In this document: positions 1 to 64,000 of the stretch, piece by piece
How the letters are laid out: the number at the start of each line of letters is the position of its first letter
Numbering within the stretch: position 1 is the first letter of the stretch
Assembly: GCA_016787225.1 (NCBI GenBank)
Contig: JAEUUY010000011.1
Span: forward strand, 248,001 to 312,000
Source: Chitinophagales bacterium
Lineage (GTDB): Bacteria; Bacteroidota; Bacteroidia; Chitinophagales; JADJOU01
DNA length: 64,000 nucleotides
Reading direction: 5' to 3'
Position numbers and translations under genes: made by a program
The notes under the pieces: generated by a model
Databases searched by the model: none
Seen by the model: only the letters and a program-made list of their open reading frames with translations
What the model was told of the DNA's origin: nothing

Positions 1-1260
1 TTTTATTATCAAAAGGCAATAGAGCTAGCTCAGAAAAAAAACAATAAAACTATTTTCGCCTATGCTAACTCAAATTCGGGAAGTATCTATCAAGAAATGG
101 GTGAATACAGAAAGGCACTAGATTTTCATTTTAAAGCTCTTGTTATTGAAAAGGAATTGAATGACATTTATGGTTTAGCCACAGAATATGGAAGTATTTC
201 AGTAGCTTATAGAGAAATGTCTCAGCAATATCCAGCGAAGCGAAATGTCTATCTAGACAGTTCGATTCATTATGGAAATTTATCCATTGACTACTGCATA
301 AAATGCGATGATAATAGCGATTTAATCTTGGTAAAAAAAGAATTAGGCAAAACGTATGCCTTCAAGAACAATTATAAAAAAGCATACCAGCTATTTTCTG
401 AATCTATACAACTAAAAGACTCTCTTTTCTCCTCAGAACAAGACGCTGAATTGCGTGCCACTGAGAAAAAACAACTAGAAAAAGTTAAGGAAGTCGAATT
501 AGCAAAGCAGCGTCAGTTGATATATTTCTCATCATTGGGAGGACTGATAATGCTAGTTTTTGCGAGTATATTTTTCTTTCAAAGAAATAAAATAAAAAAG
601 GAAAAAAAGAGGAGCGATGAGCTTTTATTAAACATTTTACCAGAAGAAGTAGCGGAAGAGTTAAAACAAAAAGGTAGTTCAGATGCCAAGGCTTTTGATT
701 CCGTCACAATTTTATTTACGGATTTTAAAGGTTTTACTCAAGTGAGTGAAAAACTATCTCCCCATGAATTGGTTGAGGAAATTGATTTTTGTTTTAGAGC
801 TTTTGACAAAATAATTGAAAAGTACAACATTGAAAAAATAAAGACCATTGGCGATGCCTACATGTGTGCAGGTGGCTTGCCCATTCCTAGTGTAAATCAT
901 GCAGAAGATGTCATACGAGCGGCTATAGAGATTAGAGATTTCATTCATAATCGAAAAGAAGAAAAACAAGCTAAAGGAGAAACTTTTTTCGAAATACGCA
1001 TCGGTGTGCATACTGGAAATGTGGTAGCTGGTATCGTAGGAATTAAAAAATTTGCTTACGATATTTGGGGTGATGCCGTGAATCTAGCTTCGCGAATGGA
1101 GTCATCCAGTGAGCCGGGTAAAATAAACATCAGTGAAACGACCTATTCTATTGTCAAAGAAAAATTTGAATGCCATTATAGAGGTAAAATTGAAGCTAAG
1201 AATAAAGGAGAGATCAACATGTATTTTGTAGAAAAATATATTGGAATTGATAACGATTAA
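1..1260 (+). CDS. TPR-containing class III adenylate cyclase (5' end outside window)
   Basis: The reading frame is open from base 1, so the gene begins upstream; the first Met seen (base 97) lies inside a TPR-like helical region and is not a likely start. Counting from that Met, TPR-type helices run to about residue 120, a short coiled coil follows, one membrane helix sits at about 141-161, and a class III nucleotidyl cyclase domain fills 198-385. Both metal-binding aspartates are present (FTDFKGF, D209; TIGDAY, D253). The substrate-selecting pair is Lys (KIKTIG) and Asp (YDIWG), the combination typical of adenylate rather than guanylate cyclases. The transition-state Asn and Arg are in NLASRM. 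The protein is probably a membrane-anchored cAMP synthase with a sensory TPR half on the other side of the helix. Its end overlaps the next gene by 20 bp. Confidence 0.9.
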   Translation, partial: FYYQKAIELAQKKNNKTIFAYANSNSGSIYQEMGEYRKALDFHFKALVIEKELNDIYGLATEYGSISVAYREMSQQYPAKRNVYLDSSIHYGNLSIDYCIKCDDNSDLILVKKELGKTYAFKNNYKKAYQLFSESIQLKDSLFSSEQDAELRATEKKQLEKVKEVELAKQRQLIYFSSLGGLIMLVFASIFFFQRNKIKKEKKRSDELLLNILPEEVAEELKQKGSSDAKAFDSVTILFTDFKGFTQVSEKLSPHELVEEIDFCFRAFDKIIEKYNIEKIKTIGDAYMCAGGLPIPSVNHAEDVIRAAIEIRDFIHNRKEEKQAKGETFFEIRIGVHTGNVVAGIVGIKKFAYDIWGDAVNLASRMESSSEPGKINISETTYSIVKEKFECHYRGKIEAKNKGEINMYFVEKYIGIDND

Positions 1261-1771
1261 ACAGATATCTGCCATTGATTTGGAATCACTTGCAGCCTTA
1301 TCCAAATCCACCTTTGTACAGTCTCATGGGCATAGTGCAGACTCTAAAGATATCGACACCTATCTTCGCTATGCCTATTCTTTGAATAGACTTCGCTCCG
1401 AATTAGAAGACAAGAATACCTATTTTCATTTTTTGTACGATGAGAATATATTGGTAGGATATTCCAAGATAAGTCTAGAGACCAACTATCCAAAAGTTTT
1501 CGACCAACCCTTAGCTAAACTAGATAGAATTTATATTGATGAAAAATCCTTGGACAAAAAACTCGGACAAGTTCTCTTTGATTTTAATTTAGAAATAGCA
1601 AAACAAAATAATCAAAAAGGAATATGGTTATATACATGGATAGAGAATCACCGTGCGATTAAGTTTTATCAAAAAAATGGTTTTGAAATCATAGACCATA
1701 AGGATTTTAAAATTTCCAATCGCCATTCGAATCCGAATTATATTATGTATAAAAAAAATATAATGTCTTGA
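1241..1771 (+). CDS. GNAT family N-acetyltransferase
   Basis: A 176-residue GNAT-fold protein. The typical features are a central LDRIYID strand, a loosely conserved acetyl-CoA loop (KKLGQVLF) and the C-terminal N-x-AI-x-FY-x-x-x-GF pattern (NHRAIKFYQKNGF). Substrate is not predictable. The start assigned is a TTG inside the end of the cyclase gene; no ATG is available before the conserved region, so the exact start is uncertain. The stop overlaps the next gene by 4 bp (TTGA), which suggests translational coupling in a three-gene unit. Confidence 0.8.
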   Translation: MELITIKQISAIDLESLAALSKSTFVQSHGHSADSKDIDTYLRYAYSLNRLRSELEDKNTYFHFLYDENILVGYSKISLETNYPKVFDQPLAKLDRIYIDEKSLDKKLGQVLFDFNLEIAKQNNQKGIWLYTWIENHRAIKFYQKNGFEIIDHKDFKISNRHSNPNYIMYKKNIMS

Positions 1772-2385
1772 GAAAATTAATCGTCTCAATTTTTGTTGTT
1801 GTTATTTGTTTGATCCTATTTTTAGTTCCAAAAGATATTAAGAGAACCGTACAATTTGTTGTATCGAAACCAAGAGTTCTTATCATTCAACCTCTTGGAG
1901 ACTTTAATCGAGGCCTTGCGAAGAAGAATCTCGCCAATCTCAAAAAAAACTTTCCATCTTCGCGATTATTGCAGAATATAAACTTACCATCCGTAGCCTA
2001 TTATCAACCACGAGACCGCTATCGAGCGGATAGTATTTTGAATTATTATCGTTATCGATATGGTGTGGACACCATCCTAATACTCATGACGCATCGCGAC
2101 ATCAGCGTTACGAAAAAACTCATCAAGGACTGGGGTATTATGGGTCTGGCGCATAGTCCAGGCAATGTTTGTGTAGTTTCCACCTATAGATTAGATAAAT
2201 CTAAACTCGAAGAACAACTCTACAAAGTCTCTATTCACGAACTAGGACATACTCAAGGTCTTCCGCATTGTCCAGAAAAAACATGCTATATGCGCGATGC
2301 CTCAGGCGAGAATCCCCTAGACGAAGAAAAAGGATTTTGTTCGAGCTGTAAAAAAGTAATGGAAAATAAAGGGTGGACTATTTAA
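1768..2385 (+). CDS. Archaemetzincin-type zinc metalloprotease
   Basis: The 205-residue protein carries the archaemetzincin signature: HELGHTQGLPHC (H157, E158, H161, H167, C168), then CYM (C173) and a CSSC pair (C191/C194). In this family the first three His bind the catalytic zinc, Glu is the general base, and the four Cys bind a second structural zinc. A hydrophobic helix at residues 4-20 suggests membrane anchoring or export, unlike soluble archaeal members. Start is TTG, overlapping the preceding acetyltransferase stop. Substrate and physiological role of the family are poorly known. Assignment from motif is firm; location is inferred. Confidence 0.88.
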   Translation: MRKLIVSIFVVVICLILFLVPKDIKRTVQFVVSKPRVLIIQPLGDFNRGLAKKNLANLKKNFPSSRLLQNINLPSVAYYQPRDRYRADSILNYYRYRYGVDTILILMTHRDISVTKKLIKDWGIMGLAHSPGNVCVVSTYRLDKSKLEEQLYKVSIHELGHTQGLPHCPEKTCYMRDASGENPLDEEKGFCSSCKKVMENKGWTI

Positions 2386-2388
2386 TCT

Positions 2389-4164
2389 CTACGCAACCTG
2401 ATGCAATTTCCAATATACTCCTTTCTTAGTCATGAGTTCTTGATGACTTCCTTGTTCTATGATTTGCCCATTTTGAATATACAATATTCTATCGCTTTCT
2501 ATGATGGTAGACAATCTATGAGCGATTACAATTGATGTTCTTCCTTTGAGAACTTGCTTAACCGCTTTTTGCAATTTTTGTTCTGTGATAGAATCTATAG
2601 AAGAAGTAGCTTCGTCGAGTATCAAAATTTTAGGATCGTAAGCAAATACTCTTGCAATAGCTATTAACTGCTTTTCACCAATAGATAGATTGATTCCATC
2701 TGGTTGCAGAATTTCTTCTATTCTATTAGCCAAATCATCACAGCCCATCCATTCGAAAATTTCTTTCACTTTTTCATTGGAGATTTTTTTATTTCCATAG
2801 CGAACATTATCTGCTATCGTACCAGAAAACACATGAGGCTGCTGAAGCACTATCCCTACATGGTGTCTAAAACTAGATAAAGACATTTTTGATACATCTT
2901 GCTCATCGACATACAGTTTGCCTTCTTGTGGTTTATATAACTGAGCTAAGATAGAAGCTATAGTTGATTTACCCTCACCTGTAGGTCCCACAAGGGCTAT
3001 CTGTTCACCAGGTGCTATGTGTAAATTAAAATCTGAAAGAACTTTCTTTTCATCATTGTAAGCAAAATGAATATGGTCTAATCGTATTTCTCCTCGAATA
3101 GTTGTAAAATCATTCAAAAAATTTTCATGGCCTTTTTCTATACTATCATCCAACAAATTGAAAATTCGTTCTCCAGCACTCAAGCTATTTTGCGCTATGG
3201 AATAATAGTTGGATATATCCGATATAGGTTCAAATATTTGAATAGAATAAATGAAAAATGCTGAGAGTGCACCGATAGTCAATCCTGATTGGAGCTTGAT
3301 AATATCTACAACTCCATAGCCTAAAACACTTGCTGCAGCGATATTTCCTACAATTATGATAATTGGAAAAAACGCAGCTGAATAGAAAGCGGATTTATAC
3401 GAAGCTTTGCGATGTTCTATGGCTTTGGATTGGAAAATTTGCACCGCCTTGTCTTCGTTCGACAAAATTTTATTAAGTTCTACTCCATGAATATGCTCGT
3501 TGATAAGCCCCACCATTTCGCTATTTATTTTTCTACTCAGTCTTGAATATTTCAGTATGAGTTTGCGAATTTGACTACTGAGATAAATCATAACAGGTAT
3601 AGAAAGTAAAATCATTAAACCCATAAGGAAATGTGTGCTCAGCATGATACCTATGCTAAAGACGATAGATACGATAGCCCATGCCATGCCTATGAGTCCC
3701 CAAGAAATGACCTCTGATACTCTATCGGTATCCGATGAAATTCTACTCAGCAACCAACCCGCTGAGTTTTTATCAAAGTAAGAAAAAGTCATAAATTGCA
3801 ATTTTTCAAAAAGTTGCTTGCGCATATTAAAAATAGTGCGCTCAGAGATAGTGCCAGCTGCATAAATAAATAAAAATACAAAACTACAGGTTGCTACTAT
3901 CATAGCCGCTAGATACCATAGATACTTCTGAAGACAGGGATTCGCAAGACTAGCATTACTTTTGTTATTATTCACCAAGCAATCATTGATAAACTGCGAA
4001 AACAAATAGGGATAAAGAGAATCTATAAAACCTACGATACCTGCCGCTATGAGCATGAGTATAAATTTATTTCTCTCGTAGGTCCATACATAGACAAACA
4101 TTCGTTTGAGAAAAGGAAATATCGTTTTATCTTGGTTAAATTCTAATTCTTGCATTTCATTCAA
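2389..4164 (-). CDS. ABC exporter half-transporter with altered signature motif
   Basis: A 591-residue type IV (MsbA/LmrCD-like) half-transporter: six membrane helices in the first ~330 residues, then a nucleotide-binding domain. Walker A is GPTGEGKS, Walker B is LILDEATSS with the catalytic Glu, and the H-loop is IVIAHRLST. The signature is LSIGE rather than LSGGQ. Its neighbour upstream (4249-6051) has the opposite defect, so the two look like a heterodimer with one degenerate ATP site. Substrate is unknown; lipid or multidrug export are the usual roles. The 84-bp gap between the two genes holds a dispersed intergenic repeat. Confidence 0.9.
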   Translation of the reverse strand: MNEMQELEFNQDKTIFPFLKRMFVYVWTYERNKFILMLIAAGIVGFIDSLYPYLFSQFINDCLVNNNKSNASLANPCLQKYLWYLAAMIVATCSFVFLFIYAAGTISERTIFNMRKQLFEKLQFMTFSYFDKNSAGWLLSRISSDTDRVSEVISWGLIGMAWAIVSIVFSIGIMLSTHFLMGLMILLSIPVMIYLSSQIRKLILKYSRLSRKINSEMVGLINEHIHGVELNKILSNEDKAVQIFQSKAIEHRKASYKSAFYSAAFFPIIIIVGNIAAASVLGYGVVDIIKLQSGLTIGALSAFFIYSIQIFEPISDISNYYSIAQNSLSAGERIFNLLDDSIEKGHENFLNDFTTIRGEIRLDHIHFAYNDEKKVLSDFNLHIAPGEQIALVGPTGEGKSTIASILAQLYKPQEGKLYVDEQDVSKMSLSSFRHHVGIVLQQPHVFSGTIADNVRYGNKKISNEKVKEIFEWMGCDDLANRIEEILQPDGINLSIGEKQLIAIARVFAYDPKILILDEATSSIDSITEQKLQKAVKQVLKGRTSIVIAHRLSTIIESDRILYIQNGQIIEQGSHQELMTKKGVYWKLHQVA

Positions 4165-4187
4165 TTTTTAATTTTAAATAGTTTTTT

Positions 4188-4214
4188 TGCCACGAAGACA
4201 CTAAGACTCAAAGA
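4188..4214. repeat. Short intergenic CACGAAG-type motif
   Basis: The spacer between the two ABC genes contains a ttgccacgaagacactaag-type word. I recall related words (ccacgaaggcacgaag and the like) as scattered intergenic sequence in many bacterial genomes. A related word, attcgtgcattcgtggc, lies at 14359-14375 upstream of another gene. No function is claimed. Confidence 0.35.
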
Positions 4215-4248
4215 TGAAGTCATTCTAAAATTTTCAAATTCTAATTTT

Positions 4249-6051
4249 TCAAATTGTCATATCAGCAATCTGGTTCTTTTCTATTTCTTCCAATTCTTTC
4301 AAATAACTATCCGTTTTTCGAACCAACTCTGGTTCACCGAAAGACTGCAATTTGCCCTGTTCATTTAGCACTAGAACTTTATCAACATATTTCAGCGTGG
4401 ACAATCTATGCGTAATGATCCATACTGTTTTATCCACTGCTTGGCGCATTACATTTTCTAAAACTTTTTTCTCCGTGTTTTTATCCAATGCGGATGTGAT
4501 ATCGTCTAGTATGAGAATATCATGATCTTTGATTAATGTTCTGGCTAATGATAAGCGCTGTTTCTGACCTCCGGAAAGACTAACTCCTTTCTCACCGATT
4601 TGGGTATGCATACCTTTAGGTAGAATGGTATGATAGTTCTCAAATCCTGCTAGTTCTAGCACTTGCTCTTTTTCTTCACTGCTCGCTTCCGATTTAGCAT
4701 AAGCGAGATTCTCACCTAGGTCCATTGAAAATAAAGTGGACTGCTGCATGACATAACCTATTCTGTTGCGAAATGAACTCAACTCATACCGAGCGATATT
4801 CTTACTATCCACAGTTATGTTTCCATCACTTAACTGATACAATCTTGTGAGCAGTTTCACTAAACTAGTTTTACCAGACGCAGATTTACCCATGATAGCA
4901 AGCTTTTCGCCACCTTTCATTTCAAAAGATATATTCGATAACACTGCTTTGCTAGTTGCATCATACTGAAAAGAAACATTTTCAAAGCGAATATCACCGC
5001 ACAAATTTTTTGCCAATGTGCCATCTTTACTCTCTACTTGTTGTGCTAATATATCTTGTATTCTATCGATAGCTACGAAGGCCATACTCATTTGTGAGAG
5101 CACTCTCCCTGCTTGTTTGATAGGAAACCCCAGCATACTATTATATGTATAAGCCGCCACGAGCGCCCCTAGGCTCATTTCTCCGTTCATTACATAAATG
5201 CCTCCTAGTAAAATAAAAATAGCCGTTTGCACATAAAGTAGCATATCATTGACTGGCCAGAATATGGTATGCAGTCGCATATGTTTGAGTCCTACTTTTA
5301 GTTTCACTTCATTTTGTTTATTAAACTTTTCCATTTCCGAAGCCATCTGATTATAGACCTTGACCGTCCGAATGCCGTTCAAATTCTCTTGTGCTATATT
5401 CGTCAGTTTGTCTGCTTCGTCTTCGTGTTCTTGCCACACCTTACCTTCATAGTTAAAGAACAGATAGGTCGAGATGAAAATAAGAGGTGTCAGCGATACA
5501 CAGCATAGCGCATATTGCCAGTTAATTTGAAAAAGCATATAGGCCGAGAAAAAAAACAAGGTGAGCAAACGAATCAATTCTATAGTATGATTGGAAATAA
5601 AATTCTTTATTGTATCCATATCGCCGGTTGACCGCTGAATGAGTTCCCCTTTATTGAGAATATTGAATGCGCTCATAGGTATTTTTTGAATATGCTCAAA
5701 GAGTCGCACACGAAATTCTTGAACTGATTTTTCAGAAGCATTATAACTGATAGCACGCGAGGATAAGATAGTAACACTGCGCAAAGCAGCCATCAACACA
5801 TACAACCCAGCTAAAATCAAAATCTGATACAGGAGACTGTAGGATCGAAATATTTGTATGAACTGTATTATCCAATTCAATGTGATATCACTTGTTGTCA
5901 AATTCTTTTGAAGGAGATAATCAAAGATAACTTGTATAACCTTGGGTTCTAAGGTGCGAATGGCCACACTAATAAAAAGTAACAATAAAGCAATACCGAG
6001 AAGCGACAATCGCTTTCGAATAATATTGACTAATAATTTTATACGTTTCAT
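4249..6051 (-). CDS. ABC exporter half-transporter with non-catalytic Walker B (Asp for Glu)
   Basis: A 600-residue partner of the gene at 2389-4164: N-terminal six-helix membrane domain, C-terminal ATPase. Walker A is GKSASGKTS, the signature is a canonical LSGGQKQR, but Walker B reads ILILDDITS, with Asp in place of the catalytic Glu. Combined with the altered LSIGE signature of the partner, this gives one canonical site (its LSGGQ plus the partner's Glu) and one degenerate site, the architecture known for TM287/288 and LmrCD-type heterodimers. Upstream lie a terminator hairpin, a 26-codon ORF and a promoter on the same strand, so expression may be attenuated. Confidence 0.9.
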   Translation of the reverse strand: MKRIKLLVNIIRKRLSLLGIALLLLFISVAIRTLEPKVIQVIFDYLLQKNLTTSDITLNWIIQFIQIFRSYSLLYQILILAGLYVLMAALRSVTILSSRAISYNASEKSVQEFRVRLFEHIQKIPMSAFNILNKGELIQRSTGDMDTIKNFISNHTIELIRLLTLFFFSAYMLFQINWQYALCCVSLTPLIFISTYLFFNYEGKVWQEHEDEADKLTNIAQENLNGIRTVKVYNQMASEMEKFNKQNEVKLKVGLKHMRLHTIFWPVNDMLLYVQTAIFILLGGIYVMNGEMSLGALVAAYTYNSMLGFPIKQAGRVLSQMSMAFVAIDRIQDILAQQVESKDGTLAKNLCGDIRFENVSFQYDATSKAVLSNISFEMKGGEKLAIMGKSASGKTSLVKLLTRLYQLSDGNITVDSKNIARYELSSFRNRIGYVMQQSTLFSMDLGENLAYAKSEASSEEKEQVLELAGFENYHTILPKGMHTQIGEKGVSLSGGQKQRLSLARTLIKDHDILILDDITSALDKNTEKKVLENVMRQAVDKTVWIITHRLSTLKYVDKVLVLNEQGKLQSFGEPELVRKTDSYLKELEEIEKNQIADMTI

Positions 6052-6082
6052 ATTTTAGTTTTTATTTTTAATTGCAACGAGC

Positions 6083-6117
6083 AAAAAAAAAACCGCTGCA
6101 CAAAAGGGCAGCGGTTT
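6083..6117 (-). terminator. Intrinsic terminator or attenuator upstream of ABC exporter genes
   Basis: A perfect 10-bp stem (AAACCGCTGC at 6090-6099 with GCAGCGGTTT at 6108-6117) and an 8-nt loop. Read on the minus strand it is followed by an uninterrupted T run (A run at 6083-6092 on the plus strand). It lies 32 bp before the start codon of the ABC gene in the same direction, so it either ends a short upstream transcript or attenuates the ABC operon. Confidence 0.85.
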
Positions 6118-6140
6118 CTATTTTATATATATACACAATA

Positions 6141-6221
6141 CTATCTACGCTGCCTACAGACAATATCTCCATCGTATCTTACCACGGATGTGCATGTATA
6201 TGGTTTGTGTAAATTTTTCAT
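6141..6221 (-). CDS. Putative 26-residue leader peptide
   Basis: A short ORF encoding 26 residues beginning MKNLHKPYTCTSVV and ending VCRQRR. It sits between a good minus-strand -7 element (6242-6249) and the terminator at 6083-6117, about 20 bp after the predicted transcription start, and points at the ABC exporter genes. Composition is rich in Arg and Cys with no signal peptide. I do not recognise the sequence. It may be a ribosome-sensing leader of an attenuator, an independent small protein, or chance. Confidence 0.45.
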   Translation of the reverse strand: MKNLHKPYTCTSVVRYDGDIVCRQRR

Positions 6222-6241
6222 TTCAGATTTAAAAATTTTGG

Positions 6242-6249
6242 CAAAGATA
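6242..6249 (-). promoter_or_regulatory. -7 element (TATCTTTG) for leader/ABC transcript
   Basis: Reads TATCTTTG on the minus strand, an exact match to the Bacteroidota TAnnTTTG element, about 20 bp upstream of the small ORF at 6141-6221. No clear TTTG -33 element at the usual spacing. Confidence 0.6.
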
Positions 6250-6405
6250 AATAGAATATGGAAAAGTGAAAGAATTTTTTATTACTTTACGAATCTAAAT
6301 TTTATCTTCCATTATGGATTGCTTGTTCAAGAATAGTTTTCTAAAGATTACACATTTTTTAATCGAATTGATACATACACATAGATAGTCTTAGAAATTC
6401 TAGCT

Positions 6406-6413
6406 TAAGTTTG
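6406..6413 (+). promoter_or_regulatory. -7 element (TAAGTTTG)
   Basis: Exact TAnnTTTG match ending 11 bp before the ATG at 6425. The predicted transcript would have a leader of only a few bases. The rest of the 6052-6424 gap holds only the minus-strand leader, terminator and promoter described separately. Confidence 0.6.
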
Positions 6414-6424
6414 TATGAAAAAAT

Positions 6425-8251
6425 ATGAGACAAATAGTAATAATACTAGCTTTTCTTTGTTTTCAAAGTTTAAGTGCTCAGCAAGAGTTCATCTTGGTTG
6501 ATGCCCTATCAGGAGAACCAATTCCTTTGGCTACTATTTATAATAAGACAAAGAATAAAAGTTTAAAGACAAATGAAATTGGAAAATTTCAGTTAACTAG
6601 TAGTACTGTTAATGACAGTTTTGAAATAAGATATCTCGGTTATAAAAGATTAATTTTTTCTAAGAGCTCCATTGATTCATCCAATATAGTAAAGCTCCAT
6701 CCAAATTCAAAACAAATTGGTGAGATAACCATTCGACCTGGCAATAATGATTACATAGTAGAGCTCATACAAAAAGTCAAAAAAGCTAATGCGAAAATAG
6801 AACACAATTCAAAAGCCTACTACCGATTGAAAAGCTATGTAGACGGAGAACAGGTAGAGCTCGTGGAGAGCTATTATAATGCTAAAATCAAAGACTACAA
6901 TGTAGAACGATTTGATATGAAGACAGGGAGGTTAGGGCTAAAACCAATCAAGAGATTACATCGAGTTTTTACCTCCTTGGAAAGTTCCTATTCTATTTTA
7001 GACCTCAAACTGTTTACAAATTCATCAGATATTTATCCCACATCTCCATTGTGGCTCAATAAGAAGAAACTAAAAGAAAAATTTTATATTGATATAGAAG
7101 ATGTATATGCAAATGAATATAAAGATAGCATATATACCATCTATTTACAACCTAAAAAATTAGAGGAATATTACTTTGCTACGCGGATTTGGCTCAATAA
7201 AACCAAATTACAAGTGGAAAAAATTTCTCTTGTATGTCCTGTAGCAGAGCGCTCACCTTTCTTGCCTTTATTTAGTGCAGATAAGATAGAAAATATAGGT
7301 TTTGAAATTGTTGCCACCTATCAGGATAAAAAATTTCATCAGATGGAATTCAAATCTAACATAGAATATAGTAGTAGCGGAGAACAAAGTGGATTCAATT
7401 CTCGAAGAAAAGCAAATTATACGATTTCTACAGATATGATTTTCTATGCTTATGATTATAATGAAAGTTTTGAGCTTCCTTATTATAACTACAATCCTAA
7501 TAATTATAAAAAGGATTACTCAACAATTAATGCTTTTCCATACAACGAGTTTTTCTGGAAATACAACGATGAAAGTAGCTTGCTAGATGATAAAAAATTA
7601 AATGCCAATTTTTTTAATGACTCTAACGTATTCACGAATAAAACACTATTCACCAATACTACAGATACACGCAAGTTGAGTTTATTTGAATGGCCATACA
7701 TCCATTGGACAGGTAATAGAATACTTTTAAGGGACAACAAAACGGCAATCCTTCCCCGATTTGATAAAGAGGACTTGGATTCCATTGAAAAGGAATTACG
7801 GCATCTTGATTGGTGGGAAAGGGAAATGAAATTAAAGAGAATCTATGGAGCTAATTTTCAGCCCTTTCGTATGACAGCTAATTATTTTGTAGATGTTAAT
7901 ACCTTTGGTGACTCCACAAACTATTTACTTTCTACTGTACTAGACCCTCACAATACACATTGCTTTCTTATGATGGATAGGAAAACGCATTGTGTTATTA
8001 ATCTCGTTTTTGATTACTACGAAATCTGCAAACGAGATTTAGAAAAAACACTTCATAAAGAAAAACCTAACCATAGTCAAATAAAAAAGTATATTGATCG
8101 AACATATGATTGTGCTTCAAAACATCGCATACAACTCGAAAAATTGCTTCAGTGGGAGTATGATAAATCAATACTTCTTCAGCGTTGCGAAACAGTTAAA
8201 ACTATTCTTGGGATTGATAACCTCCAAATTTTCGAGCCTAGATTAGAATAA
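6425..8251 (+). CDS. Secreted protein with carboxypeptidase-like regulatory domain
   Basis: A 608-residue protein with a signal peptide (cleavage probably after LSAQ, residue ~19) and an N-terminal carboxypeptidase-D regulatory-like beta-sandwich (about 20-100: DALSGEPIPLATI, then GKFQLTS and YLGYKR). This small domain is common at the N-termini of Bacteroidota outer-membrane and surface proteins. The rest (about 105-608) is a hydrophilic mix with many Tyr and Lys and no motif I recognise; it has no TonB-barrel or T9SS sorting domain. It probably acts in the periplasm or at the outer membrane. Monocistronic by its own promoter and the gap after it. Confidence 0.75.
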   Translation: MRQIVIILAFLCFQSLSAQQEFILVDALSGEPIPLATIYNKTKNKSLKTNEIGKFQLTSSTVNDSFEIRYLGYKRLIFSKSSIDSSNIVKLHPNSKQIGEITIRPGNNDYIVELIQKVKKANAKIEHNSKAYYRLKSYVDGEQVELVESYYNAKIKDYNVERFDMKTGRLGLKPIKRLHRVFTSLESSYSILDLKLFTNSSDIYPTSPLWLNKKKLKEKFYIDIEDVYANEYKDSIYTIYLQPKKLEEYYFATRIWLNKTKLQVEKISLVCPVAERSPFLPLFSADKIENIGFEIVATYQDKKFHQMEFKSNIEYSSSGEQSGFNSRRKANYTISTDMIFYAYDYNESFELPYYNYNPNNYKKDYSTINAFPYNEFFWKYNDESSLLDDKKLNANFFNDSNVFTNKTLFTNTTDTRKLSLFEWPYIHWTGNRILLRDNKTAILPRFDKEDLDSIEKELRHLDWWEREMKLKRIYGANFQPFRMTANYFVDVNTFGDSTNYLLSTVLDPHNTHCFLMMDRKTHCVINLVFDYYEICKRDLEKTLHKEKPNHSQIKKYIDRTYDCASKHRIQLEKLLQWEYDKSILLQRCETVKTILGIDNLQIFEPRLE

Positions 8252-8302
8252 TACCGCTTTGACATGATTAAGCATATAATTTTATCTATGATAAATTTTT
8301 AG

Positions 8303-8310
8303 TACATTTG
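8303..8310 (+). promoter_or_regulatory. -7 element (TACATTTG) for tpx
   Basis: Exact TAnnTTTG match 20 bp upstream of the tpx ATG. Confidence 0.6.
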
Positions 8311-8330
8311 TTTAAATTAAAAAAATCATC

Positions 8331-8828
8331 ATGGCTCAAATCACTCTAGGCGGAAACGCTATCAATACCTCTGGAAACATTCCTGCCAATGGCAGTCAAG
8401 CTCCAAATTTTAATCTCACCACTGTCGACATGACCGCAGCGAATCTAGATTCCTATGCTGGTAAACGAAAAATTCTCAATATATTTCCCAGTGTAGATAC
8501 TGGTGTATGCGCTACTTCAGTTCGCACTTTCAATCAACACGCAGCTTCTCTAGACAACTCCGTTGTTCTATGTATTTCACGAGATTTGCCTTTCGCACAG
8601 AAGAGGTTTTGTGGTGCTGAAGGAATCAGTAATGTAGTTATGTTATCTGATTTTATTGATGGTAGTTTCGGGAAAAACTATGGTGTAGAAATTATAGATG
8701 GCAAATTTACAGGATTACATGCTCGCGCTATTGTGGTGCTAGATGAGAACAATAAAGTATTGCATAGTGAACTAGTTTCAGAAATAGCTCATGAGCCAAG
8801 TTATGATGCTGCGCTTAGCGTTTTATAA
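8331..8828 (+). CDS. tpx: Thiol peroxidase (atypical 2-Cys peroxiredoxin)
   Basis: A 165-residue Tpx. The peroxidatic Cys is in SVDTGVCATS (C60) and the resolving Cys in KRFCGAEG (C94), matching the spacing of the Tpx subfamily, with the DLPFAQ stretch before it also conserved. It reduces hydrogen peroxide and organic hydroperoxides using thioredoxin, in the cytoplasm. Length is normal and the start is supported by the promoter 20 bp upstream. Its 3' end overlaps the following cyclophilin gene. Confidence 0.96.
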   Translation: MAQITLGGNAINTSGNIPANGSQAPNFNLTTVDMTAANLDSYAGKRKILNIFPSVDTGVCATSVRTFNQHAASLDNSVVLCISRDLPFAQKRFCGAEGISNVVMLSDFIDGSFGKNYGVEIIDGKFTGLHARAIVVLDENNKVLHSELVSEIAHEPSYDAALSVL

Positions 8829-9480
8829 GTTATTCAAAAAAAGAATATTTCTGTTAATCCTAAGTACAATCTTTGGAGCAGAATTCTATACACAGACCTA
8901 CGTTGTGAAGATAAAAACAACGGAGGGAATGATTAAAGTTATGCTTTATGATTCTACACCGAAGCATCGGGATAACTTTATCAAACTATGCCGTGAAAAG
9001 TTTTATGATAGTTTACTTTTTCATAGAGTGATTAAAGGCTTTGTAGCTCAAGGTGGCGATCCTGTTTCAAAAAATTGTTCAGACACCTTTACATTAGGCG
9101 ATGGAGATTTAGGCTATACGATTCCTGCAGAATTTGTTACATCCTACTATCATAAGCGAGGAGCCTTTGCGCAAGCTAGAGACGATAGACCTGACATGGC
9201 GTCCTCTGCATGTCAGTTTTATATTGTCCAAGGAAAAATAGCCGATGATTCCATTTTGACTAAAGCATATAAAAGGAATAATTATATTCAGCCTTTAGAG
9301 CATGAAAAAACATATAGAACAATTGGTGGTATTCCTCATCTGGATATGCGATATACCGTCTATGGCGAAGTGATATCTGGTATGGATATAGTGGACAAGA
9401 TTTGTTCACTTCCTACTAATAGTAAAGATAGACCTCTGAAAAATATACGAATTATTTCTACAATAGTAAAAAAACGATAA
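8791..9480 (+). CDS. Cyclophilin-type peptidyl-prolyl isomerase, exported
   Basis: A cyclophilin domain (TPKHRDNFIKLC, LLFHRVIKGFVAQGGDP, then QFYIVQG) preceded by a hydrophobic segment (IFLLILSTIFGAEFY) that looks like a signal peptide or anchor, so the enzyme probably folds proteins in the periplasm. Start is uncertain: in-frame ATGs lie at 8791, 8803 and 8806, all inside the last codons of tpx; the later two give a more usual signal-peptide length. An insertion between the QFYIVQG strand and the last strand (about 30 residues) is common in Bacteroidota members. The overlap with tpx suggests co-transcription. Confidence 0.9.
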   Translation: MSQVMMLRLAFYKLFKKRIFLLILSTIFGAEFYTQTYVVKIKTTEGMIKVMLYDSTPKHRDNFIKLCREKFYDSLLFHRVIKGFVAQGGDPVSKNCSDTFTLGDGDLGYTIPAEFVTSYYHKRGAFAQARDDRPDMASSACQFYIVQGKIADDSILTKAYKRNNYIQPLEHEKTYRTIGGIPHLDMRYTVYGEVISGMDIVDKICSLPTNSKDRPLKNIRIISTIVKKR

Positions 9481-9534
9481 AGGCAGCAGCCCATTTTCGT
9501 GGAACTTATCCTTTTATTAAATGAACTTTTTACC

Positions 9535-9861
9535 CTACTTAAACTTTATAACCGTAGCATAATCAAGTGATAAAAATTTTGTACTATAGTGAATAAATAT
9601 TCCGTCACCATCTTTATACTTTCTTCTAGCACGCTGAATCAGATTATTCCTTGTCGGACAATACTCTGTAACTACTAAGAATCCTATTTCTACCCTCCCA
9701 AGCGTATCGTATGGCATTATAGGTCTGCTATCCGTAAAAACATAAAACCCCTCTATTTGTTCCACTTCTGCTGTTGCTTTATTAGGAATATAACTGTCTG
9801 CTTTGAAAGAGAACAGAAAAATAGCTAGTGCACCTAGGAGTAAAATGAAATTTCGATTCAT
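9535..9861 (-). CDS. Small exported protein of unknown function
   Basis: A 108-residue ORF with an N-terminal signal peptide (FILLLGALAIFLFSFKAD). The mature part has strands and two conserved-looking blocks, EGFYVFTDSRP and RVEIGFLVVTEYCPTRN, followed by a basic stretch RARRKYKDGDG. One Cys. I do not recognise the family. It stands alone between convergent genes; codon use resembles the neighbours. Probably periplasmic or a surface protein. Confidence 0.65.
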   Translation of the reverse strand: MNRNFILLLGALAIFLFSFKADSYIPNKATAEVEQIEGFYVFTDSRPIMPYDTLGRVEIGFLVVTEYCPTRNNLIQRARRKYKDGDGIFIHYSTKFLSLDYATVIKFK

Positions 9862-9966
9862 CGCTTATAATAGTTTAAATTAACCTTTCAAAATTGAGAA
9901 TTTTCACCTTCTTAGAATTTAAAAATTGTGGCTATTGATTACAATAAAAGAGCAATTCAAATAATT

Positions 9967-12405
9967 TTACAATTTCACTCTCGCCCGCTCCGCCTCTGCT
10001 GCACTTTGTTTCCGAGCGGCTAAAGCCTTCCCTTCCTTGAAACGATAAGAAGCCGATAAATTAAAAACTCTAGTATCTAAATAACTCAACCAACTCGCAT
10101 CGGAGTTATTCAAGCCTTTGATTTCTCCTCCTGGTTGAAAGGTGAAAAATACGTCATTCAATGAGGCTTTAATCGTCAATCGGTCATTATATAATTTCTT
10201 AGCTAATGCTATATTGACCATGCCAGCAGGAATAATAACAAACTGTCCAGAAGGAGCAGAAGTCTGATATGATCCTGAAATCTCTGCAGACCATTTGTTA
10301 GGCAACTGAAATTGATTCGTAGGGGCTATTTGCCAGTAGGTACCTGAGTTGTCTAGCTGAATATTGTAAAGATTGGCTCTAAACTGGCTATATACTAATT
10401 CCGAATGAAACTGTAGTGTCCACCATTTGGTGATAGGTATTCCGCCATCAATAGACATCCCTAGAACTTTTTGTTTCCCTATATTACCTGGACGACTATA
10501 GAAGATATTAGAACCTGTCTCTATCGTTTCGGTGATCATGTCTTCTACAGAAGAATAAAAAACTGCTGCCGTAATCACCCCTTTATAGTTATAGGATAGT
10601 TCTAGATTGTGAGTAAATGAAGGATTCAAAAACGGATTGCCAGAATAAAGAGTAAATCTATCCAAAGGGTAGGTGAATGGATTCATAGATTGATAATCTG
10701 GTCTATCGATTCGGCGACCATAGGAAAATCCGAGTGTATGATATTTCATTGAATCTAGATTATAACTAAAATAGAATGTCGGAAACCAACTCAAATAATT
10801 TCTGATAAAACTCGAATCTTTGTTGACCGAATTTCCTTTTTGAACTCCTTTTATACTTGTGTTCTCTGCCCTCAATCCTGATTGAATAGACCAGTTGTTT
10901 TTTTCTATATTAAAGTTCAGATATCCAGCAAGAATATTTTCCTTATAGCTAAAATCATTGGAGAATAATTCATTCTTTATTCTTATACTATTAACCTCAT
11001 CAAAAAAGTTAGCAATATTCTCTGTTTGAACAGAACTTGCTTTCGATCCTGCTTCTATTTTTATGGAACTATTTATGGGATGCAGATAGTCTGCCTTAGC
11101 TGAATAAATATTGATATTCGCGGGCAAATCACTCACTAAATTACTTTGACTAATAAAACTAAAATCAGGTCGCCTAAATACACTAAACAAGTTTTGATCA
11201 TGACGAGAATCATATCTTAGATAGTCCGTATTTAAGGATAATTCCTTACCCATAGAATCAAGTTTTAACTGATAATTCAAATTGAAGCTTAGATTTCTAA
11301 ATCTTCTATCTGATGGATTCTGAGCACTCGCTAGCTGGACAACTTCTCTTTGATCATTATAGATTTTAGATTCATTCGTTATGAGGTGAATGTCTTTATT
11401 TAAAAACCCATTGACAGAAAATCCGAAAGTAGATTTCTTTGATAAATAATAGTCTGCCCCTAGTTTTAGGTTGGTGCCATCTTTTTCAATTTTTAAAAAA
11501 CTATTCTGATTAAATGCGGAAGCCAAGCTGCCTTTTGAGTCATAATAATTTCGTTTAATAGTAAGATCTTGGTAAAAATTTGTTTCTGAATATGATGCTA
11601 TGGAATAAAAGTTCCACTTATTAATTCTGTAGTTCAAATTTAAACTATTATTCGTTCTGGCATAGAATCCTTGTCCGTAACTGAGACTTAATGCGCCGCT
11701 ATATCCTTTAGTACTATTCTTTTTCTGTTTGATATTGATAATGCCTGCATTACCTGCGGCATCATACTTGGCTGGCGGTGCTGTTATAATCTCAATAGTA
11801 GCTATAGAACTAGCAGGCAACGATTTCAAATAATTTGCTATATCTGCACTGCTCATATAGGTAGGTTTGTCGTCTATAAATATAAGGACACCCTGCTTTC
11901 CCCTCACGGTAATGTTATCATTCATATCGATACTAATACCCGGCGATTTACTCAAAACCTCAAAAGCTGTCAAGCCTGCATTAGATAGAATGGCATTTGG
12001 ATTTACAACAAGACGATCAATTTTTTTCTGCACGAAACTACTTGTTCCAGATATTTGAACGGTAGCTAATGATTTTGACATTCTTCTTTTTAAAACTATT
12101 TCTCGTAGAATTTTATTCTCTTTTATAGCTAGATTATAAATTAAGTTGTCTTCTGCTCCATTTGCCTGTATCTTTAGCATGTAGATGTCAGGATTTAACT
12201 GATCTAAAAAAAAGATTTCCATAGAATCGATGAGTGTCGTCCTATACAAAGAACTGTCGCGCTGTAGAAATAAACTAACTATACCATCTTGAAGTTCTGA
12301 ATGATCCTCCATAGTGACCTTTCCCTGTATAGAAAATGTGGTTTGCGATACAAGATTGGGCATATATCCTAGGGATATAAGACAAATTAAAACTGTTTTG
12401 TTCAT
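9967..12405 (-). CDS. Outer-membrane beta-barrel family protein (TonB-receptor-like)
   Basis: An 812-residue protein: signal peptide (to about residue 20), an N-terminal beta-sandwich regulatory segment (20-110), a plug-like domain (about 115-225: GLTAFEVLSKSPGISID, then VRGKQGVLIFIDDKP and IEIITAPPAKYDAAG), and a long C-terminal barrel ending in alternating aromatic strands (FNLSASYRF). This matches the OMP_b-brl_3 family of Bacteroidota, relatives of TonB-dependent receptors. A typical TonB box was not identified. It follows the AraC gene by 3 bp and is probably controlled by it. Substrate unknown. The last ~20 residues (basic, Ala/Glu rich) extend past the final strand, which is unusual for a barrel. 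Confidence 0.88.
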   Translation of the reverse strand: MNKTVLICLISLGYMPNLVSQTTFSIQGKVTMEDHSELQDGIVSLFLQRDSSLYRTTLIDSMEIFFLDQLNPDIYMLKIQANGAEDNLIYNLAIKENKILREIVLKRRMSKSLATVQISGTSSFVQKKIDRLVVNPNAILSNAGLTAFEVLSKSPGISIDMNDNITVRGKQGVLIFIDDKPTYMSSADIANYLKSLPASSIATIEIITAPPAKYDAAGNAGIINIKQKKNSTKGYSGALSLSYGQGFYARTNNSLNLNYRINKWNFYSIASYSETNFYQDLTIKRNYYDSKGSLASAFNQNSFLKIEKDGTNLKLGADYYLSKKSTFGFSVNGFLNKDIHLITNESKIYNDQREVVQLASAQNPSDRRFRNLSFNLNYQLKLDSMGKELSLNTDYLRYDSRHDQNLFSVFRRPDFSFISQSNLVSDLPANINIYSAKADYLHPINSSIKIEAGSKASSVQTENIANFFDEVNSIRIKNELFSNDFSYKENILAGYLNFNIEKNNWSIQSGLRAENTSIKGVQKGNSVNKDSSFIRNYLSWFPTFYFSYNLDSMKYHTLGFSYGRRIDRPDYQSMNPFTYPLDRFTLYSGNPFLNPSFTHNLELSYNYKGVITAAVFYSSVEDMITETIETGSNIFYSRPGNIGKQKVLGMSIDGGIPITKWWTLQFHSELVYSQFRANLYNIQLDNSGTYWQIAPTNQFQLPNKWSAEISGSYQTSAPSGQFVIIPAGMVNIALAKKLYNDRLTIKASLNDVFFTFQPGGEIKGLNNSDASWLSYLDTRVFNLSASYRFKEGKALAARKQSAAEAERARVKL

Positions 12406-12408
12406 GTA

Positions 12409-13317
12409 TTAATATTTAAAATAGAGTTTGTGATAGGCTCTAGGGGAAATTCCAAAATTCTTCTTAAACGTTTTACTAAAGGTAAATAAATCTGAAAAGC
12501 CAGCATCGAGGGCTATCTCTGTCATATTTTTAGTATCATTTTGTATTTCTTCTTCGGCATACTTTAATCTTCTTTGCAATAAGTATTGATAAGGACTGAT
12601 ATTCATTATTTTTTTAAACATGCGAAAGAAATGGTATTCAGAGATACAACACTTTCTAGCAACACTTTCCATATCTAAATCACTCTTAAAAGCTTCATCT
12701 ATATGCTGTTTAGCAGCTTCTATTTTTTTGTAGATTTCATTTTTTGTAGAGACTTTGACAGCATCAATATTTTGAAGTTTTTGATAAATGGGGAGATGAT
12801 CTTCTACTAATTTTTCGGCGAGAGTATAATAAAGATCTTTCGATATATGCATTTGTTCACGATTGAATTCATGAAATTTTTTATCTAAGGCTATCAGGTA
12901 GTTTCCTAAAATAGTTTTATGCGCATCGTATTTATTATCTAAAAAGCTGGCTGAATTAAAAAATGTTTCTAACTCACTAATAGAGACCTCTTTGTTGTCC
13001 TCTTGCAGAAATTCTAAAACTTCTGATATCAATTTAAAATCTAGGTCTATACATATTCCTTTGGTAGGTTTATTAATCTCGATAGACCCTTTGAAATGAT
13101 GATTAGCCAGAATATACTGCTTGGCTTGCACCTTATATATACTTTCATTGATTCTATATATTTCTTCACCATCCACTACATACTTCATACTAAATCTTTT
13201 TGACGACAAAATAGCCTCGGTTTGTAGCTGATCAAAAAAGGAAATATCAATTAGATTCTCCCCTTCTCTGTGGAGTATTTGACATTCATTAAGATTTATT
13301 CGGGTTAGCAAACTCAT
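12409..13317 (-). CDS. AraC family transcriptional regulator
   Basis: A 302-residue regulator with an N-terminal sensing half (1-190, no recognised ligand fold) and a C-terminal double helix-turn-helix of the AraC/XylS type (about 205-300): DMESVARKCCISEYHFFRMFK for the first HTH and TEIALDAGFSDLFTFSKTFK for the second, ending FGISPRAYHK. It lies 3 bp upstream of the outer-membrane barrel gene in the same direction, so the pair is one operon and the regulator probably controls its own uptake system. The promoter -7 element ends 8 bp before the ATG, so the mRNA is nearly leaderless. Confidence 0.92.
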   Translation of the reverse strand: MSLLTRINLNECQILHREGENLIDISFFDQLQTEAILSSKRFSMKYVVDGEEIYRINESIYKVQAKQYILANHHFKGSIEINKPTKGICIDLDFKLISEVLEFLQEDNKEVSISELETFFNSASFLDNKYDAHKTILGNYLIALDKKFHEFNREQMHISKDLYYTLAEKLVEDHLPIYQKLQNIDAVKVSTKNEIYKKIEAAKQHIDEAFKSDLDMESVARKCCISEYHFFRMFKKIMNISPYQYLLQRRLKYAEEEIQNDTKNMTEIALDAGFSDLFTFSKTFKKNFGISPRAYHKLYFKY

Positions 13318-13324
13318 ACTAGTA

Positions 13325-13332
13325 CAAAGATA
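13325..13332 (-). promoter_or_regulatory. -7 element (TATCTTTG) for araC-type gene
   Basis: Exact TAnnTTTG match on the minus strand, 7 bp before the start codon; predicts a leaderless or almost leaderless mRNA. Confidence 0.55.
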
Positions 13333-13421
13333 GATTCATATTAGACTTCTATTTTGTCAATTTCTGCGAAAAGAAGTGATACAGAGTTAAAATAAGCTAA
13401 GCCATCTTAAAATCACTTAGT

Positions 13422-13429
13422 TATTTTTG
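13422..13429 (+). promoter_or_regulatory. -7 element (TATTTTTG) for nadC
   Basis: Exact TAnnTTTG match. It overlaps the in-frame TTG at 13427, which argues that translation starts at the ATG at 13454 instead. Confidence 0.6.
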
Positions 13430-13453
13430 TACAGATTAAGAATTAGAAAGACG

Positions 13454-14308
13454 ATGACCATTGAAGAATTTATACGCCTAGCCATTCTAGAAGATACCCA
13501 GGACCCCAATGGTGTGATTCCTCAGGGAGACCATAGCGCACTTAGCTGTCTAAATCCCAAAGAAAAAAAACGAGCGCGATTGATTATCAAAGATGCTGGA
13601 ATCATAGCAGGCTTAGATATTGCTAAAAACATATTTCAAGAAGTAGATAAAAATCTTGAAGTACAGATATTGCTTAAAGATGGCGATGAATTGAATTATG
13701 GTGATATTGGTTTAGAAGTTCATGGGAGTGCAACTTCAATTTTACTTGCGGAAAGATTGGTGCTCAATACTATGCAGCGCATGAGTGGTATAGCGACAAA
13801 AACTCGCCAATTTGCCAAGCTCATAGCGCATACAAAATGTAAAGTTTTAGATACCAGAAAAACAACCCCAAATTTTCGCTACTTTGAAAAATTAGCTGTC
13901 AAAATAGGTGGTGGCGTCAATCATCGTTTTGGATTGTACGATATGATTATGCTGAAAGATAATCACGTGGATTACTGTGGTGGCATAGCCCCAGCAATAA
14001 CTCGAGCCAAAGAATATATTAAAGAAATAGGAGTAAACCTTCCTATCGAAGTAGAAACTCGGAATTTAGATGAAGTCAAACAAGTTTGCGAAGCAGGAGG
14101 TGTTTATCGTATTATGCTAGATAATTTTTCGGTAGAGAAGTGTAAAGAAGCGGTCGATTTTGTAGCAGGGAAAATACCATTGGAAGCCAGTGGAGGCATA
14201 ACCCTTGAAACTATAGTGAGTTATGCAGAGACAGGTGTAGACTATGTATCCGTAGGTAGTCTCACGTATTCATATAAAAGTTTAGATATTAGTTTAAAAG
14301 CATATTAA
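13454..14308 (+). CDS. nadC: Nicotinate-nucleotide pyrophosphorylase (quinolinate phosphoribosyltransferase)
   Basis: A 284-residue NadC. It converts quinolinate and PRPP to nicotinate mononucleotide, CO2 and pyrophosphate in de novo NAD synthesis. Seen motifs: ERLVLNTMQRMSGIAT, the substrate loop DTRKTTPNFR, KIGGGVNHRFGLYDMIMLKDN, IEVETRN, and EASGGITLET at the phosphate site. The ATG at 13454 is preferred to an upstream TTG that lies inside the promoter. Length is normal. nadA and nadB are not in the window. Confidence 0.96.
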   Translation: MTIEEFIRLAILEDTQDPNGVIPQGDHSALSCLNPKEKKRARLIIKDAGIIAGLDIAKNIFQEVDKNLEVQILLKDGDELNYGDIGLEVHGSATSILLAERLVLNTMQRMSGIATKTRQFAKLIAHTKCKVLDTRKTTPNFRYFEKLAVKIGGGVNHRFGLYDMIMLKDNHVDYCGGIAPAITRAKEYIKEIGVNLPIEVETRNLDEVKQVCEAGGVYRIMLDNFSVEKCKEAVDFVAGKIPLEASGGITLETIVSYAETGVDYVSVGSLTYSYKSLDISLKAY

Positions 14309-14369
14309 AATGTTTAATTTTGAATTCTCAATTCTAAGCAACAGAGTGAAAAATTAAATTCGTGCATTC

Positions 14370-15266
14370 GTGGCAACACCTAAGAAAAAAATTCTTTTTA
14401 TCGTCAACAATCTCTCTGGTACGGTATCGCAGTATAATATCCCTAAGTGCATCGATATGTTTCTGGATAATGATAACTATGAAGCCAAGCTATTATTTAT
14501 AGATGCCCAAATGACTGAGGAGCTTTATGAAGCTAAGCTTAGTGAAAATTGGGATATGATAGTATCAGTTGGTGGGGATGGCACCCTACTAGAACTCGGT
14601 CAGCGATTGATAGATAGAGATATACCTATAGCCATAGTTCCTGTTGGAAGTGGTAATGGAATAGCTACACATGTAGGCTATAAACCGAGGGATATTCGTG
14701 CAGCTTTTGATGCTATAAATGCTGCTAAAACCAAAGCAATAGACGTAGCACAAATCAATGACCAATTTTTCTTTAGCAATTTTGGTATGGGCTTGGATGC
14801 TAAGGTGGCTAAGGATTTTAAGATTAAAAAAAAACGTTCCCTTTTTGTTTATGCCTATCTGACTTTACGCAGAGTTTTCAAACTCAAAGCCAAAATTATC
14901 AAGTATAAATTAGGAGAAAAAGAATATGAAGTTTCAACCTATCTCTTCAATATTTTCAACTCAAATCTTTACGGATACAATATAGGATTATTGCCTTGGG
15001 CGAGTGCATTTGATGGTGAACTCGATGTCGTCTATCTCAAAAGCGTGGCGTTCTGGAGACTGCCGTGGGCTAGTTTTTGTATTTTAATCAAAAAACCACA
15101 ATGGAGTTCAGCCCTAGAATTTTTCACTACTAAGGAAATTACAATCATCAACTTTAAGAATAAAAAAATGGGCTATCAGGTAGATGGTGACCCTAAGAAA
15201 TCGAAAAGAGATGATCTGATAATTAAAGTCTTGCCGAGTAAATTGAAATTAGTAGTTCCTTGTTAA
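14370..15266 (+). CDS. Diacylglycerol/sphingosine kinase-family lipid kinase (YegS/LCB5-like)
   Basis: A 298-residue protein with the DAG-kinase catalytic fold: nucleotide loop FIVNNLSG near the N-terminus, the VSVGGDGTLLELGQ block, and the PVGSGNGIATHVG block, then a C-terminal beta-sandwich ending in YQVDGDP. Members phosphorylate lipid hydroxyls with ATP at the inner membrane; the lipid here is unknown (diacylglycerol or sphingoid base, the latter being present in many Bacteroidota). Start is GTG, lying within a repeated word (attcgtgcattcgtggc). Its end overlaps the convergent gene at 15263 by 4 bp. Confidence 0.88.
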   Translation: MATPKKKILFIVNNLSGTVSQYNIPKCIDMFLDNDNYEAKLLFIDAQMTEELYEAKLSENWDMIVSVGGDGTLLELGQRLIDRDIPIAIVPVGSGNGIATHVGYKPRDIRAAFDAINAAKTKAIDVAQINDQFFFSNFGMGLDAKVAKDFKIKKKRSLFVYAYLTLRRVFKLKAKIIKYKLGEKEYEVSTYLFNIFNSNLYGYNIGLLPWASAFDGELDVVYLKSVAFWRLPWASFCILIKKPQWSSALEFFTTKEITIINFKNKKMGYQVDGDPKKSKRDDLIIKVLPSKLKLVVPC

Positions 15267-15625
15267 TACACCTTCTCCTTAAAATACTTCACAATCTTCT
15301 GTTTAAGAAAAGCTTCTTGCTCTTTTATAAACATAGCTGATAATGGTTGTAAATCTCTAAAATGAGGCCATCCATCAGCGTCTGTATACTCGTATTCATA
15401 ATATTCTCCGAGCAGTAGGGTACACATTCCTATGTGCATCAGGTCTTGCTTCTCCTCTTTTTCAAATTCTCTGATTGTTCCGAATTCATTGAGTCCTATC
15501 AAGAATAGACAAACCTGAATATCTGGTTTCTTCTCGAAATGTCTTTCTACGTATTGCCTCACCTCCGCCCAATCTTTCATGAGCTGGATATCAGCATCGG
15601 ATTTATTTTCGAATAATAAAGGCAT
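15263..15625 (-). CDS. Conserved protein of unknown function
   Basis: A 120-residue acidic protein from the ATG at 15625 (MPLLFENK). A frame extension to 15700 exists, but those bases resemble the AT-rich intergenic filler found elsewhere, so the shorter start is preferred. Blocks that look conserved: KDWAEVRQYVERHF, VCLFLIGLNEFGTIREF, MHIGMCTLLLGEYYEYEY and DADGWPHFRDL. No signal peptide or membrane helix. I think related proteins occur in other Bacteroidota but cannot assign a function. Converges with the lipid-kinase gene (4-bp overlap). Confidence 0.7.
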   Translation of the reverse strand: MPLLFENKSDADIQLMKDWAEVRQYVERHFEKKPDIQVCLFLIGLNEFGTIREFEKEEKQDLMHIGMCTLLLGEYYEYEYTDADGWPHFRDLQPLSAMFIKEQEAFLKQKIVKYFKEKVY

Positions 15626-15755
15626 GATTAACGAATAACTAACAACGAATAGTTTATCATTTGATTGTTCGTCGTCTTGAAGGAAGATAGAAAAAGCCAA
15701 GGTAACATAAGCAAAACTTATTCGCTATTAAGTTATTACCTATTCGCTAAGTAAA

Positions 15756-16589
15756 TTAATCTTGTCTAACTCTTTTAGAGCGCGAGCGAGTCACTTTTGG
15801 TGCTTCCTCTACTGGCTTATTCATATCTTCTAGTTCCCTTTCTTTTGAATAAACGAAGATTCGACCACAGTTTTCACAAACTAACACTTTCTTTCTTTGC
15901 TTGATTTCAAGTTGTCTTTGTGGTGGTATTTTTGCAAAGCATCCTCCACAGGAGTCTCTATCTATAGTTACTATGGCTAGACCATTTCTATAGGTTTTTC
16001 TAATTCTATTATAACCAGATAACAATCTCTCGTCTACTAGCTTTTTAGCTGCTTCACTCTGCTTTACTAAACTAGCGAGCTCCGAGTCTGTTTCTGCCTC
16101 TATTACTTTAAGTTCTTCTTGCTTCAGAGCTAAATCATCTTTTTTAGCTGCAATTAATTTCGCTACCTCATCTACTCGAATCGAGAAGGAATTCTTTTTC
16201 TCATTGAAGTCTTTCAATTTTTTGTCGCATAGTTCTATCTCCAATTTCGCTAATTCGATTTCCTTGCTAATAGATTCGAACTCTCTGTTGTTTTTAACAG
16301 AATTCTGTTGCTTTTCTAATTTTGTTATTAGAAGTTTGGTTTCTTCCTTGATTCTCTGTCTATCGCTGATTCCTTCTTCTATTTCAGCTAATTCTGAATC
16401 CAGATTGCCTTTTCTCGTCATCAATCCCGCCATTTCATCCTCCATATCTTGCACCTCCATAGGGAGCTCGCCTTTTATGAAGTTGATTTTATCGATTTTA
16501 GAATCTATTTGCTGTAGAGCATAAAGTGCTTCTAATCTTTCTTCTACACTTGCTTCACTTTTCTTAGTAGCTGTTGCTTTTGCGCACAT
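15756..16589 (-). CDS. Coiled-coil protein with C4 zinc ribbon (DUF164/CT398 type)
   Basis: A 277-residue protein: a long antiparallel coiled coil (about 15-190) followed by a zinc ribbon with paired Cys (CGGC and CENCG, about 215-245) and a basic tail (TRSRSKRVRQD). The same arrangement defines the CT398/HP0958-like family, whose members have been linked to RNA or sigma-54/flagellar handling in other bacteria; the function here is unknown. It is 3 bp downstream of the NIF3 gene, a pairing that is frequent in Bacteroidota and other phyla. Confidence 0.85.
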   Translation of the reverse strand: MCAKATATKKSEASVEERLEALYALQQIDSKIDKINFIKGELPMEVQDMEDEMAGLMTRKGNLDSELAEIEEGISDRQRIKEETKLLITKLEKQQNSVKNNREFESISKEIELAKLEIELCDKKLKDFNEKKNSFSIRVDEVAKLIAAKKDDLALKQEELKVIEAETDSELASLVKQSEAAKKLVDERLLSGYNRIRKTYRNGLAIVTIDRDSCGGCFAKIPPQRQLEIKQRKKVLVCENCGRIFVYSKERELEDMNKPVEEAPKVTRSRSKRVRQD

Positions 16590-16592
16590 ATC

Positions 16593-17684
16593 TTATAAAT
16601 AATTTACTGGGTTTGTATTGACCTTAGAAATTTGGGACTGCAAAGATAGTGCATTTTTCTCCAAATAGTTTAAAATTAGTTCGTTAGTAAACTGCTCAGA
16701 CTCATAGTGCCCGATATCTATATAACTGATTTGCTCCTCATTATCAAACCATTCGTGATACTTAAAGTCAGCGCTGAGATAGACATCTGCACCAGCGCTA
16801 GCTGCCTCGAATCGCAGAAAACTACCCGAACCACCACAGAGAGCAACCGTCTTTATAGGTCGATCTAATTTGCTATATTTTAAGGATTTAAGTAAAAACG
16901 CATCCTTGATTTGATGTAAAAATGTTTCAAGTTTCATTTCTTGTTGGAGTTCCCCTATCAGCCCAGACCCTACTTGGTTATGTCTATTTTCGATAGAATA
17001 AATATCATAAGCCACCTCTTCATAAGGGTGTGCGTTGAGCATAGCCTGAATCACTTTATTCTCTAAATGAACAGGAAATACGGTTTCAAATCGTTGTTCG
17101 CATAAATTTTCAAGCGTCATAGCCTTGCCAATAGCGGGGCTAGATAATTCATTTCCCATAAAACTGCCCCTGCCTTCAGTCGAAAATCCGCAGTGACTAT
17201 AATTTCCTATATGACCAGCCCCAGCGTCAAAGATAGCTTGGCTCACCTTTTCAATGGCTTCACTGGGCACAAAACAGACCAATTTTCGGAGATGGTTCTT
17301 TTTTGGACTCAGAATTTTGCAATTTAATAAACCTAACTTCTCCGCCATCATATGATTTACACCAGTATGAATATTATCCAGGTTAGTATGAATAGCATAG
17401 ATAGCGATATCATTCTTAATCGCTTTAATGATTGTTCGCTCTACATAGTTTTTTCCCGTCAATTTTTTTAGGCCTGAGAATATGATGGGGTGATGGGCTA
17501 TGACTATATTGCAGCGTTCTCGAATTGCTTCTTCTATAACCTCCTCCGTGCAATCTAGGCAGATAAGTGCCTTAGAAATTTCCCAAAGCGGTGAACCAGT
17601 CAGCAGTCCAGCATTATCATAGGATTCTTGATAGACGGATGGTGCCCATTGTTCTAGTATGGAAATGAGTTCTCTAATAATCAT
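16593..17684 (-). CDS. NIF3-like dinuclear metal centre protein (YqfO type)
   Basis: A 363-residue NIF3 family protein. Metal ligands are visible: IAHHPIIF and HTNLDN in the N-terminal half, and DIGHYESEQ in the C-terminal half. Between them (about 135-235) is the PII-like insertion typical of YqfO-type long members (KLVCFVPSE, then NAHPYEEVAYDI). The family forms hexameric toroids; a GTP cyclohydrolase I type 2 name is used in some databases but is poorly supported. It overlaps the upstream serine hydrolase gene by 4 bp and precedes the zinc-ribbon gene by 3 bp. Confidence 0.92.
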   Translation of the reverse strand: MIIRELISILEQWAPSVYQESYDNAGLLTGSPLWEISKALICLDCTEEVIEEAIRERCNIVIAHHPIIFSGLKKLTGKNYVERTIIKAIKNDIAIYAIHTNLDNIHTGVNHMMAEKLGLLNCKILSPKKNHLRKLVCFVPSEAIEKVSQAIFDAGAGHIGNYSHCGFSTEGRGSFMGNELSSPAIGKAMTLENLCEQRFETVFPVHLENKVIQAMLNAHPYEEVAYDIYSIENRHNQVGSGLIGELQQEMKLETFLHQIKDAFLLKSLKYSKLDRPIKTVALCGGSGSFLRFEAASAGADVYLSADFKYHEWFDNEEQISYIDIGHYESEQFTNELILNYLEKNALSLQSQISKVNTNPVNYL

Positions 17685-18952
17685 AACTCAGATTCAAGTA
17701 TAGATTCTATTCTTTCCAATCCTCCCCTTTTCAATGGTTGATTGGGATTGAGGGTATTCGATAAAATAACAACTATTGTATTTTTTAGTGGAGATATAAT
17801 AATATACTGACCTATAAGGCCTTGGGCATGAATGCCATCTTTAAAGTAGGTAACCATACTATATTTTTTCACTTCATCTTTCTGGTCTTTAGATATCGCT
17901 TCAGGATTAATAGCATGAATTGTACGATCTACTTTAATAATATTTGGATTATTAAGCACAAATTTCTGCATAGCGATACTATCATTGAATATTTTATATC
18001 CAATATTGCTCCACCATTGGTTTTTGTATCCTTCTGTTGTTTTTCTATTATCAAGGTTAAGATTCGTTTCAACCCATTCCTTGCTCACCAATTGCGTGCC
18101 TTGCCAATTTCCTTTATTTAAAATTAGTCTGCCAAATTTCGCATAATCTCGCGCACTCAAATTCATGCAGCAAAATGCTCTCAATGATTTGTGTTTTTCA
18201 TCGTCGTATATCCAAGTAGCATCATGCTCTAGCTGCAATGGTTTATGTAATTTTTCGTAATAATAGTCTTGTAACTTGCGACCCGTGGCGCGCTCTACAA
18301 TCATTCCTAACAATTGTGTATTGATACTTTTGTATTCAAATTTTTGATTGGGTTCTTTTTCTATAGAAATTCGCAAGGCTTTACCATTGACATTCTTCCC
18401 GAATCCCAATCGTAAAACGTCGCTCATTGGATTGAAATAATTTTCCGAACTCTTAATCCCACTGCGCATATTGAGCACATGCTGTATGGTTATTTTTTGA
18501 AATCGGATATCGCGCTTCAATAATTCTGGAAGATAAATCGTTATCGGATCGTTTAAGCTTTTTATTTTTCCTTCTTCGACTGCCATCGCTACTAAGGCAC
18601 TGACATAGGATTTCGCCACAGAAAAAGAATGAATCAGAGTGCTATCCGCAATTTTATTATTGTAGAATTCATACAAGATAGAATCATTTCGAATAACTAA
18701 AAAAGCATATCTATTCGAACCATATAGCAAACTATCAAGTTCGGCTTTAATAGCGGGCTTCATTGATCCTTGATAAAATTTAAAAGGTTGTTCGCTTCGT
18801 TGAAATTTCACCATAGGGAATTCATCCAATTTTTCCAATGGATATTTTTTATACTTCATAGCCTTGAAGAAATAGCAAGAGGAGAGATTGAATACAAGAG
18901 TAAAAAAAACTAAGTAGGCTAGATGCCTGATCTGTAAATTGATAACTTTCAT
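17681..18952 (-). CDS. Beta-lactamase-fold serine hydrolase (class C/CubicO type), probable lipoprotein
   Basis: A 423-residue serine hydrolase. The active-site SxxK is SVAKS (S111, K114), the tyrosine motif is in FEYKSINTQLLG, and the third motif region is HAQGLIGQY. An N-terminal lipobox-like LSSC (C26) after a hydrophobic stretch suggests a lipoprotein facing the periplasm or the surface. Members are peptidases or esterases; true beta-lactamase activity is not implied. Its stop overlaps the NIF3 start by 4 bp, so it is in one operon with NIF3 and the zinc-ribbon gene. Confidence 0.88.
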   Translation of the reverse strand: MKVINLQIRHLAYLVFFTLVFNLSSCYFFKAMKYKKYPLEKLDEFPMVKFQRSEQPFKFYQGSMKPAIKAELDSLLYGSNRYAFLVIRNDSILYEFYNNKIADSTLIHSFSVAKSYVSALVAMAVEEGKIKSLNDPITIYLPELLKRDIRFQKITIQHVLNMRSGIKSSENYFNPMSDVLRLGFGKNVNGKALRISIEKEPNQKFEYKSINTQLLGMIVERATGRKLQDYYYEKLHKPLQLEHDATWIYDDEKHKSLRAFCCMNLSARDYAKFGRLILNKGNWQGTQLVSKEWVETNLNLDNRKTTEGYKNQWWSNIGYKIFNDSIAMQKFVLNNPNIIKVDRTIHAINPEAISKDQKDEVKKYSMVTYFKDGIHAQGLIGQYIIISPLKNTIVVILSNTLNPNQPLKRGGLERIESILESEL

Positions 18953-18969
18953 TTTAAATTATTAATTAC

Positions 18970-20211
18970 CTAGTGCGATACATTTTCAAAATCAGCAGGA
19001 TTGTGTTTATGCTTGAATAGAATAAAAAATAGAATAGCCATGATGAATGCATAGCTAGAAAAAACCAGCCATATTTGAGACCATTGTCTTACTTTATCAA
19101 TCGTGTACATATCGACAACATATCCGCTAAAATAACCTCCTAGAATAATACCAATTCCATTAGTAGCCATTAGGTAAAGTCCTTGTGCACTCGAACGAAT
19201 TTTAGCATCGGTTTCTTTTTCAACAAATAAAGATCCAGAAATGGTAAAGAAATCAAATGCCATTCCATACACAATATTAGACAAAATTATCAAGATTAGT
19301 CCAGTTCCTGGATTGCCTATACTAAATAAAGCGAATCGGAGAAACCAAGCTATCATGGCCATCAGCATAACTTTTTTTATTCCAAATTTTTTAAGAAAGA
19401 ATGGAATCGAGAGAATAAAGACGGTCTCTGATATTTGGGAAATGGACATGAGAAAGCCTGGATGTTGCACTCCGAATGAATTCGAATATTCTTCTATGCT
19501 CTTGAAGCTAACTAAAAAATCTTGACCGAAAGCGTTCGTGATTTGCAAAGCAGCTCCTAATAAAACTGCAAAGACAAAAAAGATAACCATTTTGGAACTC
19601 TTAAATAAAACCAATGCATCCAAACCTAAAGCTGAAGTGAGACTTTTAGCATTGTCAGGTTGAGTTTCACAAGCAGGAAGAGAAAAGGCGTACATTCCCA
19701 AAGCAATTGAAGATATAGCGCCAAGATATAATTGGTAATTATTGGCTGTCCATCCCATAAAATCAACTATCCACATAGCTAATATAAAACCTATGGTGCC
19801 CCATACACGAATATTAGGAAAATCTTTGATAACATCAAATCGGCTTTTAGACAATATATGGTAGGAGATAGAATAACAAAGTGATATAGTAGGCATGTAA
19901 AAGAGGGAATTCAAAAGCATAGCTCGATACATCTCACTAGGAGAAGAGACATTTGCTGCCCAGACTAATGTAAGTCCACCTAAAACATGACATATCCCAT
20001 ACAATTTTTCTGCATTTAAATATTTATCGGCTACGATGCCCATAATTGCTGGCATTATAAAGGCTGCGATGCCAAGTGTAGTAAATACAGCTCCAATTTC
20101 TCCTCCACTAAAATTAAGCGAAGTAAGATAAGTGCCTATAGAAGTCAGCCATGAACCCCAGAGAAAAAACTGCAAGAAATTCATTACTGTTAAGCGCAAT
20201 TTGATAGACAT
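18970..20211 (-). CDS. Nucleoside permease, NupG-like MFS family
   Basis: A 413-residue, 12-helix major facilitator protein with features of the nucleoside:H+ symporter family: N-terminal LRLTVMNFLQFFLWGSWLTS, GIVADKY after helix 2, and FPNIRVWGTIGFILA in the middle. It imports nucleosides across the inner membrane. It is 17 bp upstream of the serine hydrolase gene, so it may head that operon; the two functions have no obvious link. Confidence 0.88.
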   Translation of the reverse strand: MSIKLRLTVMNFLQFFLWGSWLTSIGTYLTSLNFSGGEIGAVFTTLGIAAFIMPAIMGIVADKYLNAEKLYGICHVLGGLTLVWAANVSSPSEMYRAMLLNSLFYMPTISLCYSISYHILSKSRFDVIKDFPNIRVWGTIGFILAMWIVDFMGWTANNYQLYLGAISSIALGMYAFSLPACETQPDNAKSLTSALGLDALVLFKSSKMVIFFVFAVLLGAALQITNAFGQDFLVSFKSIEEYSNSFGVQHPGFLMSISQISETVFILSIPFFLKKFGIKKVMLMAMIAWFLRFALFSIGNPGTGLILIILSNIVYGMAFDFFTISGSLFVEKETDAKIRSSAQGLYLMATNGIGIILGGYFSGYVVDMYTIDKVRQWSQIWLVFSSYAFIMAILFFILFKHKHNPADFENVSH

Positions 20212-20249
20212 ACAGATAACATTTTAAGTGGCTAAGATAGTTGTTTTGA

Positions 20250-20335
20250 AGTGAGAAGTGAGATATTAGAAGTAAGATGTTAGAAATTAGAAGCTAGAAA
20301 CTAGTTGTGAGTTACTAGTTACAAGTTCTCGAATT
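20250..20335. repeat. Degenerate AGAAGTTAGA-type low-complexity spacer
   Basis: The spacer consists of loosely repeated words such as agatattagaagtaagatg and agaaactagttgtgag. Similar filler is found at 41421-41462 and 48092-48210. No gene or hairpin is seen in it. Confidence 0.5.
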
Positions 20336-20380
20336 AATATACAATCTGACATAGAAAATTGTAATTAACTAAACTATAAC

Positions 20381-20935
20381 CTATCTCCTATTCAATTCCT
20401 CTTGTATCTTGGCTGCCATTTCATAGTCTTCTCTACCTATGGCTTCTTTGAGCATAGATTTTAGTCGCGATGTCTCGATTTGTGCTAAGTCTTGATTATT
20501 TGAAGACTTGTGAGGGTGTTCCACTTTATCGGCATAGCTTTGTTGGATATCTTCAAAAACTTCTTCAACAGCTAGTATAGGTTTTTCCATTTTCAAAGCT
20601 AAACATATCGCATCCGATGGTCTGCAATCTATATATTTAATATGTCCAAAATTGTCTTCCAATACCGCATGCGCATAATAAACACCATCTTCATATTTGT
20701 AAATAACTATGTGCTTGAGCATGATTTCAAAATCATTCAAAATCATTTGAACGAAATGATGGGTAAGTGGTCGAGTAGTGATAATTTTTTCTGACGAAAT
20801 AGCCATAGCCTGTGCTTCAGCACCTCCTACAATGATTTGAAATTTGCGAACACCTCCAATCTCCTTGAGCACTACATTATAACCGTTGCGTGTAGAAAAG
20901 CTAGTGGAGATAGATTGAATTTCGAGAGGAACCAT
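20381..20935 (-). CDS. Bifunctional nuclease (DUF151) protein with C-terminal UVR motif
   Basis: A 184-residue protein: an N-terminal bifunctional-nuclease (BFN/DUF151) domain (about 1-135; FQIIVGGAEAQAMA, ARP-type RPLTHHF, YIDCRPSDAICLAL) and a UvrB/UvrC-type helix pair at the C-terminus (LKEAIGREDYEMAAKIQEEL, about 163-183). The combination is usual in Bacteroidota. The family has been reported to cleave RNA and DNA in plants and mycobacteria; the cellular role in bacteria is not settled. Cytoplasmic. Confidence 0.88.
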   Translation of the reverse strand: MVPLEIQSISTSFSTRNGYNVVLKEIGGVRKFQIIVGGAEAQAMAISSEKIITTRPLTHHFVQMILNDFEIMLKHIVIYKYEDGVYYAHAVLEDNFGHIKYIDCRPSDAICLALKMEKPILAVEEVFEDIQQSYADKVEHPHKSSNNQDLAQIETSRLKSMLKEAIGREDYEMAAKIQEELNRR

Positions 20936-21066
20936 TTTTATAGCTAATAATTAATTAGTTAATAACTAATAGGTGTTATTAATTTTAGTTAGATTCAAAT
21001 ACCTACTAATAACATACCTTGAATAATCAACTATTCGTTATTCATTATTAGCTATTAGTTAGTTAA

Positions 21067-21092
21067 GTGGAGGATAATCCCGCTCGTGCGGG
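21067..21092. repeat. Copy of tRNA-Ala 3' end joined to a GC-rich palindrome
   Basis: Bases 21067-21077 (gtggaggataa) repeat exactly the 3' end of the adjacent tRNA gene (21115-21125). They run directly into a palindrome, CCCGC-tcgt-GCGGG (21079-21092). The GC content stands out from its surroundings. Confidence 0.6.
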
Positions 21093-21115
21093 AAACCTAT
21101 GACCACATTTTTAGG

Positions 21116-21188
<73 letters not shown>

Positions 21189-21197
21189 AAATAATTC

Positions 21198-21241
21198 CGC
21201 TTGCATGCAAGCCCTCTACCAATCCTGACGATAAATGTCAG
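21198..21241. repeat. tRNA-Ala anticodon-arm remnant and CTGAC palindrome
   Basis: Read on the minus strand, 21198-21224 gives TTGGTAGAGGGCTTGCATGC and then AAGCGG, a degraded copy of the D-loop to anticodon-stem part of the adjacent tRNA with the anticodon loop lost. It abuts a palindrome, CTGAC-N7-GTCAG (21225-21241). Nothing else is seen between 20936 and 21308 apart from AT-rich filler and the tRNA. Confidence 0.55.
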
Positions 21242-21301
21242 TATTGATCCCCTCAAAATATGAAAGACAAATATAGCAAATTAAATTTGAAGGTTTTTAT
21301 T

Positions 21302-21309
21302 TAGATTTG
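21302..21309 (+). promoter_or_regulatory. -7 element (TAGATTTG)
   Basis: Exact TAnnTTTG match 17 bp before the ATG at 21327; it overlaps an in-frame GTG at 21309, which is therefore unlikely to be the start. Confidence 0.6.
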
Positions 21310-21326
21310 TGATTAAAATATACGGA

Positions 21327-21779
21327 ATGTCTATACTAAATCAAAGTTCTGCTCCAAAGATTATTGATAGGCTAAACAATTTAAAGCCTGACACTCAACC
21401 TCAATGGGGCAAGATGAATGCCGCTGAAATGTTGTTGCATTGCAGAAAAGCTATAGAAATACCATTAGGTAAGCATCAGCTAAACCCCAATTTTTTCTTC
21501 AAATTATTTTTTGGTAAGTGGATAAAGTCAGCAGTTGTAGGAGATAAGCCGTTTCAAAAAGATTCTCCTACGTCTCCCGATTTTTTAGTGAATGACAAAG
21601 GACTTGATTTTGAAAAAGAAAAACAAGCCTTGCTTGAAGACATTCATACTTTTGTTCATACAACCGATGACATTCTAGACCAAAGACCGCATGGACTCTT
21701 CGGCTCTATGACAGCGCATGAGTGGCGCAAAGGCCAATGGAAGCATTTGGATCATCATTGGAGGCAGTTTGGGGTGTGA
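21327..21779 (+). CDS. DinB-fold DUF1569 protein
   Basis: A 150-residue protein resembling DUF1569 members of the DinB/YfiT four-helix superfamily: WGKMNAAEMLLHCRKAIEIP near the N-terminus (His ligand candidate) and MTAHEWRKGQWKHLDHHWRQF at the C-terminus (His ligands). These proteins often bind a metal through three His; many are thiol-dependent S-transferases or detoxification enzymes, but no function is established for this subgroup. Start chosen at the ATG at 21327 because the upstream GTG lies in the promoter. Monocistronic. Confidence 0.82.
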   Translation: MSILNQSSAPKIIDRLNNLKPDTQPQWGKMNAAEMLLHCRKAIEIPLGKHQLNPNFFFKLFFGKWIKSAVVGDKPFQKDSPTSPDFLVNDKGLDFEKEKQALLEDIHTFVHTTDDILDQRPHGLFGSMTAHEWRKGQWKHLDHHWRQFGV

Positions 21780-21789
21780 GGACATATCT

Positions 21790-22842
21790 CTAACGAACAA
21801 TTTGCAATTTATTAGTAGCTACCCTTTGTCCATCCTGCTCTAAAGAATAAAAATAGGTGCCAGATGGCAAATCTAGTGTTGAGATTGTCATGCTATTCCT
21901 ACCTAATATTGATTCCGCATTATATACTTTTATAATCTGCCCTATTATTGAATGCATAATTATACGGCTCGATTTATTCGTTAAAGCTTTAGTATAATTT
22001 ATATTAATAAAATCATTCGTTGGATTTGGATAGGCCCATAATTCAGTATTATTTTTATCAAGATCTGCTATACTTGAAGAATTACAGTTTGTTGTATTAT
22101 CGCTACTTATTTTTTCTATCGAAGTGGAATCTATTGAAACTTCAAAAGTTCTGTCCCAGCCAGCGACAGATTGATTGCCATGCATAAAATATGCTAAACT
22201 ATCTGATGCAATAGAAGAACATAAAAGCGTATCAAACACTTTGCTAGTATTTAATCTAGTCGGATTAGAAAAAATTTGAATTCTATGTGCATTCATCTGT
22301 TTTATGTATCTGAAATAATACTTAACACCTGTTGTTAAGTTTAGACCATAAATATCTCTAGAAAAAGAATTGGGACAAGTTGATGTATTATTTTGAAAAG
22401 AGTTTAGTCCTTTCAGCTGCAGTGATATAAAACCATCCCCGAGTGAAACACAAATTGATGAATTCTTTTTACAATCGTAACTATAATCGGAATTTCGAGT
22501 CACGTAGGGTTGATTTGAATTTTGACACAGTGAAAACAAAATTAATCCATTTTGATTGCTCAGGTTTTGGCTTACCTTGAAATCAATATCTACTTTCAAT
22601 CTATCGGTATTTCTCAATGTAGTTCCGAGAGATCTATATATTCTTGCATTTGATTGATCGGGATTTGATAGAGACCATGTCGTATTTGATATCAAAAGAC
22701 CACTATTCAAGTTAATCTGATTGTCCACATCATCGAGTTCAGACCATATTGCAGAATTAGTGTAATTATCTGTTAAAACTATTTGACTATTTCCGATTAA
22801 GACAATTGTAGATAAGAATATTGATAGAATTAATTTTTTCAT
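21790..22842 (-). CDS. T9SS-exported protein, short paralogue of the 23070-25175 protein
   Basis: A 350-residue secreted protein. Signal peptide MKKLILSIFLSTIVLIGNSQ; an N-terminal module (about 22-240) that is clearly related to that of the next gene (shared TDNY-N-A-W-E-DD start, a Cys-x-x-NSSI block, and a C-terminal HGN-x-x-xAG block); and a C-terminal type A T9SS sorting domain (about 270-350; AYPNPTNDFININY ... LPSGTYFYSLEQ ... LQIV). The module looks like an all-beta lectin or concanavalin-like fold but is not a family I can name. Likely surface-anchored. Two 9-bp direct repeats upstream suggest LytTR control. Confidence 0.85.
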   Translation of the reverse strand: MKKLILSIFLSTIVLIGNSQIVLTDNYTNSAIWSELDDVDNQINLNSGLLISNTTWSLSNPDQSNARIYRSLGTTLRNTDRLKVDIDFKVSQNLSNQNGLILFSLCQNSNQPYVTRNSDYSYDCKKNSSICVSLGDGFISLQLKGLNSFQNNTSTCPNSFSRDIYGLNLTTGVKYYFRYIKQMNAHRIQIFSNPTRLNTSKVFDTLLCSSIASDSLAYFMHGNQSVAGWDRTFEVSIDSTSIEKISSDNTTNCNSSSIADLDKNNTELWAYPNPTNDFININYTKALTNKSSRIIMHSIIGQIIKVYNAESILGRNSMTISTLDLPSGTYFYSLEQDGQRVATNKLQIVR

Positions 22843-22892
22843 AATTTATACATTTAGATATAGCTCAAGGACTATAGAATTAATAATTTATA

Positions 22893-22900
22893 CAAAAATA
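22893..22900 (-). promoter_or_regulatory. -7 element (TATTTTTG) for the short T9SS gene
   Basis: Exact TAnnTTTG match on the minus strand; predicted start of transcription near 22886, giving a leader of about 44 nt. A CAGGCAAATA block begins 12 bp further upstream and is shared with the next T9SS gene. Confidence 0.6.
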
Positions 22901-22912
22901 ACTCATTTAATT

Positions 22913-22960
22913 CAGGCAAATATTTTTCTTGTGAACGTAGCTATTTTTATTGTAAGCGTA
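22913..22960 (-). promoter_or_regulatory. Putative LytTR operator: paired 9-bp repeats, 21-bp period
   Basis: On the plus strand the repeats are gtgaacgta (22931-22939) and gtaagcgta (22952-22960); in gene orientation they read TACGCTTAC and TACGTTCAC. They are embedded in two 21-bp units both containing TATTTTT before the repeat. Direct 9-bp repeats with 12-bp spacing and a T-A-C-G-T-T-like core are the known LytTR-domain target (AgrA and others). They lie about 45-75 bp upstream of the predicted transcription start. The CAGGCAAATA block (22913-22922) may hold the -33 element. Confidence 0.6.
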
Positions 22961-23006
22961 ATTTTATAAGTTTATTCACCCTAGTTTATAGATTTTGATT
23001 CTGATG

Positions 23007-23040
23007 AAAAAAGGTCACCCACCAATGGCAGACGACCTTT
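23007..23040 (-). terminator. Intrinsic terminator after the long T9SS gene
   Basis: A 7-bp stem (AAAGGTC at 23010-23016 with GACCTTT at 23034-23040), 17-nt loop, followed on the minus strand by a T run. It begins 29 bp after the stop of the 23070-25175 gene, and separates the two T9SS genes into different transcripts. Confidence 0.7.
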
Positions 23041-23069
23041 CTCGATTTTCAAATGTTGTTGTTTTTGTT

Positions 23070-25175
23070 TTATTTTATAATCTGGAGTCTTTTGGTGTCT
23101 ATGACACGCTCCCCTGCTACTAGTGTATAGAGATAGGTGCCATTAGCTAAGTCTCCTAAATTGATTTTAACAGACCCCGCACCTTTTTTAGTATCTAGTT
23201 TTACTGACATCAATTGCTTGCCATCTTGGCTAGATACAGTGATAGATGCATCTCTATATTCTCTAGATAAGTGATAGTTTATCAATGCTTCATTGTCTGT
23301 AGGATTAGGAATAGACTGAAAAAGAACATTTGAATCAGAGCTAGAACCAGCTTTTTTCAGACCTTCACAGCCACTCTCACATAACTGAGCGATCGTTTTT
23401 TCTAATAGTGCAAATTTCTCTTCCATCTTTGCTATCTTAGCTTTAAGTTCTTCATTCTCAATCACAGCATTATTTTGCTTTTCTACTTTAGCGTTGAGTT
23501 CTTTGATGGCCTGTATAGTAATTGGAATAAAACCATCATAATCCATTGCCATGAATCCTTTTGAGTTTAAAGGCTTATGAACAAGACTTGGTAGTACTTT
23601 TTCAACTTCTTGTGCTTTAAAACCAAACCTATTTGTCATTCCATTCATGTTTGGATGCTTATTAATGTTTAAACCTTTAATATTAGTTGTATCGCCAGGA
23701 AAATCTGAAAAGTCATAATCATATTGATAGGGATTTAATAATTTCAATTTCTCAATCGCATTTTCGATTGGCATAAAATTTTTCTTTAATCTTTCGTCCG
23801 AAAATGTTGCCCATCCATCTGATAACCCCCATCCTCTTACTTGAAATTTATGCCAATTCCAGGTTAGTGATTTAGCCCACGTCGGAGTATTGCCAATATC
23901 AACTCCTACCTTGTCGTCTGATAAAAAAAGTTTGTAATTTCCGTTATTAGCTGAAGGCCACGGTTTCCAAAAATTTAATCCACCATCAAACTCCTCTATT
24001 CCCCAACGATTCTCAGTAGTGTTATTTGTAATCTTGCCAAACATTAAAGACTTACCTTCATTAAGTGTTAAATTACCTGAACTACCCAATTTCAAATTTA
24101 GCTTTTTGTTAGTTCTGAAATTCAAATCTATATTATTCCTAGTTCCCAAAAAATTAGCCGATGTTATGCCATTGTTGCCTGTTTTACTCCAACTGCAAGG
24201 GTCTTCGCATCCTGGAGGACAGTTATCCACAATATTTGCTGTAGCTGTACTAACACAGTTGTTTACTGTAGCTGTAACGGTATATGTTCCCGGTATAGAT
24301 ACGCTTAGATTTGCTCCATTTGTTGGAGGATTATTCCATACGAAAGTGCCACCTGGAGCCACAGCCGTCAATGTTATTGGTTGGTCGTCTAATTCACAGA
24401 CCCCAGTCGGACCATTTATCGTCACAGAAGGAAATGCATTGATGGTAGGGTCTACTATAGTTGAAGGATTGTCAACAAACAAATCGTCCACTTCGATTAT
24501 TCCTCCATTAACGCCAGCCCAAGGGTGATTTCCATGTTGTATAAAGTTCAAATTGGAAGGTGTAACTGGAGAACAAAATACCTGATTAAGTAATTCAGCA
24601 CCAGTGATAGGATTTAAAACCCTAAATCTATATCTATTCCCGATTTGAGTGAGCTCAATTCTCCTATCTACATTTAATTGATTGTTAAAGTTAATCTGTT
24701 GCTGGAAAATAGGGTTGCAAGTTGCATTATTTTGTGTTACTGCATTGTTTGGTTTTATTTGAATGAAAAATGCATTTCCATTCATATTTATTGTAATCGA
24801 AGAATTTTGATTACAGTTGAAAGTTGTATTTGTAAGCCTAGTAACAAGAGATTGGGTGTTATTTTCTGTAATTGCCAAAACGGTAGTCCCAGTTTGTAAA
24901 GCAGTAGTAATTCGATATGTAACAGCTACACGAAAATTAGGACTGGTAGAAATTAATCCATTAAGATTTCTAGAACATCTGAGGTTTGATTGAGCAATAT
25001 TAACAAGCGCGTCATTCCATGTTAAATTCCAGCCTAATCTTCCTGCATTAAAAGTCATTCTTGCTCTAGGGTCATCAAATTCAGTCCACAACGCTGCATT
25101 GTTGTAGTTGTCCGTAATCTGAGAAGACATACTGATTTGAGAAATTAGCATTAAAATTAAAAATAATTTTTTCAT
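23070..25175 (-). CDS. T9SS-exported protein with endosialidase-chaperone (Peptidase_S74) domain
   Basis: A 701-residue protein from the ATG at 25175 (MKKLFLILMLISQ signal peptide); a frame extension upstream to 25298 crosses the regulatory region and is rejected. Order: N-terminal module shared with the 21790 gene (about 20-235), a short Ig-like stretch (245-315), a Cys-rich linker (NCPPGCEDPCSW), a repeat-poor beta region, an S74 intramolecular chaperone domain with the Ser-Asp cleavage pair in FSDERLKKN (about 459-560), a coiled coil (560-600), and a type A T9SS sorting domain (about 620-701; PNPTDNEALINYHL ... LANGTYLYTLV). S74 domains trimerise fibres and then usually cleave themselves off. 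Probably a trimeric surface fibre or adhesin. Confidence 0.88.
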   Translation of the reverse strand: MKKLFLILMLISQISMSSQITDNYNNAALWTEFDDPRARMTFNAGRLGWNLTWNDALVNIAQSNLRCSRNLNGLISTSPNFRVAVTYRITTALQTGTTVLAITENNTQSLVTRLTNTTFNCNQNSSITINMNGNAFFIQIKPNNAVTQNNATCNPIFQQQINFNNQLNVDRRIELTQIGNRYRFRVLNPITGAELLNQVFCSPVTPSNLNFIQHGNHPWAGVNGGIIEVDDLFVDNPSTIVDPTINAFPSVTINGPTGVCELDDQPITLTAVAPGGTFVWNNPPTNGANLSVSIPGTYTVTATVNNCVSTATANIVDNCPPGCEDPCSWSKTGNNGITSANFLGTRNNIDLNFRTNKKLNLKLGSSGNLTLNEGKSLMFGKITNNTTENRWGIEEFDGGLNFWKPWPSANNGNYKLFLSDDKVGVDIGNTPTWAKSLTWNWHKFQVRGWGLSDGWATFSDERLKKNFMPIENAIEKLKLLNPYQYDYDFSDFPGDTTNIKGLNINKHPNMNGMTNRFGFKAQEVEKVLPSLVHKPLNSKGFMAMDYDGFIPITIQAIKELNAKVEKQNNAVIENEELKAKIAKMEEKFALLEKTIAQLCESGCEGLKKAGSSSDSNVLFQSIPNPTDNEALINYHLSREYRDASITVSSQDGKQLMSVKLDTKKGAGSVKINLGDLANGTYLYTLVAGERVIDTKRLQIIK

Positions 25176-25224
25176 AATTGTAAATTTTAAAATTAAATAA
25201 TACCGCAAAAATGCAGAATAGGCA

Positions 25225-25297
25225 CAGGCAAATAATCGGTCATCCGTTGAGCGATATCTAATTTCTAGTAAGCGTAGGTAATATTTTTGTGAGCGCA
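25225..25297 (-). promoter_or_regulatory. Putative LytTR operator with three repeats, upstream of long T9SS gene
   Basis: Plus-strand repeats gttgagcga (25246-25254), gtaagcgta (25268-25276) and gtgagcgca (25289-25297) are spaced 22 and 21 bp. The middle copy is identical to the one at 22952. A CAGGCAAATA block (25225-25234) is identical to that at 22913-22922, and a near -7 element (CATTTTTG on the minus strand, 25206-25213) lies 11 bp further on. The whole layout mirrors the promoter of the short T9SS gene, and it directly abuts the stop of the LytTR regulator gene. Confidence 0.6.
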
Positions 25298-25298
25298 A

Positions 25299-26048
25299 TT
25301 AAGTCAATGATTTCAATCGCTCGGAGAATTCATGTTTTCTGCGATAAGCTAGTGGCAAGGTTTCGCCATTGTTTAGCACAATTTGACTTCCTTCTAGTTT
25401 GTCCACAGATTTCACTTGATAGAGATTGACCATATAGGAGCGATGAATACGGAAAAAATTTTTATCTTGAAACATATCTTCGTATTCGCTCATAGTCTTC
25501 GTACTTAGGACTTTTCCTTGGGTCGTATAAAATTCAGTATAGGTATTGTCTGCTTTAAAATAGAGAATGTCTTTTATATCTAGTATTTCTGTTCCTCGTT
25601 GCGAATTAATAACCAGTTTGGTGATTTCTTTCATCTGGTCTAAAGGTTGGATGGTTACAGCATCTTTATTTTTGCCAGCAACACGTTCTGATGCTTTAAG
25701 CACCGCATTTTGCAATTCATCTATCTTTACTGGTTTCATCAGATAATCCAAAGCTGAAAATCGAATGGCATCAATAGCATAGTGATTAAAAGCCGTCACG
25801 AATATGACTTCGAAAAACACAGGATGTAATCTTCGCAGCAAATCAAATCCAGTATAAGGAGGCATATCTATATCCAGAAATACTAAATCTGGTTTGTGAA
25901 GTAGTATGCCTTCATACGCCGCATCGATTGAATCAAAAACACCGAGTATCTCTACCTGAGGGCAGTAGGTTGATATCATATTGACATTGAGCTGGAGTGC
26001 CCGATCTTCGTCATCGACGATAATGGCTTTGATTTTTTGAGGATTCAT
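25299..26048 (-). CDS. LytTR-type two-component response regulator
   Basis: A 249-residue regulator: receiver domain (1-120; acidic pair VDDED at 12-13, phospho-acceptor FLDIDMPP D59, T85, K105) and a LytTR DNA-binding domain (about 145-245; ILYFKADNTYTEFYT, FFRIHRSYMVNL, LNNGETLPLAYRRK). It is probably phosphorylated by the LytS-type kinase at 27413-30262, which lies upstream in the same direction but is separated by a repeat/GIY-YIG block. The likely targets are the two T9SS genes downstream, which carry matching direct repeats. Confidence 0.93.
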   Translation of the reverse strand: MNPQKIKAIIVDDEDRALQLNVNMISTYCPQVEILGVFDSIDAAYEGILLHKPDLVFLDIDMPPYTGFDLLRRLHPVFFEVIFVTAFNHYAIDAIRFSALDYLMKPVKIDELQNAVLKASERVAGKNKDAVTIQPLDQMKEITKLVINSQRGTEILDIKDILYFKADNTYTEFYTTQGKVLSTKTMSEYEDMFQDKNFFRIHRSYMVNLYQVKSVDKLEGSQIVLNNGETLPLAYRRKHEFSERLKSLT

Positions 26049-26080
26049 GGGTTAAAGATAAAAAGGTTTTGGAATTCAGA

Positions 26081-26506
26081 GGTGAATTGATTTCTCCTTT
26101 TGGTCGAAATGACAAAAGCAAAGTGTGGTGTTTCCAAAGTAATTGACTAATTAATTCAAGAGGTATATATCGAGTTTGTCACTAAAGTTAATTTAGACAG
26201 AGGAGAAATCATCTATTTTGGCGTTAACCTAATTGTTTTTCCACACATAGTTACGCGCCTTGTCACAAAAGTTTATCTCGACGAAGGAGAGAACAAAAGG
26301 GAGATGTCTAAAGAATTAAAGGTGAATTGATTTCTCACTATGGTCGAAATGACAAAAGCAAAGTGTGGTGTTTCCAAAGCAATTGACTAATTAATTCAAG
26401 TGGAATATATCAAGTTTGTCACTAAAGTAAATAAAGACAGATGAGAAATCATCTATATTGGCGTTAACCTAATTGTTTTTTCAAACATACTTACGTGCTT
26501 TGTCAC
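26081..26506. repeat. Tandem duplication, two imperfect ~186-bp units at 240-bp period
   Basis: The unit starting ggtgaattgatttctc at 26081 recurs at 26321. By eye, about 17 mismatches were counted over 186 bp (26081-26266 against 26321-26506). Each unit contains one right-arm-like (ggtcgaaatgacaaaagc) and one left-arm-like (tttgtcac) piece of the palindrome family described next. No ORF of note; the 26049-26630 gap holds only these repeats. Confidence 0.85.
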
Positions 26507-26577
26507 ATCGAGCGAAGGGAGATGTCTACATTAAACTGAAGTATTAGATTTCTCCCTGCGGTCGAAATGACAAAAGC
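26497..26577. repeat. Palindromic intergenic element (best copy)
   Basis: Left arm gctttgtcacatcgagcgaa-gggagatgtcta and right arm tagatttctccctgcggtcg-aaatgacaaaagc form an imperfect inverted repeat of about 30 bp with a short AT-rich centre. Related arms occur at 26091-26120, 26172-26210, 26259-26365, 26412-26450, 26986-27035, 27115-27230 and 27273-27356. I recall the gtcgaaatgaca word as frequent intergenic sequence in Bacteroidota. Confidence 0.75.
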
Positions 26578-26630
26578 CAAGTGTCGTACTTGCAACACAT
26601 TAATTCAAAATAGCAATAAATCAATCTAGC

Positions 26631-26939
26631 TTACAAACCCCATTCTTCCTCTAAAAAACTCCAACTAGGATTCATAATTTCTATCAATTTATTCTTTTTT
26701 ACTCTCGACCATTTCTTTAATTCTTTTTCTCGTTCGATAGCATGCTGAATATATTGAAATCTTTCATAATAAACCAAATAGCAACAGTTGTATTTTGCGA
26801 TAAATGAGTTAGGGTTCGATTTGGTTTTGTGCTGGTCTAGTCTGGATTCTAGGTCATTTGTCACGCCAATGTATAGAACTGTTTTAGTGTAATTGGTTAA
26901 AATATAAACATAATAATTGTGTGTTCCTGTTGGTTTCAT
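26631..26939 (-). CDS. Small GIY-YIG family nuclease
   Basis: A 102-residue single-domain GIY-YIG protein: YYVYILTNYT (the GIY part, as YVY), VLYIGVT (YIG), the catalytic Arg in NDLESRLDQHK, and Glu in EREKELKKWSR. Such YhbQ-like small nucleases are common and often multicopy in Bacteroidota; substrate and role are unknown. It is embedded among palindromic repeats on both sides and interrupts the interval between kinase and regulator genes. Codon use is similar to its neighbours. Confidence 0.9.
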   Translation of the reverse strand: MKPTGTHNYYVYILTNYTKTVLYIGVTNDLESRLDQHKTKSNPNSFIAKYNCCYLVYYERFQYIQHAIEREKELKKWSRVKKNKLIEIMNPSWSFLEEEWGL

Positions 26940-27114
26940 TGGATAAAAATAAAAATTGTTTTGTAATTTTATTAGATGAATTTCCGTGTCATAAAATTTT
27001 ATATCGACATAGGAGAGAAGCGAAGGGAGGTACTACCCAAATTCTCCAAGGTCCTTCATACAAATGAAATGAAGCTATACTTTTATTTCAACATGCAATT
27101 GTTTTAAAATTATG

Positions 27115-27230
27115 CACTTTCGCTTTGTCACATCGACCAACGGGAGATGTCTATGGTTTGGTAGGTAATTAGATTTTTCGTGTTCCCTCCTTTGTCGAGA
27201 CAGGCCCGAAATGACAAAAGCGAAGTGTGG
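27115..27230. repeat. Palindromic intergenic element, copy with expanded right arm
   Basis: Left arm cactttcgctttgtcacatc-gaccaacgggagatgtcta, right arm ending ccgaaatgacaaaagcgaag-tgtgg, giving an inverted repeat of up to about 40 bp. The right arm carries extra bases (tttgtcgagacaggc) between the usual tccct and cgaaatgac. Confidence 0.65.
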
Positions 27231-27272
27231 TTTGTTCAAGTAAAAAGTATAATTGATTCAATTGGTATTTTC

Positions 27273-27356
27273 CGAGTTTGTCACATCGAGCGAAGAGAGA
27301 TGTCTTCCTTTCTGGAGGCAAATGGATTTCTCCCTGCAGTCGAAATGACAAACTCG
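27273..27356. repeat. Palindromic intergenic element, third clear copy
   Basis: Outer arms cgagtttgtca (27273-27283) and tgacaaactcg (27346-27356) are perfectly complementary; the inner arms follow the family consensus (catcgagcgaagagagatgt / tttctccctgcagtcgaaa). The gap 26940-27412 contains no other feature that I can support. Confidence 0.7.
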
Positions 27357-27412
27357 AGACTGAGGATATACAATAAAACTTTCGCTTAAATCCTATGACC
27401 AATGATAATAAT

Positions 27413-30262
27413 CTAAATCGGCACCACCAACTCCGACACTGTTCCATTTTCAGAAAACCGAATATCCAATCTTCCCTTTCTTCCATCTACCTCATAGACC
27501 TCTAATCGTTCGCGGATGATATCCAAGGCTGCTGATGTATACGATTTTGAACTTTCTTCTCGCTTGACCAATCCATTGCCATTGTCCTTTATCTTAATAT
27601 TCAACCAATGTTCATCTACAGTCATAATCACCACTTCTATTCGTCCCCTTCGCTCTTTCAAATTAGAGACGCCATGTTTTATGGCATTTTCCAGAAGTGG
27701 CTGAACTAGCATGGAAGGTAGTTCTATATCATTTTTATCCACTACGTCGACTATAAAATCCACATCAAACTTATTCACATATCGTATCTTCTCTATTTCT
27801 GCATAGTCTTTTAGAAACTGAATCTCCTTCTCTAAACTTAATTTATCTACCCGAGCCAAATCTAACATTTTTCTTATCAGAGAACTGAATTTGGCGATAA
27901 AGTCCATAGCTTCTCGCTCGTTGTGAGTAGAGATAAAATGCTGCACCGTGTTCAAAGAATTGAAAATAAAATGAGGATTCATCTGCCCTTTCAAAGCTTC
28001 CAATCTATGCTGCGCCATCTGTTTCAATAGGGTTTGCACCTCTAGATTTTGTTTTTGTTTTCTTCGCAAATAGCTGATATACAAAAGAAATCCTCCTGAA
28101 ACTGCTAATAGCGTCATCAGCGAAATAAACCACCATGTTTTGTAATATGGTGGGGAAATGGTAAAACGATAAGTCCAGACTTTACTTTTTCTCAACTTTG
28201 GATAGTGTTTGTCAAAAGCAAAAACTTTCAAGGTATAATCTCCTGGCGCTAGACCACGATATATGATAGACGGATTGTCTGAAATGACAGGCGCTTGATC
28301 TATAGGCGTTAATTGATAAGAAAACTGCATTTCTCTATTTCGCTGATAATAGAAGGCAGAAAAATTAAACTGAAAGGTGTTTTGATGATGATTCCATTCA
28401 TTATTGTTAAATTCGTAAAAGGAATCATTAACTAAATAGCTCTCTAATTTTATGGGGATTGAAACTTGCTTTATTGAATCTCTCATTGGAATAATTGTAA
28501 TACCCTCACGAGTGCCAATGTAGATATTACTCTCGCTCTCAAGCGCCGAATATACTACTTCAGACCGCAAACCATCAGACGCAGTATAGGAACTAATGGT
28601 ATAATATAATTTCTTACCTTCTATTCTATATTTTACTCGATTAAATCCCAAGTTAGTGCACACATTAATATAGTTACCATTCCTACTTGGATAGGCTCTA
28701 TTAATGGAATTGTCTAATAATCCATTCAATTTGTTTAAGTGAAAATAGTTCCCCTGACTCCAAAAAACCACTCCATTATTAGTGGAGAATATCATAGTGC
28801 CATAACTATCCTGTTGTATATGTTTTACCATTTCTGCATTAGGCACTGGCAACTTCATTCCTACGAAAGTTTGCATTGTTGAATCTGAATATTTTAAACC
28901 TGCTTCTGCACCAATCCAGATTTTTTTATCATTGGATTGAAATGCATTAAATACTCTACCTAAATATGGTTCCCATTCTAATACCTTGCCATTAGTATAC
29001 TTTAAATGTCTTAGCCCTCTAAAATTAGAGTATAAAATTTCGTTCTTATTTAATTGAACAGCATTTTTACAAGAATTGACAAACTTGTCTAATGGAAGTT
29101 GTGTTTTTAGATTATAACTAGTTTGATCTCCTATGGTAAAAACTTCATCATTTAGTTTAAAGAAGTCTAAAACTCTTGATGCGCCTTCAGAAAATTTTTG
29201 ATATCTGTAATATTGGTCATTCGTAAGATTTACCACCTCATTTTCATCTAATCCTGCATAAATATTGCCCTCAAAACTTTTAATGGTATAAACAGGACGC
29301 TTTAACTCATTAATCACTTTGGGAAGACTTAAGGTATTTGAGGATAAACGGACAACACCATTAGATGTGGAGATCCATAACTGACCATTATTATCTAAAA
29401 AAGCTGCTATTAAACTCTTAAAATAGGGCCCTTTTACTACTCTTTTATTATTAGTAAACAAATACAAATGATTGTTGGCTTTGAAGAAAAATGCATTGCT
29501 ATCATTAAAAACTGGAAAGCTGACAACACCATCTATTTTACCCTTAAATACAACCTTACCTCTTTTATCCAGAATGAAGGTGGTAAAATCTAATAACTGA
29601 ACTACTTTAAAATCTCCAATACTATAAAATACAATACATTTCATCTTCAATTCTAAAGTATTAAAATTATGCAGAATAGATGGGTAACTTGAATCAATTA
29701 GTTTTAATTCATGAATAGAACCCTGTAAACTATAATCCCAGTCTTTGATTTTTAAATCCCTTATTAGAGTCTCCTTTAACTCAAGCGTATAATAATTCAT
29801 TTCAATTTTAATGTCTTTAGTTGATTGTTTTTCCATCTTTTCATAGCTATTAATGAGAAATGAATCCCTTTGTTTTAAAAAATCAATTCTAGAAAAGAAA
29901 TAGCGCGGGACATTTTTCAGTCTAGGATAATTTATTTTATTATAGATTTTCCCGTTTAAATAAAAACAAAGGTCACCCCCAAAACAAGTTATCCATACTC
30001 TTCCCAATGGGTCTGGGTAAAAGCCTGTCACTTCATTCGAGGTTAAGCCATCATCTACTGTAAATGTTTTTATGGTTTTGCCATCATATCTTGCGGCACC
30101 ATTATCTGTCCCTATCCAGATATATCCTTCCTTATCTTGACTAATAGTGCTGATATTATTACTCGGCAGTCCGTCTTTTTTAGTCAGATGTTCTAAAATG
30201 ACCTGAGAGTATAGACATGAACAGGTCAGTAAAAATAGAATAGTTAGAATTCTTGTTTTCAT
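27413..30262 (-). CDS. LytS-type sensor histidine kinase with two-component propeller sensor
   Basis: A 949-residue membrane sensor: signal peptide, N-terminal beta-propeller built from Reg_prop repeats (about 20-600; GYIWIGTDNGAARYDGK, GRVWITCFGG, GQLWISTSNGVVRL), a Y_Y_Y domain (about 640-705; RGLAPGDYTLKVFAFD), one membrane helix (about 720-740), coiled coil, then a His_kinase/HATPase region with the phospho-accepting His in GQMNPHFIFNSLN (H764) and the N-box LLENAIKHG. The propeller probably binds an extracytoplasmic ligand. The kinase domain is of the LytS family, which pairs with LytTR regulators; the obvious partner is the gene at 25299. It follows the SpoIIE-type gene by 14 bp. Confidence 0.93.
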   Translation of the reverse strand: MKTRILTILFLLTCSCLYSQVILEHLTKKDGLPSNNISTISQDKEGYIWIGTDNGAARYDGKTIKTFTVDDGLTSNEVTGFYPDPLGRVWITCFGGDLCFYLNGKIYNKINYPRLKNVPRYFFSRIDFLKQRDSFLINSYEKMEKQSTKDIKIEMNYYTLELKETLIRDLKIKDWDYSLQGSIHELKLIDSSYPSILHNFNTLELKMKCIVFYSIGDFKVVQLLDFTTFILDKRGKVVFKGKIDGVVSFPVFNDSNAFFFKANNHLYLFTNNKRVVKGPYFKSLIAAFLDNNGQLWISTSNGVVRLSSNTLSLPKVINELKRPVYTIKSFEGNIYAGLDENEVVNLTNDQYYRYQKFSEGASRVLDFFKLNDEVFTIGDQTSYNLKTQLPLDKFVNSCKNAVQLNKNEILYSNFRGLRHLKYTNGKVLEWEPYLGRVFNAFQSNDKKIWIGAEAGLKYSDSTMQTFVGMKLPVPNAEMVKHIQQDSYGTMIFSTNNGVVFWSQGNYFHLNKLNGLLDNSINRAYPSRNGNYINVCTNLGFNRVKYRIEGKKLYYTISSYTASDGLRSEVVYSALESESNIYIGTREGITIIPMRDSIKQVSIPIKLESYLVNDSFYEFNNNEWNHHQNTFQFNFSAFYYQRNREMQFSYQLTPIDQAPVISDNPSIIYRGLAPGDYTLKVFAFDKHYPKLRKSKVWTYRFTISPPYYKTWWFISLMTLLAVSGGFLLYISYLRRKQKQNLEVQTLLKQMAQHRLEALKGQMNPHFIFNSLNTVQHFISTHNEREAMDFIAKFSSLIRKMLDLARVDKLSLEKEIQFLKDYAEIEKIRYVNKFDVDFIVDVVDKNDIELPSMLVQPLLENAIKHGVSNLKERRGRIEVVIMTVDEHWLNIKIKDNGNGLVKREESSKSYTSAALDIIRERLEVYEVDGRKGRLDIRFSENGTVSELVVPI

Positions 30263-30276
30263 ATTCTTATTTTAAA

Positions 30277-31344
30277 CTACCCCACCTCAACAGCCAAAAC
30301 ACTAATATCATCCTTCAAATCTTCTGACACGTTTATCCCTTTGACTTTTTCGCGGAAATAGTCCGTAATTTCATGTGTGGATTTTCCTAGGCATTCATGA
30401 TGGAGGATATAACTGAGTTCGTGAGTGGAGAGAAAAGGTTCGTGGTCTATAGTAAGATTAAGGAGTCCATCAGTATAGAGGAGGAGTTGTTTTTTATTTT
30501 GGAAGTGCAGCTTGCCGAGTTCTATAAATGGTAGGTCTCGGAACATACCGAGCAAGGTAGTGCCAGTTTCTAGCCACAGGGTTTCCTGCTCATCATAGAG
30601 AGGTATAGGTGGATGACCAGAATTGATATAGACGAGGCGTTTGTCTATGGTGTTATATACACCTAGGAATAGGGTAATAAATTTTTCGCCATCTGTCAGT
30701 TCATATATTTTAGCGTTGATGAGTTGGATGGCTTCTTCCAGTTTTATATCGCGCATCAATGTAGAGCGAATAAAGCCTATAAAGTGAGCCATAATTATGG
30801 CAGCATTGATTCCCTTTCCAGATATATCACCTATACAAAACCCTATTTTATAATCATTGATAGGGATGACATCGTAGAAGTCTCCACCTACCTGATAGTT
30901 AGGCACATATAGCCCTGAGGCACAGAAGGATTTATTGCAGTAAAGATTTTTAGGTACAAGCATTTGCTGCATCTTAGCGGCTAGTTCAAGGTCTTGACGC
31001 ATATAGCGGCGGTCATTTTTAGTTCTATAAGCTGTCGTAAGATAAATATGCAATACTAAAGCTCGAATACTTGACCATATTTTTATTATATCTAAATCTG
31101 TATTGTAATAACAAACCAGAATGTCTCTCTGCTGATAGTTGACAAGCTCCTTTTGCGTTTGAAATTGGTAATGATACTGATGCTCTAGCCAAGTAGTCTC
31201 GCGTTTTTGTTCGTCTAGCCAAGCTAATTTATATGATGTGACCCCTGCTTCGATTAGCACATGCGCTATATAGCGCTCCATTTCAGGGATTGTAGCTTGC
31301 CTCGCTAACAATGCTATGGTTTCGCCTTCTAATTTGTCTAACAT
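30277..31344 (-). CDS. SpoIIE/RsbU-type PP2C serine phosphatase
   Basis: A 355-residue protein with an N-terminal region (1-125) of no known family, then a short helical linker (LELAAKMQQMLVPKNL, typical of RsbU-type) and a PP2C/SpoIIE catalytic domain (about 145-355). Metal ligands: YQVGGDFYDV, CIGDISGKGINAA, LLLYTDGLLN and LKDDISVLAV. It probably dephosphorylates an anti-anti-sigma-like or other phosphoserine partner; no such partner gene is in the window. Being 14 bp upstream of the LytS-type kinase, it is likely co-transcribed with it. Confidence 0.92.
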   Translation of the reverse strand: MLDKLEGETIALLARQATIPEMERYIAHVLIEAGVTSYKLAWLDEQKRETTWLEHQYHYQFQTQKELVNYQQRDILVCYYNTDLDIIKIWSSIRALVLHIYLTTAYRTKNDRRYMRQDLELAAKMQQMLVPKNLYCNKSFCASGLYVPNYQVGGDFYDVIPINDYKIGFCIGDISGKGINAAIIMAHFIGFIRSTLMRDIKLEEAIQLINAKIYELTDGEKFITLFLGVYNTIDKRLVYINSGHPPIPLYDEQETLWLETGTTLLGMFRDLPFIELGKLHFQNKKQLLLYTDGLLNLTIDHEPFLSTHELSYILHHECLGKSTHEITDYFREKVKGINVSEDLKDDISVLAVEVG

Positions 31345-31397
31345 AGTTGATATTTTGAGCGAAGGCAGTTAATTCCCATAATATAATTATTACAGCC

Positions 31398-32036
31398 TCA
31401 AACAGCTATTTTAAATACCGCTATAAAATGAAAAAGACTAGCAGCTAATACAAATAAATGCCACAGCGTATGTGTATATTCTCGTCTTTTGTTGATATAA
31501 AAAACCACACCTGCTAAATAAGTTATGCCTCCAAATAGAATATATCGAAATACATCATCTGGCATGTTTTCAAGGATAGGCTTTATAATAAACAAAACCA
31601 TACAACCTAAGAATACATATAGAACAATCGAAAAAGTTTTAAATCGCCCCATAAAGAAAAATTTCAACATGATACCAGCAATCAAAATGCTCCATAGTAT
31701 AATGAGAAAAACGGCTCCTAATGGATTAGCCACATACTTCCCTACTACAGGCGTGTAGGTGCCACCTATGAGTAAAAATATAGCCATATGATCTAAGGTG
31801 CGAAATTTAGTTTTGAGCTCTCTATTTTTAGTGAAATGGTAGAGAGATGAAGTAGAGAATACAGCAATAAGGCCAATGGAATAAATAACCAAGCCTGAAA
31901 TACTAACATGATCTGGCTTCATAGCAGCCTGATATACTAGGTATGGACAAGCAAACAAGTAAAAAACTAAACCGCAGAAATGAGTTCCATAGTTAAGCTT
32001 CTCCTCTATTTCGGTATAATCTCTGTAGGTACCCAA
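31398..32036 (-). CDS. Hemolysin III/PAQR family membrane protein (YqfA type)
   Basis: A 212-residue, seven-helix protein of the PAQR/hemolysin III family. Conserved features: EEKLNYGTHFCG at the N-terminus, STSSLYH after helix 2, the TLDHMAIFLLIGGTYTPV block, and the C-terminal HTLWHLFVLAASLFHF with the two His of the metal site. Members have been linked to zinc-dependent ceramidase-like hydrolysis in eukaryotes; bacterial function is uncertain and the hemolysin name should not be taken literally. Inner membrane. Confidence 0.9.
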   Translation of the reverse strand: MGTYRDYTEIEEKLNYGTHFCGLVFYLFACPYLVYQAAMKPDHVSISGLVIYSIGLIAVFSTSSLYHFTKNRELKTKFRTLDHMAIFLLIGGTYTPVVGKYVANPLGAVFLIILWSILIAGIMLKFFFMGRFKTFSIVLYVFLGCMVLFIIKPILENMPDDVFRYILFGGITYLAGVVFYINKRREYTHTLWHLFVLAASLFHFIAVFKIAV

Positions 32037-32155
32037 TTTTTAATGTTGAATGATTAATTCTAAATTTTTAATAGTTATATAAACTCCATACTTCTTTTCA
32101 AACAGCAAAAGCATTGGAAAATTTTCACTATTAACTTTTAACTATTGGCTAGAAA

Positions 32156-33523
32156 CTATAAACTTCTATAATGCTTCTTTTCGAGCACTACTCCTTTCTT
32201 CACCTTGATAATTCCAGGGTTAGAGCGAATCATAGTTTTGAGTGGCGTACCATCCGCACGAACCATATCCATATGTTCCCCTGCTTTTTTATCAAATTCT
32301 GGGGTAGATGTTCCTACCATACAATATACATTGATTCCTTTTTTTCGCATTTCTTTTGCAAAAGGAATGATCTTTTCATCAAATGCTTTCATATTGGTCT
32401 TATTCACATCATAGCACACTACCCAGTAAGACTCTGCTTCTTCGTTGAGAATACTATAGGTGACATCATTGTGCTCGAGGTCTTCAAATCGCAAATTATT
32501 AATAGGTGCTGGTTCCCCTTCATCAATGACATTTTCTTTTCTATCTACAAATTTCCAAGCAGTGTCCGTAGGAATATTGTTCATGTCAAATTCCTTTTGT
32601 TCACCTGAAGCATTATTTTTATATATAAACATAAAGTCAGCTTTTCGAGGTCTGATTTCTTTCATTTTTTCGTTGATATCATTACCTACGGCATAGTGTC
32701 TGAAATCGATAACAGGCTCGCCCCAATAAGTACTATAAAGACAGAACAAAGTAGCTAAGAAAAGGGAAATCCGTGTCAATGCACATGCTTTTTTCTCATC
32801 GAGAACATGGGTAAGCTTATGAGAAAACGCTACAACATAGAGCGACATGATGGTCAAGAAAATATCCTTGTAAAATGTCTCCCATGGTTTTAATTTCATA
32901 AAATCACCGAAGCAACCACAATCCGTCACCTTCATCTTAGTTTTGTCAAAGGCACAGGTAGCACAGGCTCCTCCCATTTTGCAATACAAGAAATATAAGA
33001 GGACAGCAAGAGTTAGAAGTGTCAAACCCTGCCATCGCTTTTTGTGATTTTGCACAAATGAAAACAAAAACAGGACTGCTAATAAAACAGCAGGAACTAT
33101 TATTGCTTGCTTTGTAAGGCAGTATCCCGATAAATAGGAATAGCCTGTAAGATATAGGAAAAATAAATTGATGGCCAATAAACCTATTGCTGCCCATCTC
33201 ATTTTACAACCAAAAATTATAGCAAACCCTAAGACAATTTCAGCTACAATCATTATGATAGAAATAGGCACACTAAAATGGGCCATTTGTTCCCATAAAG
33301 CTGGCATACCATCGCGTGCAAAACTTTCAAAATATTCATGCATTTTATATGACGTTCCTAGTGGGTCAATTGCTTTGACAAATCCCGAGAAAACAAAAAG
33401 AAGTCCCAAGAAGTATTGACAGAAATTTAGTAAAAGTCCATCGCTTTTATTTTTATGTTTTCTATAGAAAGAAATAGCAAGAGATATAATAGCAATGATG
33501 ATAAACAACTTTTGAATCGTCAT
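32156..33523 (-). CDS. BT_3928-like membrane protein (DoxX/MauE region plus thioredoxin-like tail)
   Basis: A 455-residue protein from the ATG at 33523. N-terminal half: DoxX/MauE-like helical membrane domain (LNFCQYFLGLLFVFSGFVKA; about 30-250) with Cys-rich loops (CATCAF, DCGCFGDF) that could bind a metal or take part in thiol-disulphide exchange. C-terminal third (about 320-455): a thioredoxin-like fold (SYWVVCYDVNKTNMKAFDEK, then STPEFDKKAGEH, NPGIIKVKKG) without a CxxC. The family is common in Bacteroidota; a redox or electron-transfer role is inferred. A promoter lies just upstream. An upstream in-frame extension covers the promoter and is rejected. Confidence 0.82.
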   Translation of the reverse strand: MTIQKLFIIIAIISLAISFYRKHKNKSDGLLLNFCQYFLGLLFVFSGFVKAIDPLGTSYKMHEYFESFARDGMPALWEQMAHFSVPISIIMIVAEIVLGFAIIFGCKMRWAAIGLLAINLFFLYLTGYSYLSGYCLTKQAIIVPAVLLAVLFLFSFVQNHKKRWQGLTLLTLAVLLYFLYCKMGGACATCAFDKTKMKVTDCGCFGDFMKLKPWETFYKDIFLTIMSLYVVAFSHKLTHVLDEKKACALTRISLFLATLFCLYSTYWGEPVIDFRHYAVGNDINEKMKEIRPRKADFMFIYKNNASGEQKEFDMNNIPTDTAWKFVDRKENVIDEGEPAPINNLRFEDLEHNDVTYSILNEEAESYWVVCYDVNKTNMKAFDEKIIPFAKEMRKKGINVYCMVGTSTPEFDKKAGEHMDMVRADGTPLKTMIRSNPGIIKVKKGVVLEKKHYRSL

Positions 33524-33544
33524 GGATATAAATTTTAATATATG

Positions 33545-33552
33545 CAAACTTA
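33545..33552 (-). promoter_or_regulatory. -7 element (TAAGTTTG) for the BT_3928-like gene
   Basis: Exact TAnnTTTG match on the minus strand, 21 bp before the ATG at 33523. Confidence 0.55.
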
Positions 33553-33609
33553 TTAAATATTTAGATAGCACGTATTTAAAAAAAATAAATTTAAAATTGA
33601 ATAGGAGCC

Positions 33610-33617
33610 TATATTTG
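33610..33617 (+). promoter_or_regulatory. -7 element (TATATTTG) for the amino-acid transporter operon
   Basis: Exact TAnnTTTG match, 30 bp before the TTG start at 33648; divergent from the promoter at 33545. Confidence 0.55.
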
Positions 33618-33647
33618 TTTTTTATAAATTAACTTAACCAAAGCATT

Positions 33648-35132
33648 TTGAAATTAAATCCAAGTTTTATTATTCTAGCTTCATTATCTCCGATTTCTAT
33701 GCTAGCCGCTGGTAGTTTGGAAGAAAAAATAGACCGAACGGTGCAGCCCACTGTAGAAGTCTTGAGTAGTGTTATTTTCTTTAAGCCTTTTACATTTATA
33801 GGTTTCGATATTAAAATAGTAGTCTTATGGCTCGTCCTAGGAGCAATTTTCTTTACTATCTATTTTCGATTTATCAATTTTCGTTTGTTCAAGCATGCTA
33901 TAGATATAACTCGAGGGCTCTATGATAAGAAAGGCTCAAAAGGCGAGGTTTCTCATTTTCAAGCCCTAGTTACTGCATTATCAGGCACTGTAGGCCTTGG
34001 CAACATATCAGGAGTAGCCGTCGCTATCAGTCTCGGTGGAGCTGGTGCTACTTTTTGGATGATTATTGCAGGTTTATTAGGCATGACTTCTAAATTTGTA
34101 GAATGTACCTTAGGTGTGAAATACCGACATATCGATGCGAAAGGGGAAGTCTCTGGTGGTCCCATGTACTATCTCGCTCAGGGTCTAGCAAAGCACAATA
34201 AAGAAAAACTCGGAAAATTTTTAGCTATAATATTTGCAGTATTGTGTGTCGGAGGTTCATTCGGCGGCGGTAATATGTTTCAGGCAAATCAATCCTACGC
34301 CCAACTGGCCAATGTCTTTCCGCAATTCGCTGGCAATGGTTTTGTATTTGGCGTGCTGCTAGCTATTTTTGTAGGAATAGTAATTATAGGAGGAATTAAA
34401 AAAATAGCTAATGTAACCGACAAATTAGTTCCATTGATGGTGGCGATCTATTTAATTTTTGGTTTGATAATAATTGGCAAAAATATATTTCAACTTGATG
34501 AGGCTTTCATGAAAATACTTACTAGTGCTTTCAGTGCCAAAGCCTTATTTGGAGGTGCTGCTGGAGCAATAGCTGTCGGGTTTCAACGAGCTGCATTTTC
34601 CAATGAAGCAGGAGTAGGTTCGGCCGCTATAGCCCATTCGGCTGTAAAGACCGATGAACCATTGACCGAAGGAATCGTAAGTTTACTAGAGCCATTTGTA
34701 GATACCGTGGTTATTTGCACCATGACGGCCTTAATTATCATTTTTACAGGTTTTGATAGTGCCGGTGGCACATTGACAGGCTCTGAGCTCACTTCAGCAG
34801 CCTTTTCATCAGTAGTGCCTTGGTTCAAATATGTATTAACAATCTCTATATTGTTTTTTGCATACTCTACCATGATATCCTGGTCCTATTATGGATTGAA
34901 AGCATGGACTTTTTTATTTGGTGAAACAAAAAAAATGAAAATGACTTATAACCTAATATATTTGTGCTTTGTGGTGATAGGAAGTTCTGCAAGTCTAGCT
35001 AACGTTATGGAGTTTTCAGATATGATGATACTAGCGATGGCTTTCCCTAATATTTTAGGACTTTATATTTTAGCCCCAGAGATTAAAAATGATTTAAATT
35101 TATATTTATCTAAACTCAAAACATTGAAATAA
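33648..35132 (+). CDS. Sodium:alanine/glycine symporter (AGCS family)
   Basis: A 494-residue, multi-helix inner-membrane transporter with AGCS signatures: HFQALVTALSGTVGLGNISG, GGPMYYLAQGL, and the FSNEAGVGSAAIAHSA block. It co-transports alanine or glycine with Na+. The start is a TTG (reading MKLNPS) with a hydrophobic N-terminus that could be a signal-like helix. The stop is followed immediately by the start of the next gene, so the two transporters and probably the DinB-type gene form an operon ending at the terminator at 37395. Confidence 0.93.
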   Translation: MKLNPSFIILASLSPISMLAAGSLEEKIDRTVQPTVEVLSSVIFFKPFTFIGFDIKIVVLWLVLGAIFFTIYFRFINFRLFKHAIDITRGLYDKKGSKGEVSHFQALVTALSGTVGLGNISGVAVAISLGGAGATFWMIIAGLLGMTSKFVECTLGVKYRHIDAKGEVSGGPMYYLAQGLAKHNKEKLGKFLAIIFAVLCVGGSFGGGNMFQANQSYAQLANVFPQFAGNGFVFGVLLAIFVGIVIIGGIKKIANVTDKLVPLMVAIYLIFGLIIIGKNIFQLDEAFMKILTSAFSAKALFGGAAGAIAVGFQRAAFSNEAGVGSAAIAHSAVKTDEPLTEGIVSLLEPFVDTVVICTMTALIIIFTGFDSAGGTLTGSELTSAAFSSVVPWFKYVLTISILFFAYSTMISWSYYGLKAWTFLFGETKKMKMTYNLIYLCFVVIGSSASLANVMEFSDMMILAMAFPNILGLYILAPEIKNDLNLYLSKLKTLK

Positions 35133-36758
35133 ATGAAAAGACTATTCTCACGAGTAAAACCAATAGGTGCGCTCATAGCTGAAGCTAAAGCAGAAGGACA
35201 TGATACTCTCAAAAGAACCTTAACCGCGCCATCACTAGTGATGCTCGGTATAGGAGCCATTATCGGTGCGGGGTTATTTGTCAATACGGCACGAGCAGCT
35301 GCAGAGCATGCAGGACCTTCTGTTTCCATAGCATTTATTTTGGCTGCATTAGGTTGTGCATTCGCTGGTTTATGCTATGCCGAATTATCTAGTTCTATTC
35401 CCATAGCTGGTAGTGCATATACTTATACTTATGCTACTATGGGAGAATTATTGGCATGGATTATTGGCTGGGATCTCGTATTAGAATATGCTGTAGGTGC
35501 TGCCACAGTCGGTATAGCTTGGAGTGAATATTTTAACAATTTTCTGATTCATGTCATGAATATGAATCCTATTCCTTATGAGTGGTGTCATTCGCCAATG
35601 GAGAGTATCAACATTTTGAAATATGTACCTGGAATGGATATCAGTCGGTTAGAGAATGTTTTAACTAAAGAAATGGTTGTCAATTTACAAGGAAATGGCT
35701 CTCTTATTTTACCAAAAGATATAGCTACGAATCTTGCACCTGCTATCAGTCAGCATATGGTTACTCATCATGGTATCGTAAATGTTCCCGCTTTTCTTAT
35801 AGTGAGTTTACTGTCATTAGTTTTAATTAAGGGCACAGAAGAGTCTGCCTTTATCAATGGTATTATCGTCATAGCCAAAGTAGCTATAGTGATCTTAATT
35901 ATAGGTATAGGTTGGGGATTTATGAATCCTGCTAATCATACCCCTTATATTCCGGAGGTTACTACATATATTAATACACATGGAGCCAAAAGTGATTTTG
36001 GCGGATTCTGGGGTATAGTCAGTGCAGCCGGTGTGGTTTTCTTTGCTTTTATTGGATTTGATGCTGTGTCTACCGCAGCCCAAGAGGCAAAGAACCCTGA
36101 AAAGACTATGCCCATAGGCATTTTAGGCTCACTACTTATCTGCACCATACTTTATGTTCTTTTTGCGCATGTTCTGACAGGAGTAGCCACTATCGATGAT
36201 TTTAGAACGAATGGAAAGGAGGCTTCCATCGCATTTGCCATTCAAAAATATATGACTGGCTTTAGTTGGCTAGCTAAGGCTGTAACAGTTGCTATTCTTG
36301 CAGGATTTAGCTCTGTAATTTTAGTCATGCTAATGGGTCAATCCCGTGTGTTCTTTTCGATGGGTAAAGATGGGCTATTGCCAAAGGTCTTTTCTGAAGT
36401 TCATCCAAGGTTTAAAACCCCATACAAAGCCAATCTAATATTATTGGTTTTCGTAGGGGCTATTGCAGCCCTAGTGCCAATCGATATAGTAGGTGAAATG
36501 ACAAGTATAGGAACCTTGTTTGCATTTATTTTAGTGTGTGTCGGAGTCATTGTTCTTAGAAAAACAAACCCTGAATTACCTCGCGGATTTAAGACTCCAC
36601 TTATGCCAATTGTACCAATTTTGGGTATTGTTTCATGTGGACTCATGATGGCGGGGTTAGATAGGACTAATTGGATTCGACTTGCTGTATGGCTGGCTTT
36701 AGGTCTGATTATTTATTATATTTATGGAAAGAAACATAGCAAGATTGGTCAAGAGTAA
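35133..36758 (+). CDS. Amino-acid permease, APC superfamily (cationic amino-acid transporter type)
   Basis: A 541-residue permease with 12 or more helices. The N-terminal LGIGAIIGAGLFVNTARAAA loop and GCAFAGLCYAELSS in helix 3 identify the APC/CAT branch; a long loop sits between helices 3 and 5 (about 140-215), and VVFFAFIGFDAVSTAAQEAKNP is the helix 8 signature. Exact substrate cannot be told from sequence. It begins directly after the AGCS gene with no spacer. Confidence 0.93.
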   Translation: MKRLFSRVKPIGALIAEAKAEGHDTLKRTLTAPSLVMLGIGAIIGAGLFVNTARAAAEHAGPSVSIAFILAALGCAFAGLCYAELSSSIPIAGSAYTYTYATMGELLAWIIGWDLVLEYAVGAATVGIAWSEYFNNFLIHVMNMNPIPYEWCHSPMESINILKYVPGMDISRLENVLTKEMVVNLQGNGSLILPKDIATNLAPAISQHMVTHHGIVNVPAFLIVSLLSLVLIKGTEESAFINGIIVIAKVAIVILIIGIGWGFMNPANHTPYIPEVTTYINTHGAKSDFGGFWGIVSAAGVVFFAFIGFDAVSTAAQEAKNPEKTMPIGILGSLLICTILYVLFAHVLTGVATIDDFRTNGKEASIAFAIQKYMTGFSWLAKAVTVAILAGFSSVILVMLMGQSRVFFSMGKDGLLPKVFSEVHPRFKTPYKANLILLVFVGAIAALVPIDIVGEMTSIGTLFAFILVCVGVIVLRKTNPELPRGFKTPLMPIVPILGIVSCGLMMAGLDRTNWIRLAVWLALGLIIYYIYGKKHSKIGQE

Positions 36759-36770
36759 TTTTAAATATAG

Positions 36771-37310
36771 ATGTATACCCCCGAACTTTTAGAACTCGAT
36801 CACTTATTTAAAATTCAGCCATTGGAAGGCTTTTCGCCTCAAATAGGACATTTGGTTTCACAGATGAACTATGCCCGTATCACAACCTTCGATGCAGTCA
36901 AAGATTTATCGATTTCAGATTTAGATTTCTTATTAGATGAAAATGCAAACACTATCGGTATGTTGCTTTTGCATATAGCTGCAGTAGAATTTGACTTTCA
37001 TAAAGAAACTATTGAGAATAGGGCCCTTGACGATAAAGAATTGGAATGTTGGCGTCCAGCCTTAGAACTTGGAAATCTAGGAAGAGAAAAAATTAAAGGT
37101 CATTCCCTAGAATTTTATATCGAACAATTAGCTCAGGTTAGAAAAAAGACCTTAGAAGATTTTCAGAAGCTAGAAGATTCTTGGCTATATGAGGAGTCTG
37201 ATTTTTGGGATAATAAAAAGGGAAACAATTATTTCAAATGGTTTCATGCTTTTGAAGATGAAATAAATCATAGAGGTCAGATACGCATGATACGCAAGAG
37301 ATTAAAATAA
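36771..37310 (+). CDS. DinB-family protein (DUF664 type)
   Basis: A 179-residue four-helix-bundle protein of the DinB/YfiT superfamily. Candidate metal-binding His are in MLLLHIAAVEFDFHK and HAFEDEINHRGQIRMIRKRL. Function is not established; relatives include thiol-dependent transferases. It begins 12 bp after the permease gene, making it the third gene of the operon, and is followed by a strong terminator. Confidence 0.85.
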   Translation: MYTPELLELDHLFKIQPLEGFSPQIGHLVSQMNYARITTFDAVKDLSISDLDFLLDENANTIGMLLLHIAAVEFDFHKETIENRALDDKELECWRPALELGNLGREKIKGHSLEFYIEQLAQVRKKTLEDFQKLEDSWLYEESDFWDNKKGNNYFKWFHAFEDEINHRGQIRMIRKRLK

Positions 37311-37394
37311 TTTACATACTAAAACAAAGATTTCTGCGTTGTAATAGCAAATTAAGTTAGTGCAATAATTTAGTTTTTGTTTTAGGTTTTTTAG

Positions 37395-37435
37395 AAAGAG
37401 GAGGTTTTACTTGAAAGAGTAAAGCCTCTTTTTTT
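37395..37435 (+). terminator. Intrinsic terminator of the transporter operon
   Basis: Stem AAAGAGG (37395-37401) with CCTCTTT (37425-37431) plus an inner stem TTTTAC/GTAAAG, a 3-nt bulge and an 8-nt loop, followed by a T run. Confidence 0.85.
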
Positions 37436-37458
37436 AAACCCATATGAGAAAACAAGTC

Positions 37459-37466
37459 TAATTTTG
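37459..37466 (+). promoter_or_regulatory. -7 element (TAATTTTG)
   Basis: Exact TAnnTTTG match ending 4 bp before the first of two ATGs (37471, 37474); predicts a leaderless or almost leaderless mRNA. Confidence 0.55.
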
Positions 37467-37470
37467 TGTA

Positions 37471-38574
37471 ATGATGTCTAGGTATTTCATTATTTTTCTT
37501 TTAATGTTCAATGCTGAGCTTTTTTGCCAGGGCACAGCGGGAATTTTTGATGATAGAAAATTCTTCTTCACCTATATGAATGGTAGTATTTCCAAACAGG
37601 AGATTCTACCTATTCAATCTTTTTACCCAAGTTTAAACTATATTACCTATATCGACAGAAATGGGAACTTTAAACTTGTTGTTGATCATAAAAAGTACAC
37701 AATTTTCCCTGTTCCACCCGATGTCTTGAAAGTGACCAATTATCTTATGGCTTATGTTCAAGGATTACAATTAGGGGTGTTCAATGGAAAAACCTCTAAA
37801 AAAGTAGAAACTTTTACAAAAGGAGCGTTTAAGCTAGGAGATAGCGTCTTAGCGTATATCGACAATTACGACCGACTCAAAGTTTATGTTTATGACACGA
37901 TTTATCAGCTTATGGATTTTTCAGATACAGGTCGCTTTCAAGTTAGCGACAATATGGTCGCTTTTCACACCTTAGATTATAAGTTCAAAGTTTTTTATAA
38001 GCATGCTGTCTTTGACCTTGAAAATATAACCCCCAATAACTTTAAAATGGGGCGTGGCATCATCGCCTATCACGATAATATCGATAATTTTATGGTATTC
38101 GACCGTGGCGAAAAGATTCAATTGGAGTCCTACCATATTGATCGCTATGAAGTATCCAATGATTTTCTTACTTACCAAAATAACGTTGACGAATGGAGTT
38201 TATATCATAATGGAAAAACACATACCCTACTCTCCACTGCTCCCAAAACAAAACTGCAAAAAAGAAATATGCTAGCCTATACTGATAATGCAGGGAACTT
38301 TTATTTATTTACAAATGGCAAGGCTTGGCAATTAGAGAACTATACTCCTTTGAAATACGATATCTGGGACGACTTATTGGTATATGAAGATATGTATCGC
38401 GTATTATGGGGAGTTTATAAAGGTGTCAAAGTTCAAATATCCAAAGGCGTCGTTCAGGGAGAATGGCATATGCAAAATCAATGCGTGGTCTATTGGGACT
38501 TAACTCCGAATACCATGACCGTATGGAATAAAGGCAACCTTTATCAATATAGCGAGACAGAGGACAGGAGATAA
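37471..38574 (+). CDS. Secreted protein made of ~43-residue repeats, probable beta-propeller
   Basis: A 367-residue protein with a signal peptide (FIIFLLMFNAELFCQG) and about seven degenerate repeats of roughly 43 residues over residues 50-350. Repeat cores read YIDRNGNFKLVV, YIDNYDRLKVYV, HTLDYKFKVFY, YHDNIDNFMVFD, YQNNVDEWSLYH, YTDNAGNFYLFT and YEDMYRVLWGVY: an aromatic, an acidic turn, then an amphipathic strand. This is what a beta-propeller with one blade per repeat would look like. No catalytic motif and no T9SS sorting domain. Probably periplasmic; function unknown. Start may be the second ATG at 37474. Confidence 0.75.
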   Translation: MMSRYFIIFLLMFNAELFCQGTAGIFDDRKFFFTYMNGSISKQEILPIQSFYPSLNYITYIDRNGNFKLVVDHKKYTIFPVPPDVLKVTNYLMAYVQGLQLGVFNGKTSKKVETFTKGAFKLGDSVLAYIDNYDRLKVYVYDTIYQLMDFSDTGRFQVSDNMVAFHTLDYKFKVFYKHAVFDLENITPNNFKMGRGIIAYHDNIDNFMVFDRGEKIQLESYHIDRYEVSNDFLTYQNNVDEWSLYHNGKTHTLLSTAPKTKLQKRNMLAYTDNAGNFYLFTNGKAWQLENYTPLKYDIWDDLLVYEDMYRVLWGVYKGVKVQISKGVVQGEWHMQNQCVVYWDLTPNTMTVWNKGNLYQYSETEDRR

Positions 38575-38577
38575 ACT

Positions 38578-39024
38578 CTACTTCACCTTAAAACTCCAAA
38601 CAAACTCAAAAGCCGAAACCTTATCACAGGCTTCGTCCTTTCCTATGCTAGTGAGCATAATGGTTTGTGATTCTTTTGTATCAATTGCTTTTTGAATGGT
38701 ATCCTTAATCGCACTTCCTTGAGTACAAGTGAAGATAATTTTTCCTTTAGCTTTTTTAAAAAACTGACCTTTTTGTTCAATGACGAGCATAGAAATATTT
38801 TGATTCGATTTCTGTATAATATCCATGCACAACAGCCCCGTGGAGAGCTCTGCTGCCATGCCCTGCACCGCCCAGAACATACTTTTAAATGGATTTTTGT
38901 TTAGAAAACCGAGTTTAACGGATATCGAACAAGTTTCTTCAGAATAGGAAAATAATTTCAACCCTGCAATCCATGCAATAGGTAGCTGAGTGAGTAGGAG
39001 GAGTTGTATTTTGAAATTGGTCAT
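38578..39024 (-). CDS. DUF4442 hotdog-fold protein (putative thioesterase)
   Basis: A 148-residue protein with the layout of DUF4442/YiiD-type hotdog proteins: N-terminal helix with LPIAWIAGLKL, then SVKLGFLNKNPFKSMFWAVQGMAAELSTGLL and strands to the end. Members are presumed acyl-CoA thioesterase relatives without proof. It lies 7 bp downstream of the ABC-F gene and is probably co-transcribed with it. Confidence 0.78.
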   Translation of the reverse strand: MTNFKIQLLLLTQLPIAWIAGLKLFSYSEETCSISVKLGFLNKNPFKSMFWAVQGMAAELSTGLLCMDIIQKSNQNISMLVIEQKGQFFKKAKGKIIFTCTQGSAIKDTIQKAIDTKESQTIMLTSIGKDEACDKVSAFEFVWSFKVK

Positions 39025-39031
39025 ACTAAAT

Positions 39032-40936
39032 TTAAACTAAGGCTTCCCACTCGGACATTGCAAGCTCCAAATCCATCTTTAATTTATTATAAGCATCATA
39101 AGCACTACTATCATTCGCAGCTTTTTCAAGAAACTCTTCCGAAGCCATTTTCACTTCCCATTTCTTTATCTCTCCTTCCAGCTTTTCTATTTTTTTCTCA
39201 ATCTCTTTGACACCATTGTCAACCTTATTAATAGACTCTTGTTTCTGAGTGACAACTTTTGACTGACCATTGACAACTAACTTCTGACCACTATCTATCT
39301 TATCCTGTTCAAACTGTCTAAATCCATCGACCTTTTTCTTTTCCAAGAATTCATCTATTGTCCCTAAAAACTCTTTGATACCATTATTGGTAAATTCATA
39401 GGTTTTATTGGTCAATCCTTGCAGAAACTCTCTATCATGTGATACTACGATAAAGGTACCATCAAACTTTTCTAATGCTTGTTTCAAAACTTCTTTAGAT
39501 TTAATATCCAAGTGATTTGTCGGCTCGTCGAGAATGAGAAAATTGTTTGGCGTCAGCATGAGTTTACACATAGCTAGTCGTCCTCGTTCTCCTCCCGATA
39601 GCACACTCACCTTTTTATCGACATCTTCACCGCTGAATAGAAATGCTCCTAGCAAGGCACGCACGGCGGTGCGCATATCCCCGACAGCTTCTTCGTCTAT
39701 AGTTTCAAATACGGTTTTGCTATTGTTTAATTCAGCTTCCTGATTCTGTGCGAAATAACCTTTGACGATGTTATGTCCCCATTCTACAGTACCTTGATAA
39801 TTGTCGATATCATTGGCGAGAATTTTCGCTAAAGTGGATTTACCCATTCCATTCTTACCTACAAAGGCTATGCGATCTCCGCGCTCAACCTTAAAGCTGA
39901 AATGATTAATAACCTGCTGAGCACCGTAGCTTTTAGACACTTCTTTGACATCGCAGATAAGCACTCCTGAGGGTACCGATTTTGGAAATTTGATATTAAG
40001 TTTGGAATTATCCTCATCTTCGAGTTCGATTTTATCCATACGCTCTAGCTGCTTGATGAGCGATTGAGCAAAACTCGCTTTATTGGCCTTCGCTCTAAAC
40101 TTATCAATGTTGCGCTCAATCTGTCTAATTTGTTCTTGCTGATTTTTATAAGCATTTTCTACCTGTACTCTTCGTTCCTTGCGAAGTTCTAGGTATTTGG
40201 AGTAGTTGGCTTTGTAGTCTTCTATTCTGCCTAAGGTCACTTCTATTGTTCTATTCGTCACAGCATCTAGAAAAGCTTTATCGTGAGATACCAGAATAAC
40301 TGCACCATCATATTCTTTTAAGAAATTCTCTAACCATAGAATACTTTCAATATCCAAGTGGTTTGTGGGCTCATCGAGAAGAATTAAATCAGGTCTTTGA
40401 AGCAATATTTTCGCTAGTTCTACCCTCATCTGCCAACCTCCGCTGAGTTCGGCCATATTTTTATTCATGTCCTTACGGTCAAAGCCAAGACCTTTGAGGA
40501 TGCGCTCTATTTCCGCCTCAATATTGTCGCTTTCTAGTATATTATTATGATTTTGCAGATCGCCTAAATCTTCTATCAACTTCATATAAGCATCACTTTC
40601 ATAGTCTGTTCTGGTCTCTAGCTGATGAGTGATGTCGGCTATTTTTTTCTGAATAGCAAGTATTTCTTTAAAGGCGTTTCGCGCTTCTTCGACTACAGTG
40701 CCTTTAGTTATTTTTTCTATATCTTGGGTCAAGATAGCGATACGGCAATCCCGAGGGGTAGCTATCGAACCAGACTCAGCTCGTAGACTTCCAGAAAGTA
40801 TTTTGAGTAAGGTGGATTTACCCGCACCATTTTTTCCAGTCAAACCAATTCTATCTTCTCTATTGATAAGAAAAGTAACATTTTCAAAAAGCGTCCTGCC
40901 CCCAAATCGGAGCGTAATATTCTGTACTGATATCAT
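39032..40936 (-). CDS. ABC-F family ATPase (ribosome-associated type)
   Basis: A 634-residue soluble protein with two ABC domains and no membrane helices. Domain 1: GKNGAGKSTLLK, LSGGWQMRVELA, LILLDEPTNHLD. Linker helices about 250-310. Domain 2: GKNGMGKSTLAK, LSGGERGRLA, FLILDEPTNHLD. A C-terminal coiled coil (about 545-634; EKKIEKLEGEIKKWEVKM) resembles the Uup/YheS type. ABC-F proteins bind the ribosomal E site and affect translation; some protect against antibiotics, but the specific role is not told by sequence. The ATG at 40936 is preferred to a TTG at 40948 because the promoter would make the latter untranscribed. Confidence 0.92.
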   Translation of the reverse strand: MISVQNITLRFGGRTLFENVTFLINREDRIGLTGKNGAGKSTLLKILSGSLRAESGSIATPRDCRIAILTQDIEKITKGTVVEEARNAFKEILAIQKKIADITHQLETRTDYESDAYMKLIEDLGDLQNHNNILESDNIEAEIERILKGLGFDRKDMNKNMAELSGGWQMRVELAKILLQRPDLILLDEPTNHLDIESILWLENFLKEYDGAVILVSHDKAFLDAVTNRTIEVTLGRIEDYKANYSKYLELRKERRVQVENAYKNQQEQIRQIERNIDKFRAKANKASFAQSLIKQLERMDKIELEDEDNSKLNIKFPKSVPSGVLICDVKEVSKSYGAQQVINHFSFKVERGDRIAFVGKNGMGKSTLAKILANDIDNYQGTVEWGHNIVKGYFAQNQEAELNNSKTVFETIDEEAVGDMRTAVRALLGAFLFSGEDVDKKVSVLSGGERGRLAMCKLMLTPNNFLILDEPTNHLDIKSKEVLKQALEKFDGTFIVVSHDREFLQGLTNKTYEFTNNGIKEFLGTIDEFLEKKKVDGFRQFEQDKIDSGQKLVVNGQSKVVTQKQESINKVDNGVKEIEKKIEKLEGEIKKWEVKMASEEFLEKAANDSSAYDAYNKLKMDLELAMSEWEALV

Positions 40937-40945
40937 AAAGGGGTG

Positions 40946-40953
40946 CAAAAGTA
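40946..40953 (-). promoter_or_regulatory. -7 element (TACTTTTG) for the ABC-F gene
   Basis: Exact TAnnTTTG match on the minus strand ending 9 bp before the ATG; predicts a leaderless mRNA. Confidence 0.55.
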
Positions 40954-41040
40954 CTAAGGAAAAACCAATTGTTAATTTTCAAATAAGAAAAATTAAGTTA
41001 AGAATCATCCATTCAAGCAATAGTTTGTTTGTATTATCGT

Positions 41041-41048
41041 TATCTTTG
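41041..41048 (+). promoter_or_regulatory. -7 element (TATCTTTG)
   Basis: Exact TAnnTTTG match 15 bp before the ATG at 41064. Confidence 0.6.
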
Positions 41049-41063
41049 GGTAAAATTTATATT

Positions 41064-41381
41064 ATGCAAAATTCAATTTTGACCCTAACAATAATCTCTT
41101 TGTTAGCTATAGGTTGCAACAAAAACAAGAGCCAAAATAGCTGCCCAGACTACAAATACGGCACTGTCGTAGATATGAAAGGCCTTGATGGCTGTGGATT
41201 TAACATCCGTTTGGATAATGGCACTATTTTAGAACCTATCAATTTAGACAACTATCCTCAGATAAAAGTCAACAATCAACGCATTCAGTTTACTTATAAA
41301 GATATTGAAGATAGAATGAGTATTTGTATGGTAGGACCCATGGTAGAAATCACTTGTGCAGAAGCAGTTACCGCTCAATAA
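41064..41381 (+). CDS. Small lipoprotein of unknown function
   Basis: A 105-residue protein from the ATG at 41064; the open frame extends far upstream, but that part is antisense to the ABC-F gene and precedes the promoter. Signal sequence SILTLTIISLLAIGC with a lipobox (LAIGC). The mature part has four more Cys (NSCPDY, DGCGFN, SICMVG, ITCAEA) that could form two disulphides, and a DGCGFNIRLDNGTILEPIN block. Similar small Cys-containing lipoproteins occur in Bacteroidota; function unknown. Confidence 0.78.
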   Translation: MQNSILTLTIISLLAIGCNKNKSQNSCPDYKYGTVVDMKGLDGCGFNIRLDNGTILEPINLDNYPQIKVNNQRIQFTYKDIEDRMSICMVGPMVEITCAEAVTAQ

Positions 41382-41502
41382 GGTTGATATCCTCTTTAAA
41401 ATTATATTAATAATTATTTGAATATCAATTGCTAGAGACTAAAAACTTGCGACTGGAGACTATTTCCCTAACATTTATCACTCAAGTTTAATCCAAAAAG
41501 TG

Positions 41503-41510
41503 TACATTTG
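41503..41510 (+). promoter_or_regulatory. -7 element (TACATTTG) for rpmH
   Basis: Exact TAnnTTTG match; predicted transcription start near 41517, leader about 36 nt before rpmH. Confidence 0.6.
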
Positions 41511-41552
41511 CACTCCTTTTTTTAAGGAATGACAAGTTAAAAGTTTATAGAG

Positions 41553-41708
41553 ATGAAAAGAACGTTTCAACCATCGAGAAGAAAAAGAGCTAATAAAATG
41601 GGATTCAGAGCTAGAAATAGCAGTCCTAGTGGGTATAAAGTGCTTAAAGCTAGAAGAGCTAAGGGTAGATATAAACTAACCATAAGCGACGAGAAGAGAT
41701 TGAAGTAA
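41553..41708 (+). CDS. rpmH: Ribosomal protein L34
   Basis: A 51-residue, strongly basic protein starting [20 protein letters not shown], the universal L34 sequence. It is part of the 50S subunit. The gene is 39 bp upstream of rnpA, the classical rpmH-rnpA arrangement, and is followed further on by yidD. No dnaA or origin is seen nearby. Confidence 0.97.
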
Positions 41709-41747
41709 AGCCAGTCTAGGCTCAATATTTAAACGCTATAGAGCCTG

Positions 41748-42134
41748 ATGAGAAATACTTTAAAATCTTATGAGCGTCTTAAAAGCCTAAAATCTATTGA
41801 TTATATCTTCTCAAAAGAAGGGAAGTCAATTCACGAAGAAGATTTAACCCTCAGATACGCATTAGTAAAAATATCAGATTACCCGCTTAAAGCGGGTTTT
41901 TCTGTGTCTAAGCGGCTCTATAAGCGAGCACATGACAGAAATAAATTTAAACGATGGCTTCGCGAAGCTTATCGAACTCGCAAAGCCCCTATGATAGAAC
42001 ACCTTAATGAAAACGAAATCTCTATTCACATTTTCCTAATTCTCAAAACCAAAGCGGAGGGAAAAACATTTCAAGATATTGAGAAACAAGTTGAATCCTG
42101 TTTGAAAAAATTAATGAAAAAACTGACAACTTAG
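41748..42134 (+). CDS. rnpA: Ribonuclease P protein component
   Basis: A 128-residue RnpA, the protein cofactor of RNase P that helps to bind pre-tRNA. The conserved core is KAGFSVSKRLYKRAHDRNKF with the RNR motif in the form RxHDRNKFKRWLREAYR. Length is normal. A perfect hairpin followed by five T residues lies inside the coding sequence at 41882-41901. Confidence 0.95.
   Translation: MRNTLKSYERLKSLKSIDYIFSKEGKSIHEEDLTLRYALVKISDYPLKAGFSVSKRLYKRAHDRNKFKRWLREAYRTRKAPMIEHLNENEISIHIFLILKTKAEGKTFQDIEKQVESCLKKLMKKLTT
41882..41901 (+). terminator. Terminator-like hairpin inside rnpA
   Basis: CCCGCT-taa-AGCGGG followed by TTTTT, inside the conserved part of rnpA. Its GC content is high relative to the surroundings. 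It could limit rnpA relative to rpmH expression; it may equally be chance constrained by the protein sequence. Confidence 0.5.
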
Positions 42135-42184
42135 AACCAAAAATTTCATTATTAGTTATTCCCTATTTAATTATTAGTTAACTC

Positions 42185-42400
42185 GTGTGGTATAATCTCC
42201 CCTTTCTTCTCCTTATAAAATTTTATCAGAAAGTGATATCACCCACCATACCTGCACGCTGTCGATTCTATCCCACATGCAGCCAATATGCATTGGAGTG
42301 TTTTCAAAAATTCAATCCCATTAAAGCATTTTACCTATCAGCCCGAAGACTGCTTCGCTGTCATCCATGGGGAGGGAGTGGATTTGACCCAGTGCCTTAG
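42185..42400 (+). CDS. yidD: Membrane protein insertion efficiency factor YidD
   Basis: A 71-residue protein with the full YidD signature: FYQKVISP near the N-terminus, [15 protein letters not shown], then [18 protein letters not shown]. It aids YidC-dependent membrane insertion. Start is GTG; no earlier start is available in frame. Located after rpmH-rnpA as in many bacteria, here without yidC. The 50-bp gap to rnpA is AT-rich filler. Confidence 0.95.
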
Positions 42401-42409
42401 AAATGTATC

Positions 42410-42874
42410 CTATAGTTTCTCCAACTGCTCCTTAAATAATCTGCACAACCACCAGTCTTTATAAAATTGTGTATTAAGAGATTTATAAAATTTTATTGCA
42501 GGCTCATTCCAGTCGAGTACTTCCCAGCTCATACGCTCGACTTTCTCAGATTTAGCTACCTCTATGACTTGATTCATTAGAGCTTTACCTATGCCTAGTT
42601 TTCGATAATTTTCATTGACGATAAGGTCTTCTAAATGAAGACTTCGACCCTTCCATGTCGAAAATCCATAATAATAAAGTGCCATACCTACTACCTTGTT
42701 TTCTATTTCAGCTACATAAACAAAAACCCAAGGCTGTTCCCCGAAAATTGCACGCTCCATTTCACTTTCTGAAAGAATCACAGCATCAGGCTGACGCTCA
42801 AAATTTGCTAATTCCCTTATCAAGCTGAGTATAGTAGGAATATCTGCTGGCTCAGCCATTCTTATATTAAACAT
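42410..42874 (-). CDS. GNAT acetyltransferase, diamine (spermidine/spermine) acetyltransferase-like
   Basis: A 154-residue GNAT protein whose pattern follows SSAT-type diamine acetyltransferases: IRELANFERQPDAV, GMALYYYGFSTWKGRSLHLEDL, the acetyl-CoA loop RKLGIGKALM, and ending LDWNEPAIKFYKSL. It lies 23 bp downstream of an arginine decarboxylase gene in the same direction, so acetylation of agmatine or polyamines is a reasonable inference. Thialysine acetyltransferase is an alternative within this family. Confidence 0.85.
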   Translation of the reverse strand: MFNIRMAEPADIPTILSLIRELANFERQPDAVILSESEMERAIFGEQPWVFVYVAEIENKVVGMALYYYGFSTWKGRSLHLEDLIVNENYRKLGIGKALMNQVIEVAKSEKVERMSWEVLDWNEPAIKFYKSLNTQFYKDWWLCRLFKEQLEKL

Positions 42875-42897
42875 TTAAAATTCCAAATTATGAATTT

Positions 42898-44289
42898 CTA
42901 ATACCCCAATATCTCCAGCATACTCTTGTAATCTTGCTCTTTAGCAAATAGTTTGGTTTTAATATCACCATTTTCATTTTTGGAAATAATGATATGCTTG
43001 GGAGCTGGCGTCAAGCAATGCTGTGTCCCACCGAAACCTCCAATACTCTCCTGATAGGCACCAGTATGAAAAAAACCAATATACTGCGGTTCATCAGCTT
43101 CTAAAACAGGTAGATATATAGCATTGGAATTGACCTCAGAATTATAAAAGTCATCACTATCGCAGGTGAGTCCGCCAAGAAATACGCGCTCATATTCACG
43201 ATCCCAGTTATTGACTGCTAGCATGATAAATCGTTTATTGATAGCCCAGGCGTCGGGCAGGGTAGTCATAAAACTACTATCTATCATATTCCATTTTTCT
43301 CGATCATTTTGTGGCTTTTGGTCTATAATTTTGAAAATAGTGGCACCACTTTCACCTACTGTAAATGAACCAAATTCGGTAAAAATATTAGGCTCTTTCA
43401 CCCCATAATCATCGCAAGTTTTTTTAATTTGAGATATGATTTCTTCTATCATATACTCATAATCAAAGGCATAATTTAGTGTATTTTTTATCGGAAGTCC
43501 TCCTCCTATATTCAAAGAATCTAAACTAGGGCAAATCTTTTTTAGTTCACAATATACACGCACACATTTCGCTAATTCTGACCAATAATAAGCGGTATCC
43601 GTGATGCCCGTATTGATAAAAAAGTGCAACATTTTCAGCTCCACATTCTTCTTTCCTTTGACTTGTATCTTATAAAAAGGAACAATATCTTTATAACCTA
43701 TACCTAGTCTGGAAGTGTAGAAATCAAACTTAGGAGCTTCCTCAGAGGCAATTCGAATCCCTATCCTAAATTTCTTTGATATCTTTTCCGTTAAATGAGT
43801 CAATTCATTGAAATTATCAATAATAGGTATTACATTTTCATACTTGTTTTCTATGAGTCGAGCGATATTCTCAATGTATTGCGGTAGCTTATACCCATTA
43901 CAAATGACATATTGATGCTTATGAAAAAGTCCTTTTTCGGCTAATTTCTCTATAATATTGATATCATAGGCTGAGGAAGTTTCAATATGGATATTATTCT
44001 TCAAGGCTTCTTCGAGTACGAAGGAAAAATGTGAACTTTTGGTACAATAGCAATAATTATATTCCGCCTCGTAATTAGCCTTAGCCATAGCCACTTTGAA
44101 AAACATTTTTGCTTTTTCTATTTGCTTAGAAATGATGGGTAAATAAGTAAGCTTTAGCGGTGTTCCATATTTCTTCACAATATCCATTAGATAAATATCG
44201 TGAAACTTTAGTTCATTGTCTTCCACCTCAAATTCTGGTTGTGGCCATTCATAAGTTTGTTCTATAAGATCTACATATTTGGTTTTCAT
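42898..44289 (-). CDS. speA: Biosynthetic arginine decarboxylase (fold III PLP enzyme)
   Basis: A 463-residue alanine-racemase-fold decarboxylase of the size usual for the compact Bacteroidota arginine decarboxylases. The PLP Lys is in YCYCTKSSHFSFV; the sheet-barrel has RIGIRIASEE, GGGLPIKNT (phosphate binding) and the second active-site Cys in GGLTCDSDDFY. It makes agmatine from arginine, the first step to putrescine and spermidine. A diamine acetyltransferase-like gene follows. A -7 element and an 11-bp direct repeat lie upstream. Confidence 0.9.
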   Translation of the reverse strand: MKTKYVDLIEQTYEWPQPEFEVEDNELKFHDIYLMDIVKKYGTPLKLTYLPIISKQIEKAKMFFKVAMAKANYEAEYNYCYCTKSSHFSFVLEEALKNNIHIETSSAYDINIIEKLAEKGLFHKHQYVICNGYKLPQYIENIARLIENKYENVIPIIDNFNELTHLTEKISKKFRIGIRIASEEAPKFDFYTSRLGIGYKDIVPFYKIQVKGKKNVELKMLHFFINTGITDTAYYWSELAKCVRVYCELKKICPSLDSLNIGGGLPIKNTLNYAFDYEYMIEEIISQIKKTCDDYGVKEPNIFTEFGSFTVGESGATIFKIIDQKPQNDREKWNMIDSSFMTTLPDAWAINKRFIMLAVNNWDREYERVFLGGLTCDSDDFYNSEVNSNAIYLPVLEADEPQYIGFFHTGAYQESIGGFGGTQHCLTPAPKHIIISKNENGDIKTKLFAKEQDYKSMLEILGY

Positions 44290-44320
44290 TACAATCTTTT
44301 TTCTATGATTTTTATGAGAA

Positions 44321-44328
44321 CAAAATTA
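44321..44328 (-). promoter_or_regulatory. -7 element (TAATTTTG) for speA
   Basis: Exact TAnnTTTG match on the minus strand, 31 bp before the ATG. Confidence 0.55.
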
Positions 44329-44343
44329 GAAAAGTTGGCAAAA

Positions 44344-44375
44344 AATGCTGAACTATTATATAAGAATGCTGAACT
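44344..44375. promoter_or_regulatory. 11-bp direct repeat (AATGCTGAACT), 21-bp period
   Basis: AATGCTGAACT occurs at 44344-44354 and 44365-44375, identical, two helical turns apart, just upstream of the speA -7 element and between divergent speA and sufB. This is a typical arrangement for a dimeric or tandem regulator site; the binding protein is unknown. Confidence 0.5.
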
Positions 44376-44488
44376 TTTTACTCAATTGGTATTTAAAAAG
44401 AATGAAACTTTTAAATAAAATACTCTCGAGTCCTTTATTTATTAGGCTTTCTTAGCATTGTTTTTCTTTAGACTCGTTATAATTAATC

Positions 44489-44496
44489 TAAATTTG
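44489..44496 (+). promoter_or_regulatory. -7 element (TAAATTTG) for sufB
   Basis: Exact TAnnTTTG match 28 bp before the sufB ATG. Confidence 0.55.
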
Positions 44497-44524
44497 CCAT
44501 AAAATTATATAGATAAAAATTTTC

Positions 44525-45976
44525 ATGGAAACCCATTCAGAAGATATATTGCTTGCCAAAACATCCGAAAAGGAGTATAAATATGGTTTTACCACAGATA
44601 TAGAACAGGAGTATGCCGAAATCGGACTCAATGAAGATATTGTTCGCTTTATTTCTGCCAAAAAAAATGAGCCCGAATGGATGCTGGAGTGGAGATTGAA
44701 GGCTTATCATCATTGGCTCAAAATGGAAGAACCCAACTGGGCTAAGCTAGGCTTTCCTAAAATTAATTTTCAAGACATTATCTATTATGCTGCTCCTAAG
44801 AAGAAACCGCAGCTCAATTCACTCGATGAGGTAGATCCTGAAATACGCAAAACCTGGGATAAATTGGGTATCAGTGCTCTCGAACAAAACAAACTAGCTA
44901 ATGTAGCCATGGATTTTGTGATGGATAGTGAGTCCGTTTTCACTTCATTTAAGGACGAATTAAATAAAAAAGGCATCATTTTTTGCTCCATATCTGAAGC
45001 TATCAAGGAACATCCAGAACTCGTTAAAAAATATATTGGAACGGTGGTACCACCGCGCGACAATTACTATTCCGCACTCAATTCTGCTGTATTCAGTGAT
45101 GGTTCCTTTGTATATATCCCTAAGGGAGTTCGCTGCCCTATGGAGCTTTCGACCTATTTCCGCATCAATGCGGAGAATACAGGTCAGTTTGAGCGAACCC
45201 TCATTATAGCAGATGATGAAAGCTATGTGAGCTATCTCGAAGGTTGTACTGCACCTCAGCGTGACGAAAATCAATTGCATGCTGCTGTCGTGGAATTAGT
45301 GGCAATGGAAAGAGCCGAAATCAAGTACAGTACAGTCCAAAACTGGTTTCCTGGCGACGAGAATGGCAAAGGTGGTGTTTATAATTTCGTAACCAAGCGC
45401 GGTATTTGTCAAGGCTATAAGTCGAAAATTTCATGGACTCAAGTAGAGACCGGTTCTGCTATTACGTGGAAATACCCCTCCTGTATCTTGAAGGGGGACG
45501 AATCTATTGGAGAATTTTACTCCGTAGCAGTTACCAATAATCATCAACAAGCTGATACGGGCACGAAAATGATACATATCGGGAAAAATACCCGAAGCAG
45601 AATCGTATCGAAAGGTATCTCTGCGGGTAAATCACAGAATGCATACCGAGGCCTGGTGCAGATACAGCCCAATGCAGACAATGCCTACAACTTCTCACAA
45701 TGCGACTCTATGCTAATGGGCGGTGATTGCGGTGCACATACATTTCCTTATATTGAGATAAAAAACAAAACGGGAAAGGTAGAACATGAAGCTTCCACTT
45801 CCAAGATAGGAGAAGATCAACTATTTTACTGCAATCAGCGTGGGATAGGCGATGAAGAAGCCGTGCATCTTATTATTAATGGATTTTGTAAAGAAGTATT
45901 CAAAGAACTACCCATGGAGTTTGCGGTAGAAGCACAGAAATTATTGGAGATAACGCTGGAAAATAGTGTGGGTTAG
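44525..45976 (+). CDS. sufB: Fe-S cluster assembly scaffold SufB
   Basis: A 483-residue SufB. The N-terminal part has the usual helical region ([19 protein letters not shown]) and the C-terminal two thirds the beta-helix with [27 protein letters not shown], and [20 protein letters not shown]. SufB assembles Fe-S clusters with SufC and SufD. sufC follows, but an ORF6N gene lies in between, and sufD and sufS are not in the window. Confidence 0.96.
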
Positions 45977-45999
45977 AGATTAATTTTGAATTCTTAGTT

Positions 46000-46449
46000 T
46001 TGAATGAAGTTGGAAATTTGGCAGTGCTTTTTAATGTGGAAAATAGAGCACTAAAACAGCAGGTAAGAAGGAACTCTATGAAATTTCCTGAACACTTCAT
46101 GTTTGAATTGACAGAAAATGAGATAGATAATATGGTATCACAAAATGTGATACCTTCCAAGCAGGTATTAGGCGGTGCACTTCCATTTGCTTTTACAGAA
46201 CATGGAGTCTTAATGCTCGCCAATGTACTCAAAAGCGAGCGAGCGATAGCTATGAGTATTAAATTAATAGAAGTATTCGTAAAATTAAGGGAAGTAGTTA
46301 ATTCACAAAAAAATATTTTACTCAAGCTAGAGCAGCTGGAAAATAAGACACTAAAGAATAACAAGGATATTAAAGTGCTATTTGAAGCTGTCAAACAACT
46401 GATTCAAGAACCAACCAAAGAACGAACTAAAATTGGATATATCAAATAA
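46000..46449 (+). CDS. ORF6N-domain protein, N-terminally shortened
   Basis: A 149-residue protein related to ORF6N (KilA-N-like) proteins of phages and mobile islands: LFNVENRALKQQVRRNSMKF, FMFELTENE, FAFTEHGVLMLANVLKSERA, then a coiled coil and the usual C-terminal tail KERTKIGYIK. The start (TTG at 46000, MNEVGNLAVLF) is about 15-20 residues shorter than most relatives, which begin with an IRGQKV-type strand. It may be a decaying insertion. It sits in the 487-bp gap between sufB and sufC. The function in phages is DNA binding or antirepression. Confidence 0.7.
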   Translation: MNEVGNLAVLFNVENRALKQQVRRNSMKFPEHFMFELTENEIDNMVSQNVIPSKQVLGGALPFAFTEHGVLMLANVLKSERAIAMSIKLIEVFVKLREVVNSQKNILLKLEQLENKTLKNNKDIKVLFEAVKQLIQEPTKERTKIGYIK

Positions 46450-46463
46450 CTTAATCTCAACCA

Positions 46464-47222
46464 ATGTTACAAATTAAAAATTTACATGCCCGAGTAGAAG
46501 AAGGCAAAGAAATTCTCAAAGGACTCAACATTCAAATCAATAAAGGAGAAGTCCACGCTATTATGGGACCGAACGGAACAGGCAAATCGACTTTTGCTTC
46601 GATTCTAGCTGGCAAAGATGGTTATGACATCACGGAAGGCGAGTTGCTCTTTGAAGGCAAGAATATATCCGAACTAGACCCAGCGGAAAGGGCTCACCTA
46701 GGTATGTTTTTAGCCTTTCAATACCCTGTCGAAATACCAGGAGTATCAACTACCAATTTTATGAAGGCCGCCATCAATGAAAAGCGAAAAGCCAATGGTC
46801 TAGCTCCCATGGAAGCTAAAGATTTTCTCGCATTGATGAAAGAAAAAGCTGCTATCGTAGAACTCAACAAAGAATTTCTCACTCGAAGCATCAACGAAGG
46901 TTTTTCTGGAGGGGAGAAAAAGAGAAACGAAATCTTTCAAATGGCTATGCTTGAGCCGAAACTTTGCGTTCTGGATGAAACAGATTCTGGTCTCGATATC
47001 GATGCACTTCGTATAGTAGCCAATGGTGTCAATAAATTGAGAAATGCAGAGAATGCTTTTCTAGTCATTACGCATTATCAACGATTGCTAGACTATATCG
47101 TTCCTGATTTTGTTCATATCATGTATGATGGCAGAATCGTCAAGACTGGTGATAAAACACTCGCTCTCGAGCTGGAGAAAAAAGGATATGATTGGGTGAA
47201 AAGTGAGCTAGCTCAAGTTTAA
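46464..47222 (+). CDS. sufC: Fe-S cluster assembly ATPase SufC
   Basis: A 252-residue ABC-type ATPase: GPNGTGKSTFAS (Walker A), GFSGGEKKRNEIFQM (signature, in the SufC form), CVLDETDSGLD (Walker B), and ITHYQRLL (H-loop). SufC drives cluster assembly as part of SufBCD. Normal length. It is the last suf gene here; the gene after it is a short-chain dehydrogenase with its own promoter. Confidence 0.96.
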   Translation: MLQIKNLHARVEEGKEILKGLNIQINKGEVHAIMGPNGTGKSTFASILAGKDGYDITEGELLFEGKNISELDPAERAHLGMFLAFQYPVEIPGVSTTNFMKAAINEKRKANGLAPMEAKDFLALMKEKAAIVELNKEFLTRSINEGFSGGEKKRNEIFQMAMLEPKLCVLDETDSGLDIDALRIVANGVNKLRNAENAFLVITHYQRLLDYIVPDFVHIMYDGRIVKTGDKTLALELEKKGYDWVKSELAQV

Positions 47223-47247
47223 GTCAAAGTTAAGATTATTTTTATTG

Positions 47248-47277
47248 TTGTCATCCAAGTTTGCTTTGCTAACTTTG
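47248..47277 (+). promoter_or_regulatory. Promoter with -33 TTG and -7 TAACTTTG
   Basis: TTG (47248-47250), 19-bp spacer, TAACTTTG (47270-47277), the full Bacteroidota consensus. It ends 4 bp before the ATG of the SDR gene, giving a leaderless or almost leaderless mRNA. Confidence 0.65.
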
Positions 47278-47281
47278 CTTT

Positions 47282-48091
47282 ATGAATTTATTTAATTTAT
47301 CAAACAAAGTTGCACTAGTCACTGGCGCTACGGGACTTATCGGTAGAAATCACTGCAAGGCGCTTGCTGAGGCGGGTGCTAGTGTGGTCGTAGCAGATTT
47401 GAATAAGGAGAAATGCCAAGAAGTTATAGCTTCTTTGGATAATTCTGATATGCATTTTGCGATATCATTTGATATAACCAATGAGGAGGATGTCAAAAAA
47501 GCTAAAGATAGCATACTCGCTCATTATGGCAAAATTGATATTCTAGTGAATAATGCTGCTATTAATGATATGTTTGAAAATCCAGCTTTGGCAGGAGAGC
47601 AGTCTATGTTTGAAAATTATCCGGTAAAAATGTTTCGCCAATCTCTAGAAGCGAATGTCACTGGAACATTTCTTTGCTGTCAAGTATTTGGTGCCGAAAT
47701 GGCAAAAGCGGGTAAAGGCAGCATTATCAATTTAGCCTCTACCTACGGAATGGTAGGTCCCGACCAATCCATATACAAAGACAGAAATGGCAAACAGATG
47801 TTTTACAAATCTGCCGCTTATCCTGCTACCAAAGGTGCTGTAATTAATTTCACCAGATTTCTAGCAGCTTACTGGGGTAAGAATGGCGTACGCGTCAATA
47901 CCTTATCACCAGGTGGTGTAGAAAATAGTCAAGATGATTTTTTTGTCCAGAACTATAGTGCTAAAACCCCACTAGCCCGTATGGCACAGCCCACTGACTA
48001 TATGGGAGCTATTGTATTTCTAGCTAGCGACGCCAGTAGTTATATGACAGGAGCGAATTTGGTAGTCGATGGTGGGTGGACAGCTATTTAG
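47282..48091 (+). CDS. SDR-family oxidoreductase, possibly for nonulosonic acid synthesis
   Basis: A 269-residue classical short-chain dehydrogenase: GATGLIGRNHCKAL (Rossmann NAD(P) motif as TGxxxLIG), LVNNAAIND (NNAxI), a Ser before GMVGPDQ and YPATKGA as the catalytic YxxxK, and PGGVEN. It resembles PtmA-type oxidoreductases found with NeuB-like genes, but SDR substrate calls from sequence are weak. It precedes a KdsC-like phosphatase and a NeuB-like synthase. Confidence 0.85.
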   Translation: MNLFNLSNKVALVTGATGLIGRNHCKALAEAGASVVVADLNKEKCQEVIASLDNSDMHFAISFDITNEEDVKKAKDSILAHYGKIDILVNNAAINDMFENPALAGEQSMFENYPVKMFRQSLEANVTGTFLCCQVFGAEMAKAGKGSIINLASTYGMVGPDQSIYKDRNGKQMFYKSAAYPATKGAVINFTRFLAAYWGKNGVRVNTLSPGGVENSQDDFFVQNYSAKTPLARMAQPTDYMGAIVFLASDASSYMTGANLVVDGGWTAI

Positions 48092-48171
48092 ATGCCAGAT
48101 GTAAGAAATTAGATATTAGAAAAAAGAAACAAGTTAAATAAGCAATAATCATAATCTAGAAGTTAAACAAT

Positions 48172-48666
48172 ATGTCTAATATCTCACATCTAATATCTAA
48201 TATTTCTTATTTATTTACGGACATAGATGGTGTGTGGACAGACTGCACCATATTCTATTCTGCAAGAGGTGAGGAGTTGAAAGCATTTTCATATCGCGAT
48301 GGTATGGGTGCAGAGCGCTTAAGAAGATTGACACCTATTAACATCGCTATAATTACAGGTGAAAATTCTGAAATTGTAAGTCGTAGAGCAGAAAAATTGA
48401 AAATAGAAAATGTATTTCTTGGGGTCAAGAATAAATTAGAAATGGTCGAACGGTTTATGAAACAACACAATCTCAATTGGGAAAATATAGCCTATATTGG
48501 AGATGACTTGAATGATATTGAGGTTATGAAAAAGGCAGGGATATGTGCTTGCCCAGGGGATGCTTACGAAGATGTCTTGGCTATTTCACATTATGTATGT
48601 GAGAAAAAAGGAGGTGAAGGAGCCTTTCGAGAGTTTTGTGAATATATCATTGAAAATTATAATTAA
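48172..48666 (+). CDS. KdsC-like HAD phosphatase
   Basis: A 164-residue HAD phosphatase of the KdsC/YrbI type: FTDIDGVWTD (nucleophile D17, acid/base D19), YRDGMGAERLRRL, ITGENSEIVSRRAE, IGDDLND (D111/D112) and GGEGAFREFCEYI. KdsC removes the phosphate from 3-deoxy-octulosonate 8-phosphate; a similar enzyme acts on nonulosonate 9-phosphates in Bacteroides. Next to a NeuB-like gene the second role is more likely. The first 12 residues (SNISHLISNIS) are low-complexity and lie in a repeated AT-rich spacer, so the real start may be later. Confidence 0.9.
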   Translation: MSNISHLISNISYLFTDIDGVWTDCTIFYSARGEELKAFSYRDGMGAERLRRLTPINIAIITGENSEIVSRRAEKLKIENVFLGVKNKLEMVERFMKQHNLNWENIAYIGDDLNDIEVMKKAGICACPGDAYEDVLAISHYVCEKKGGEGAFREFCEYIIENYN

Positions 48667-48700
48667 CAAAATCTTATCACAAGATTAAGTTTTTAGGCTT

Positions 48701-48708
48701 TACCTTTG
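48701..48708 (+). promoter_or_regulatory. -7 element (TACCTTTG)
   Basis: Exact TAnnTTTG match 25 bp before the NeuB-like gene. Confidence 0.55.
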
Positions 48709-48732
48709 TTTAGTAATTAATAAAATTAATTT

Positions 48733-49608
48733 ATGACTGAAATAATATTGGCGAATGGTAAAAAAATAGGTGGTAACAACCCTTGTTTTATTATTGCTGA
48801 AATAGGCTTGAACCACAATGGTGATATCAATATAGCCAAAGAATTGATAAAAAAAGCGCATGAATGTGGCTGTGATGCGGTAAAATTTCAAAAACGCACT
48901 CCAGAAGTTTGCACACCGAGAGATCAATGGGATATTGAACGCGATACGCCATGGGGTAGAATGAAATATATCGACTATAGATATAAAGTAGAATTTGGGG
49001 ATGCGGAGTATAAAATCATCGATGAATATTGTAAAGAGTTAGGTGTCGTATGGTTTGCTAGCTGCTGGGACGAAGAATCCGTAGATTATTTGGAGAAATT
49101 TAATCCCATGCTATACAAAGCAGCTTCAGCATCACTCACCGACATCTCCCTTCTCAAAAAGAAAAAAGATACTGGTAAGCCATTGATCATTTCTACCGGA
49201 ATGAGCACCATCGAAGAATTGAAAAAAGCAGTCGAAGCTATTGGAACTGATAATTTGGCTATAGCACATGCTACTTCCACTTATCCATGTAAGCCAGAGG
49301 AATTGAACTTAAGAATGATAAACACCTTGCAAAATATGTATCCTTCATGTCCTATTGGTTATTCTGGACATGAGACGGGTTTGAGCACTACGCTGGCGAC
49401 GATTCCATTAGGTGCGAGTTTTGTAGAGCGCCATTTTACCCTAGACAGAAGTATGTGGGGAAGCGACCAAGCCGCTTCCGTAGAGCCAGGAGGCATGATG
49501 CGACTGGTGCGGGATATCCGTGACATTGAAACAGCCTTGGGCGATGGTGTCAAAAAAGTATATGACAGCGAGCTAGGTCCAATGGCCAAGCTGAGAAGGG
49601 TGAAGTAA
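48733..49608 (+). CDS. NeuB-like nonulosonic acid synthase without SAF domain
   Basis: A 291-residue protein that contains the whole TIM-barrel of sialic acid synthases (FIIAEIGLNHNGD, AVKFQKR, YKAASASL, IISTGMSTIEEL, IGYSGHETGL, VERHFTLDRS) but stops there: the C-terminal SAF (antifreeze-like) domain of NeuB, LegI and PseI, which reaches into the neighbouring active site, is missing. It condenses phosphoenolpyruvate with a sugar or sugar phosphate. With the KdsC-like phosphatase upstream, synthesis of a 9-phosphorylated sugar acid (KDN type) followed by dephosphorylation is a reasonable hypothesis. Confidence 0.88.
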   Translation: MTEIILANGKKIGGNNPCFIIAEIGLNHNGDINIAKELIKKAHECGCDAVKFQKRTPEVCTPRDQWDIERDTPWGRMKYIDYRYKVEFGDAEYKIIDEYCKELGVVWFASCWDEESVDYLEKFNPMLYKAASASLTDISLLKKKKDTGKPLIISTGMSTIEELKKAVEAIGTDNLAIAHATSTYPCKPEELNLRMINTLQNMYPSCPIGYSGHETGLSTTLATIPLGASFVERHFTLDRSMWGSDQAASVEPGGMMRLVRDIRDIETALGDGVKKVYDSELGPMAKLRRVK

Positions 49609-49747
49609 GGATTCATTTCGTATATCAATTTTTTCCGTACCGCAGATTAGCAAATGAAGGTACAAGAATAGTACTAATTATCTTTAATTAATGCTGGTTC
49701 AAATCGCCAGCCATGTTGTTTTTTAAACAGAAAAGTCTAATTCTTTC

Positions 49748-49755
49748 TAACTTTG
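49748..49755 (+). promoter_or_regulatory. -7 element (TAACTTTG)
   Basis: Exact TAnnTTTG match; predicted leader of about 50 nt before the gene at 49814. Confidence 0.5.
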
Positions 49756-49789
49756 TAATCTATTAAATCTATAAATTTATACTATTGTG

Positions 49790-49803
49790 CAAGGTCTACC
49801 TTG
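49790..49803. promoter_or_regulatory. Palindrome CAAGGTCTACCTTG in a 5' leader
   Basis: A 14-bp dyad (CAAGG-TCTA-CCTTG, extending to GT/AC) about 10 bp before the ATG of the desaturase-type gene. Could be an operator or a small RNA hairpin masking the start. Confidence 0.35.
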
Positions 49804-49813
49804 TATTTGAGTT

Positions 49814-50896
49814 ATGGTGCCAGAATGTTTTAAAGAATTAGGTCATGACAAATATATACAAATCATCGGTATCATCATTCCCTCATGGGCTATCTTGATG
49901 ATAGTATTAGAAAGATTATTTCCATACACACCGCAAGTAAAGCTATTCCGCAGAGGCTTTTGGATGGATTTGGTATGGTACACCATCCTTCAGAGTAAAG
50001 TGCTGGAAATAGTCATTTTCACCTATATCATACTCAACTTGAAAAATTACTTAGGGCTTCAAGACTTTGGACCTATGAGCGGTATGAATTTTTGGCTATG
50101 CTTGTTTATATTTTTCATTACCCATGATTTCTACATGTACTGGATGCACCGCTTTCAGCACAACAATAAATATCTGTGGCGCACGCATGAAGCGCATCAC
50201 TCAGTACGCGAGGTCGATTGGTTAGCGGGGAGTCGTTCCCATTTCTCAGAAATTTTGATCAATCAGACGGTTGAATTTGCACCTATATTCTTTCTTTTAG
50301 ACACAGAAACTGCATCTTTTATGTATCCTGCCAAAGCCTTACTCGATGCGCTATGGGGCATGTGGATTCACGCCAATGTGAATGTCAATACTGGAAAACT
50401 ACAATATATCATTAATGGCCCTGAAATGCATCAATGGCATCATGCGAATCATCACGAAGTATTCTATAAGAACTATAGTACAAAAATCGCAGCCTGGGAT
50501 TGGATATTCGGTACGGGATTTCTACCTGGTCTGAAGCCTCTTAATTTTTATTTCCATAAGCCAAAAATGTTCGGTCTTCCATATGCCTATCCTAATGGAT
50601 TCTGGGATCAACTCGTGTTTGCCTTTCATCGATTTGACTTTAGATTCCTAGAGAATAAGACGTTCTATAAGTATTTATTAAACTTTCGTTATTACATTAC
50701 GACCTATGTGCTAGGACTATTCGGTGCTCGTGAAAATTGGGTTTCGAATGAGTTGTTTGATAAATCAAATATAAGATATGACCTTGATGACAACCATTGC
50801 TATGATGATCAAGGAATTAAATACTTTATGAAAGGCAGCCAACTCATATTTCATAAGGATGGGGATCAAGACGAATCTCTAGAAAAATTTGACTAG
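49814..50896 (+). CDS. Sterol desaturase/fatty acid hydroxylase superfamily membrane protein
   Basis: A 360-residue membrane di-iron oxygenase. The eight-His pattern is visible: HDFYMYWMHRFQHN, RTHEAHHSVRE, and MHQWHHANHHE. Four or five helices surround it. Family members hydroxylate or desaturate sterols, carotenoids, sphingolipids or fatty acids; the substrate is not inferable. The C-terminal ~100 residues (after WDWIFGTGF) form a soluble tail. Inner membrane. Confidence 0.9.
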   Translation: MVPECFKELGHDKYIQIIGIIIPSWAILMIVLERLFPYTPQVKLFRRGFWMDLVWYTILQSKVLEIVIFTYIILNLKNYLGLQDFGPMSGMNFWLCLFIFFITHDFYMYWMHRFQHNNKYLWRTHEAHHSVREVDWLAGSRSHFSEILINQTVEFAPIFFLLDTETASFMYPAKALLDALWGMWIHANVNVNTGKLQYIINGPEMHQWHHANHHEVFYKNYSTKIAAWDWIFGTGFLPGLKPLNFYFHKPKMFGLPYAYPNGFWDQLVFAFHRFDFRFLENKTFYKYLLNFRYYITTYVLGLFGARENWVSNELFDKSNIRYDLDDNHCYDDQGIKYFMKGSQLIFHKDGDQDESLEKFD

Positions 50897-50996
50897 TTTT
50901 CTAGTATTACTATGATTTTCTCCTCATATATCTGGATAAGATAGCTTTTCTCCATGGCTTAACCATTTCTTAACATTCACTCAGAATGTTCTAATT

Positions 50997-51004
50997 TAGC
51001 TTTG
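50997..51004 (+). promoter_or_regulatory. -7 element (TAGCTTTG)
   Basis: Exact TAnnTTTG match 16 bp before the ATG at 51021; a TTG at 51012 lies too close to be transcribed with certainty. Confidence 0.55.
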
Positions 51005-51020
51005 TCAAAAATTGAACGAA

Positions 51021-52427
51021 ATGGATTTTCTAAACATATTGTCCTCTATGGAAGGAGTTATTCTTGCATTATTTTTATTTTGTATAGCTGCCATTTGCTT
51101 CTTTGAATTTATCAATGGGTTTCATGACACTGCCAATGCAGTAGCTACGGTGATTTACACAAAATCACTGAAGCCGTTTCACGCAGTGCTTCTTTCAGGT
51201 TCTCTCAACTTTTTAGGTGCTATAGTCAGTGTTAAACTTTTTCAAATGACTGTAGCTGCAGGCATTATCAAGCTATTACCACTAGGAGAACTTATGGAGT
51301 TGTCCACCTATGAGAATATAGCCATCGTATCTGCTGTTGTCATTGGTGCTATCATTTGGAATCTTGGCACATGGTATTTTGGGATTCCTTGTTCTAGTTC
51401 ACATACTCTAGTAGGCTCATTGTTAGGAGCTGGTCTTGGATTTCAGTTTATACATCATGGTTCTGGTGTCAATTGGGACAAAGCAAAGGACATAGGAATG
51501 TCTTTATTGCTATCACCGACATTTGGTTTTACCATGGCCATACTTCTAGTTTATGTCATGCGAAGAGTTCTGAAGCAAAAAGCTCTTTTCAAGCAGGAAT
51601 TGACTAATGAAGCGCCACCTCTTAAGACCCGAGCCTTGCTAATAGGTACTTGTAGCGCTGTTAGTTTTTTTCATGGCAGCAATGATGGACAGAAAGGACT
51701 AGGCTTACTGATGGTGGTATTGATGACCTTTATGCCTATGCAGTATGCCCTAAATAGTAGCTTTGGCGATGAAAAATGTGTTCAGCATTTAGACAGAATA
51801 ACGGCAATTTTGGAGAAAAACAAGCTAGAAAGCCCATTAGAAAAAGAATTTAATAAAATGATCGAAACAGTCAATGAACTTAAGGCTGACATTGCATCTA
51901 AAGCAGACACTACTGTTAAAGCAAAATTTACTGAACGAAAGAGAATCCAATCTATTTCTAAGACCATAGACAAAATCGTAAAAGACCCAGAGATGCTCCC
52001 TAATTCTGCTGATAGAAGTGCTTTGAAAGAAGAACTGCATGTTTTGAAATCCTATACTGATTTCGCTCCAGATTGGGCATTGATGATGGTGGCCTTATCC
52101 CTAGGAATAGGTACCATGATAGGCTGGAAACGCATCGTAGTAACCATAGGTGAGAAAATAGGAAAATCACACTTGACCTATGGGCAAGGTGCGGCTAGCG
52201 AACTAGTAGCAGCATCCACTATTGGTCTAAGTACCTATTTTGGATTACCTGTTAGTACTACCCACGTATTATCTTCTGGTATAGCTGGCTCTATGGTAGC
52301 TACTGGAGGCGTCAAGAACCTACAGAAAGGAACGATTCAAAGTATAGCCCTAGCATGGCTCCTTACCTTACCTGTTACTATTCTGTTATCTTTCGGTCTC
52401 TATTTGATTTTTAGATTGTTTGCGTAA
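51021..52427 (+). CDS. PiT-family inorganic phosphate transporter with long internal loop
   Basis: A 468-residue PiT transporter. Two PiT repeats: FINGFHDTANAVATVIYTKS near the N-terminus with PCSSSHTLVGSLLGA, and FFHGSNDGQKGLGL in the middle with GLPVSTTHVLSSGIAG at the C-terminus. A soluble helical loop (about residues 260-345, RITAILEKNKLESPLEKE onward) lies between the repeats, as in many Bacteroidota members; it may act like a PhoU-type domain, but that is a guess. Imports phosphate with H+ or Na+. Confidence 0.92.
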   Translation: MDFLNILSSMEGVILALFLFCIAAICFFEFINGFHDTANAVATVIYTKSLKPFHAVLLSGSLNFLGAIVSVKLFQMTVAAGIIKLLPLGELMELSTYENIAIVSAVVIGAIIWNLGTWYFGIPCSSSHTLVGSLLGAGLGFQFIHHGSGVNWDKAKDIGMSLLLSPTFGFTMAILLVYVMRRVLKQKALFKQELTNEAPPLKTRALLIGTCSAVSFFHGSNDGQKGLGLLMVVLMTFMPMQYALNSSFGDEKCVQHLDRITAILEKNKLESPLEKEFNKMIETVNELKADIASKADTTVKAKFTERKRIQSISKTIDKIVKDPEMLPNSADRSALKEELHVLKSYTDFAPDWALMMVALSLGIGTMIGWKRIVVTIGEKIGKSHLTYGQGAASELVAASTIGLSTYFGLPVSTTHVLSSGIAGSMVATGGVKNLQKGTIQSIALAWLLTLPVTILLSFGLYLIFRLFA

Positions 52428-52458
52428 AAAATTGGTTCTCTTTTTAATGTTGTAGCTT

Positions 52459-52466
52459 TACATTTG
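52459..52466 (+). promoter_or_regulatory. -7 element (TACATTTG) for rpiB
   Basis: Exact TAnnTTTG match 19 bp before the ATG. Confidence 0.6.
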
Positions 52467-52485
52467 TAGCATAATCATTTGATTT

Positions 52486-52908
52486 ATGAAATTAGCCATT
52501 GGCTGCGACCACGCAGGGTTTGAATTAAAAGAATTTTTAAAGTCAAATTTCAAAGAAATTGAATGGTTGGATAAAGGATGCTATAGTACAGACAGCGTGG
52601 ACTATCCAGACTTTGCGCACGCAGTAGCCAACAGTATCGAAGATGGAGAAACCACTATGGGTATACTCATCTGTGGAAGTGGAAATGGCATCGCTATAGC
52701 TGCAAACAAACACGCTGGCATTCGAGCTGCTATAGCATGGAAGCCAGAACTAGCCTCACTCGCACGCCAACATAATGATGCCAATATTCTCAGCCTGCCC
52801 GCACGCTTTATATCTGAACAAGAAGCTATAGAAATAGTCAAAGCTTTCCTAGAAGCTAGCTTTGAGGGGGGAAGACATCAGACGAGGGTAGATAAGATTT
52901 CGTGTTAA
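52486..52908 (+). CDS. rpiB: Ribose-5-phosphate isomerase B
   Basis: A 140-residue RpiB: IGCDHAGFELKE at the N-terminus, DYPDFAHAVA, the catalytic Cys in ILICGSGNGIAIAANK, RAAIAW and HNDANILSLPARF. It interconverts ribose 5-phosphate and ribulose 5-phosphate in the pentose phosphate pathway. Single gene; converges with the fusion gene at 52915 with 6 bp between. Confidence 0.96.
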   Translation: MKLAIGCDHAGFELKEFLKSNFKEIEWLDKGCYSTDSVDYPDFAHAVANSIEDGETTMGILICGSGNGIAIAANKHAGIRAAIAWKPELASLARQHNDANILSLPARFISEQEAIEIVKAFLEASFEGGRHQTRVDKISC

Positions 52909-52914
52909 GAGTTC

Positions 52915-54849
52915 TTATTCTACCAATCTAGCAAATCTCTTATTGGATTTTGGGAAATCAAGACCATAAGCTATCGCAGTAATTACGGCTGCTACTATTG
53001 CTGTCAATAAACTTTCATTACTAAATCTAAAAACTAATGTTGTTTTGTGTGAGACACATGTGATTAGCGCTCCAATAAAAATAGAAAGCAAAGCAAAGCA
53101 TTGGTATATACGCATTCTAAGCCAATAAGGTGTTTGGGCTTCACCACGCAATGACTCTTCGACAAATCGAAACAAACCATTAGCAATAAAATAAAAACCA
53201 ACTAAAAAATTTATTGGCATCTCTAAGAAATAAAATCGAATAAGAAATACGCCCGTTATAAAATTTGCAATCATAGAATACAACTGCGTTGGGTGTAAGA
53301 ATCTACCAGATAGTTCAGAAATTTTATTGACCCGCGACATAGGATGGTGAAATTGTATCCCCATTTTAGGTGAAGTTTGACATCCATGACAACAACCCTG
53401 CACAAGACATCTTAATCTGCCTATCATTTGTACCCATGGTGCTGCCATAACGAGAGCTCCTGCCAAAATAGAAGCTTCCAACGGAGTATACACTCCTAGA
53501 GTTATCACGGCAAATCCAGTGCCTACTATACTCCCATAGAAGCTATATGGTCTCTGTAATTTGGGGGAGCCTTCAATAAACTGAGCCCACAAAGCAGCTC
53601 CAAGAATAGCACTCAGAGTTAAAGACATGGTTGTAATAAATCGAAAGTCATGTAAGAAGCTCGAAATCAAAAATGCACCTATTAGACTGGCTAAGCCTGC
53701 ATAGATTCCGTGATGAATAAATCGTACATTTCTGTATCGCCATTCTATCCATGTATTCGCTATTTTCTCCGCTTTATTTTTAGCTGCAAACCATAGAGCT
53801 ATTCTGTATTCAATAATAAAATAAACAGCTAAACCCGCCAACACATCTAAGATGGTATGATTACCCGTTGTAAGGCAGCTCATAGAAATTAATGTGGCTA
53901 TGAAGAAGAACGCCGTCTTTAGAGTTGATAAAATTTGTGTATAGTATTTAGCCGATAACAAAGCCCACATTACGTGATACGATGGAAAAGCTGCGGCTGC
54001 GCTATCCATAGATCTCTCTAGTTTTATAAGTTCCGTCCAGCAAGAAGAAAAACTAAATTCTCTCTGCTCTACCACAAATGGTAAACAGAAATAAATACTA
54101 AAAACGATAATCATAGATAACCACGCATCAATAGTGAAATTTCTTAACTGCTCATTTGTCTTCAAAATGAACGGAACAAGCAAGGTAAAAATATAGACCG
54201 AGGAGTATGCAATTATGGTAAAATCTATTAGGGGAATATACTCATCTAACATCGTATTCGTAGAGATAGCAACCATTGGATTCCCTATAAAAACGAAAGC
54301 TTCATATAAAATTAACCACGGAATAAATATTAGAATAAAAGTGGCTAGCTTTGATTTTAAATTTGTTGATTGAGAATTCCCCTCGGCTAAAGATAAAAAT
54401 GGCTTGAATGCTTGGACACCAAAAAGCTTCTCTGTTTTCTCCTTCTCGAAACCTAGAACATAGGCTACAATCATAAATAAGAATAATGGGCTAACTAGCC
54501 AAAATCCCGATGAAGATTTAACCCAAATAGACAATCCGAATGACACAAGAATTGAGCCAAGATATATTGGATGACTTGTAAAAGAATATACCCCTTTACT
54601 TACAAATTTGTCTGGAGGATAGGCATTCATTGGTAAGCCTTCACCATAGTACCATAGAGAAAACATTCCAGAAAAAATGAAATAAAGTCCTATTCCAACA
54701 TTTAATAAACCTATATATGGATAGTCTGGTACTGGTATTTGTACTAAATTGTCAGTAGCACCAGCCCATAAAATAAGCAAATATGGCAGCACTACGACGA
54801 ATAAGCAACCGTAAATTATTTTACCTAAAATGTTTTTTACTTCTTCCAT
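52915..54849 (-). CDS. Three-domain membrane fusion: ICMT-like methyltransferase, PAP2/Aur1-like phosphatase, Lgt-like transferase
   Basis: A 644-residue polytopic protein with three recognisable parts. Residues 1-150: isoprenylcysteine/phospholipid methyltransferase-like (VSKGVYSFTSHPIYLGS, then FEKEKTEKLFG). Residues ~200-350: PAP2/Aur1-like, with FPSYH (H292) and TTGNHTILD (H331, D335); the first PAP2 motif is not clear. Residues ~400-600: prolipoprotein diacylglyceryl transferase-like, with MIGRLRCLVQGCCHGC replacing the GRxGNFxNxE loop of canonical Lgt, HPTQLYSM, and RFVEESLRG. All three domain types act on lipid or prenyl groups at the membrane. The start overlaps the upstream gene by 13 bp. 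It is last in a six-gene run headed by an ECF sigma factor. The substrate is unknown. Confidence 0.8.
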   Translation of the reverse strand: MEEVKNILGKIIYGCLFVVVLPYLLILWAGATDNLVQIPVPDYPYIGLLNVGIGLYFIFSGMFSLWYYGEGLPMNAYPPDKFVSKGVYSFTSHPIYLGSILVSFGLSIWVKSSSGFWLVSPLFLFMIVAYVLGFEKEKTEKLFGVQAFKPFLSLAEGNSQSTNLKSKLATFILIFIPWLILYEAFVFIGNPMVAISTNTMLDEYIPLIDFTIIAYSSVYIFTLLVPFILKTNEQLRNFTIDAWLSMIIVFSIYFCLPFVVEQREFSFSSCWTELIKLERSMDSAAAAFPSYHVMWALLSAKYYTQILSTLKTAFFFIATLISMSCLTTGNHTILDVLAGLAVYFIIEYRIALWFAAKNKAEKIANTWIEWRYRNVRFIHHGIYAGLASLIGAFLISSFLHDFRFITTMSLTLSAILGAALWAQFIEGSPKLQRPYSFYGSIVGTGFAVITLGVYTPLEASILAGALVMAAPWVQMIGRLRCLVQGCCHGCQTSPKMGIQFHHPMSRVNKISELSGRFLHPTQLYSMIANFITGVFLIRFYFLEMPINFLVGFYFIANGLFRFVEESLRGEAQTPYWLRMRIYQCFALLSIFIGALITCVSHKTTLVFRFSNESLLTAIVAAVITAIAYGLDFPKSNKRFARLVE

Positions 54850-55625
54850 TTTACGATTTCATATAGAGACCAACCCGTATTCATCATACTATCATTAACT
54901 TTGAAAATTGCTTTTGATTTAAACTTCACTTCTATAGTTTCTAGTATTCGTTTATTGATAATCCATTTTAGCCAATTTAGATTTTTAAGATGATTGGATA
55001 TTTTTCCTTCATAAATTACACTTGGGCTGAGAAAGTAAACTTGATATTTCCCACTGCCGAATACAAGCTTTTCATTATCTATGCTTCCATCTTCGTAATA
55101 GCTACTATTGTAATAAATTTTCCTTAAAGGATTAGACCCCTTCCATTCAATCCAAACGATACTGGTGTCTTGTGATAAATATCTCCCCCATCTTAGTTCA
55201 TCTATTGGCAGCTCCCATGGTGCCAAACTCATGTGAATCGTTTCTGAATAACCGAGCCCTCTGTAATTTATTCCGTCATAATATAGTGATACCGAAGCCA
55301 GAGGATGATGACAGTCCCAAACCAATTTTTCTTCCTGTATATTCTGATATAGTTCTTCTTTAACTCCGGTCTTTTTGCCGTTAAAGACAAATGTTATACC
55401 TAGTTTTTTATTTTTAAATGTAAAATCATTGTCTTGATTTGGTTTATCAGTTTTAGTTAGTGAAACTTTCTCTGTGGTAATATTCTCAGAATTATTAATA
55501 ATAATGCTGGAAAAATTGATTTTTATAATTAAGATATAAAGCTCTGCCCAATAAGCTATAAAACAATTTCCATTATTATCTATGACATCGAAGTATTTTT
55601 TTTCTAGGTTGAAGAGCTTTATCAT
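54837..55625 (-). CDS. CrtC/AttH-like (hydroxyneurosporene synthase-like) protein
   Basis: A 262-residue soluble, strand-rich protein. The block WDCHHPLASVSL ... RGLGYSETIHMSL ... PIDELRWGRYLS follows the pattern of carotenoid 1,2-hydratase/AttH lipocalin-like proteins (W-x-P-A, G-x-GY-x-D/E, and W-x-WGR). No signal peptide; the first ~40 residues contain hydrophobic strands only. Relatives hydrate isoprenoid double bonds or bind lipids. Overlaps the fusion gene by 13 bp and starts 6 bp after the glycosyltransferase gene. Family call is moderate. Confidence 0.65.
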   Translation of the reverse strand: MIKLFNLEKKYFDVIDNNGNCFIAYWAELYILIIKINFSSIIINNSENITTEKVSLTKTDKPNQDNDFTFKNKKLGITFVFNGKKTGVKEELYQNIQEEKLVWDCHHPLASVSLYYDGINYRGLGYSETIHMSLAPWELPIDELRWGRYLSQDTSIVWIEWKGSNPLRKIYYNSSYYEDGSIDNEKLVFGSGKYQVYFLSPSVIYEGKISNHLKNLNWLKWIINKRILETIEVKFKSKAIFKVNDSMMNTGWSLYEIVKWKK

Positions 55626-55631
55626 GTATAG

Positions 55632-56690
55632 TTATAATAAATGATCTTGCATATTCAATACGAGATTCTTTAATCTCCCCTCCACATCTCTTTCTTCCAC
55701 AAATTTCACCCATCCTTTTTCCTGCCAATAAGAAGCGAGATATTCCTGCTCAGGTTGACCAGCGGTAGGTACACAGATGATTTTTTGCATTTGTAGAATA
55801 TATAAATCTATCAAGGTAGAATAGCCACTGCGGCATATGATTCTTTCTGCTCGCGCTATATACTGAAGCGTCTCTTCATATCGCATACGAGAATGATGAA
55901 TGCAGTTTTTTGATTTATTCAATACATAATCTTGAGAAAAATTTCCCGCAATAAAAGTGACTTGGTATGGCAGCGTTTCGATGACTTTGAGATATTTTTT
56001 TTCTAACTCTGTTCGTCGAGGTTCTGGGCCTGATAGCAATACAAGCAGCTCGATAGGCTCAGCTTTGGGGTCACTCGCTACTTTCAAATCAGGAAAACCT
56101 ATCCATCGCTTGGGAATAGAAATATCGACATCCGTCATAGCTGCACTCAGCTTGACAGTCTCGATATCAGGAATCCATAATTCATCAAAAGGTTTAATTA
56201 ATTTATCTACAAATCGCTGCGATATGCGCTCTATAAAATTAGCTGTTACCAATTTCAATTGATGCGAAATGAGATAACTTTTTAATCCTACTAAGTAGCA
56301 GCCATACCGGTTGTCGGAAATCACCACATCGGGTTGATAGATTTTCTGATAGCGTCGCATGTGCAGCTGTTCTCGATATATGATCCAAAAACGTGTAAAG
56401 GATTGTAATATGATAAATAGAAAAAGAAAATTCTTCGACTTATATTTTATCTTATAAGACGGCAATGTATGTATAATAAGCTCTGGGAAACTGGTCTTGA
56501 GCATGCTCTCCGCTTCTCCATCGCTAAACAGAACGACCTTATTTCCTAAATTATGATAATGCTTAATAATAGGAATAGACCTCGTAGCATGACCCACACC
56601 CCAATTGAGTACCGCGTAGAATATAGTCTGATTTTGAATCAAGGGGAGTTGAAGCCCTATCTTTTCTTTTTGGAAGAATAGAGAATCCAT
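55632..56690 (-). CDS. MurG-like/MJ1255-type glycosyltransferase
   Basis: A 352-residue GT-B protein. N-terminal: TIFYAVLNWGVGHATRSIPI with HATR as the acceptor/phosphate loop; C-terminal: LLVLLSGPEPRRTELEK, then HHSRMRYEETLQYIARAERII, RSGYSTLIDL and VPTAGQPEQEYLA, as in MurG-like and MJ1255-type UDP-sugar transferases. It may glycosylate a lipid. The ATG at 56690 lies 34 bp inside the heme A synthase gene; a TTG at 56643 is a possible alternative just before the fold begins. Part of the sigma-headed operon. Confidence 0.82.
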   Translation of the reverse strand: MDSLFFQKEKIGLQLPLIQNQTIFYAVLNWGVGHATRSIPIIKHYHNLGNKVVLFSDGEAESMLKTSFPELIIHTLPSYKIKYKSKNFLFLFIILQSFTRFWIIYREQLHMRRYQKIYQPDVVISDNRYGCYLVGLKSYLISHQLKLVTANFIERISQRFVDKLIKPFDELWIPDIETVKLSAAMTDVDISIPKRWIGFPDLKVASDPKAEPIELLVLLSGPEPRRTELEKKYLKVIETLPYQVTFIAGNFSQDYVLNKSKNCIHHSRMRYEETLQYIARAERIICRSGYSTLIDLYILQMQKIICVPTAGQPEQEYLASYWQEKGWVKFVEERDVEGRLKNLVLNMQDHLL

Positions 56691-57718
56691 AGGTAGGCAG
56701 CTAATAATAGGAAAGCTGTAATTTGATGAATAACACCTAATGTAATAGGAATTTTTCCATGACTATAGCTTACAGTAAAAATACCTAAAATAATTTGTGA
56801 TATTAACAGAATATAGTATAGCAGATAACTAGGAGCGATGAACATTTTCACTCTATTGACAATAAAAAACCATGCAGAGGCGAAAAATAAGAGGTAGGCT
56901 GTCAACCTATGTACTACTTGAACTATCAATTTTACATTAGGATTGGGTTCATAATCATTCCAATGAGCCCATTGTATAGCAGGACTCGTATTCCATATGT
57001 CCTGAAAAAGCTGGGTTTTAGCCAATAGCAATGGATAAGGAAACACCAAGGCGGCTTTCATACCAGCCATCAAAGCTCCGAAAGCTAATTGAATAACCAA
57101 GAAAGTTCCTATCCACTTCCATAAATATCGGTCGATTAACTCAATACGTTCGGCCGAATGAGCATGCGCATACTGATAATAGGTATAAGTAAGATATGAA
57201 AACAAACTCGTAGCCAAGATAAGATGTATTAATAGATTATAGGCATTGACCCAGGTGCGTTTATCATCATTAAGGCCACTGGCTACCATTAGCCAACCAA
57301 AAGTAGCGGAGAGTGAGGCTAAAAAAATAACTACGAGTAGCCTTTTAATAAGTCTCACCTCAATTTTTTTTCTCACGATAAAATAAAAGAAAGGGATTGC
57401 AAAAACTATACCCATAATTCTAGCCCATAGTCTATGGAAATATTCCCAGAAATAAATTCGTTTAAATTCATAGAGAGACATATCCCTATGTATAGACTCA
57501 AACTGTTTCTTTGCGAAGGTTTTATATTTTTCAAAAGAAATCGTCCATTCCTTTTCATTCAATGGAGGCAGGGTTCCTTTAATCACTTCCCATTCGGTAA
57601 TAGATAGTCCAGAATCTGTAAGTCGTGTGATACCCCCTATTAAAATTTGCACTAAGACCATTAAGCAACCTATCAATAACCAAATAGAAACTGCTCTTGA
57701 AATCTTAGCGTTTACCAT
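56657..57718 (-). CDS. ctaA: Heme A synthase (CtaA/COX15)
   Basis: A 353-residue, eight-helix protein with the COX15 layout: IGGITRLTDSGLSITEW, FKRIYFWEYFHRLWAR (heme His), LLIHLILATSLF, VQVVHRLTAYLL and LGVIHQITAF. It oxidises heme O to heme A for cytochrome oxidase. Length and pattern match the COX15 class. It lies 4 bp after the putative anti-sigma gene; why it is in this operon is not obvious. Confidence 0.93.
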   Translation of the reverse strand: MVNAKISRAVSIWLLIGCLMVLVQILIGGITRLTDSGLSITEWEVIKGTLPPLNEKEWTISFEKYKTFAKKQFESIHRDMSLYEFKRIYFWEYFHRLWARIMGIVFAIPFFYFIVRKKIEVRLIKRLLVVIFLASLSATFGWLMVASGLNDDKRTWVNAYNLLIHLILATSLFSYLTYTYYQYAHAHSAERIELIDRYLWKWIGTFLVIQLAFGALMAGMKAALVFPYPLLLAKTQLFQDIWNTSPAIQWAHWNDYEPNPNVKLIVQVVHRLTAYLLFFASAWFFIVNRVKMFIAPSYLLYYILLISQIILGIFTVSYSHGKIPITLGVIHQITAFLLLAAYLWILYSSKKKR

Positions 57719-57722
57719 AACC

Positions 57723-58508
57723 TTAGTTTTCCATATTTTTCAGAATAGTTTCTGCTTGAGATTTCATAGGGTTATCGTAACTCTTTAACTTTCTAAGAAT
57801 TTCCTTGGCCTCTTCGCGATTGCCTTGCTTGTATATTTCTTGTGCTTGATTAAACAATTCCCTTTCTTTTTGAGATACAGCTGCCGCAGGATTAGATGCA
57901 TTACTTGAAGCAGGATTGATATCGTTATTGATATCCCCTAAACTTGAACTTGATTGACTCTGATTCTTCTTAGTCGCCACTTTCTGTTTAGTGATGGAGA
58001 CAGAATCTACGGGCATGCTTGCTGCTACCGCAGCATTCGGAATAGTTTCCATAGGCAGGCTGGATGAGTCTGCATAAGATTGAATACTAGAAACAGTTTC
58101 TGCTTCCACCATGGTCTGATCTTGAGCATCTACACCAGGGCTACTACTTAGAAAATAATAGATGCCATATCCTAAAATACCCATTAAAATAATGCCCGTA
58201 ATAATAATACCAACAATTCTCCAGTTAATTGGCATTTCTTTCTTAGTCTCAACATTTTCTCTGGATTTGAGAATCTTAGATTCTGAAACCCCTGTATATT
58301 GCTGCACTTCATTTATGAGCAGTGCTACAGACTGATAAGCCAGTGCTCTGTTTTCTTTATCTCCTATGGTATTTACTGCTTCCTTTAAAAAAGGATCTTT
58401 CTCACATTGTATCTCTAATTCTTTTTCTCTTTCAGGGGACAATTTATATTGTAAAAATTGAATCCACTCTTTAGTAGAAAACATTTTAAACTTTCTCTCT
58501 ATACTCAT
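57723..58508 (-). CDS. Probable anti-sigma factor, single-pass membrane protein
   Basis: A 261-residue protein: N-terminal cytoplasmic helical part (1-95; WIQFLQYKLSPEREKELEIQ), one membrane helix (about 97-120; VGIIITGIILMGILGYGIYY), then a Ser/Ala/Asn-rich periplasmic linker and a C-terminal TPR-like helix pair (NQAQEIYKQGNREEAKEIL). It follows an ECF sigma gene by 19 bp, which together with the topology makes an anti-sigma role likely, though no ZAS motif is seen. ATG at 58484 is an alternative start with a better purine-rich upstream stretch. Confidence 0.65.
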   Translation of the reverse strand: MSIERKFKMFSTKEWIQFLQYKLSPEREKELEIQCEKDPFLKEAVNTIGDKENRALAYQSVALLINEVQQYTGVSESKILKSRENVETKKEMPINWRIVGIIITGIILMGILGYGIYYFLSSSPGVDAQDQTMVEAETVSSIQSYADSSSLPMETIPNAAVAASMPVDSVSITKQKVATKKNQSQSSSSLGDINNDINPASSNASNPAAAVSQKERELFNQAQEIYKQGNREEAKEILRKLKSYDNPMKSQAETILKNMEN

Positions 58509-58527
58509 TTTCGTTGTTTATCCTAGA

Positions 58528-59118
58528 TTATAATCCTCTATTCTCTAAGTAGGTTTTCAAAAGACGTTTGCCATTTTGAATATTTGTCTTTACTTGATTG
58601 ACGCTAAACCCTGTCGATTCTGCAACCTCCTGATAAGATTTATTTTGCATATAGAATAAGTCAATACAAATTTTTTGATTCTCATTAAGTGTATTGATTG
58701 CCAATCGCAAATTGTTCGCATCTATTTTGGATGTCTTATCCTCAGAAGCATTAATAAAAAGTTCGTGATCGTCTTTACTCGCAAGCTCATCGATGAGGAT
58801 ATTTTTCGAATCATTATTTCCTGCATTCTTTTTCTTAGATTCTATAGTGCATAGATTCTTTGTTAGTTGATACAACCAGCTAGAAAAATCTTTCACTTCA
58901 ATTCTTTTTAAATCGGAAGCTATCTTATGAAATACAGTCATAGTAAGATCCTCCGCTTCTTTTTGGTTTTTTAATACCCCCAATGCTACTCCAAAAACAC
59001 TGGGCAAATAACGAAGAAACAATTCTCCTAAATAGGAATTATCATGAGAGAATCGATATTTACTTATCAATTCCTCATCCGTAAGACCACTATTTAATTT
59101 AGATCCGAAAACTGCCAC
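58528..59118 (-). CDS. ECF-type RNA polymerase sigma factor
   Basis: A 196-residue sigma-70 family protein. Region 2 (about 30-100): YLGELFLRYLPSVFGVALG, then DLTMTVFHKIASDL, DFSSWLYQLTKNLC. Region 4 (about 135-195): LNENQKICIDLFYMQNKSYQ, EVAESTGFSVNQVKTNIQNG. It heads a minus-strand run of six tightly packed genes (anti-sigma, heme A synthase, glycosyltransferase, CrtC-like, membrane fusion). Divergent from pyrD. The 85 bp between them (59119-59203) carry no clear promoter for the sigma gene. Confidence 0.92.
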   Translation of the reverse strand: MAVFGSKLNSGLTDEELISKYRFSHDNSYLGELFLRYLPSVFGVALGVLKNQKEAEDLTMTVFHKIASDLKRIEVKDFSSWLYQLTKNLCTIESKKKNAGNNDSKNILIDELASKDDHELFINASEDKTSKIDANNLRLAINTLNENQKICIDLFYMQNKSYQEVAESTGFSVNQVKTNIQNGKRLLKTYLENRGL

Positions 59119-59203
59119 TTCCTTGAAAAAATTTGTGGCTAAATTAATTATTTTTCAAGAAGTCCTAAAAAAAATTGATTTTTGCAATTTCAGTAAATTT
59201 CCA

Positions 59204-60217
59204 ATGTATACAATAGTTAAAAATATTCTATTCTTTTTTCCTCCAGAGTTTGCTCACGCTATCACTATGAAATTATTGAGAATTTTACTGGAAATTCCAG
59301 GCCTTAACACCTTACTTTGCTATCATAAAATTGATGATATCTCTTTCGCTGGTATTCGATTTAAAAATAGACTGGGCATGGCGGCAGGATTTGATAAGAA
59401 TGCGGAATATGTGAACATACTGGACAAACTAGGGTTTGGATATGTAGAGATAGGCACAGTGACTCCTGAACCACAAGACGGTAACCCCAAACCACGACTA
59501 TTTCGACTCAAAGAAGATCAAGCTTTGATGAATCGAATGGGGTTTAATAATTTAGGTGTAAAAAAAATAATAGAAAACCTAAAAAAATTTCAAGGCAAAG
59601 GTTATGTTATCGGAGGCAATATAGGCAAGAACAAATGGACTCCCAACGAAGAAGCCCATCTAGACTATCAAAAATGCTTTGAGGCTATGTATGACTTTGT
59701 CGATTATTTTGTGGTCAATGTCAGTTCACCAAATACCCCTAATCTTAGAGCACTTCAGGATAAAGATACCTTGATAAAAATATTTGAGGTGCTTCAAGAG
59801 TTTCGTAAAAATCAATCCGTTTCTAAACCTATCTTTCTCAAAATAGCACCTGACCTCACAGAAGGGCAGTTAGATGATATCATTTCTGTATATCACAGTC
59901 AGCATATTGACGCCCTCATAGTATCGAATACAACGATAGATTATGAAGTCTTAAATAGAAATAAAGATTTTGCCTATTCAGAAAAAATGGGCGGCATTAG
60001 CGGTAAGCCCATAGCTTATAAGACAAATGAAGTTATTCGATATTTAAAGTCCAAAGACGCATCAATAAAACTCATAGGTGTTGGCGGTATAGATAGTGCT
60101 GCATCGGCACAAGAAAAAATTGACCTAGGTTGTGAATTGCTGCAAGTATATACAGGCTTTGTATATAAAGGAAATGGACTGATTAAAGAGATTTTGAAAG
60201 GTATTACTTCAAAATAG
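59204..60217 (+). CDS. pyrD: Dihydroorotate dehydrogenase (quinone), class 2
   Basis: A 337-residue PyrD. N-terminal helices for quinone access ([17 protein letters not shown]) mark class 2. FMN and substrate motifs: [52 protein letters not shown] with catalytic Ser, KIAPDLT and SNTT. It oxidises dihydroorotate to orotate in pyrimidine synthesis, passing electrons to quinone at the inner membrane. ATG at 59204 chosen; an upstream in-frame ATG (59123) would add 27 residues that cover a near -7 element. Converges with ribBA by 14-bp overlap. Confidence 0.95.
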
Positions 60218-61430
60218 TGTGACCCATTTTGTCTCTCTTGGTCTCTAAGTATTTTTGGTTACTTGGATTTGGAGTTACTTCTATAGGGATATTATCTACT
60301 ATCTCCAGTCCATAACCGATAAGCCCTACACGTTTTTTGGGATTATTGCTCATGAGTTTTATTTTTTGAATACCGAGGCTGCGAATGATTTGAGCCCCAA
60401 GACCATAGTCTCGCTCATCCATTTTAAAGCCTAGTTCCAAGTTGGCTTCTACAGTATCACGACCCTGCTCTTGAAGTTTGTAAGCTCTTAGCTTGTTCAA
60501 TAATCCTATTCCCCTGCCCTCTTGTTGCATATAGACAACAACTCCTTTTCCTTCCTGTTCTATCATTTTCATAGCGAGGTGTAGCTGATCTCCACAGTCA
60601 CAGCGAAGAGACTGGAGAATATCTCCCGTAGCACAACTCGAATGAACCCTCACCAAAACGGGCTCGCCTGCCTCCCAAGCTCCTTTTACCAAGGCTAAGT
60701 GGATATCCGGGCTTGTATTTTGTGAAAAAGCATGTAACTTGAAATTTCCGTATTTGGTAGGCATATCAACTACTTCTTCTAGCTTGATGAGACTATCATG
60801 CTTCAGTCTATATTCTATCAAGTCTTCGATAGAAATAATTTTCAAATTATGTTTTTTAGCCACTTCTATCAATTGTGGAAGGCGCGCCATGCTACCATCC
60901 TCGTTGAGTATTTCTACCAGGACCCCTGCAGGCTGACAACCAGCCAGTCGGGCGATATCTACAGCTGCTTCGGTATGTCCAGCTCGACGTAATACGCCTC
61001 CATCTCTAGCTCTGAGTGGAAATATATGCCCTGGTCTGCCTAAATCTTTTGGCTTGGTATTTGGATTTATTAAGGATAAAATTGTCTTAGACCTGTCATG
61101 CGCAGAAATACCTGTAGTACAGCCTTCTCCCTTCAAATCGATAGATACCGTAAATTGAGTCTCATGTAGTACCGTATTTTTGCCAACCATGAGTTGTAGG
61201 TCTAATTCATCACAACGCTTCTCTGGAAGTGGAGTACATATAAGTCCGCGTCCATAGGTAGCCATAAAATTAACTACTTCCGGTGTGGCATGCTCCGCTG
61301 CAGCTATAAAGTCACCTTCATTTTCTCTATTTTCATCATCTACCACAATGATAACTTTTCCATTTTGAATATCCAACAAGGCTTCTTCAATTGTATTCAG
61401 TTTATATTCTGTCACTTCTTTCCCAGACAT
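60204..61430 (-). CDS. ribBA: Bifunctional 3,4-DHBP synthase / GTP cyclohydrolase II
   Basis: A 408-residue RibBA. RibB half (1-205): [24 protein letters not shown]-type replaced by the family form [11 protein letters not shown], and [22 protein letters not shown]. RibA half (210-408): zinc Cys in [20 protein letters not shown], and [18 protein letters not shown]. It makes both riboflavin precursors, from ribulose 5-phosphate and GTP. The start lies 29 bp inside the glycosyltransferase gene upstream. Confidence 0.96.
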
Positions 61431-62550
61431 TTGTTTTTATCCCTTTTATATAATTAAAAAATCCATACAATATTGCTAAATTCATACTCAAAAAATAATA
61501 CATTCTATACCAGATAGCATTTATTTTAAGCAAAGTCAGCAAATAATTAAAGAACAAAAATAGGCAAACCAAGCTACCTCCATAGATTAATATATTTGAA
61601 TATTGACCAAAAAGATTGAAAAAACTAAGTATCCAAGCTACTAAGAATAGAATAGGGGATAGCCACCGTAGTATTTTGTGAAAGAAAAAAGCATAGATAA
61701 AGCCAAAAGAGGTCTTCCATGGATTCAATAAATCTAAGAAATGAAAAAGTATCTGAAAATTGCCCGCAGCATAGCGGCTTTTGCGTTTAAACTCATTGGT
61801 AAGTACTGCTGAAATATGCTCCTTTGCTATGGCAGTTTGGGAATAGAGCACATAATAATTTTTTCCAATAACAGAGAACGTGAGAAACAAGTCGTCTGTT
61901 ATAAAATTTTTAGGAATCCTCTGATACAATTCGCCTCGCATCATATAGCAGGCGCCAAATACACCTATAGCATAACCCATAGTCCGACTTTCTTCCAGCT
62001 TTATTCTATTTTCTCTCAAAACATAATCTGATTCTACGTTGCGTTGATTTTGCAAAGGCACTACAGAGGCCCCAACCATACCTACTTTATCTATCAATAT
62101 TTCTTTTTCCAATTCGATAATACAGTTTGTGTCTAATGCTATATTAGCATCCATCAGGAGAATATGGTAGCTATCTGTGTTCAACTGAAATTTTTCTACT
62201 AAGAAATTCAAGGCCTGAGGCTTCCCAATGCGGTGGAGTCTTTCGACCTTCAGTTTTGAGTATTGTATTTGGAGATTTTGTAAAACCTTCATTGTTTCAT
62301 CTTCACTGCCATCATCCGCTACGATAACCATTTCTATATTATCTAAATTATTACTATTAAATATAGCTTGTATTGTTTTGGATATATGATTCTCTTCGTT
62401 GTATGCAGCTAGTAAAACAACAATAGGTCGCTTGCCGGAGGTGTGAGTACCTATAGTCTTATTCCCCAGATAATGGAGCGAACTAGGATATATTAAATAA
62501 CTATAAATAAATAGACTGACAAATACTAAAAATACAATCGCTAATATCAA
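61402..62550 (-). CDS. Glycosyltransferase family 2, membrane-bound
   Basis: A 382-residue GT2 enzyme: N-terminal membrane helix, GT-A domain ([35 protein letters not shown] as the DxD-type site, then [10 protein letters not shown] and [11 protein letters not shown] as the QxxRW-type region), and several C-terminal helices. The layout is of processive or lipid-sugar transferases. Its end overlaps the start of ribBA by 29 bp. Substrate unknown. Confidence 0.88.
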
Positions 62551-62597
62551 AATAAGTAGAATTAAGAATTAGAACACCTCGATTCTAATAGAACTAT

Positions 62598-62605
62598 TAT
62601 TTTTG
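62598..62605 (+). promoter_or_regulatory. -7 element (TATTTTTG)
   Basis: Exact TAnnTTTG match 17 bp before the ATG at 62623. Confidence 0.55.
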
Positions 62606-62622
62606 TTTGTAAAAATAAAACA

Positions 62623-64000
62623 ATGGCGAATAAACAACAGTTTTTATCCGATATTCAAACCGGATATACATTCAAAGGTGATAGCATTCTTATGGGTTTA
62701 GGTAAACTGAATGAAGAAAATGTCCCCGATGCCTTGATTAAAGCGCCACTCAAAATGTTTAACCGACATGGTCTGATAGCAGGAGCTACTGGAACGGGTA
62801 AGACTATTTCACTACAAGTCATAGCGGAAAACCTCTCCAAAGCGGGAGTGCCTGTTTTACTGATGGATATCAAAGGAGACCTCAGCGGTATCGCTATGGC
62901 TGGAAGTACCAATCCTAAAGTAGAAGAACGAAATGCCATTTTAAAATTAGATAACTCCTATTCCAACAATCCTGCTGAATTCATAACGATAAGCAGTGAG
63001 CCTGGTACACCTATGCGGGCTACTGTCAGTGAATTTGGACCTGTATTATTAGCTAAAATATTGGGATTGAACGATACCCAAGAGGGAGTCCTTTCTATGC
63101 TTTTTAAATACTGCGATGATAAAGGATTAGCTCTATTAGATTTAAAAGATTTAAGAGAAGTGCTAATACGAGCGAACGATGAACTAAAAGATGAACTAAC
63201 CAAACAATTTGGCAGTTTTTCAACTACGACTTCAGGTACTATTCTTCGTAAAGTAATTGAAATAGAACAACAAGGAGCAGACAAATTTTTTGGAGAAATG
63301 TCTTTTGAAGTGGAAGACCTCGTAAGGGTAATCGATGGAAAAGGAATAGTTAATATATTTCGCCTAACAGATATACAAGATAAGCCTAAATTATTTTCAA
63401 GTTTTATGCTTTGCCTGCTTGCTGAAATTTATGGCAGTTTCCCTGAAATAGGCGACCCTGATAAACCTAAACTAGTTTTATTTATCGATGAAGCACATTT
63501 GATATTTGAGGAAGCTAGCCCAGCGCTTTTAAAGCAACTCGAAGCTACTATTAAGCTGATTCGGTCCAAAGGTGTTGGTATATTTTTTATTACACAGAAT
63601 CCTGCCGATATTCCTGATTCTATTTTGGGTCAGCTGGGGATGAAAGTGCAACATGCCTTGCGTGCCTTCACTGCCAAGGATCAAAAAGCTATAAAACTAG
63701 CAGCTGAAAATTTCCCTATTTCCCCATATTATGATATCGAGAAAACCTTGACATCTTTGGGTATAGGAGAGGCCTTGGTCACTGTGCTCAATGAAAAAGG
63801 TATCCCTACTCCACTAGCTCATACCATGATGCGACCCCCATTAAGTCGTATAGGAGTATTGACTAATGGTGAATTGCAAGACATTATTGACCAATCTGAT
63901 ATCAAAGAAAAATACGAAAAAATCATAGACCGTGAGAGCGCTTATGAAATGCTCCAAGGAAAAATATCGGCGGCTAAAGAGGATGAACCTGAAGCAGAAG
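62623..64000 (+). CDS. HerA-like ATPase, DUF853 family (3' end outside window)
   Basis: The frame opens at ATG 62623 and has no stop before the window ends; 459 codons are seen. Motifs: AGATGTGKTISLQV (Walker A), LLMDIKGDLSGIAMAG, VLFIDEAHLIFEEA (Walker B) and ITQNPADIPDSILGQLG (sensor). This is the DUF853/HerA-like bacterial helicase family, hexameric ATPases of uncertain function distinct from archaeal HerA-NurA. The C-terminal part is missing from the window. Confidence 0.9.
   Translation, partial: MANKQQFLSDIQTGYTFKGDSILMGLGKLNEENVPDALIKAPLKMFNRHGLIAGATGTGKTISLQVIAENLSKAGVPVLLMDIKGDLSGIAMAGSTNPKVEERNAILKLDNSYSNNPAEFITISSEPGTPMRATVSEFGPVLLAKILGLNDTQEGVLSMLFKYCDDKGLALLDLKDLREVLIRANDELKDELTKQFGSFSTTTSGTILRKVIEIEQQGADKFFGEMSFEVEDLVRVIDGKGIVNIFRLTDIQDKPKLFSSFMLCLLAEIYGSFPEIGDPDKPKLVLFIDEAHLIFEEASPALLKQLEATIKLIRSKGVGIFFITQNPADIPDSILGQLGMKVQHALRAFTAKDQKAIKLAAENFPISPYYDIEKTLTSLGIGEALVTVLNEKGIPTPLAHTMMRPPLSRIGVLTNGELQDIIDQSDIKEKYEKIIDRESAYEMLQGKISAAKEDEPEAE

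Follow-up and report, generated by a model that had tools for sequence, protein, structure and literature searches.

A candidate lipid-tailoring cassette with a predicted inverted LGT-like domain, downstream of an unrelated ECF-sigma/CtaA operon in a Chitinophagales bacterium

The locus described here is best explained as a two-gene cassette of patchy distribution, specifying a soluble partner protein and a three-domain membrane fusion, which follows the last gene of an ECF-sigma/CtaA operon to which it is unrelated. The LGT-like domain of the fusion is predicted to be inverted in the membrane with its catalytic centre facing the cytosol, and this flipped domain suggests an undescribed route of membrane-lipid building. 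That the pair constitutes a lipid-tailoring cassette, in which a lipocalin-fold protein holds an acceptor for an inverted LGT/PEMT/PAP2 enzyme, we consider somewhat better than an even chance.

Six ORFs on the minus strand of the Chitinophagales bacterium window (the whole stretch of 64,000 nucleotides which was analysed) were confirmed with the coordinates and spacing first assigned to them. These encode an ECF sigma factor (58528–59118; Pfam Sigma70_r2/r4, both regions 2 and 4 being present), a putative anti-sigma factor (57723–58508), heme A synthase CtaA (56657–57718; Pfam COX15-CtaA, E 5.5e-72), a MurG/MJ1255-like glycosyltransferase (55632–56690; Pfam GT1/GT28-type), the CrtC/AttH-fold partner of 262 aa (54837–55625) and the membrane fusion of 644 aa (52915–54849). 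From sigma to fusion they are separated by gaps of 19 and 4 bp, a 34-bp overlap, a gap of 6 bp and a 13-bp overlap. Pfam thus backs the sequence-only reading in its naming of the sigma factor, heme A synthase and glycosyltransferase; its anti-sigma label fits the position and one apparent transmembrane segment of the product, but no Pfam match to an anti-sigma family domain was found in it. In this genome the cassette lies between the glycosyltransferase gene and rpiB. The Bacteroidota promoter-like pattern has no site within the six-gene locus and shows no excess across the 64-kb window.

The same reading had treated the six genes as one dedicated pathway, with the ECF pair suggesting envelope-stress control. 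The genes for the sigma factor, putative anti-sigma factor, CtaA and glycosyltransferase, the last of these closing the series, are an ancestral four-gene operon separate from the cassette. This operon occurs without the fusion in the same-genus and same-family relatives examined. The cassette is missing from the corresponding locus in genomes G395–G397, and in G395 and G397 rpiB adjoins the glycosyltransferase gene directly, that is, the site is empty. Among the genus genomes searched the fusion is confined to the source genome, and in the gene-neighbourhood survey none of the four upstream genes adjoins it elsewhere. A conserved six-gene operon was rejected because of the empty sites. Sigma control of the cassette amounts at most to local read-through.

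The cassette itself is far more constant. A total of 192 relatives of the fusion were detected in about ten phyla, and neighbourhoods were examined at 80 full-length loci. The partner gene lies upstream on the same strand in 76 of the 80, usually overlapping the fusion gene; at three of the loci which lack it the fusion stands at a contig end. When 395 genomes of the phylum were searched the two proteins were present in the identical nine. Their pairwise distances are correlated (r=0.84; shuffling gave 0.13 at most), and shared phylogeny contributes to this value. The partner is a near-obligate companion of the fusion. The distribution is largely one of environmental MAGs; cultured carriers of the pair are Chitinophaga hostae, Minicystis rosea, Actibacterium atlanticum and Paenimyroides tangerinum. 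Phyla are interleaved in the fusion tree, and horizontal spread of the cassette is the best explanation, held with the same slight leaning as the model as a whole. The GC contents of the fusion (0.360), partner (0.313) and window (0.358) give no sign that the fusion is foreign, so that the case for transfer rests on presence and absence together with the tree. No plasmid copy of the cassette was found.

Neighbouring genes offer hints from a few loci. UbiA is encoded immediately upstream in six acidobacterial loci, with matches which fall below the NCBIfam cut-offs, and may hint at an isoprenoid. In Paenimyroides an adenosylhomocysteinase gene 51 bp upstream might hint at methylation. A homologous ABC pair inside two cassettes could likewise hint at export; the idea that every cassette requires such an exporter as its third part was rejected, as the ABC genes are absent from the other eight cassette-bearing genomes. 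One variant cluster (G372) encodes a PEMT-LGT protein without PAP2, followed downstream by a PLP amino-acid decarboxylase; used as a query, the G372 protein found matches in many genomes, through single domains only.

The 644-residue fusion had been described as joining ICMT-like, PAP2/Aur1-like and Lgt-like domains, and the Pfam search upheld this makeup, with PEMT, PAP2_3 and LGT all above the curated cut-offs. Nor is it an ORF artefact, since LGT was found in all 44 family members scanned, PEMT in 43 and PAP2_3 in 40. About 18 transmembrane helices are predicted, with both termini inside. The PEMT/ICMT-like domain (residues 46–144, 54418–54714, minus strand; Pfam PEMT E 1.7e-9) has a predicted cytosolic active site, and of its motif residues P94, Y96 and E135 occur in 44/44 members and H93 in 40/44. 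The PAP2_3/Aur1-like domain (residues 196–346, 53812–54264, minus strand; Pfam PAP2_3 E 2.4e-12) has a predicted periplasmic active site, and its His/His/Asp triad (H292, H331, D335) is present in 43/44. It is nonetheless the least conserved of the three, being absent from G372; in G042 and L124 its site is destroyed, and the PAP2 step is thus dispensable in some relatives, while LGT and PEMT persist.

Lgt is the lipoprotein-lipidating enzyme, and its active site is periplasmic. The LGT-like domain (residues 361–603, 53041–53769, minus strand) contains the Pfam LGT match at residues 434–597 (E 2.1e-16, 60.4 bits against a cut-off of 24.9) and resembles structure 5azb in fold. Residues R143, R239, E243 and R246 are essential in E. 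coli Lgt (PMC4728403), and their equivalents R478, R561, E565 and R568 are kept in 44/44 fusions. The histidine of the HGGL motif, H103, is replaced by Tyr in 34 and by Phe in 10 of the 44; the H103Y mutant of the E. coli enzyme is inactive (PMC4728403). A GCCHG motif is invariant in the fusion domain. Elsewhere the source genome encodes another Lgt, which is likely canonical, and the cassette was accordingly rejected as the housekeeping enzyme. Because this likely housekeeping Lgt has also replaced H103 (by Leu) and N146, the same losses in the fusion are not by themselves proof of a new acceptor.

Orientation was judged from helix parity and from positive-inside loop charge, comparing the active side of LGT with the opposite side. 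The loops of the fusions carry 12.7 K+R on the active side versus 1.3 on the other; the active side is the positive one in 44/44 fusions, and 48 of 51 free-standing Lgts show the reverse, E. coli Lgt scoring 6 versus 13. The three control Lgts which run against the charge rule seem to be artefacts of the ORF, of the alignment or of an N-terminal extension. The PEMT-LGT protein of G372 is also inverted by charge (18 versus 1). An extra C-terminal helix (residues 611–629, 52963–53019, minus strand), absent from canonical Lgt, restores helix parity and returns a K/R-rich tail, VDFPxSNRRFSRL, to the predicted cytosol. On these predictions the LGT-like domain would lie inverted, its catalytic centre facing the cytosol. 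This orientation and the absence of the HGGL histidine make the lipoprotein modification originally proposed unlikely.

The partner had been called CrtC-like, a label which its model (pLDDT 96) bears out with a CrtC/AttH lipocalin-like two-domain fold, though no supported Pfam family was found in any of 35 partner members. A search of PDB sequences with the partner profile gave a chance match only, and neither a signal peptide nor a transmembrane segment is visible. Action on lipids or isoprenoids, which the sequence-only reading had ascribed to the families of all the enzymes, is probable for the fusion and its partner; the six genes as one dedicated pathway are unsupported.

As a hypothesis for the acceptor, the order of steps and the final lipid of the cassette, we suggest that on the cytosolic side the partner holds a hydrophobic acceptor which probably resembles an isoprenoid or polyene, and that it may also hydrate, dehydrate or cyclise this acceptor. 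The LGT-like domain would transfer diacylglyceryl from inner-leaflet phosphatidylglycerol to this acceptor, instead of to a lipobox cysteine, by means of its Arg/Arg/Glu/Arg centre, and the PEMT/ICMT domain would methylate the product with cytosolic SAM. Product or precursor would then cross the membrane, the co-encoded ABC exporter being the probable route in two loci, and the Aur1-like PAP2 site would remove or exchange phosphate on the periplasmic side. Diacylglyceryl transfer and methylation on the cytosolic side, with PAP2 finishing outside, fits best. More tentatively, the cytosol-facing Lgt relative and its dedicated lipocalin-fold enzyme, carried by a mobile two-gene cassette of about ten phyla, might make a new lipid class, namely a diacylglyceryl-linked, methylated isoprenoid or polyene type.

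Other products can be imagined. In an unlikely scheme the lipid would be a betaine-lipid-like, non-phosphorus one, LGT diacylglycerylating an amino-acid-derived molecule, PEMT N-methylating it, PAP2 recycling phosphate and the partner carrying lipid or substrate. Such chemistry needs a diacylglyceryl transferase together with a methyltransferase domain of the phospholipid type, both facing the cytosol, as is predicted for the fusion, and the decarboxylase of the G372 cluster would fit too; this enzyme, however, occurs at one locus only, and the CrtC/AttH-fold pocket and UbiA neighbours suit an isoprenoid better. It is rather improbable that the LGT-like domain merely binds phosphatidylglycerol, or hydrolyses it to DAG and G1P, to feed PAP2/Aur1 as the main transferase. 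Crystals of Lgt led to the inference that PG had been hydrolysed to DAG (PMC4728403), Aur1-type enzymes transfer phospho-head groups, and the PAP2 triad is retained in 43/44 members, but PAP2 is the domain lost or degenerate where LGT and PEMT remain, and the two sites are predicted on opposite faces of the membrane. A catabolic cassette, breaking down or detoxifying a hydrophobic compound, would agree with the fold which the partner shares with 25-phosphosteroid lyase of cholesterol breakdown and with the patchy, largely environmental occurrence, yet conserved catabolic genes are absent near the cassette loci and such a route offers no easy place for an LGT domain whose centre is intact; we regard this reading as very unlikely. 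Least probable of all is an ECF-sigma-controlled six-gene envelope pathway with periplasmic protein lipidation, for which speak the tight packing, making co-transcription plausible in the source genome, and the retained LGT catalytic residues, and against which stand the upstream genes found without the cassette in the genus and family and away from it elsewhere, the predicted inversion, the inactivating nature of H103Y in E. coli (PMC4728403) and the genome's own likely Lgt.

If the cytosolic-transfer model is true, diacylglyceryl-transfer chemistry has been flipped across the membrane and put to new use on acceptors other than proteins, and the cassette would be a sign that many uncultivated phyla make a lipid so far unrecognised; its cultured carriers make the hypothesis testable. 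The earlier impression that the fusion set was undescribed held in the open-access literature, where we found no description of an Lgt/PAP2/methyltransferase/CrtC fusion, of Lgt paralogues or of an inverted Lgt. The lipocone paper, in the passages found, mentions Lgt and PAP2 and not the PEMT-PAP2-LGT fusion (PMC12419801).

The domains themselves have known counterparts. With E. coli Lgt [5azb] the fusion shares the full seven-helix fold (Z 16.5 over 229 residues) and the position of the GR...G signature; it differs in being fused after PEMT and PAP2, in its predicted inversion, in the change of H103 to Tyr or Phe, the invariant GCCHG, the extra C-terminal helix and the near-obligate soluble partner. 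The closest free-standing LGT (L028, 73 bits) belongs to the GCCYG-type paralogues, which share the GCC.G motif, but it is single-domain and canonically oriented by charge (6 versus 17), and no CrtC-like gene was found among the ORFs of its 3.4-kb locus. The PEMT domain shares the HPxY and Glu motifs of the ICMT/PEMT membrane methyltransferases (PF04140, PF04191), here as part of a larger protein. The PAP2 domain matches the folds of Aur1 [9vj4, Z 13.8] and of other PAP2_3 enzymes [9ivc, Z 13.1; SMSr 8ijq, Z 12.5], and the PSxH and HxxxD motifs of Aur1/inositol phosphorylceramide synthase stand at matching places, although unlike those enzymes it is embedded in a fusion and lost or degenerate in some relatives. 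Finally, the partner shares nearly the full length of the two-domain beta fold of the CrtC/AttH superfamily (25-phosphosteroid lyase, NE1406, kievitone hydratase and the pericyclases Fsa2/CghA; Z 17.6–22.1), with only 8–10% identity, and differs from its members in its shorter length of 262 aa and in being linked to the fusion at nearly all loci.

The six minus-strand ORFs at 52915–59118 and the spacings between them were all confirmed in the window sequence. Pfam matches above the curated cut-offs comprise ECF sigma regions 2 and 4 in the first gene (58528–59118), COX15/CtaA (56657–57718), a GT1/GT28-type glycosyltransferase (GT; 55632–56690), and the three domains of the 644-residue fusion (52915–54849), namely PEMT (residues 46–144), PAP2_3 (196–346) and LGT (434–597). 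The same search gave no family match above cut-off for the putative anti-sigma factor (57723–58508) and no match at all for the 262-residue protein encoded upstream of the fusion (54837–55625), here termed the partner.

The sequence-only reading treated the six genes as a single operon. Comparison of genomes G395–G399 resolves them instead into an old operon of four genes and, behind it at a variable site, a cassette of two, since the four genes occur without the fusion in genomes of the same genus. The order in G395 and G397, both of this genus, is rpiB/GT-CtaA-antiSigma-sigma, with nothing between rpiB and GT; three unrelated ORFs occupy this interval in G396, of the same genus (L162, 1160–4029). 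Filled both there and in the window's genome, the interval may be a hot spot for insertions. G399, a member of the family, has all four genes as well, and a short contig of G398 carries sigma, anti-sigma and CtaA, with a GT match next to them at its edge. Only one of the genus genomes examined carries the full-length fusion. Two genes past rpiB lies a sterol-desaturase/fatty-acid-hydroxylase-like ORF (49814–50896, by eye) which is kept across the genus and therefore does not belong to the cassette.

Of 395 genomes from the phylum, seven besides the window's own carry the full-length fusion (33–48% identity), each with the partner gene adjacent and upstream. The partner profile matched precisely the fusion-bearing genomes and one more, G372, whose PEMT-LGT variant lacks PAP2. 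Across GTDB species contigs 192 relatives were detected, the best 80 of which, being full-length or nearly so, were taken as the locus set. These 80 derive from Bacteroidota, Ignavibacteriota, Acidobacteriota, Gemmatimonadota, Planctomycetota, Verrucomicrobiota, Myxococcota, Zixibacteria, Calditrichota, KSB1 and Pseudomonadota. The partner lies upstream on the same strand in 76 of them, most commonly overlapping; three exceptions (L059, L079, L105) stop at a contig edge, and the fourth (L101) contains an N-run and only a below-threshold resemblance to the partner. Between-locus distances of partner and fusion are correlated (r=0.84), to which shared phylogeny contributes, and no further gene family is broadly conserved in the neighbourhoods. 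Partner and fusion almost certainly form a two-gene unit. Two scaffolds of Paenimyroides tangerinum (L060, L061) carry cassettes with identical flanking layout, either a recent duplication or an assembly duplicate.

The phyla are interleaved in the tree, with strong support at several nodes, and the window's sequence clusters with Paenimyroides, Neisseria and a Cardiobacteriaceae bin. Loss of the cassette in the relatives, rather than gain here, is the formal alternative, against which its wide and patchy distribution favours horizontal transfer. The GC content of the fusion is not distinguishable from that of the window, and the acquisition may therefore be old.

The AlphaFold2 model of the partner (35 homologues, pLDDT 96) was compared with known structures using VIA-align. 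It resembles the fungal [4+2] pericyclase entries 7e22 and 7dmn (Z 22.1), Fsa2 (21.7), CghA (21.4), 25-phosphosteroid lyase and NE1406/AttH (both 19.2) and kievitone hydratase (17.8), after which Z falls to 8.2. As modelled, the partner is a member of a fold acting on hydrophobic polyenes, steroids and flavonoids; identity to these matches is 8–10%, so that its reaction is not deducible from them. No signal peptide or transmembrane segment was seen by eye.

In the fusion model (pLDDT 91) residues up to 353 match Aur1/IPC synthase (Z 13.8), followed by SMSr and LpxE, and residues 361–603 match E. coli Lgt (Z 16.5). The equivalents of Lgt R143, R239, E243 and R246 (R478, R561, E565, R568) are invariant in 44 family members, as is a GCCHG motif. 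In E. coli Lgt R143 is termed catalytically essential, no tested substitution of the other three complemented, and H103Y is dead (PMC4728403). The H103 position is Y or F across the 44 fusions; the separate, likely housekeeping Lgt of the window's genome likewise lacks H103 and N146, and the loss in the fusion is therefore only suggestive. Methyltransferase motifs (HPxY, E135) are retained, and 43/44 proteins keep an unbroken PAP2 triad, which is lost in L124 (KSB1). The PAP2 catalytic histidines are degenerate in the G042 fusion (L044); the LGT and PEMT motifs persist in both proteins.

Helices were counted from the PAP2 active-site side and charge taken as K+R in loops. The methyltransferase and LGT sites are predicted to lie across the membrane from the PAP2 site, whose side carries 5.3 K+R versus 25.4 on the other (44 proteins). 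The positive-inside rule would therefore assign the former two to the cytosol, in keeping with the supply of SAM, and the PAP2 site to the periplasm, as is usual for PAP2 enzymes. The active site of Lgt is periplasmic (PMC4728403), and relative to it the LGT domain of the fusion is predicted to be inverted. As a control, the same measurement on 51 free-standing Lgts gave the opposite bias in 48 (active versus opposite side: E. coli 6 versus 13, the genome's own Lgt 7 versus 22, the GCCYG-type L028 Lgt 6 versus 17); the exceptions (L017, L188, L213) seem to be ORF or alignment problems. All 44 fusions are inverted by charge (mean 12.7 versus 1.3), as is the PAP2-less G372 protein (18 versus 1). 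To place its C-terminus in the cytosol, an inverted domain with an odd number of helices would need an extra helix such as the one at the C-terminal end of the fusion, which has a K/R-rich tail. A cytosolic LGT site is thus considered likely.

The cassette probably serves lipid biosynthesis. Most likely, the partner would offer a hydrophobic acceptor at the cytosolic face, the LGT-like domain, judging by its retained residues, would move diacylglyceryl from inner-leaflet PG, the PEMT domain would methylate, and the PAP2 domain would work after translocation. Diacylglyceryl transfer to an acceptor other than a protein we hold to be an evenly balanced proposition; that the acceptor is isoprenoid-like is a tentative and rather doubtful one. 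Neighbouring genes provide accessory hints for this mechanism. A UbiA-type prenyltransferase gene lies directly upstream of the partner gene in six acidobacterial loci, mostly Bryobacterales (L066, L075, L084, L090, L097, L109), its closest NCBIfam models, all below cut-off, being PRK12884 and archaeal-type GGGP prenyltransferases; adenosylhomocysteinase precedes the cassette in Paenimyroides; and an ABC ATPase/permease pair lies between partner and fusion in acidobacterial L120 (1–4144), homologous to that of the G372 locus L045 (44% and 35% identity). The permease had no match in the other module genomes searched.

With its CrtC-like, cytochrome P450, PEMT-LGT, ABC ATPase, permease and PLP amino-acid decarboxylase genes, the L045 variant cluster (5705–12148) resembles a small biosynthetic gene cluster. 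A third LGT-domain protein (L135, 249 aa, G000:C26:256358-257011 plus flanks) adjoins a radical-SAM ORF whose cysteine pattern, by eye, is similar to that of the tetraether-synthase/MJ0619 type.

Neither the families searched nor the open-access literature yielded this fusion of three domains, its near-obligate partner of lipocalin fold or an inverted orientation of Lgt; each domain of the fusion, and the partner, falls in a known superfamily.
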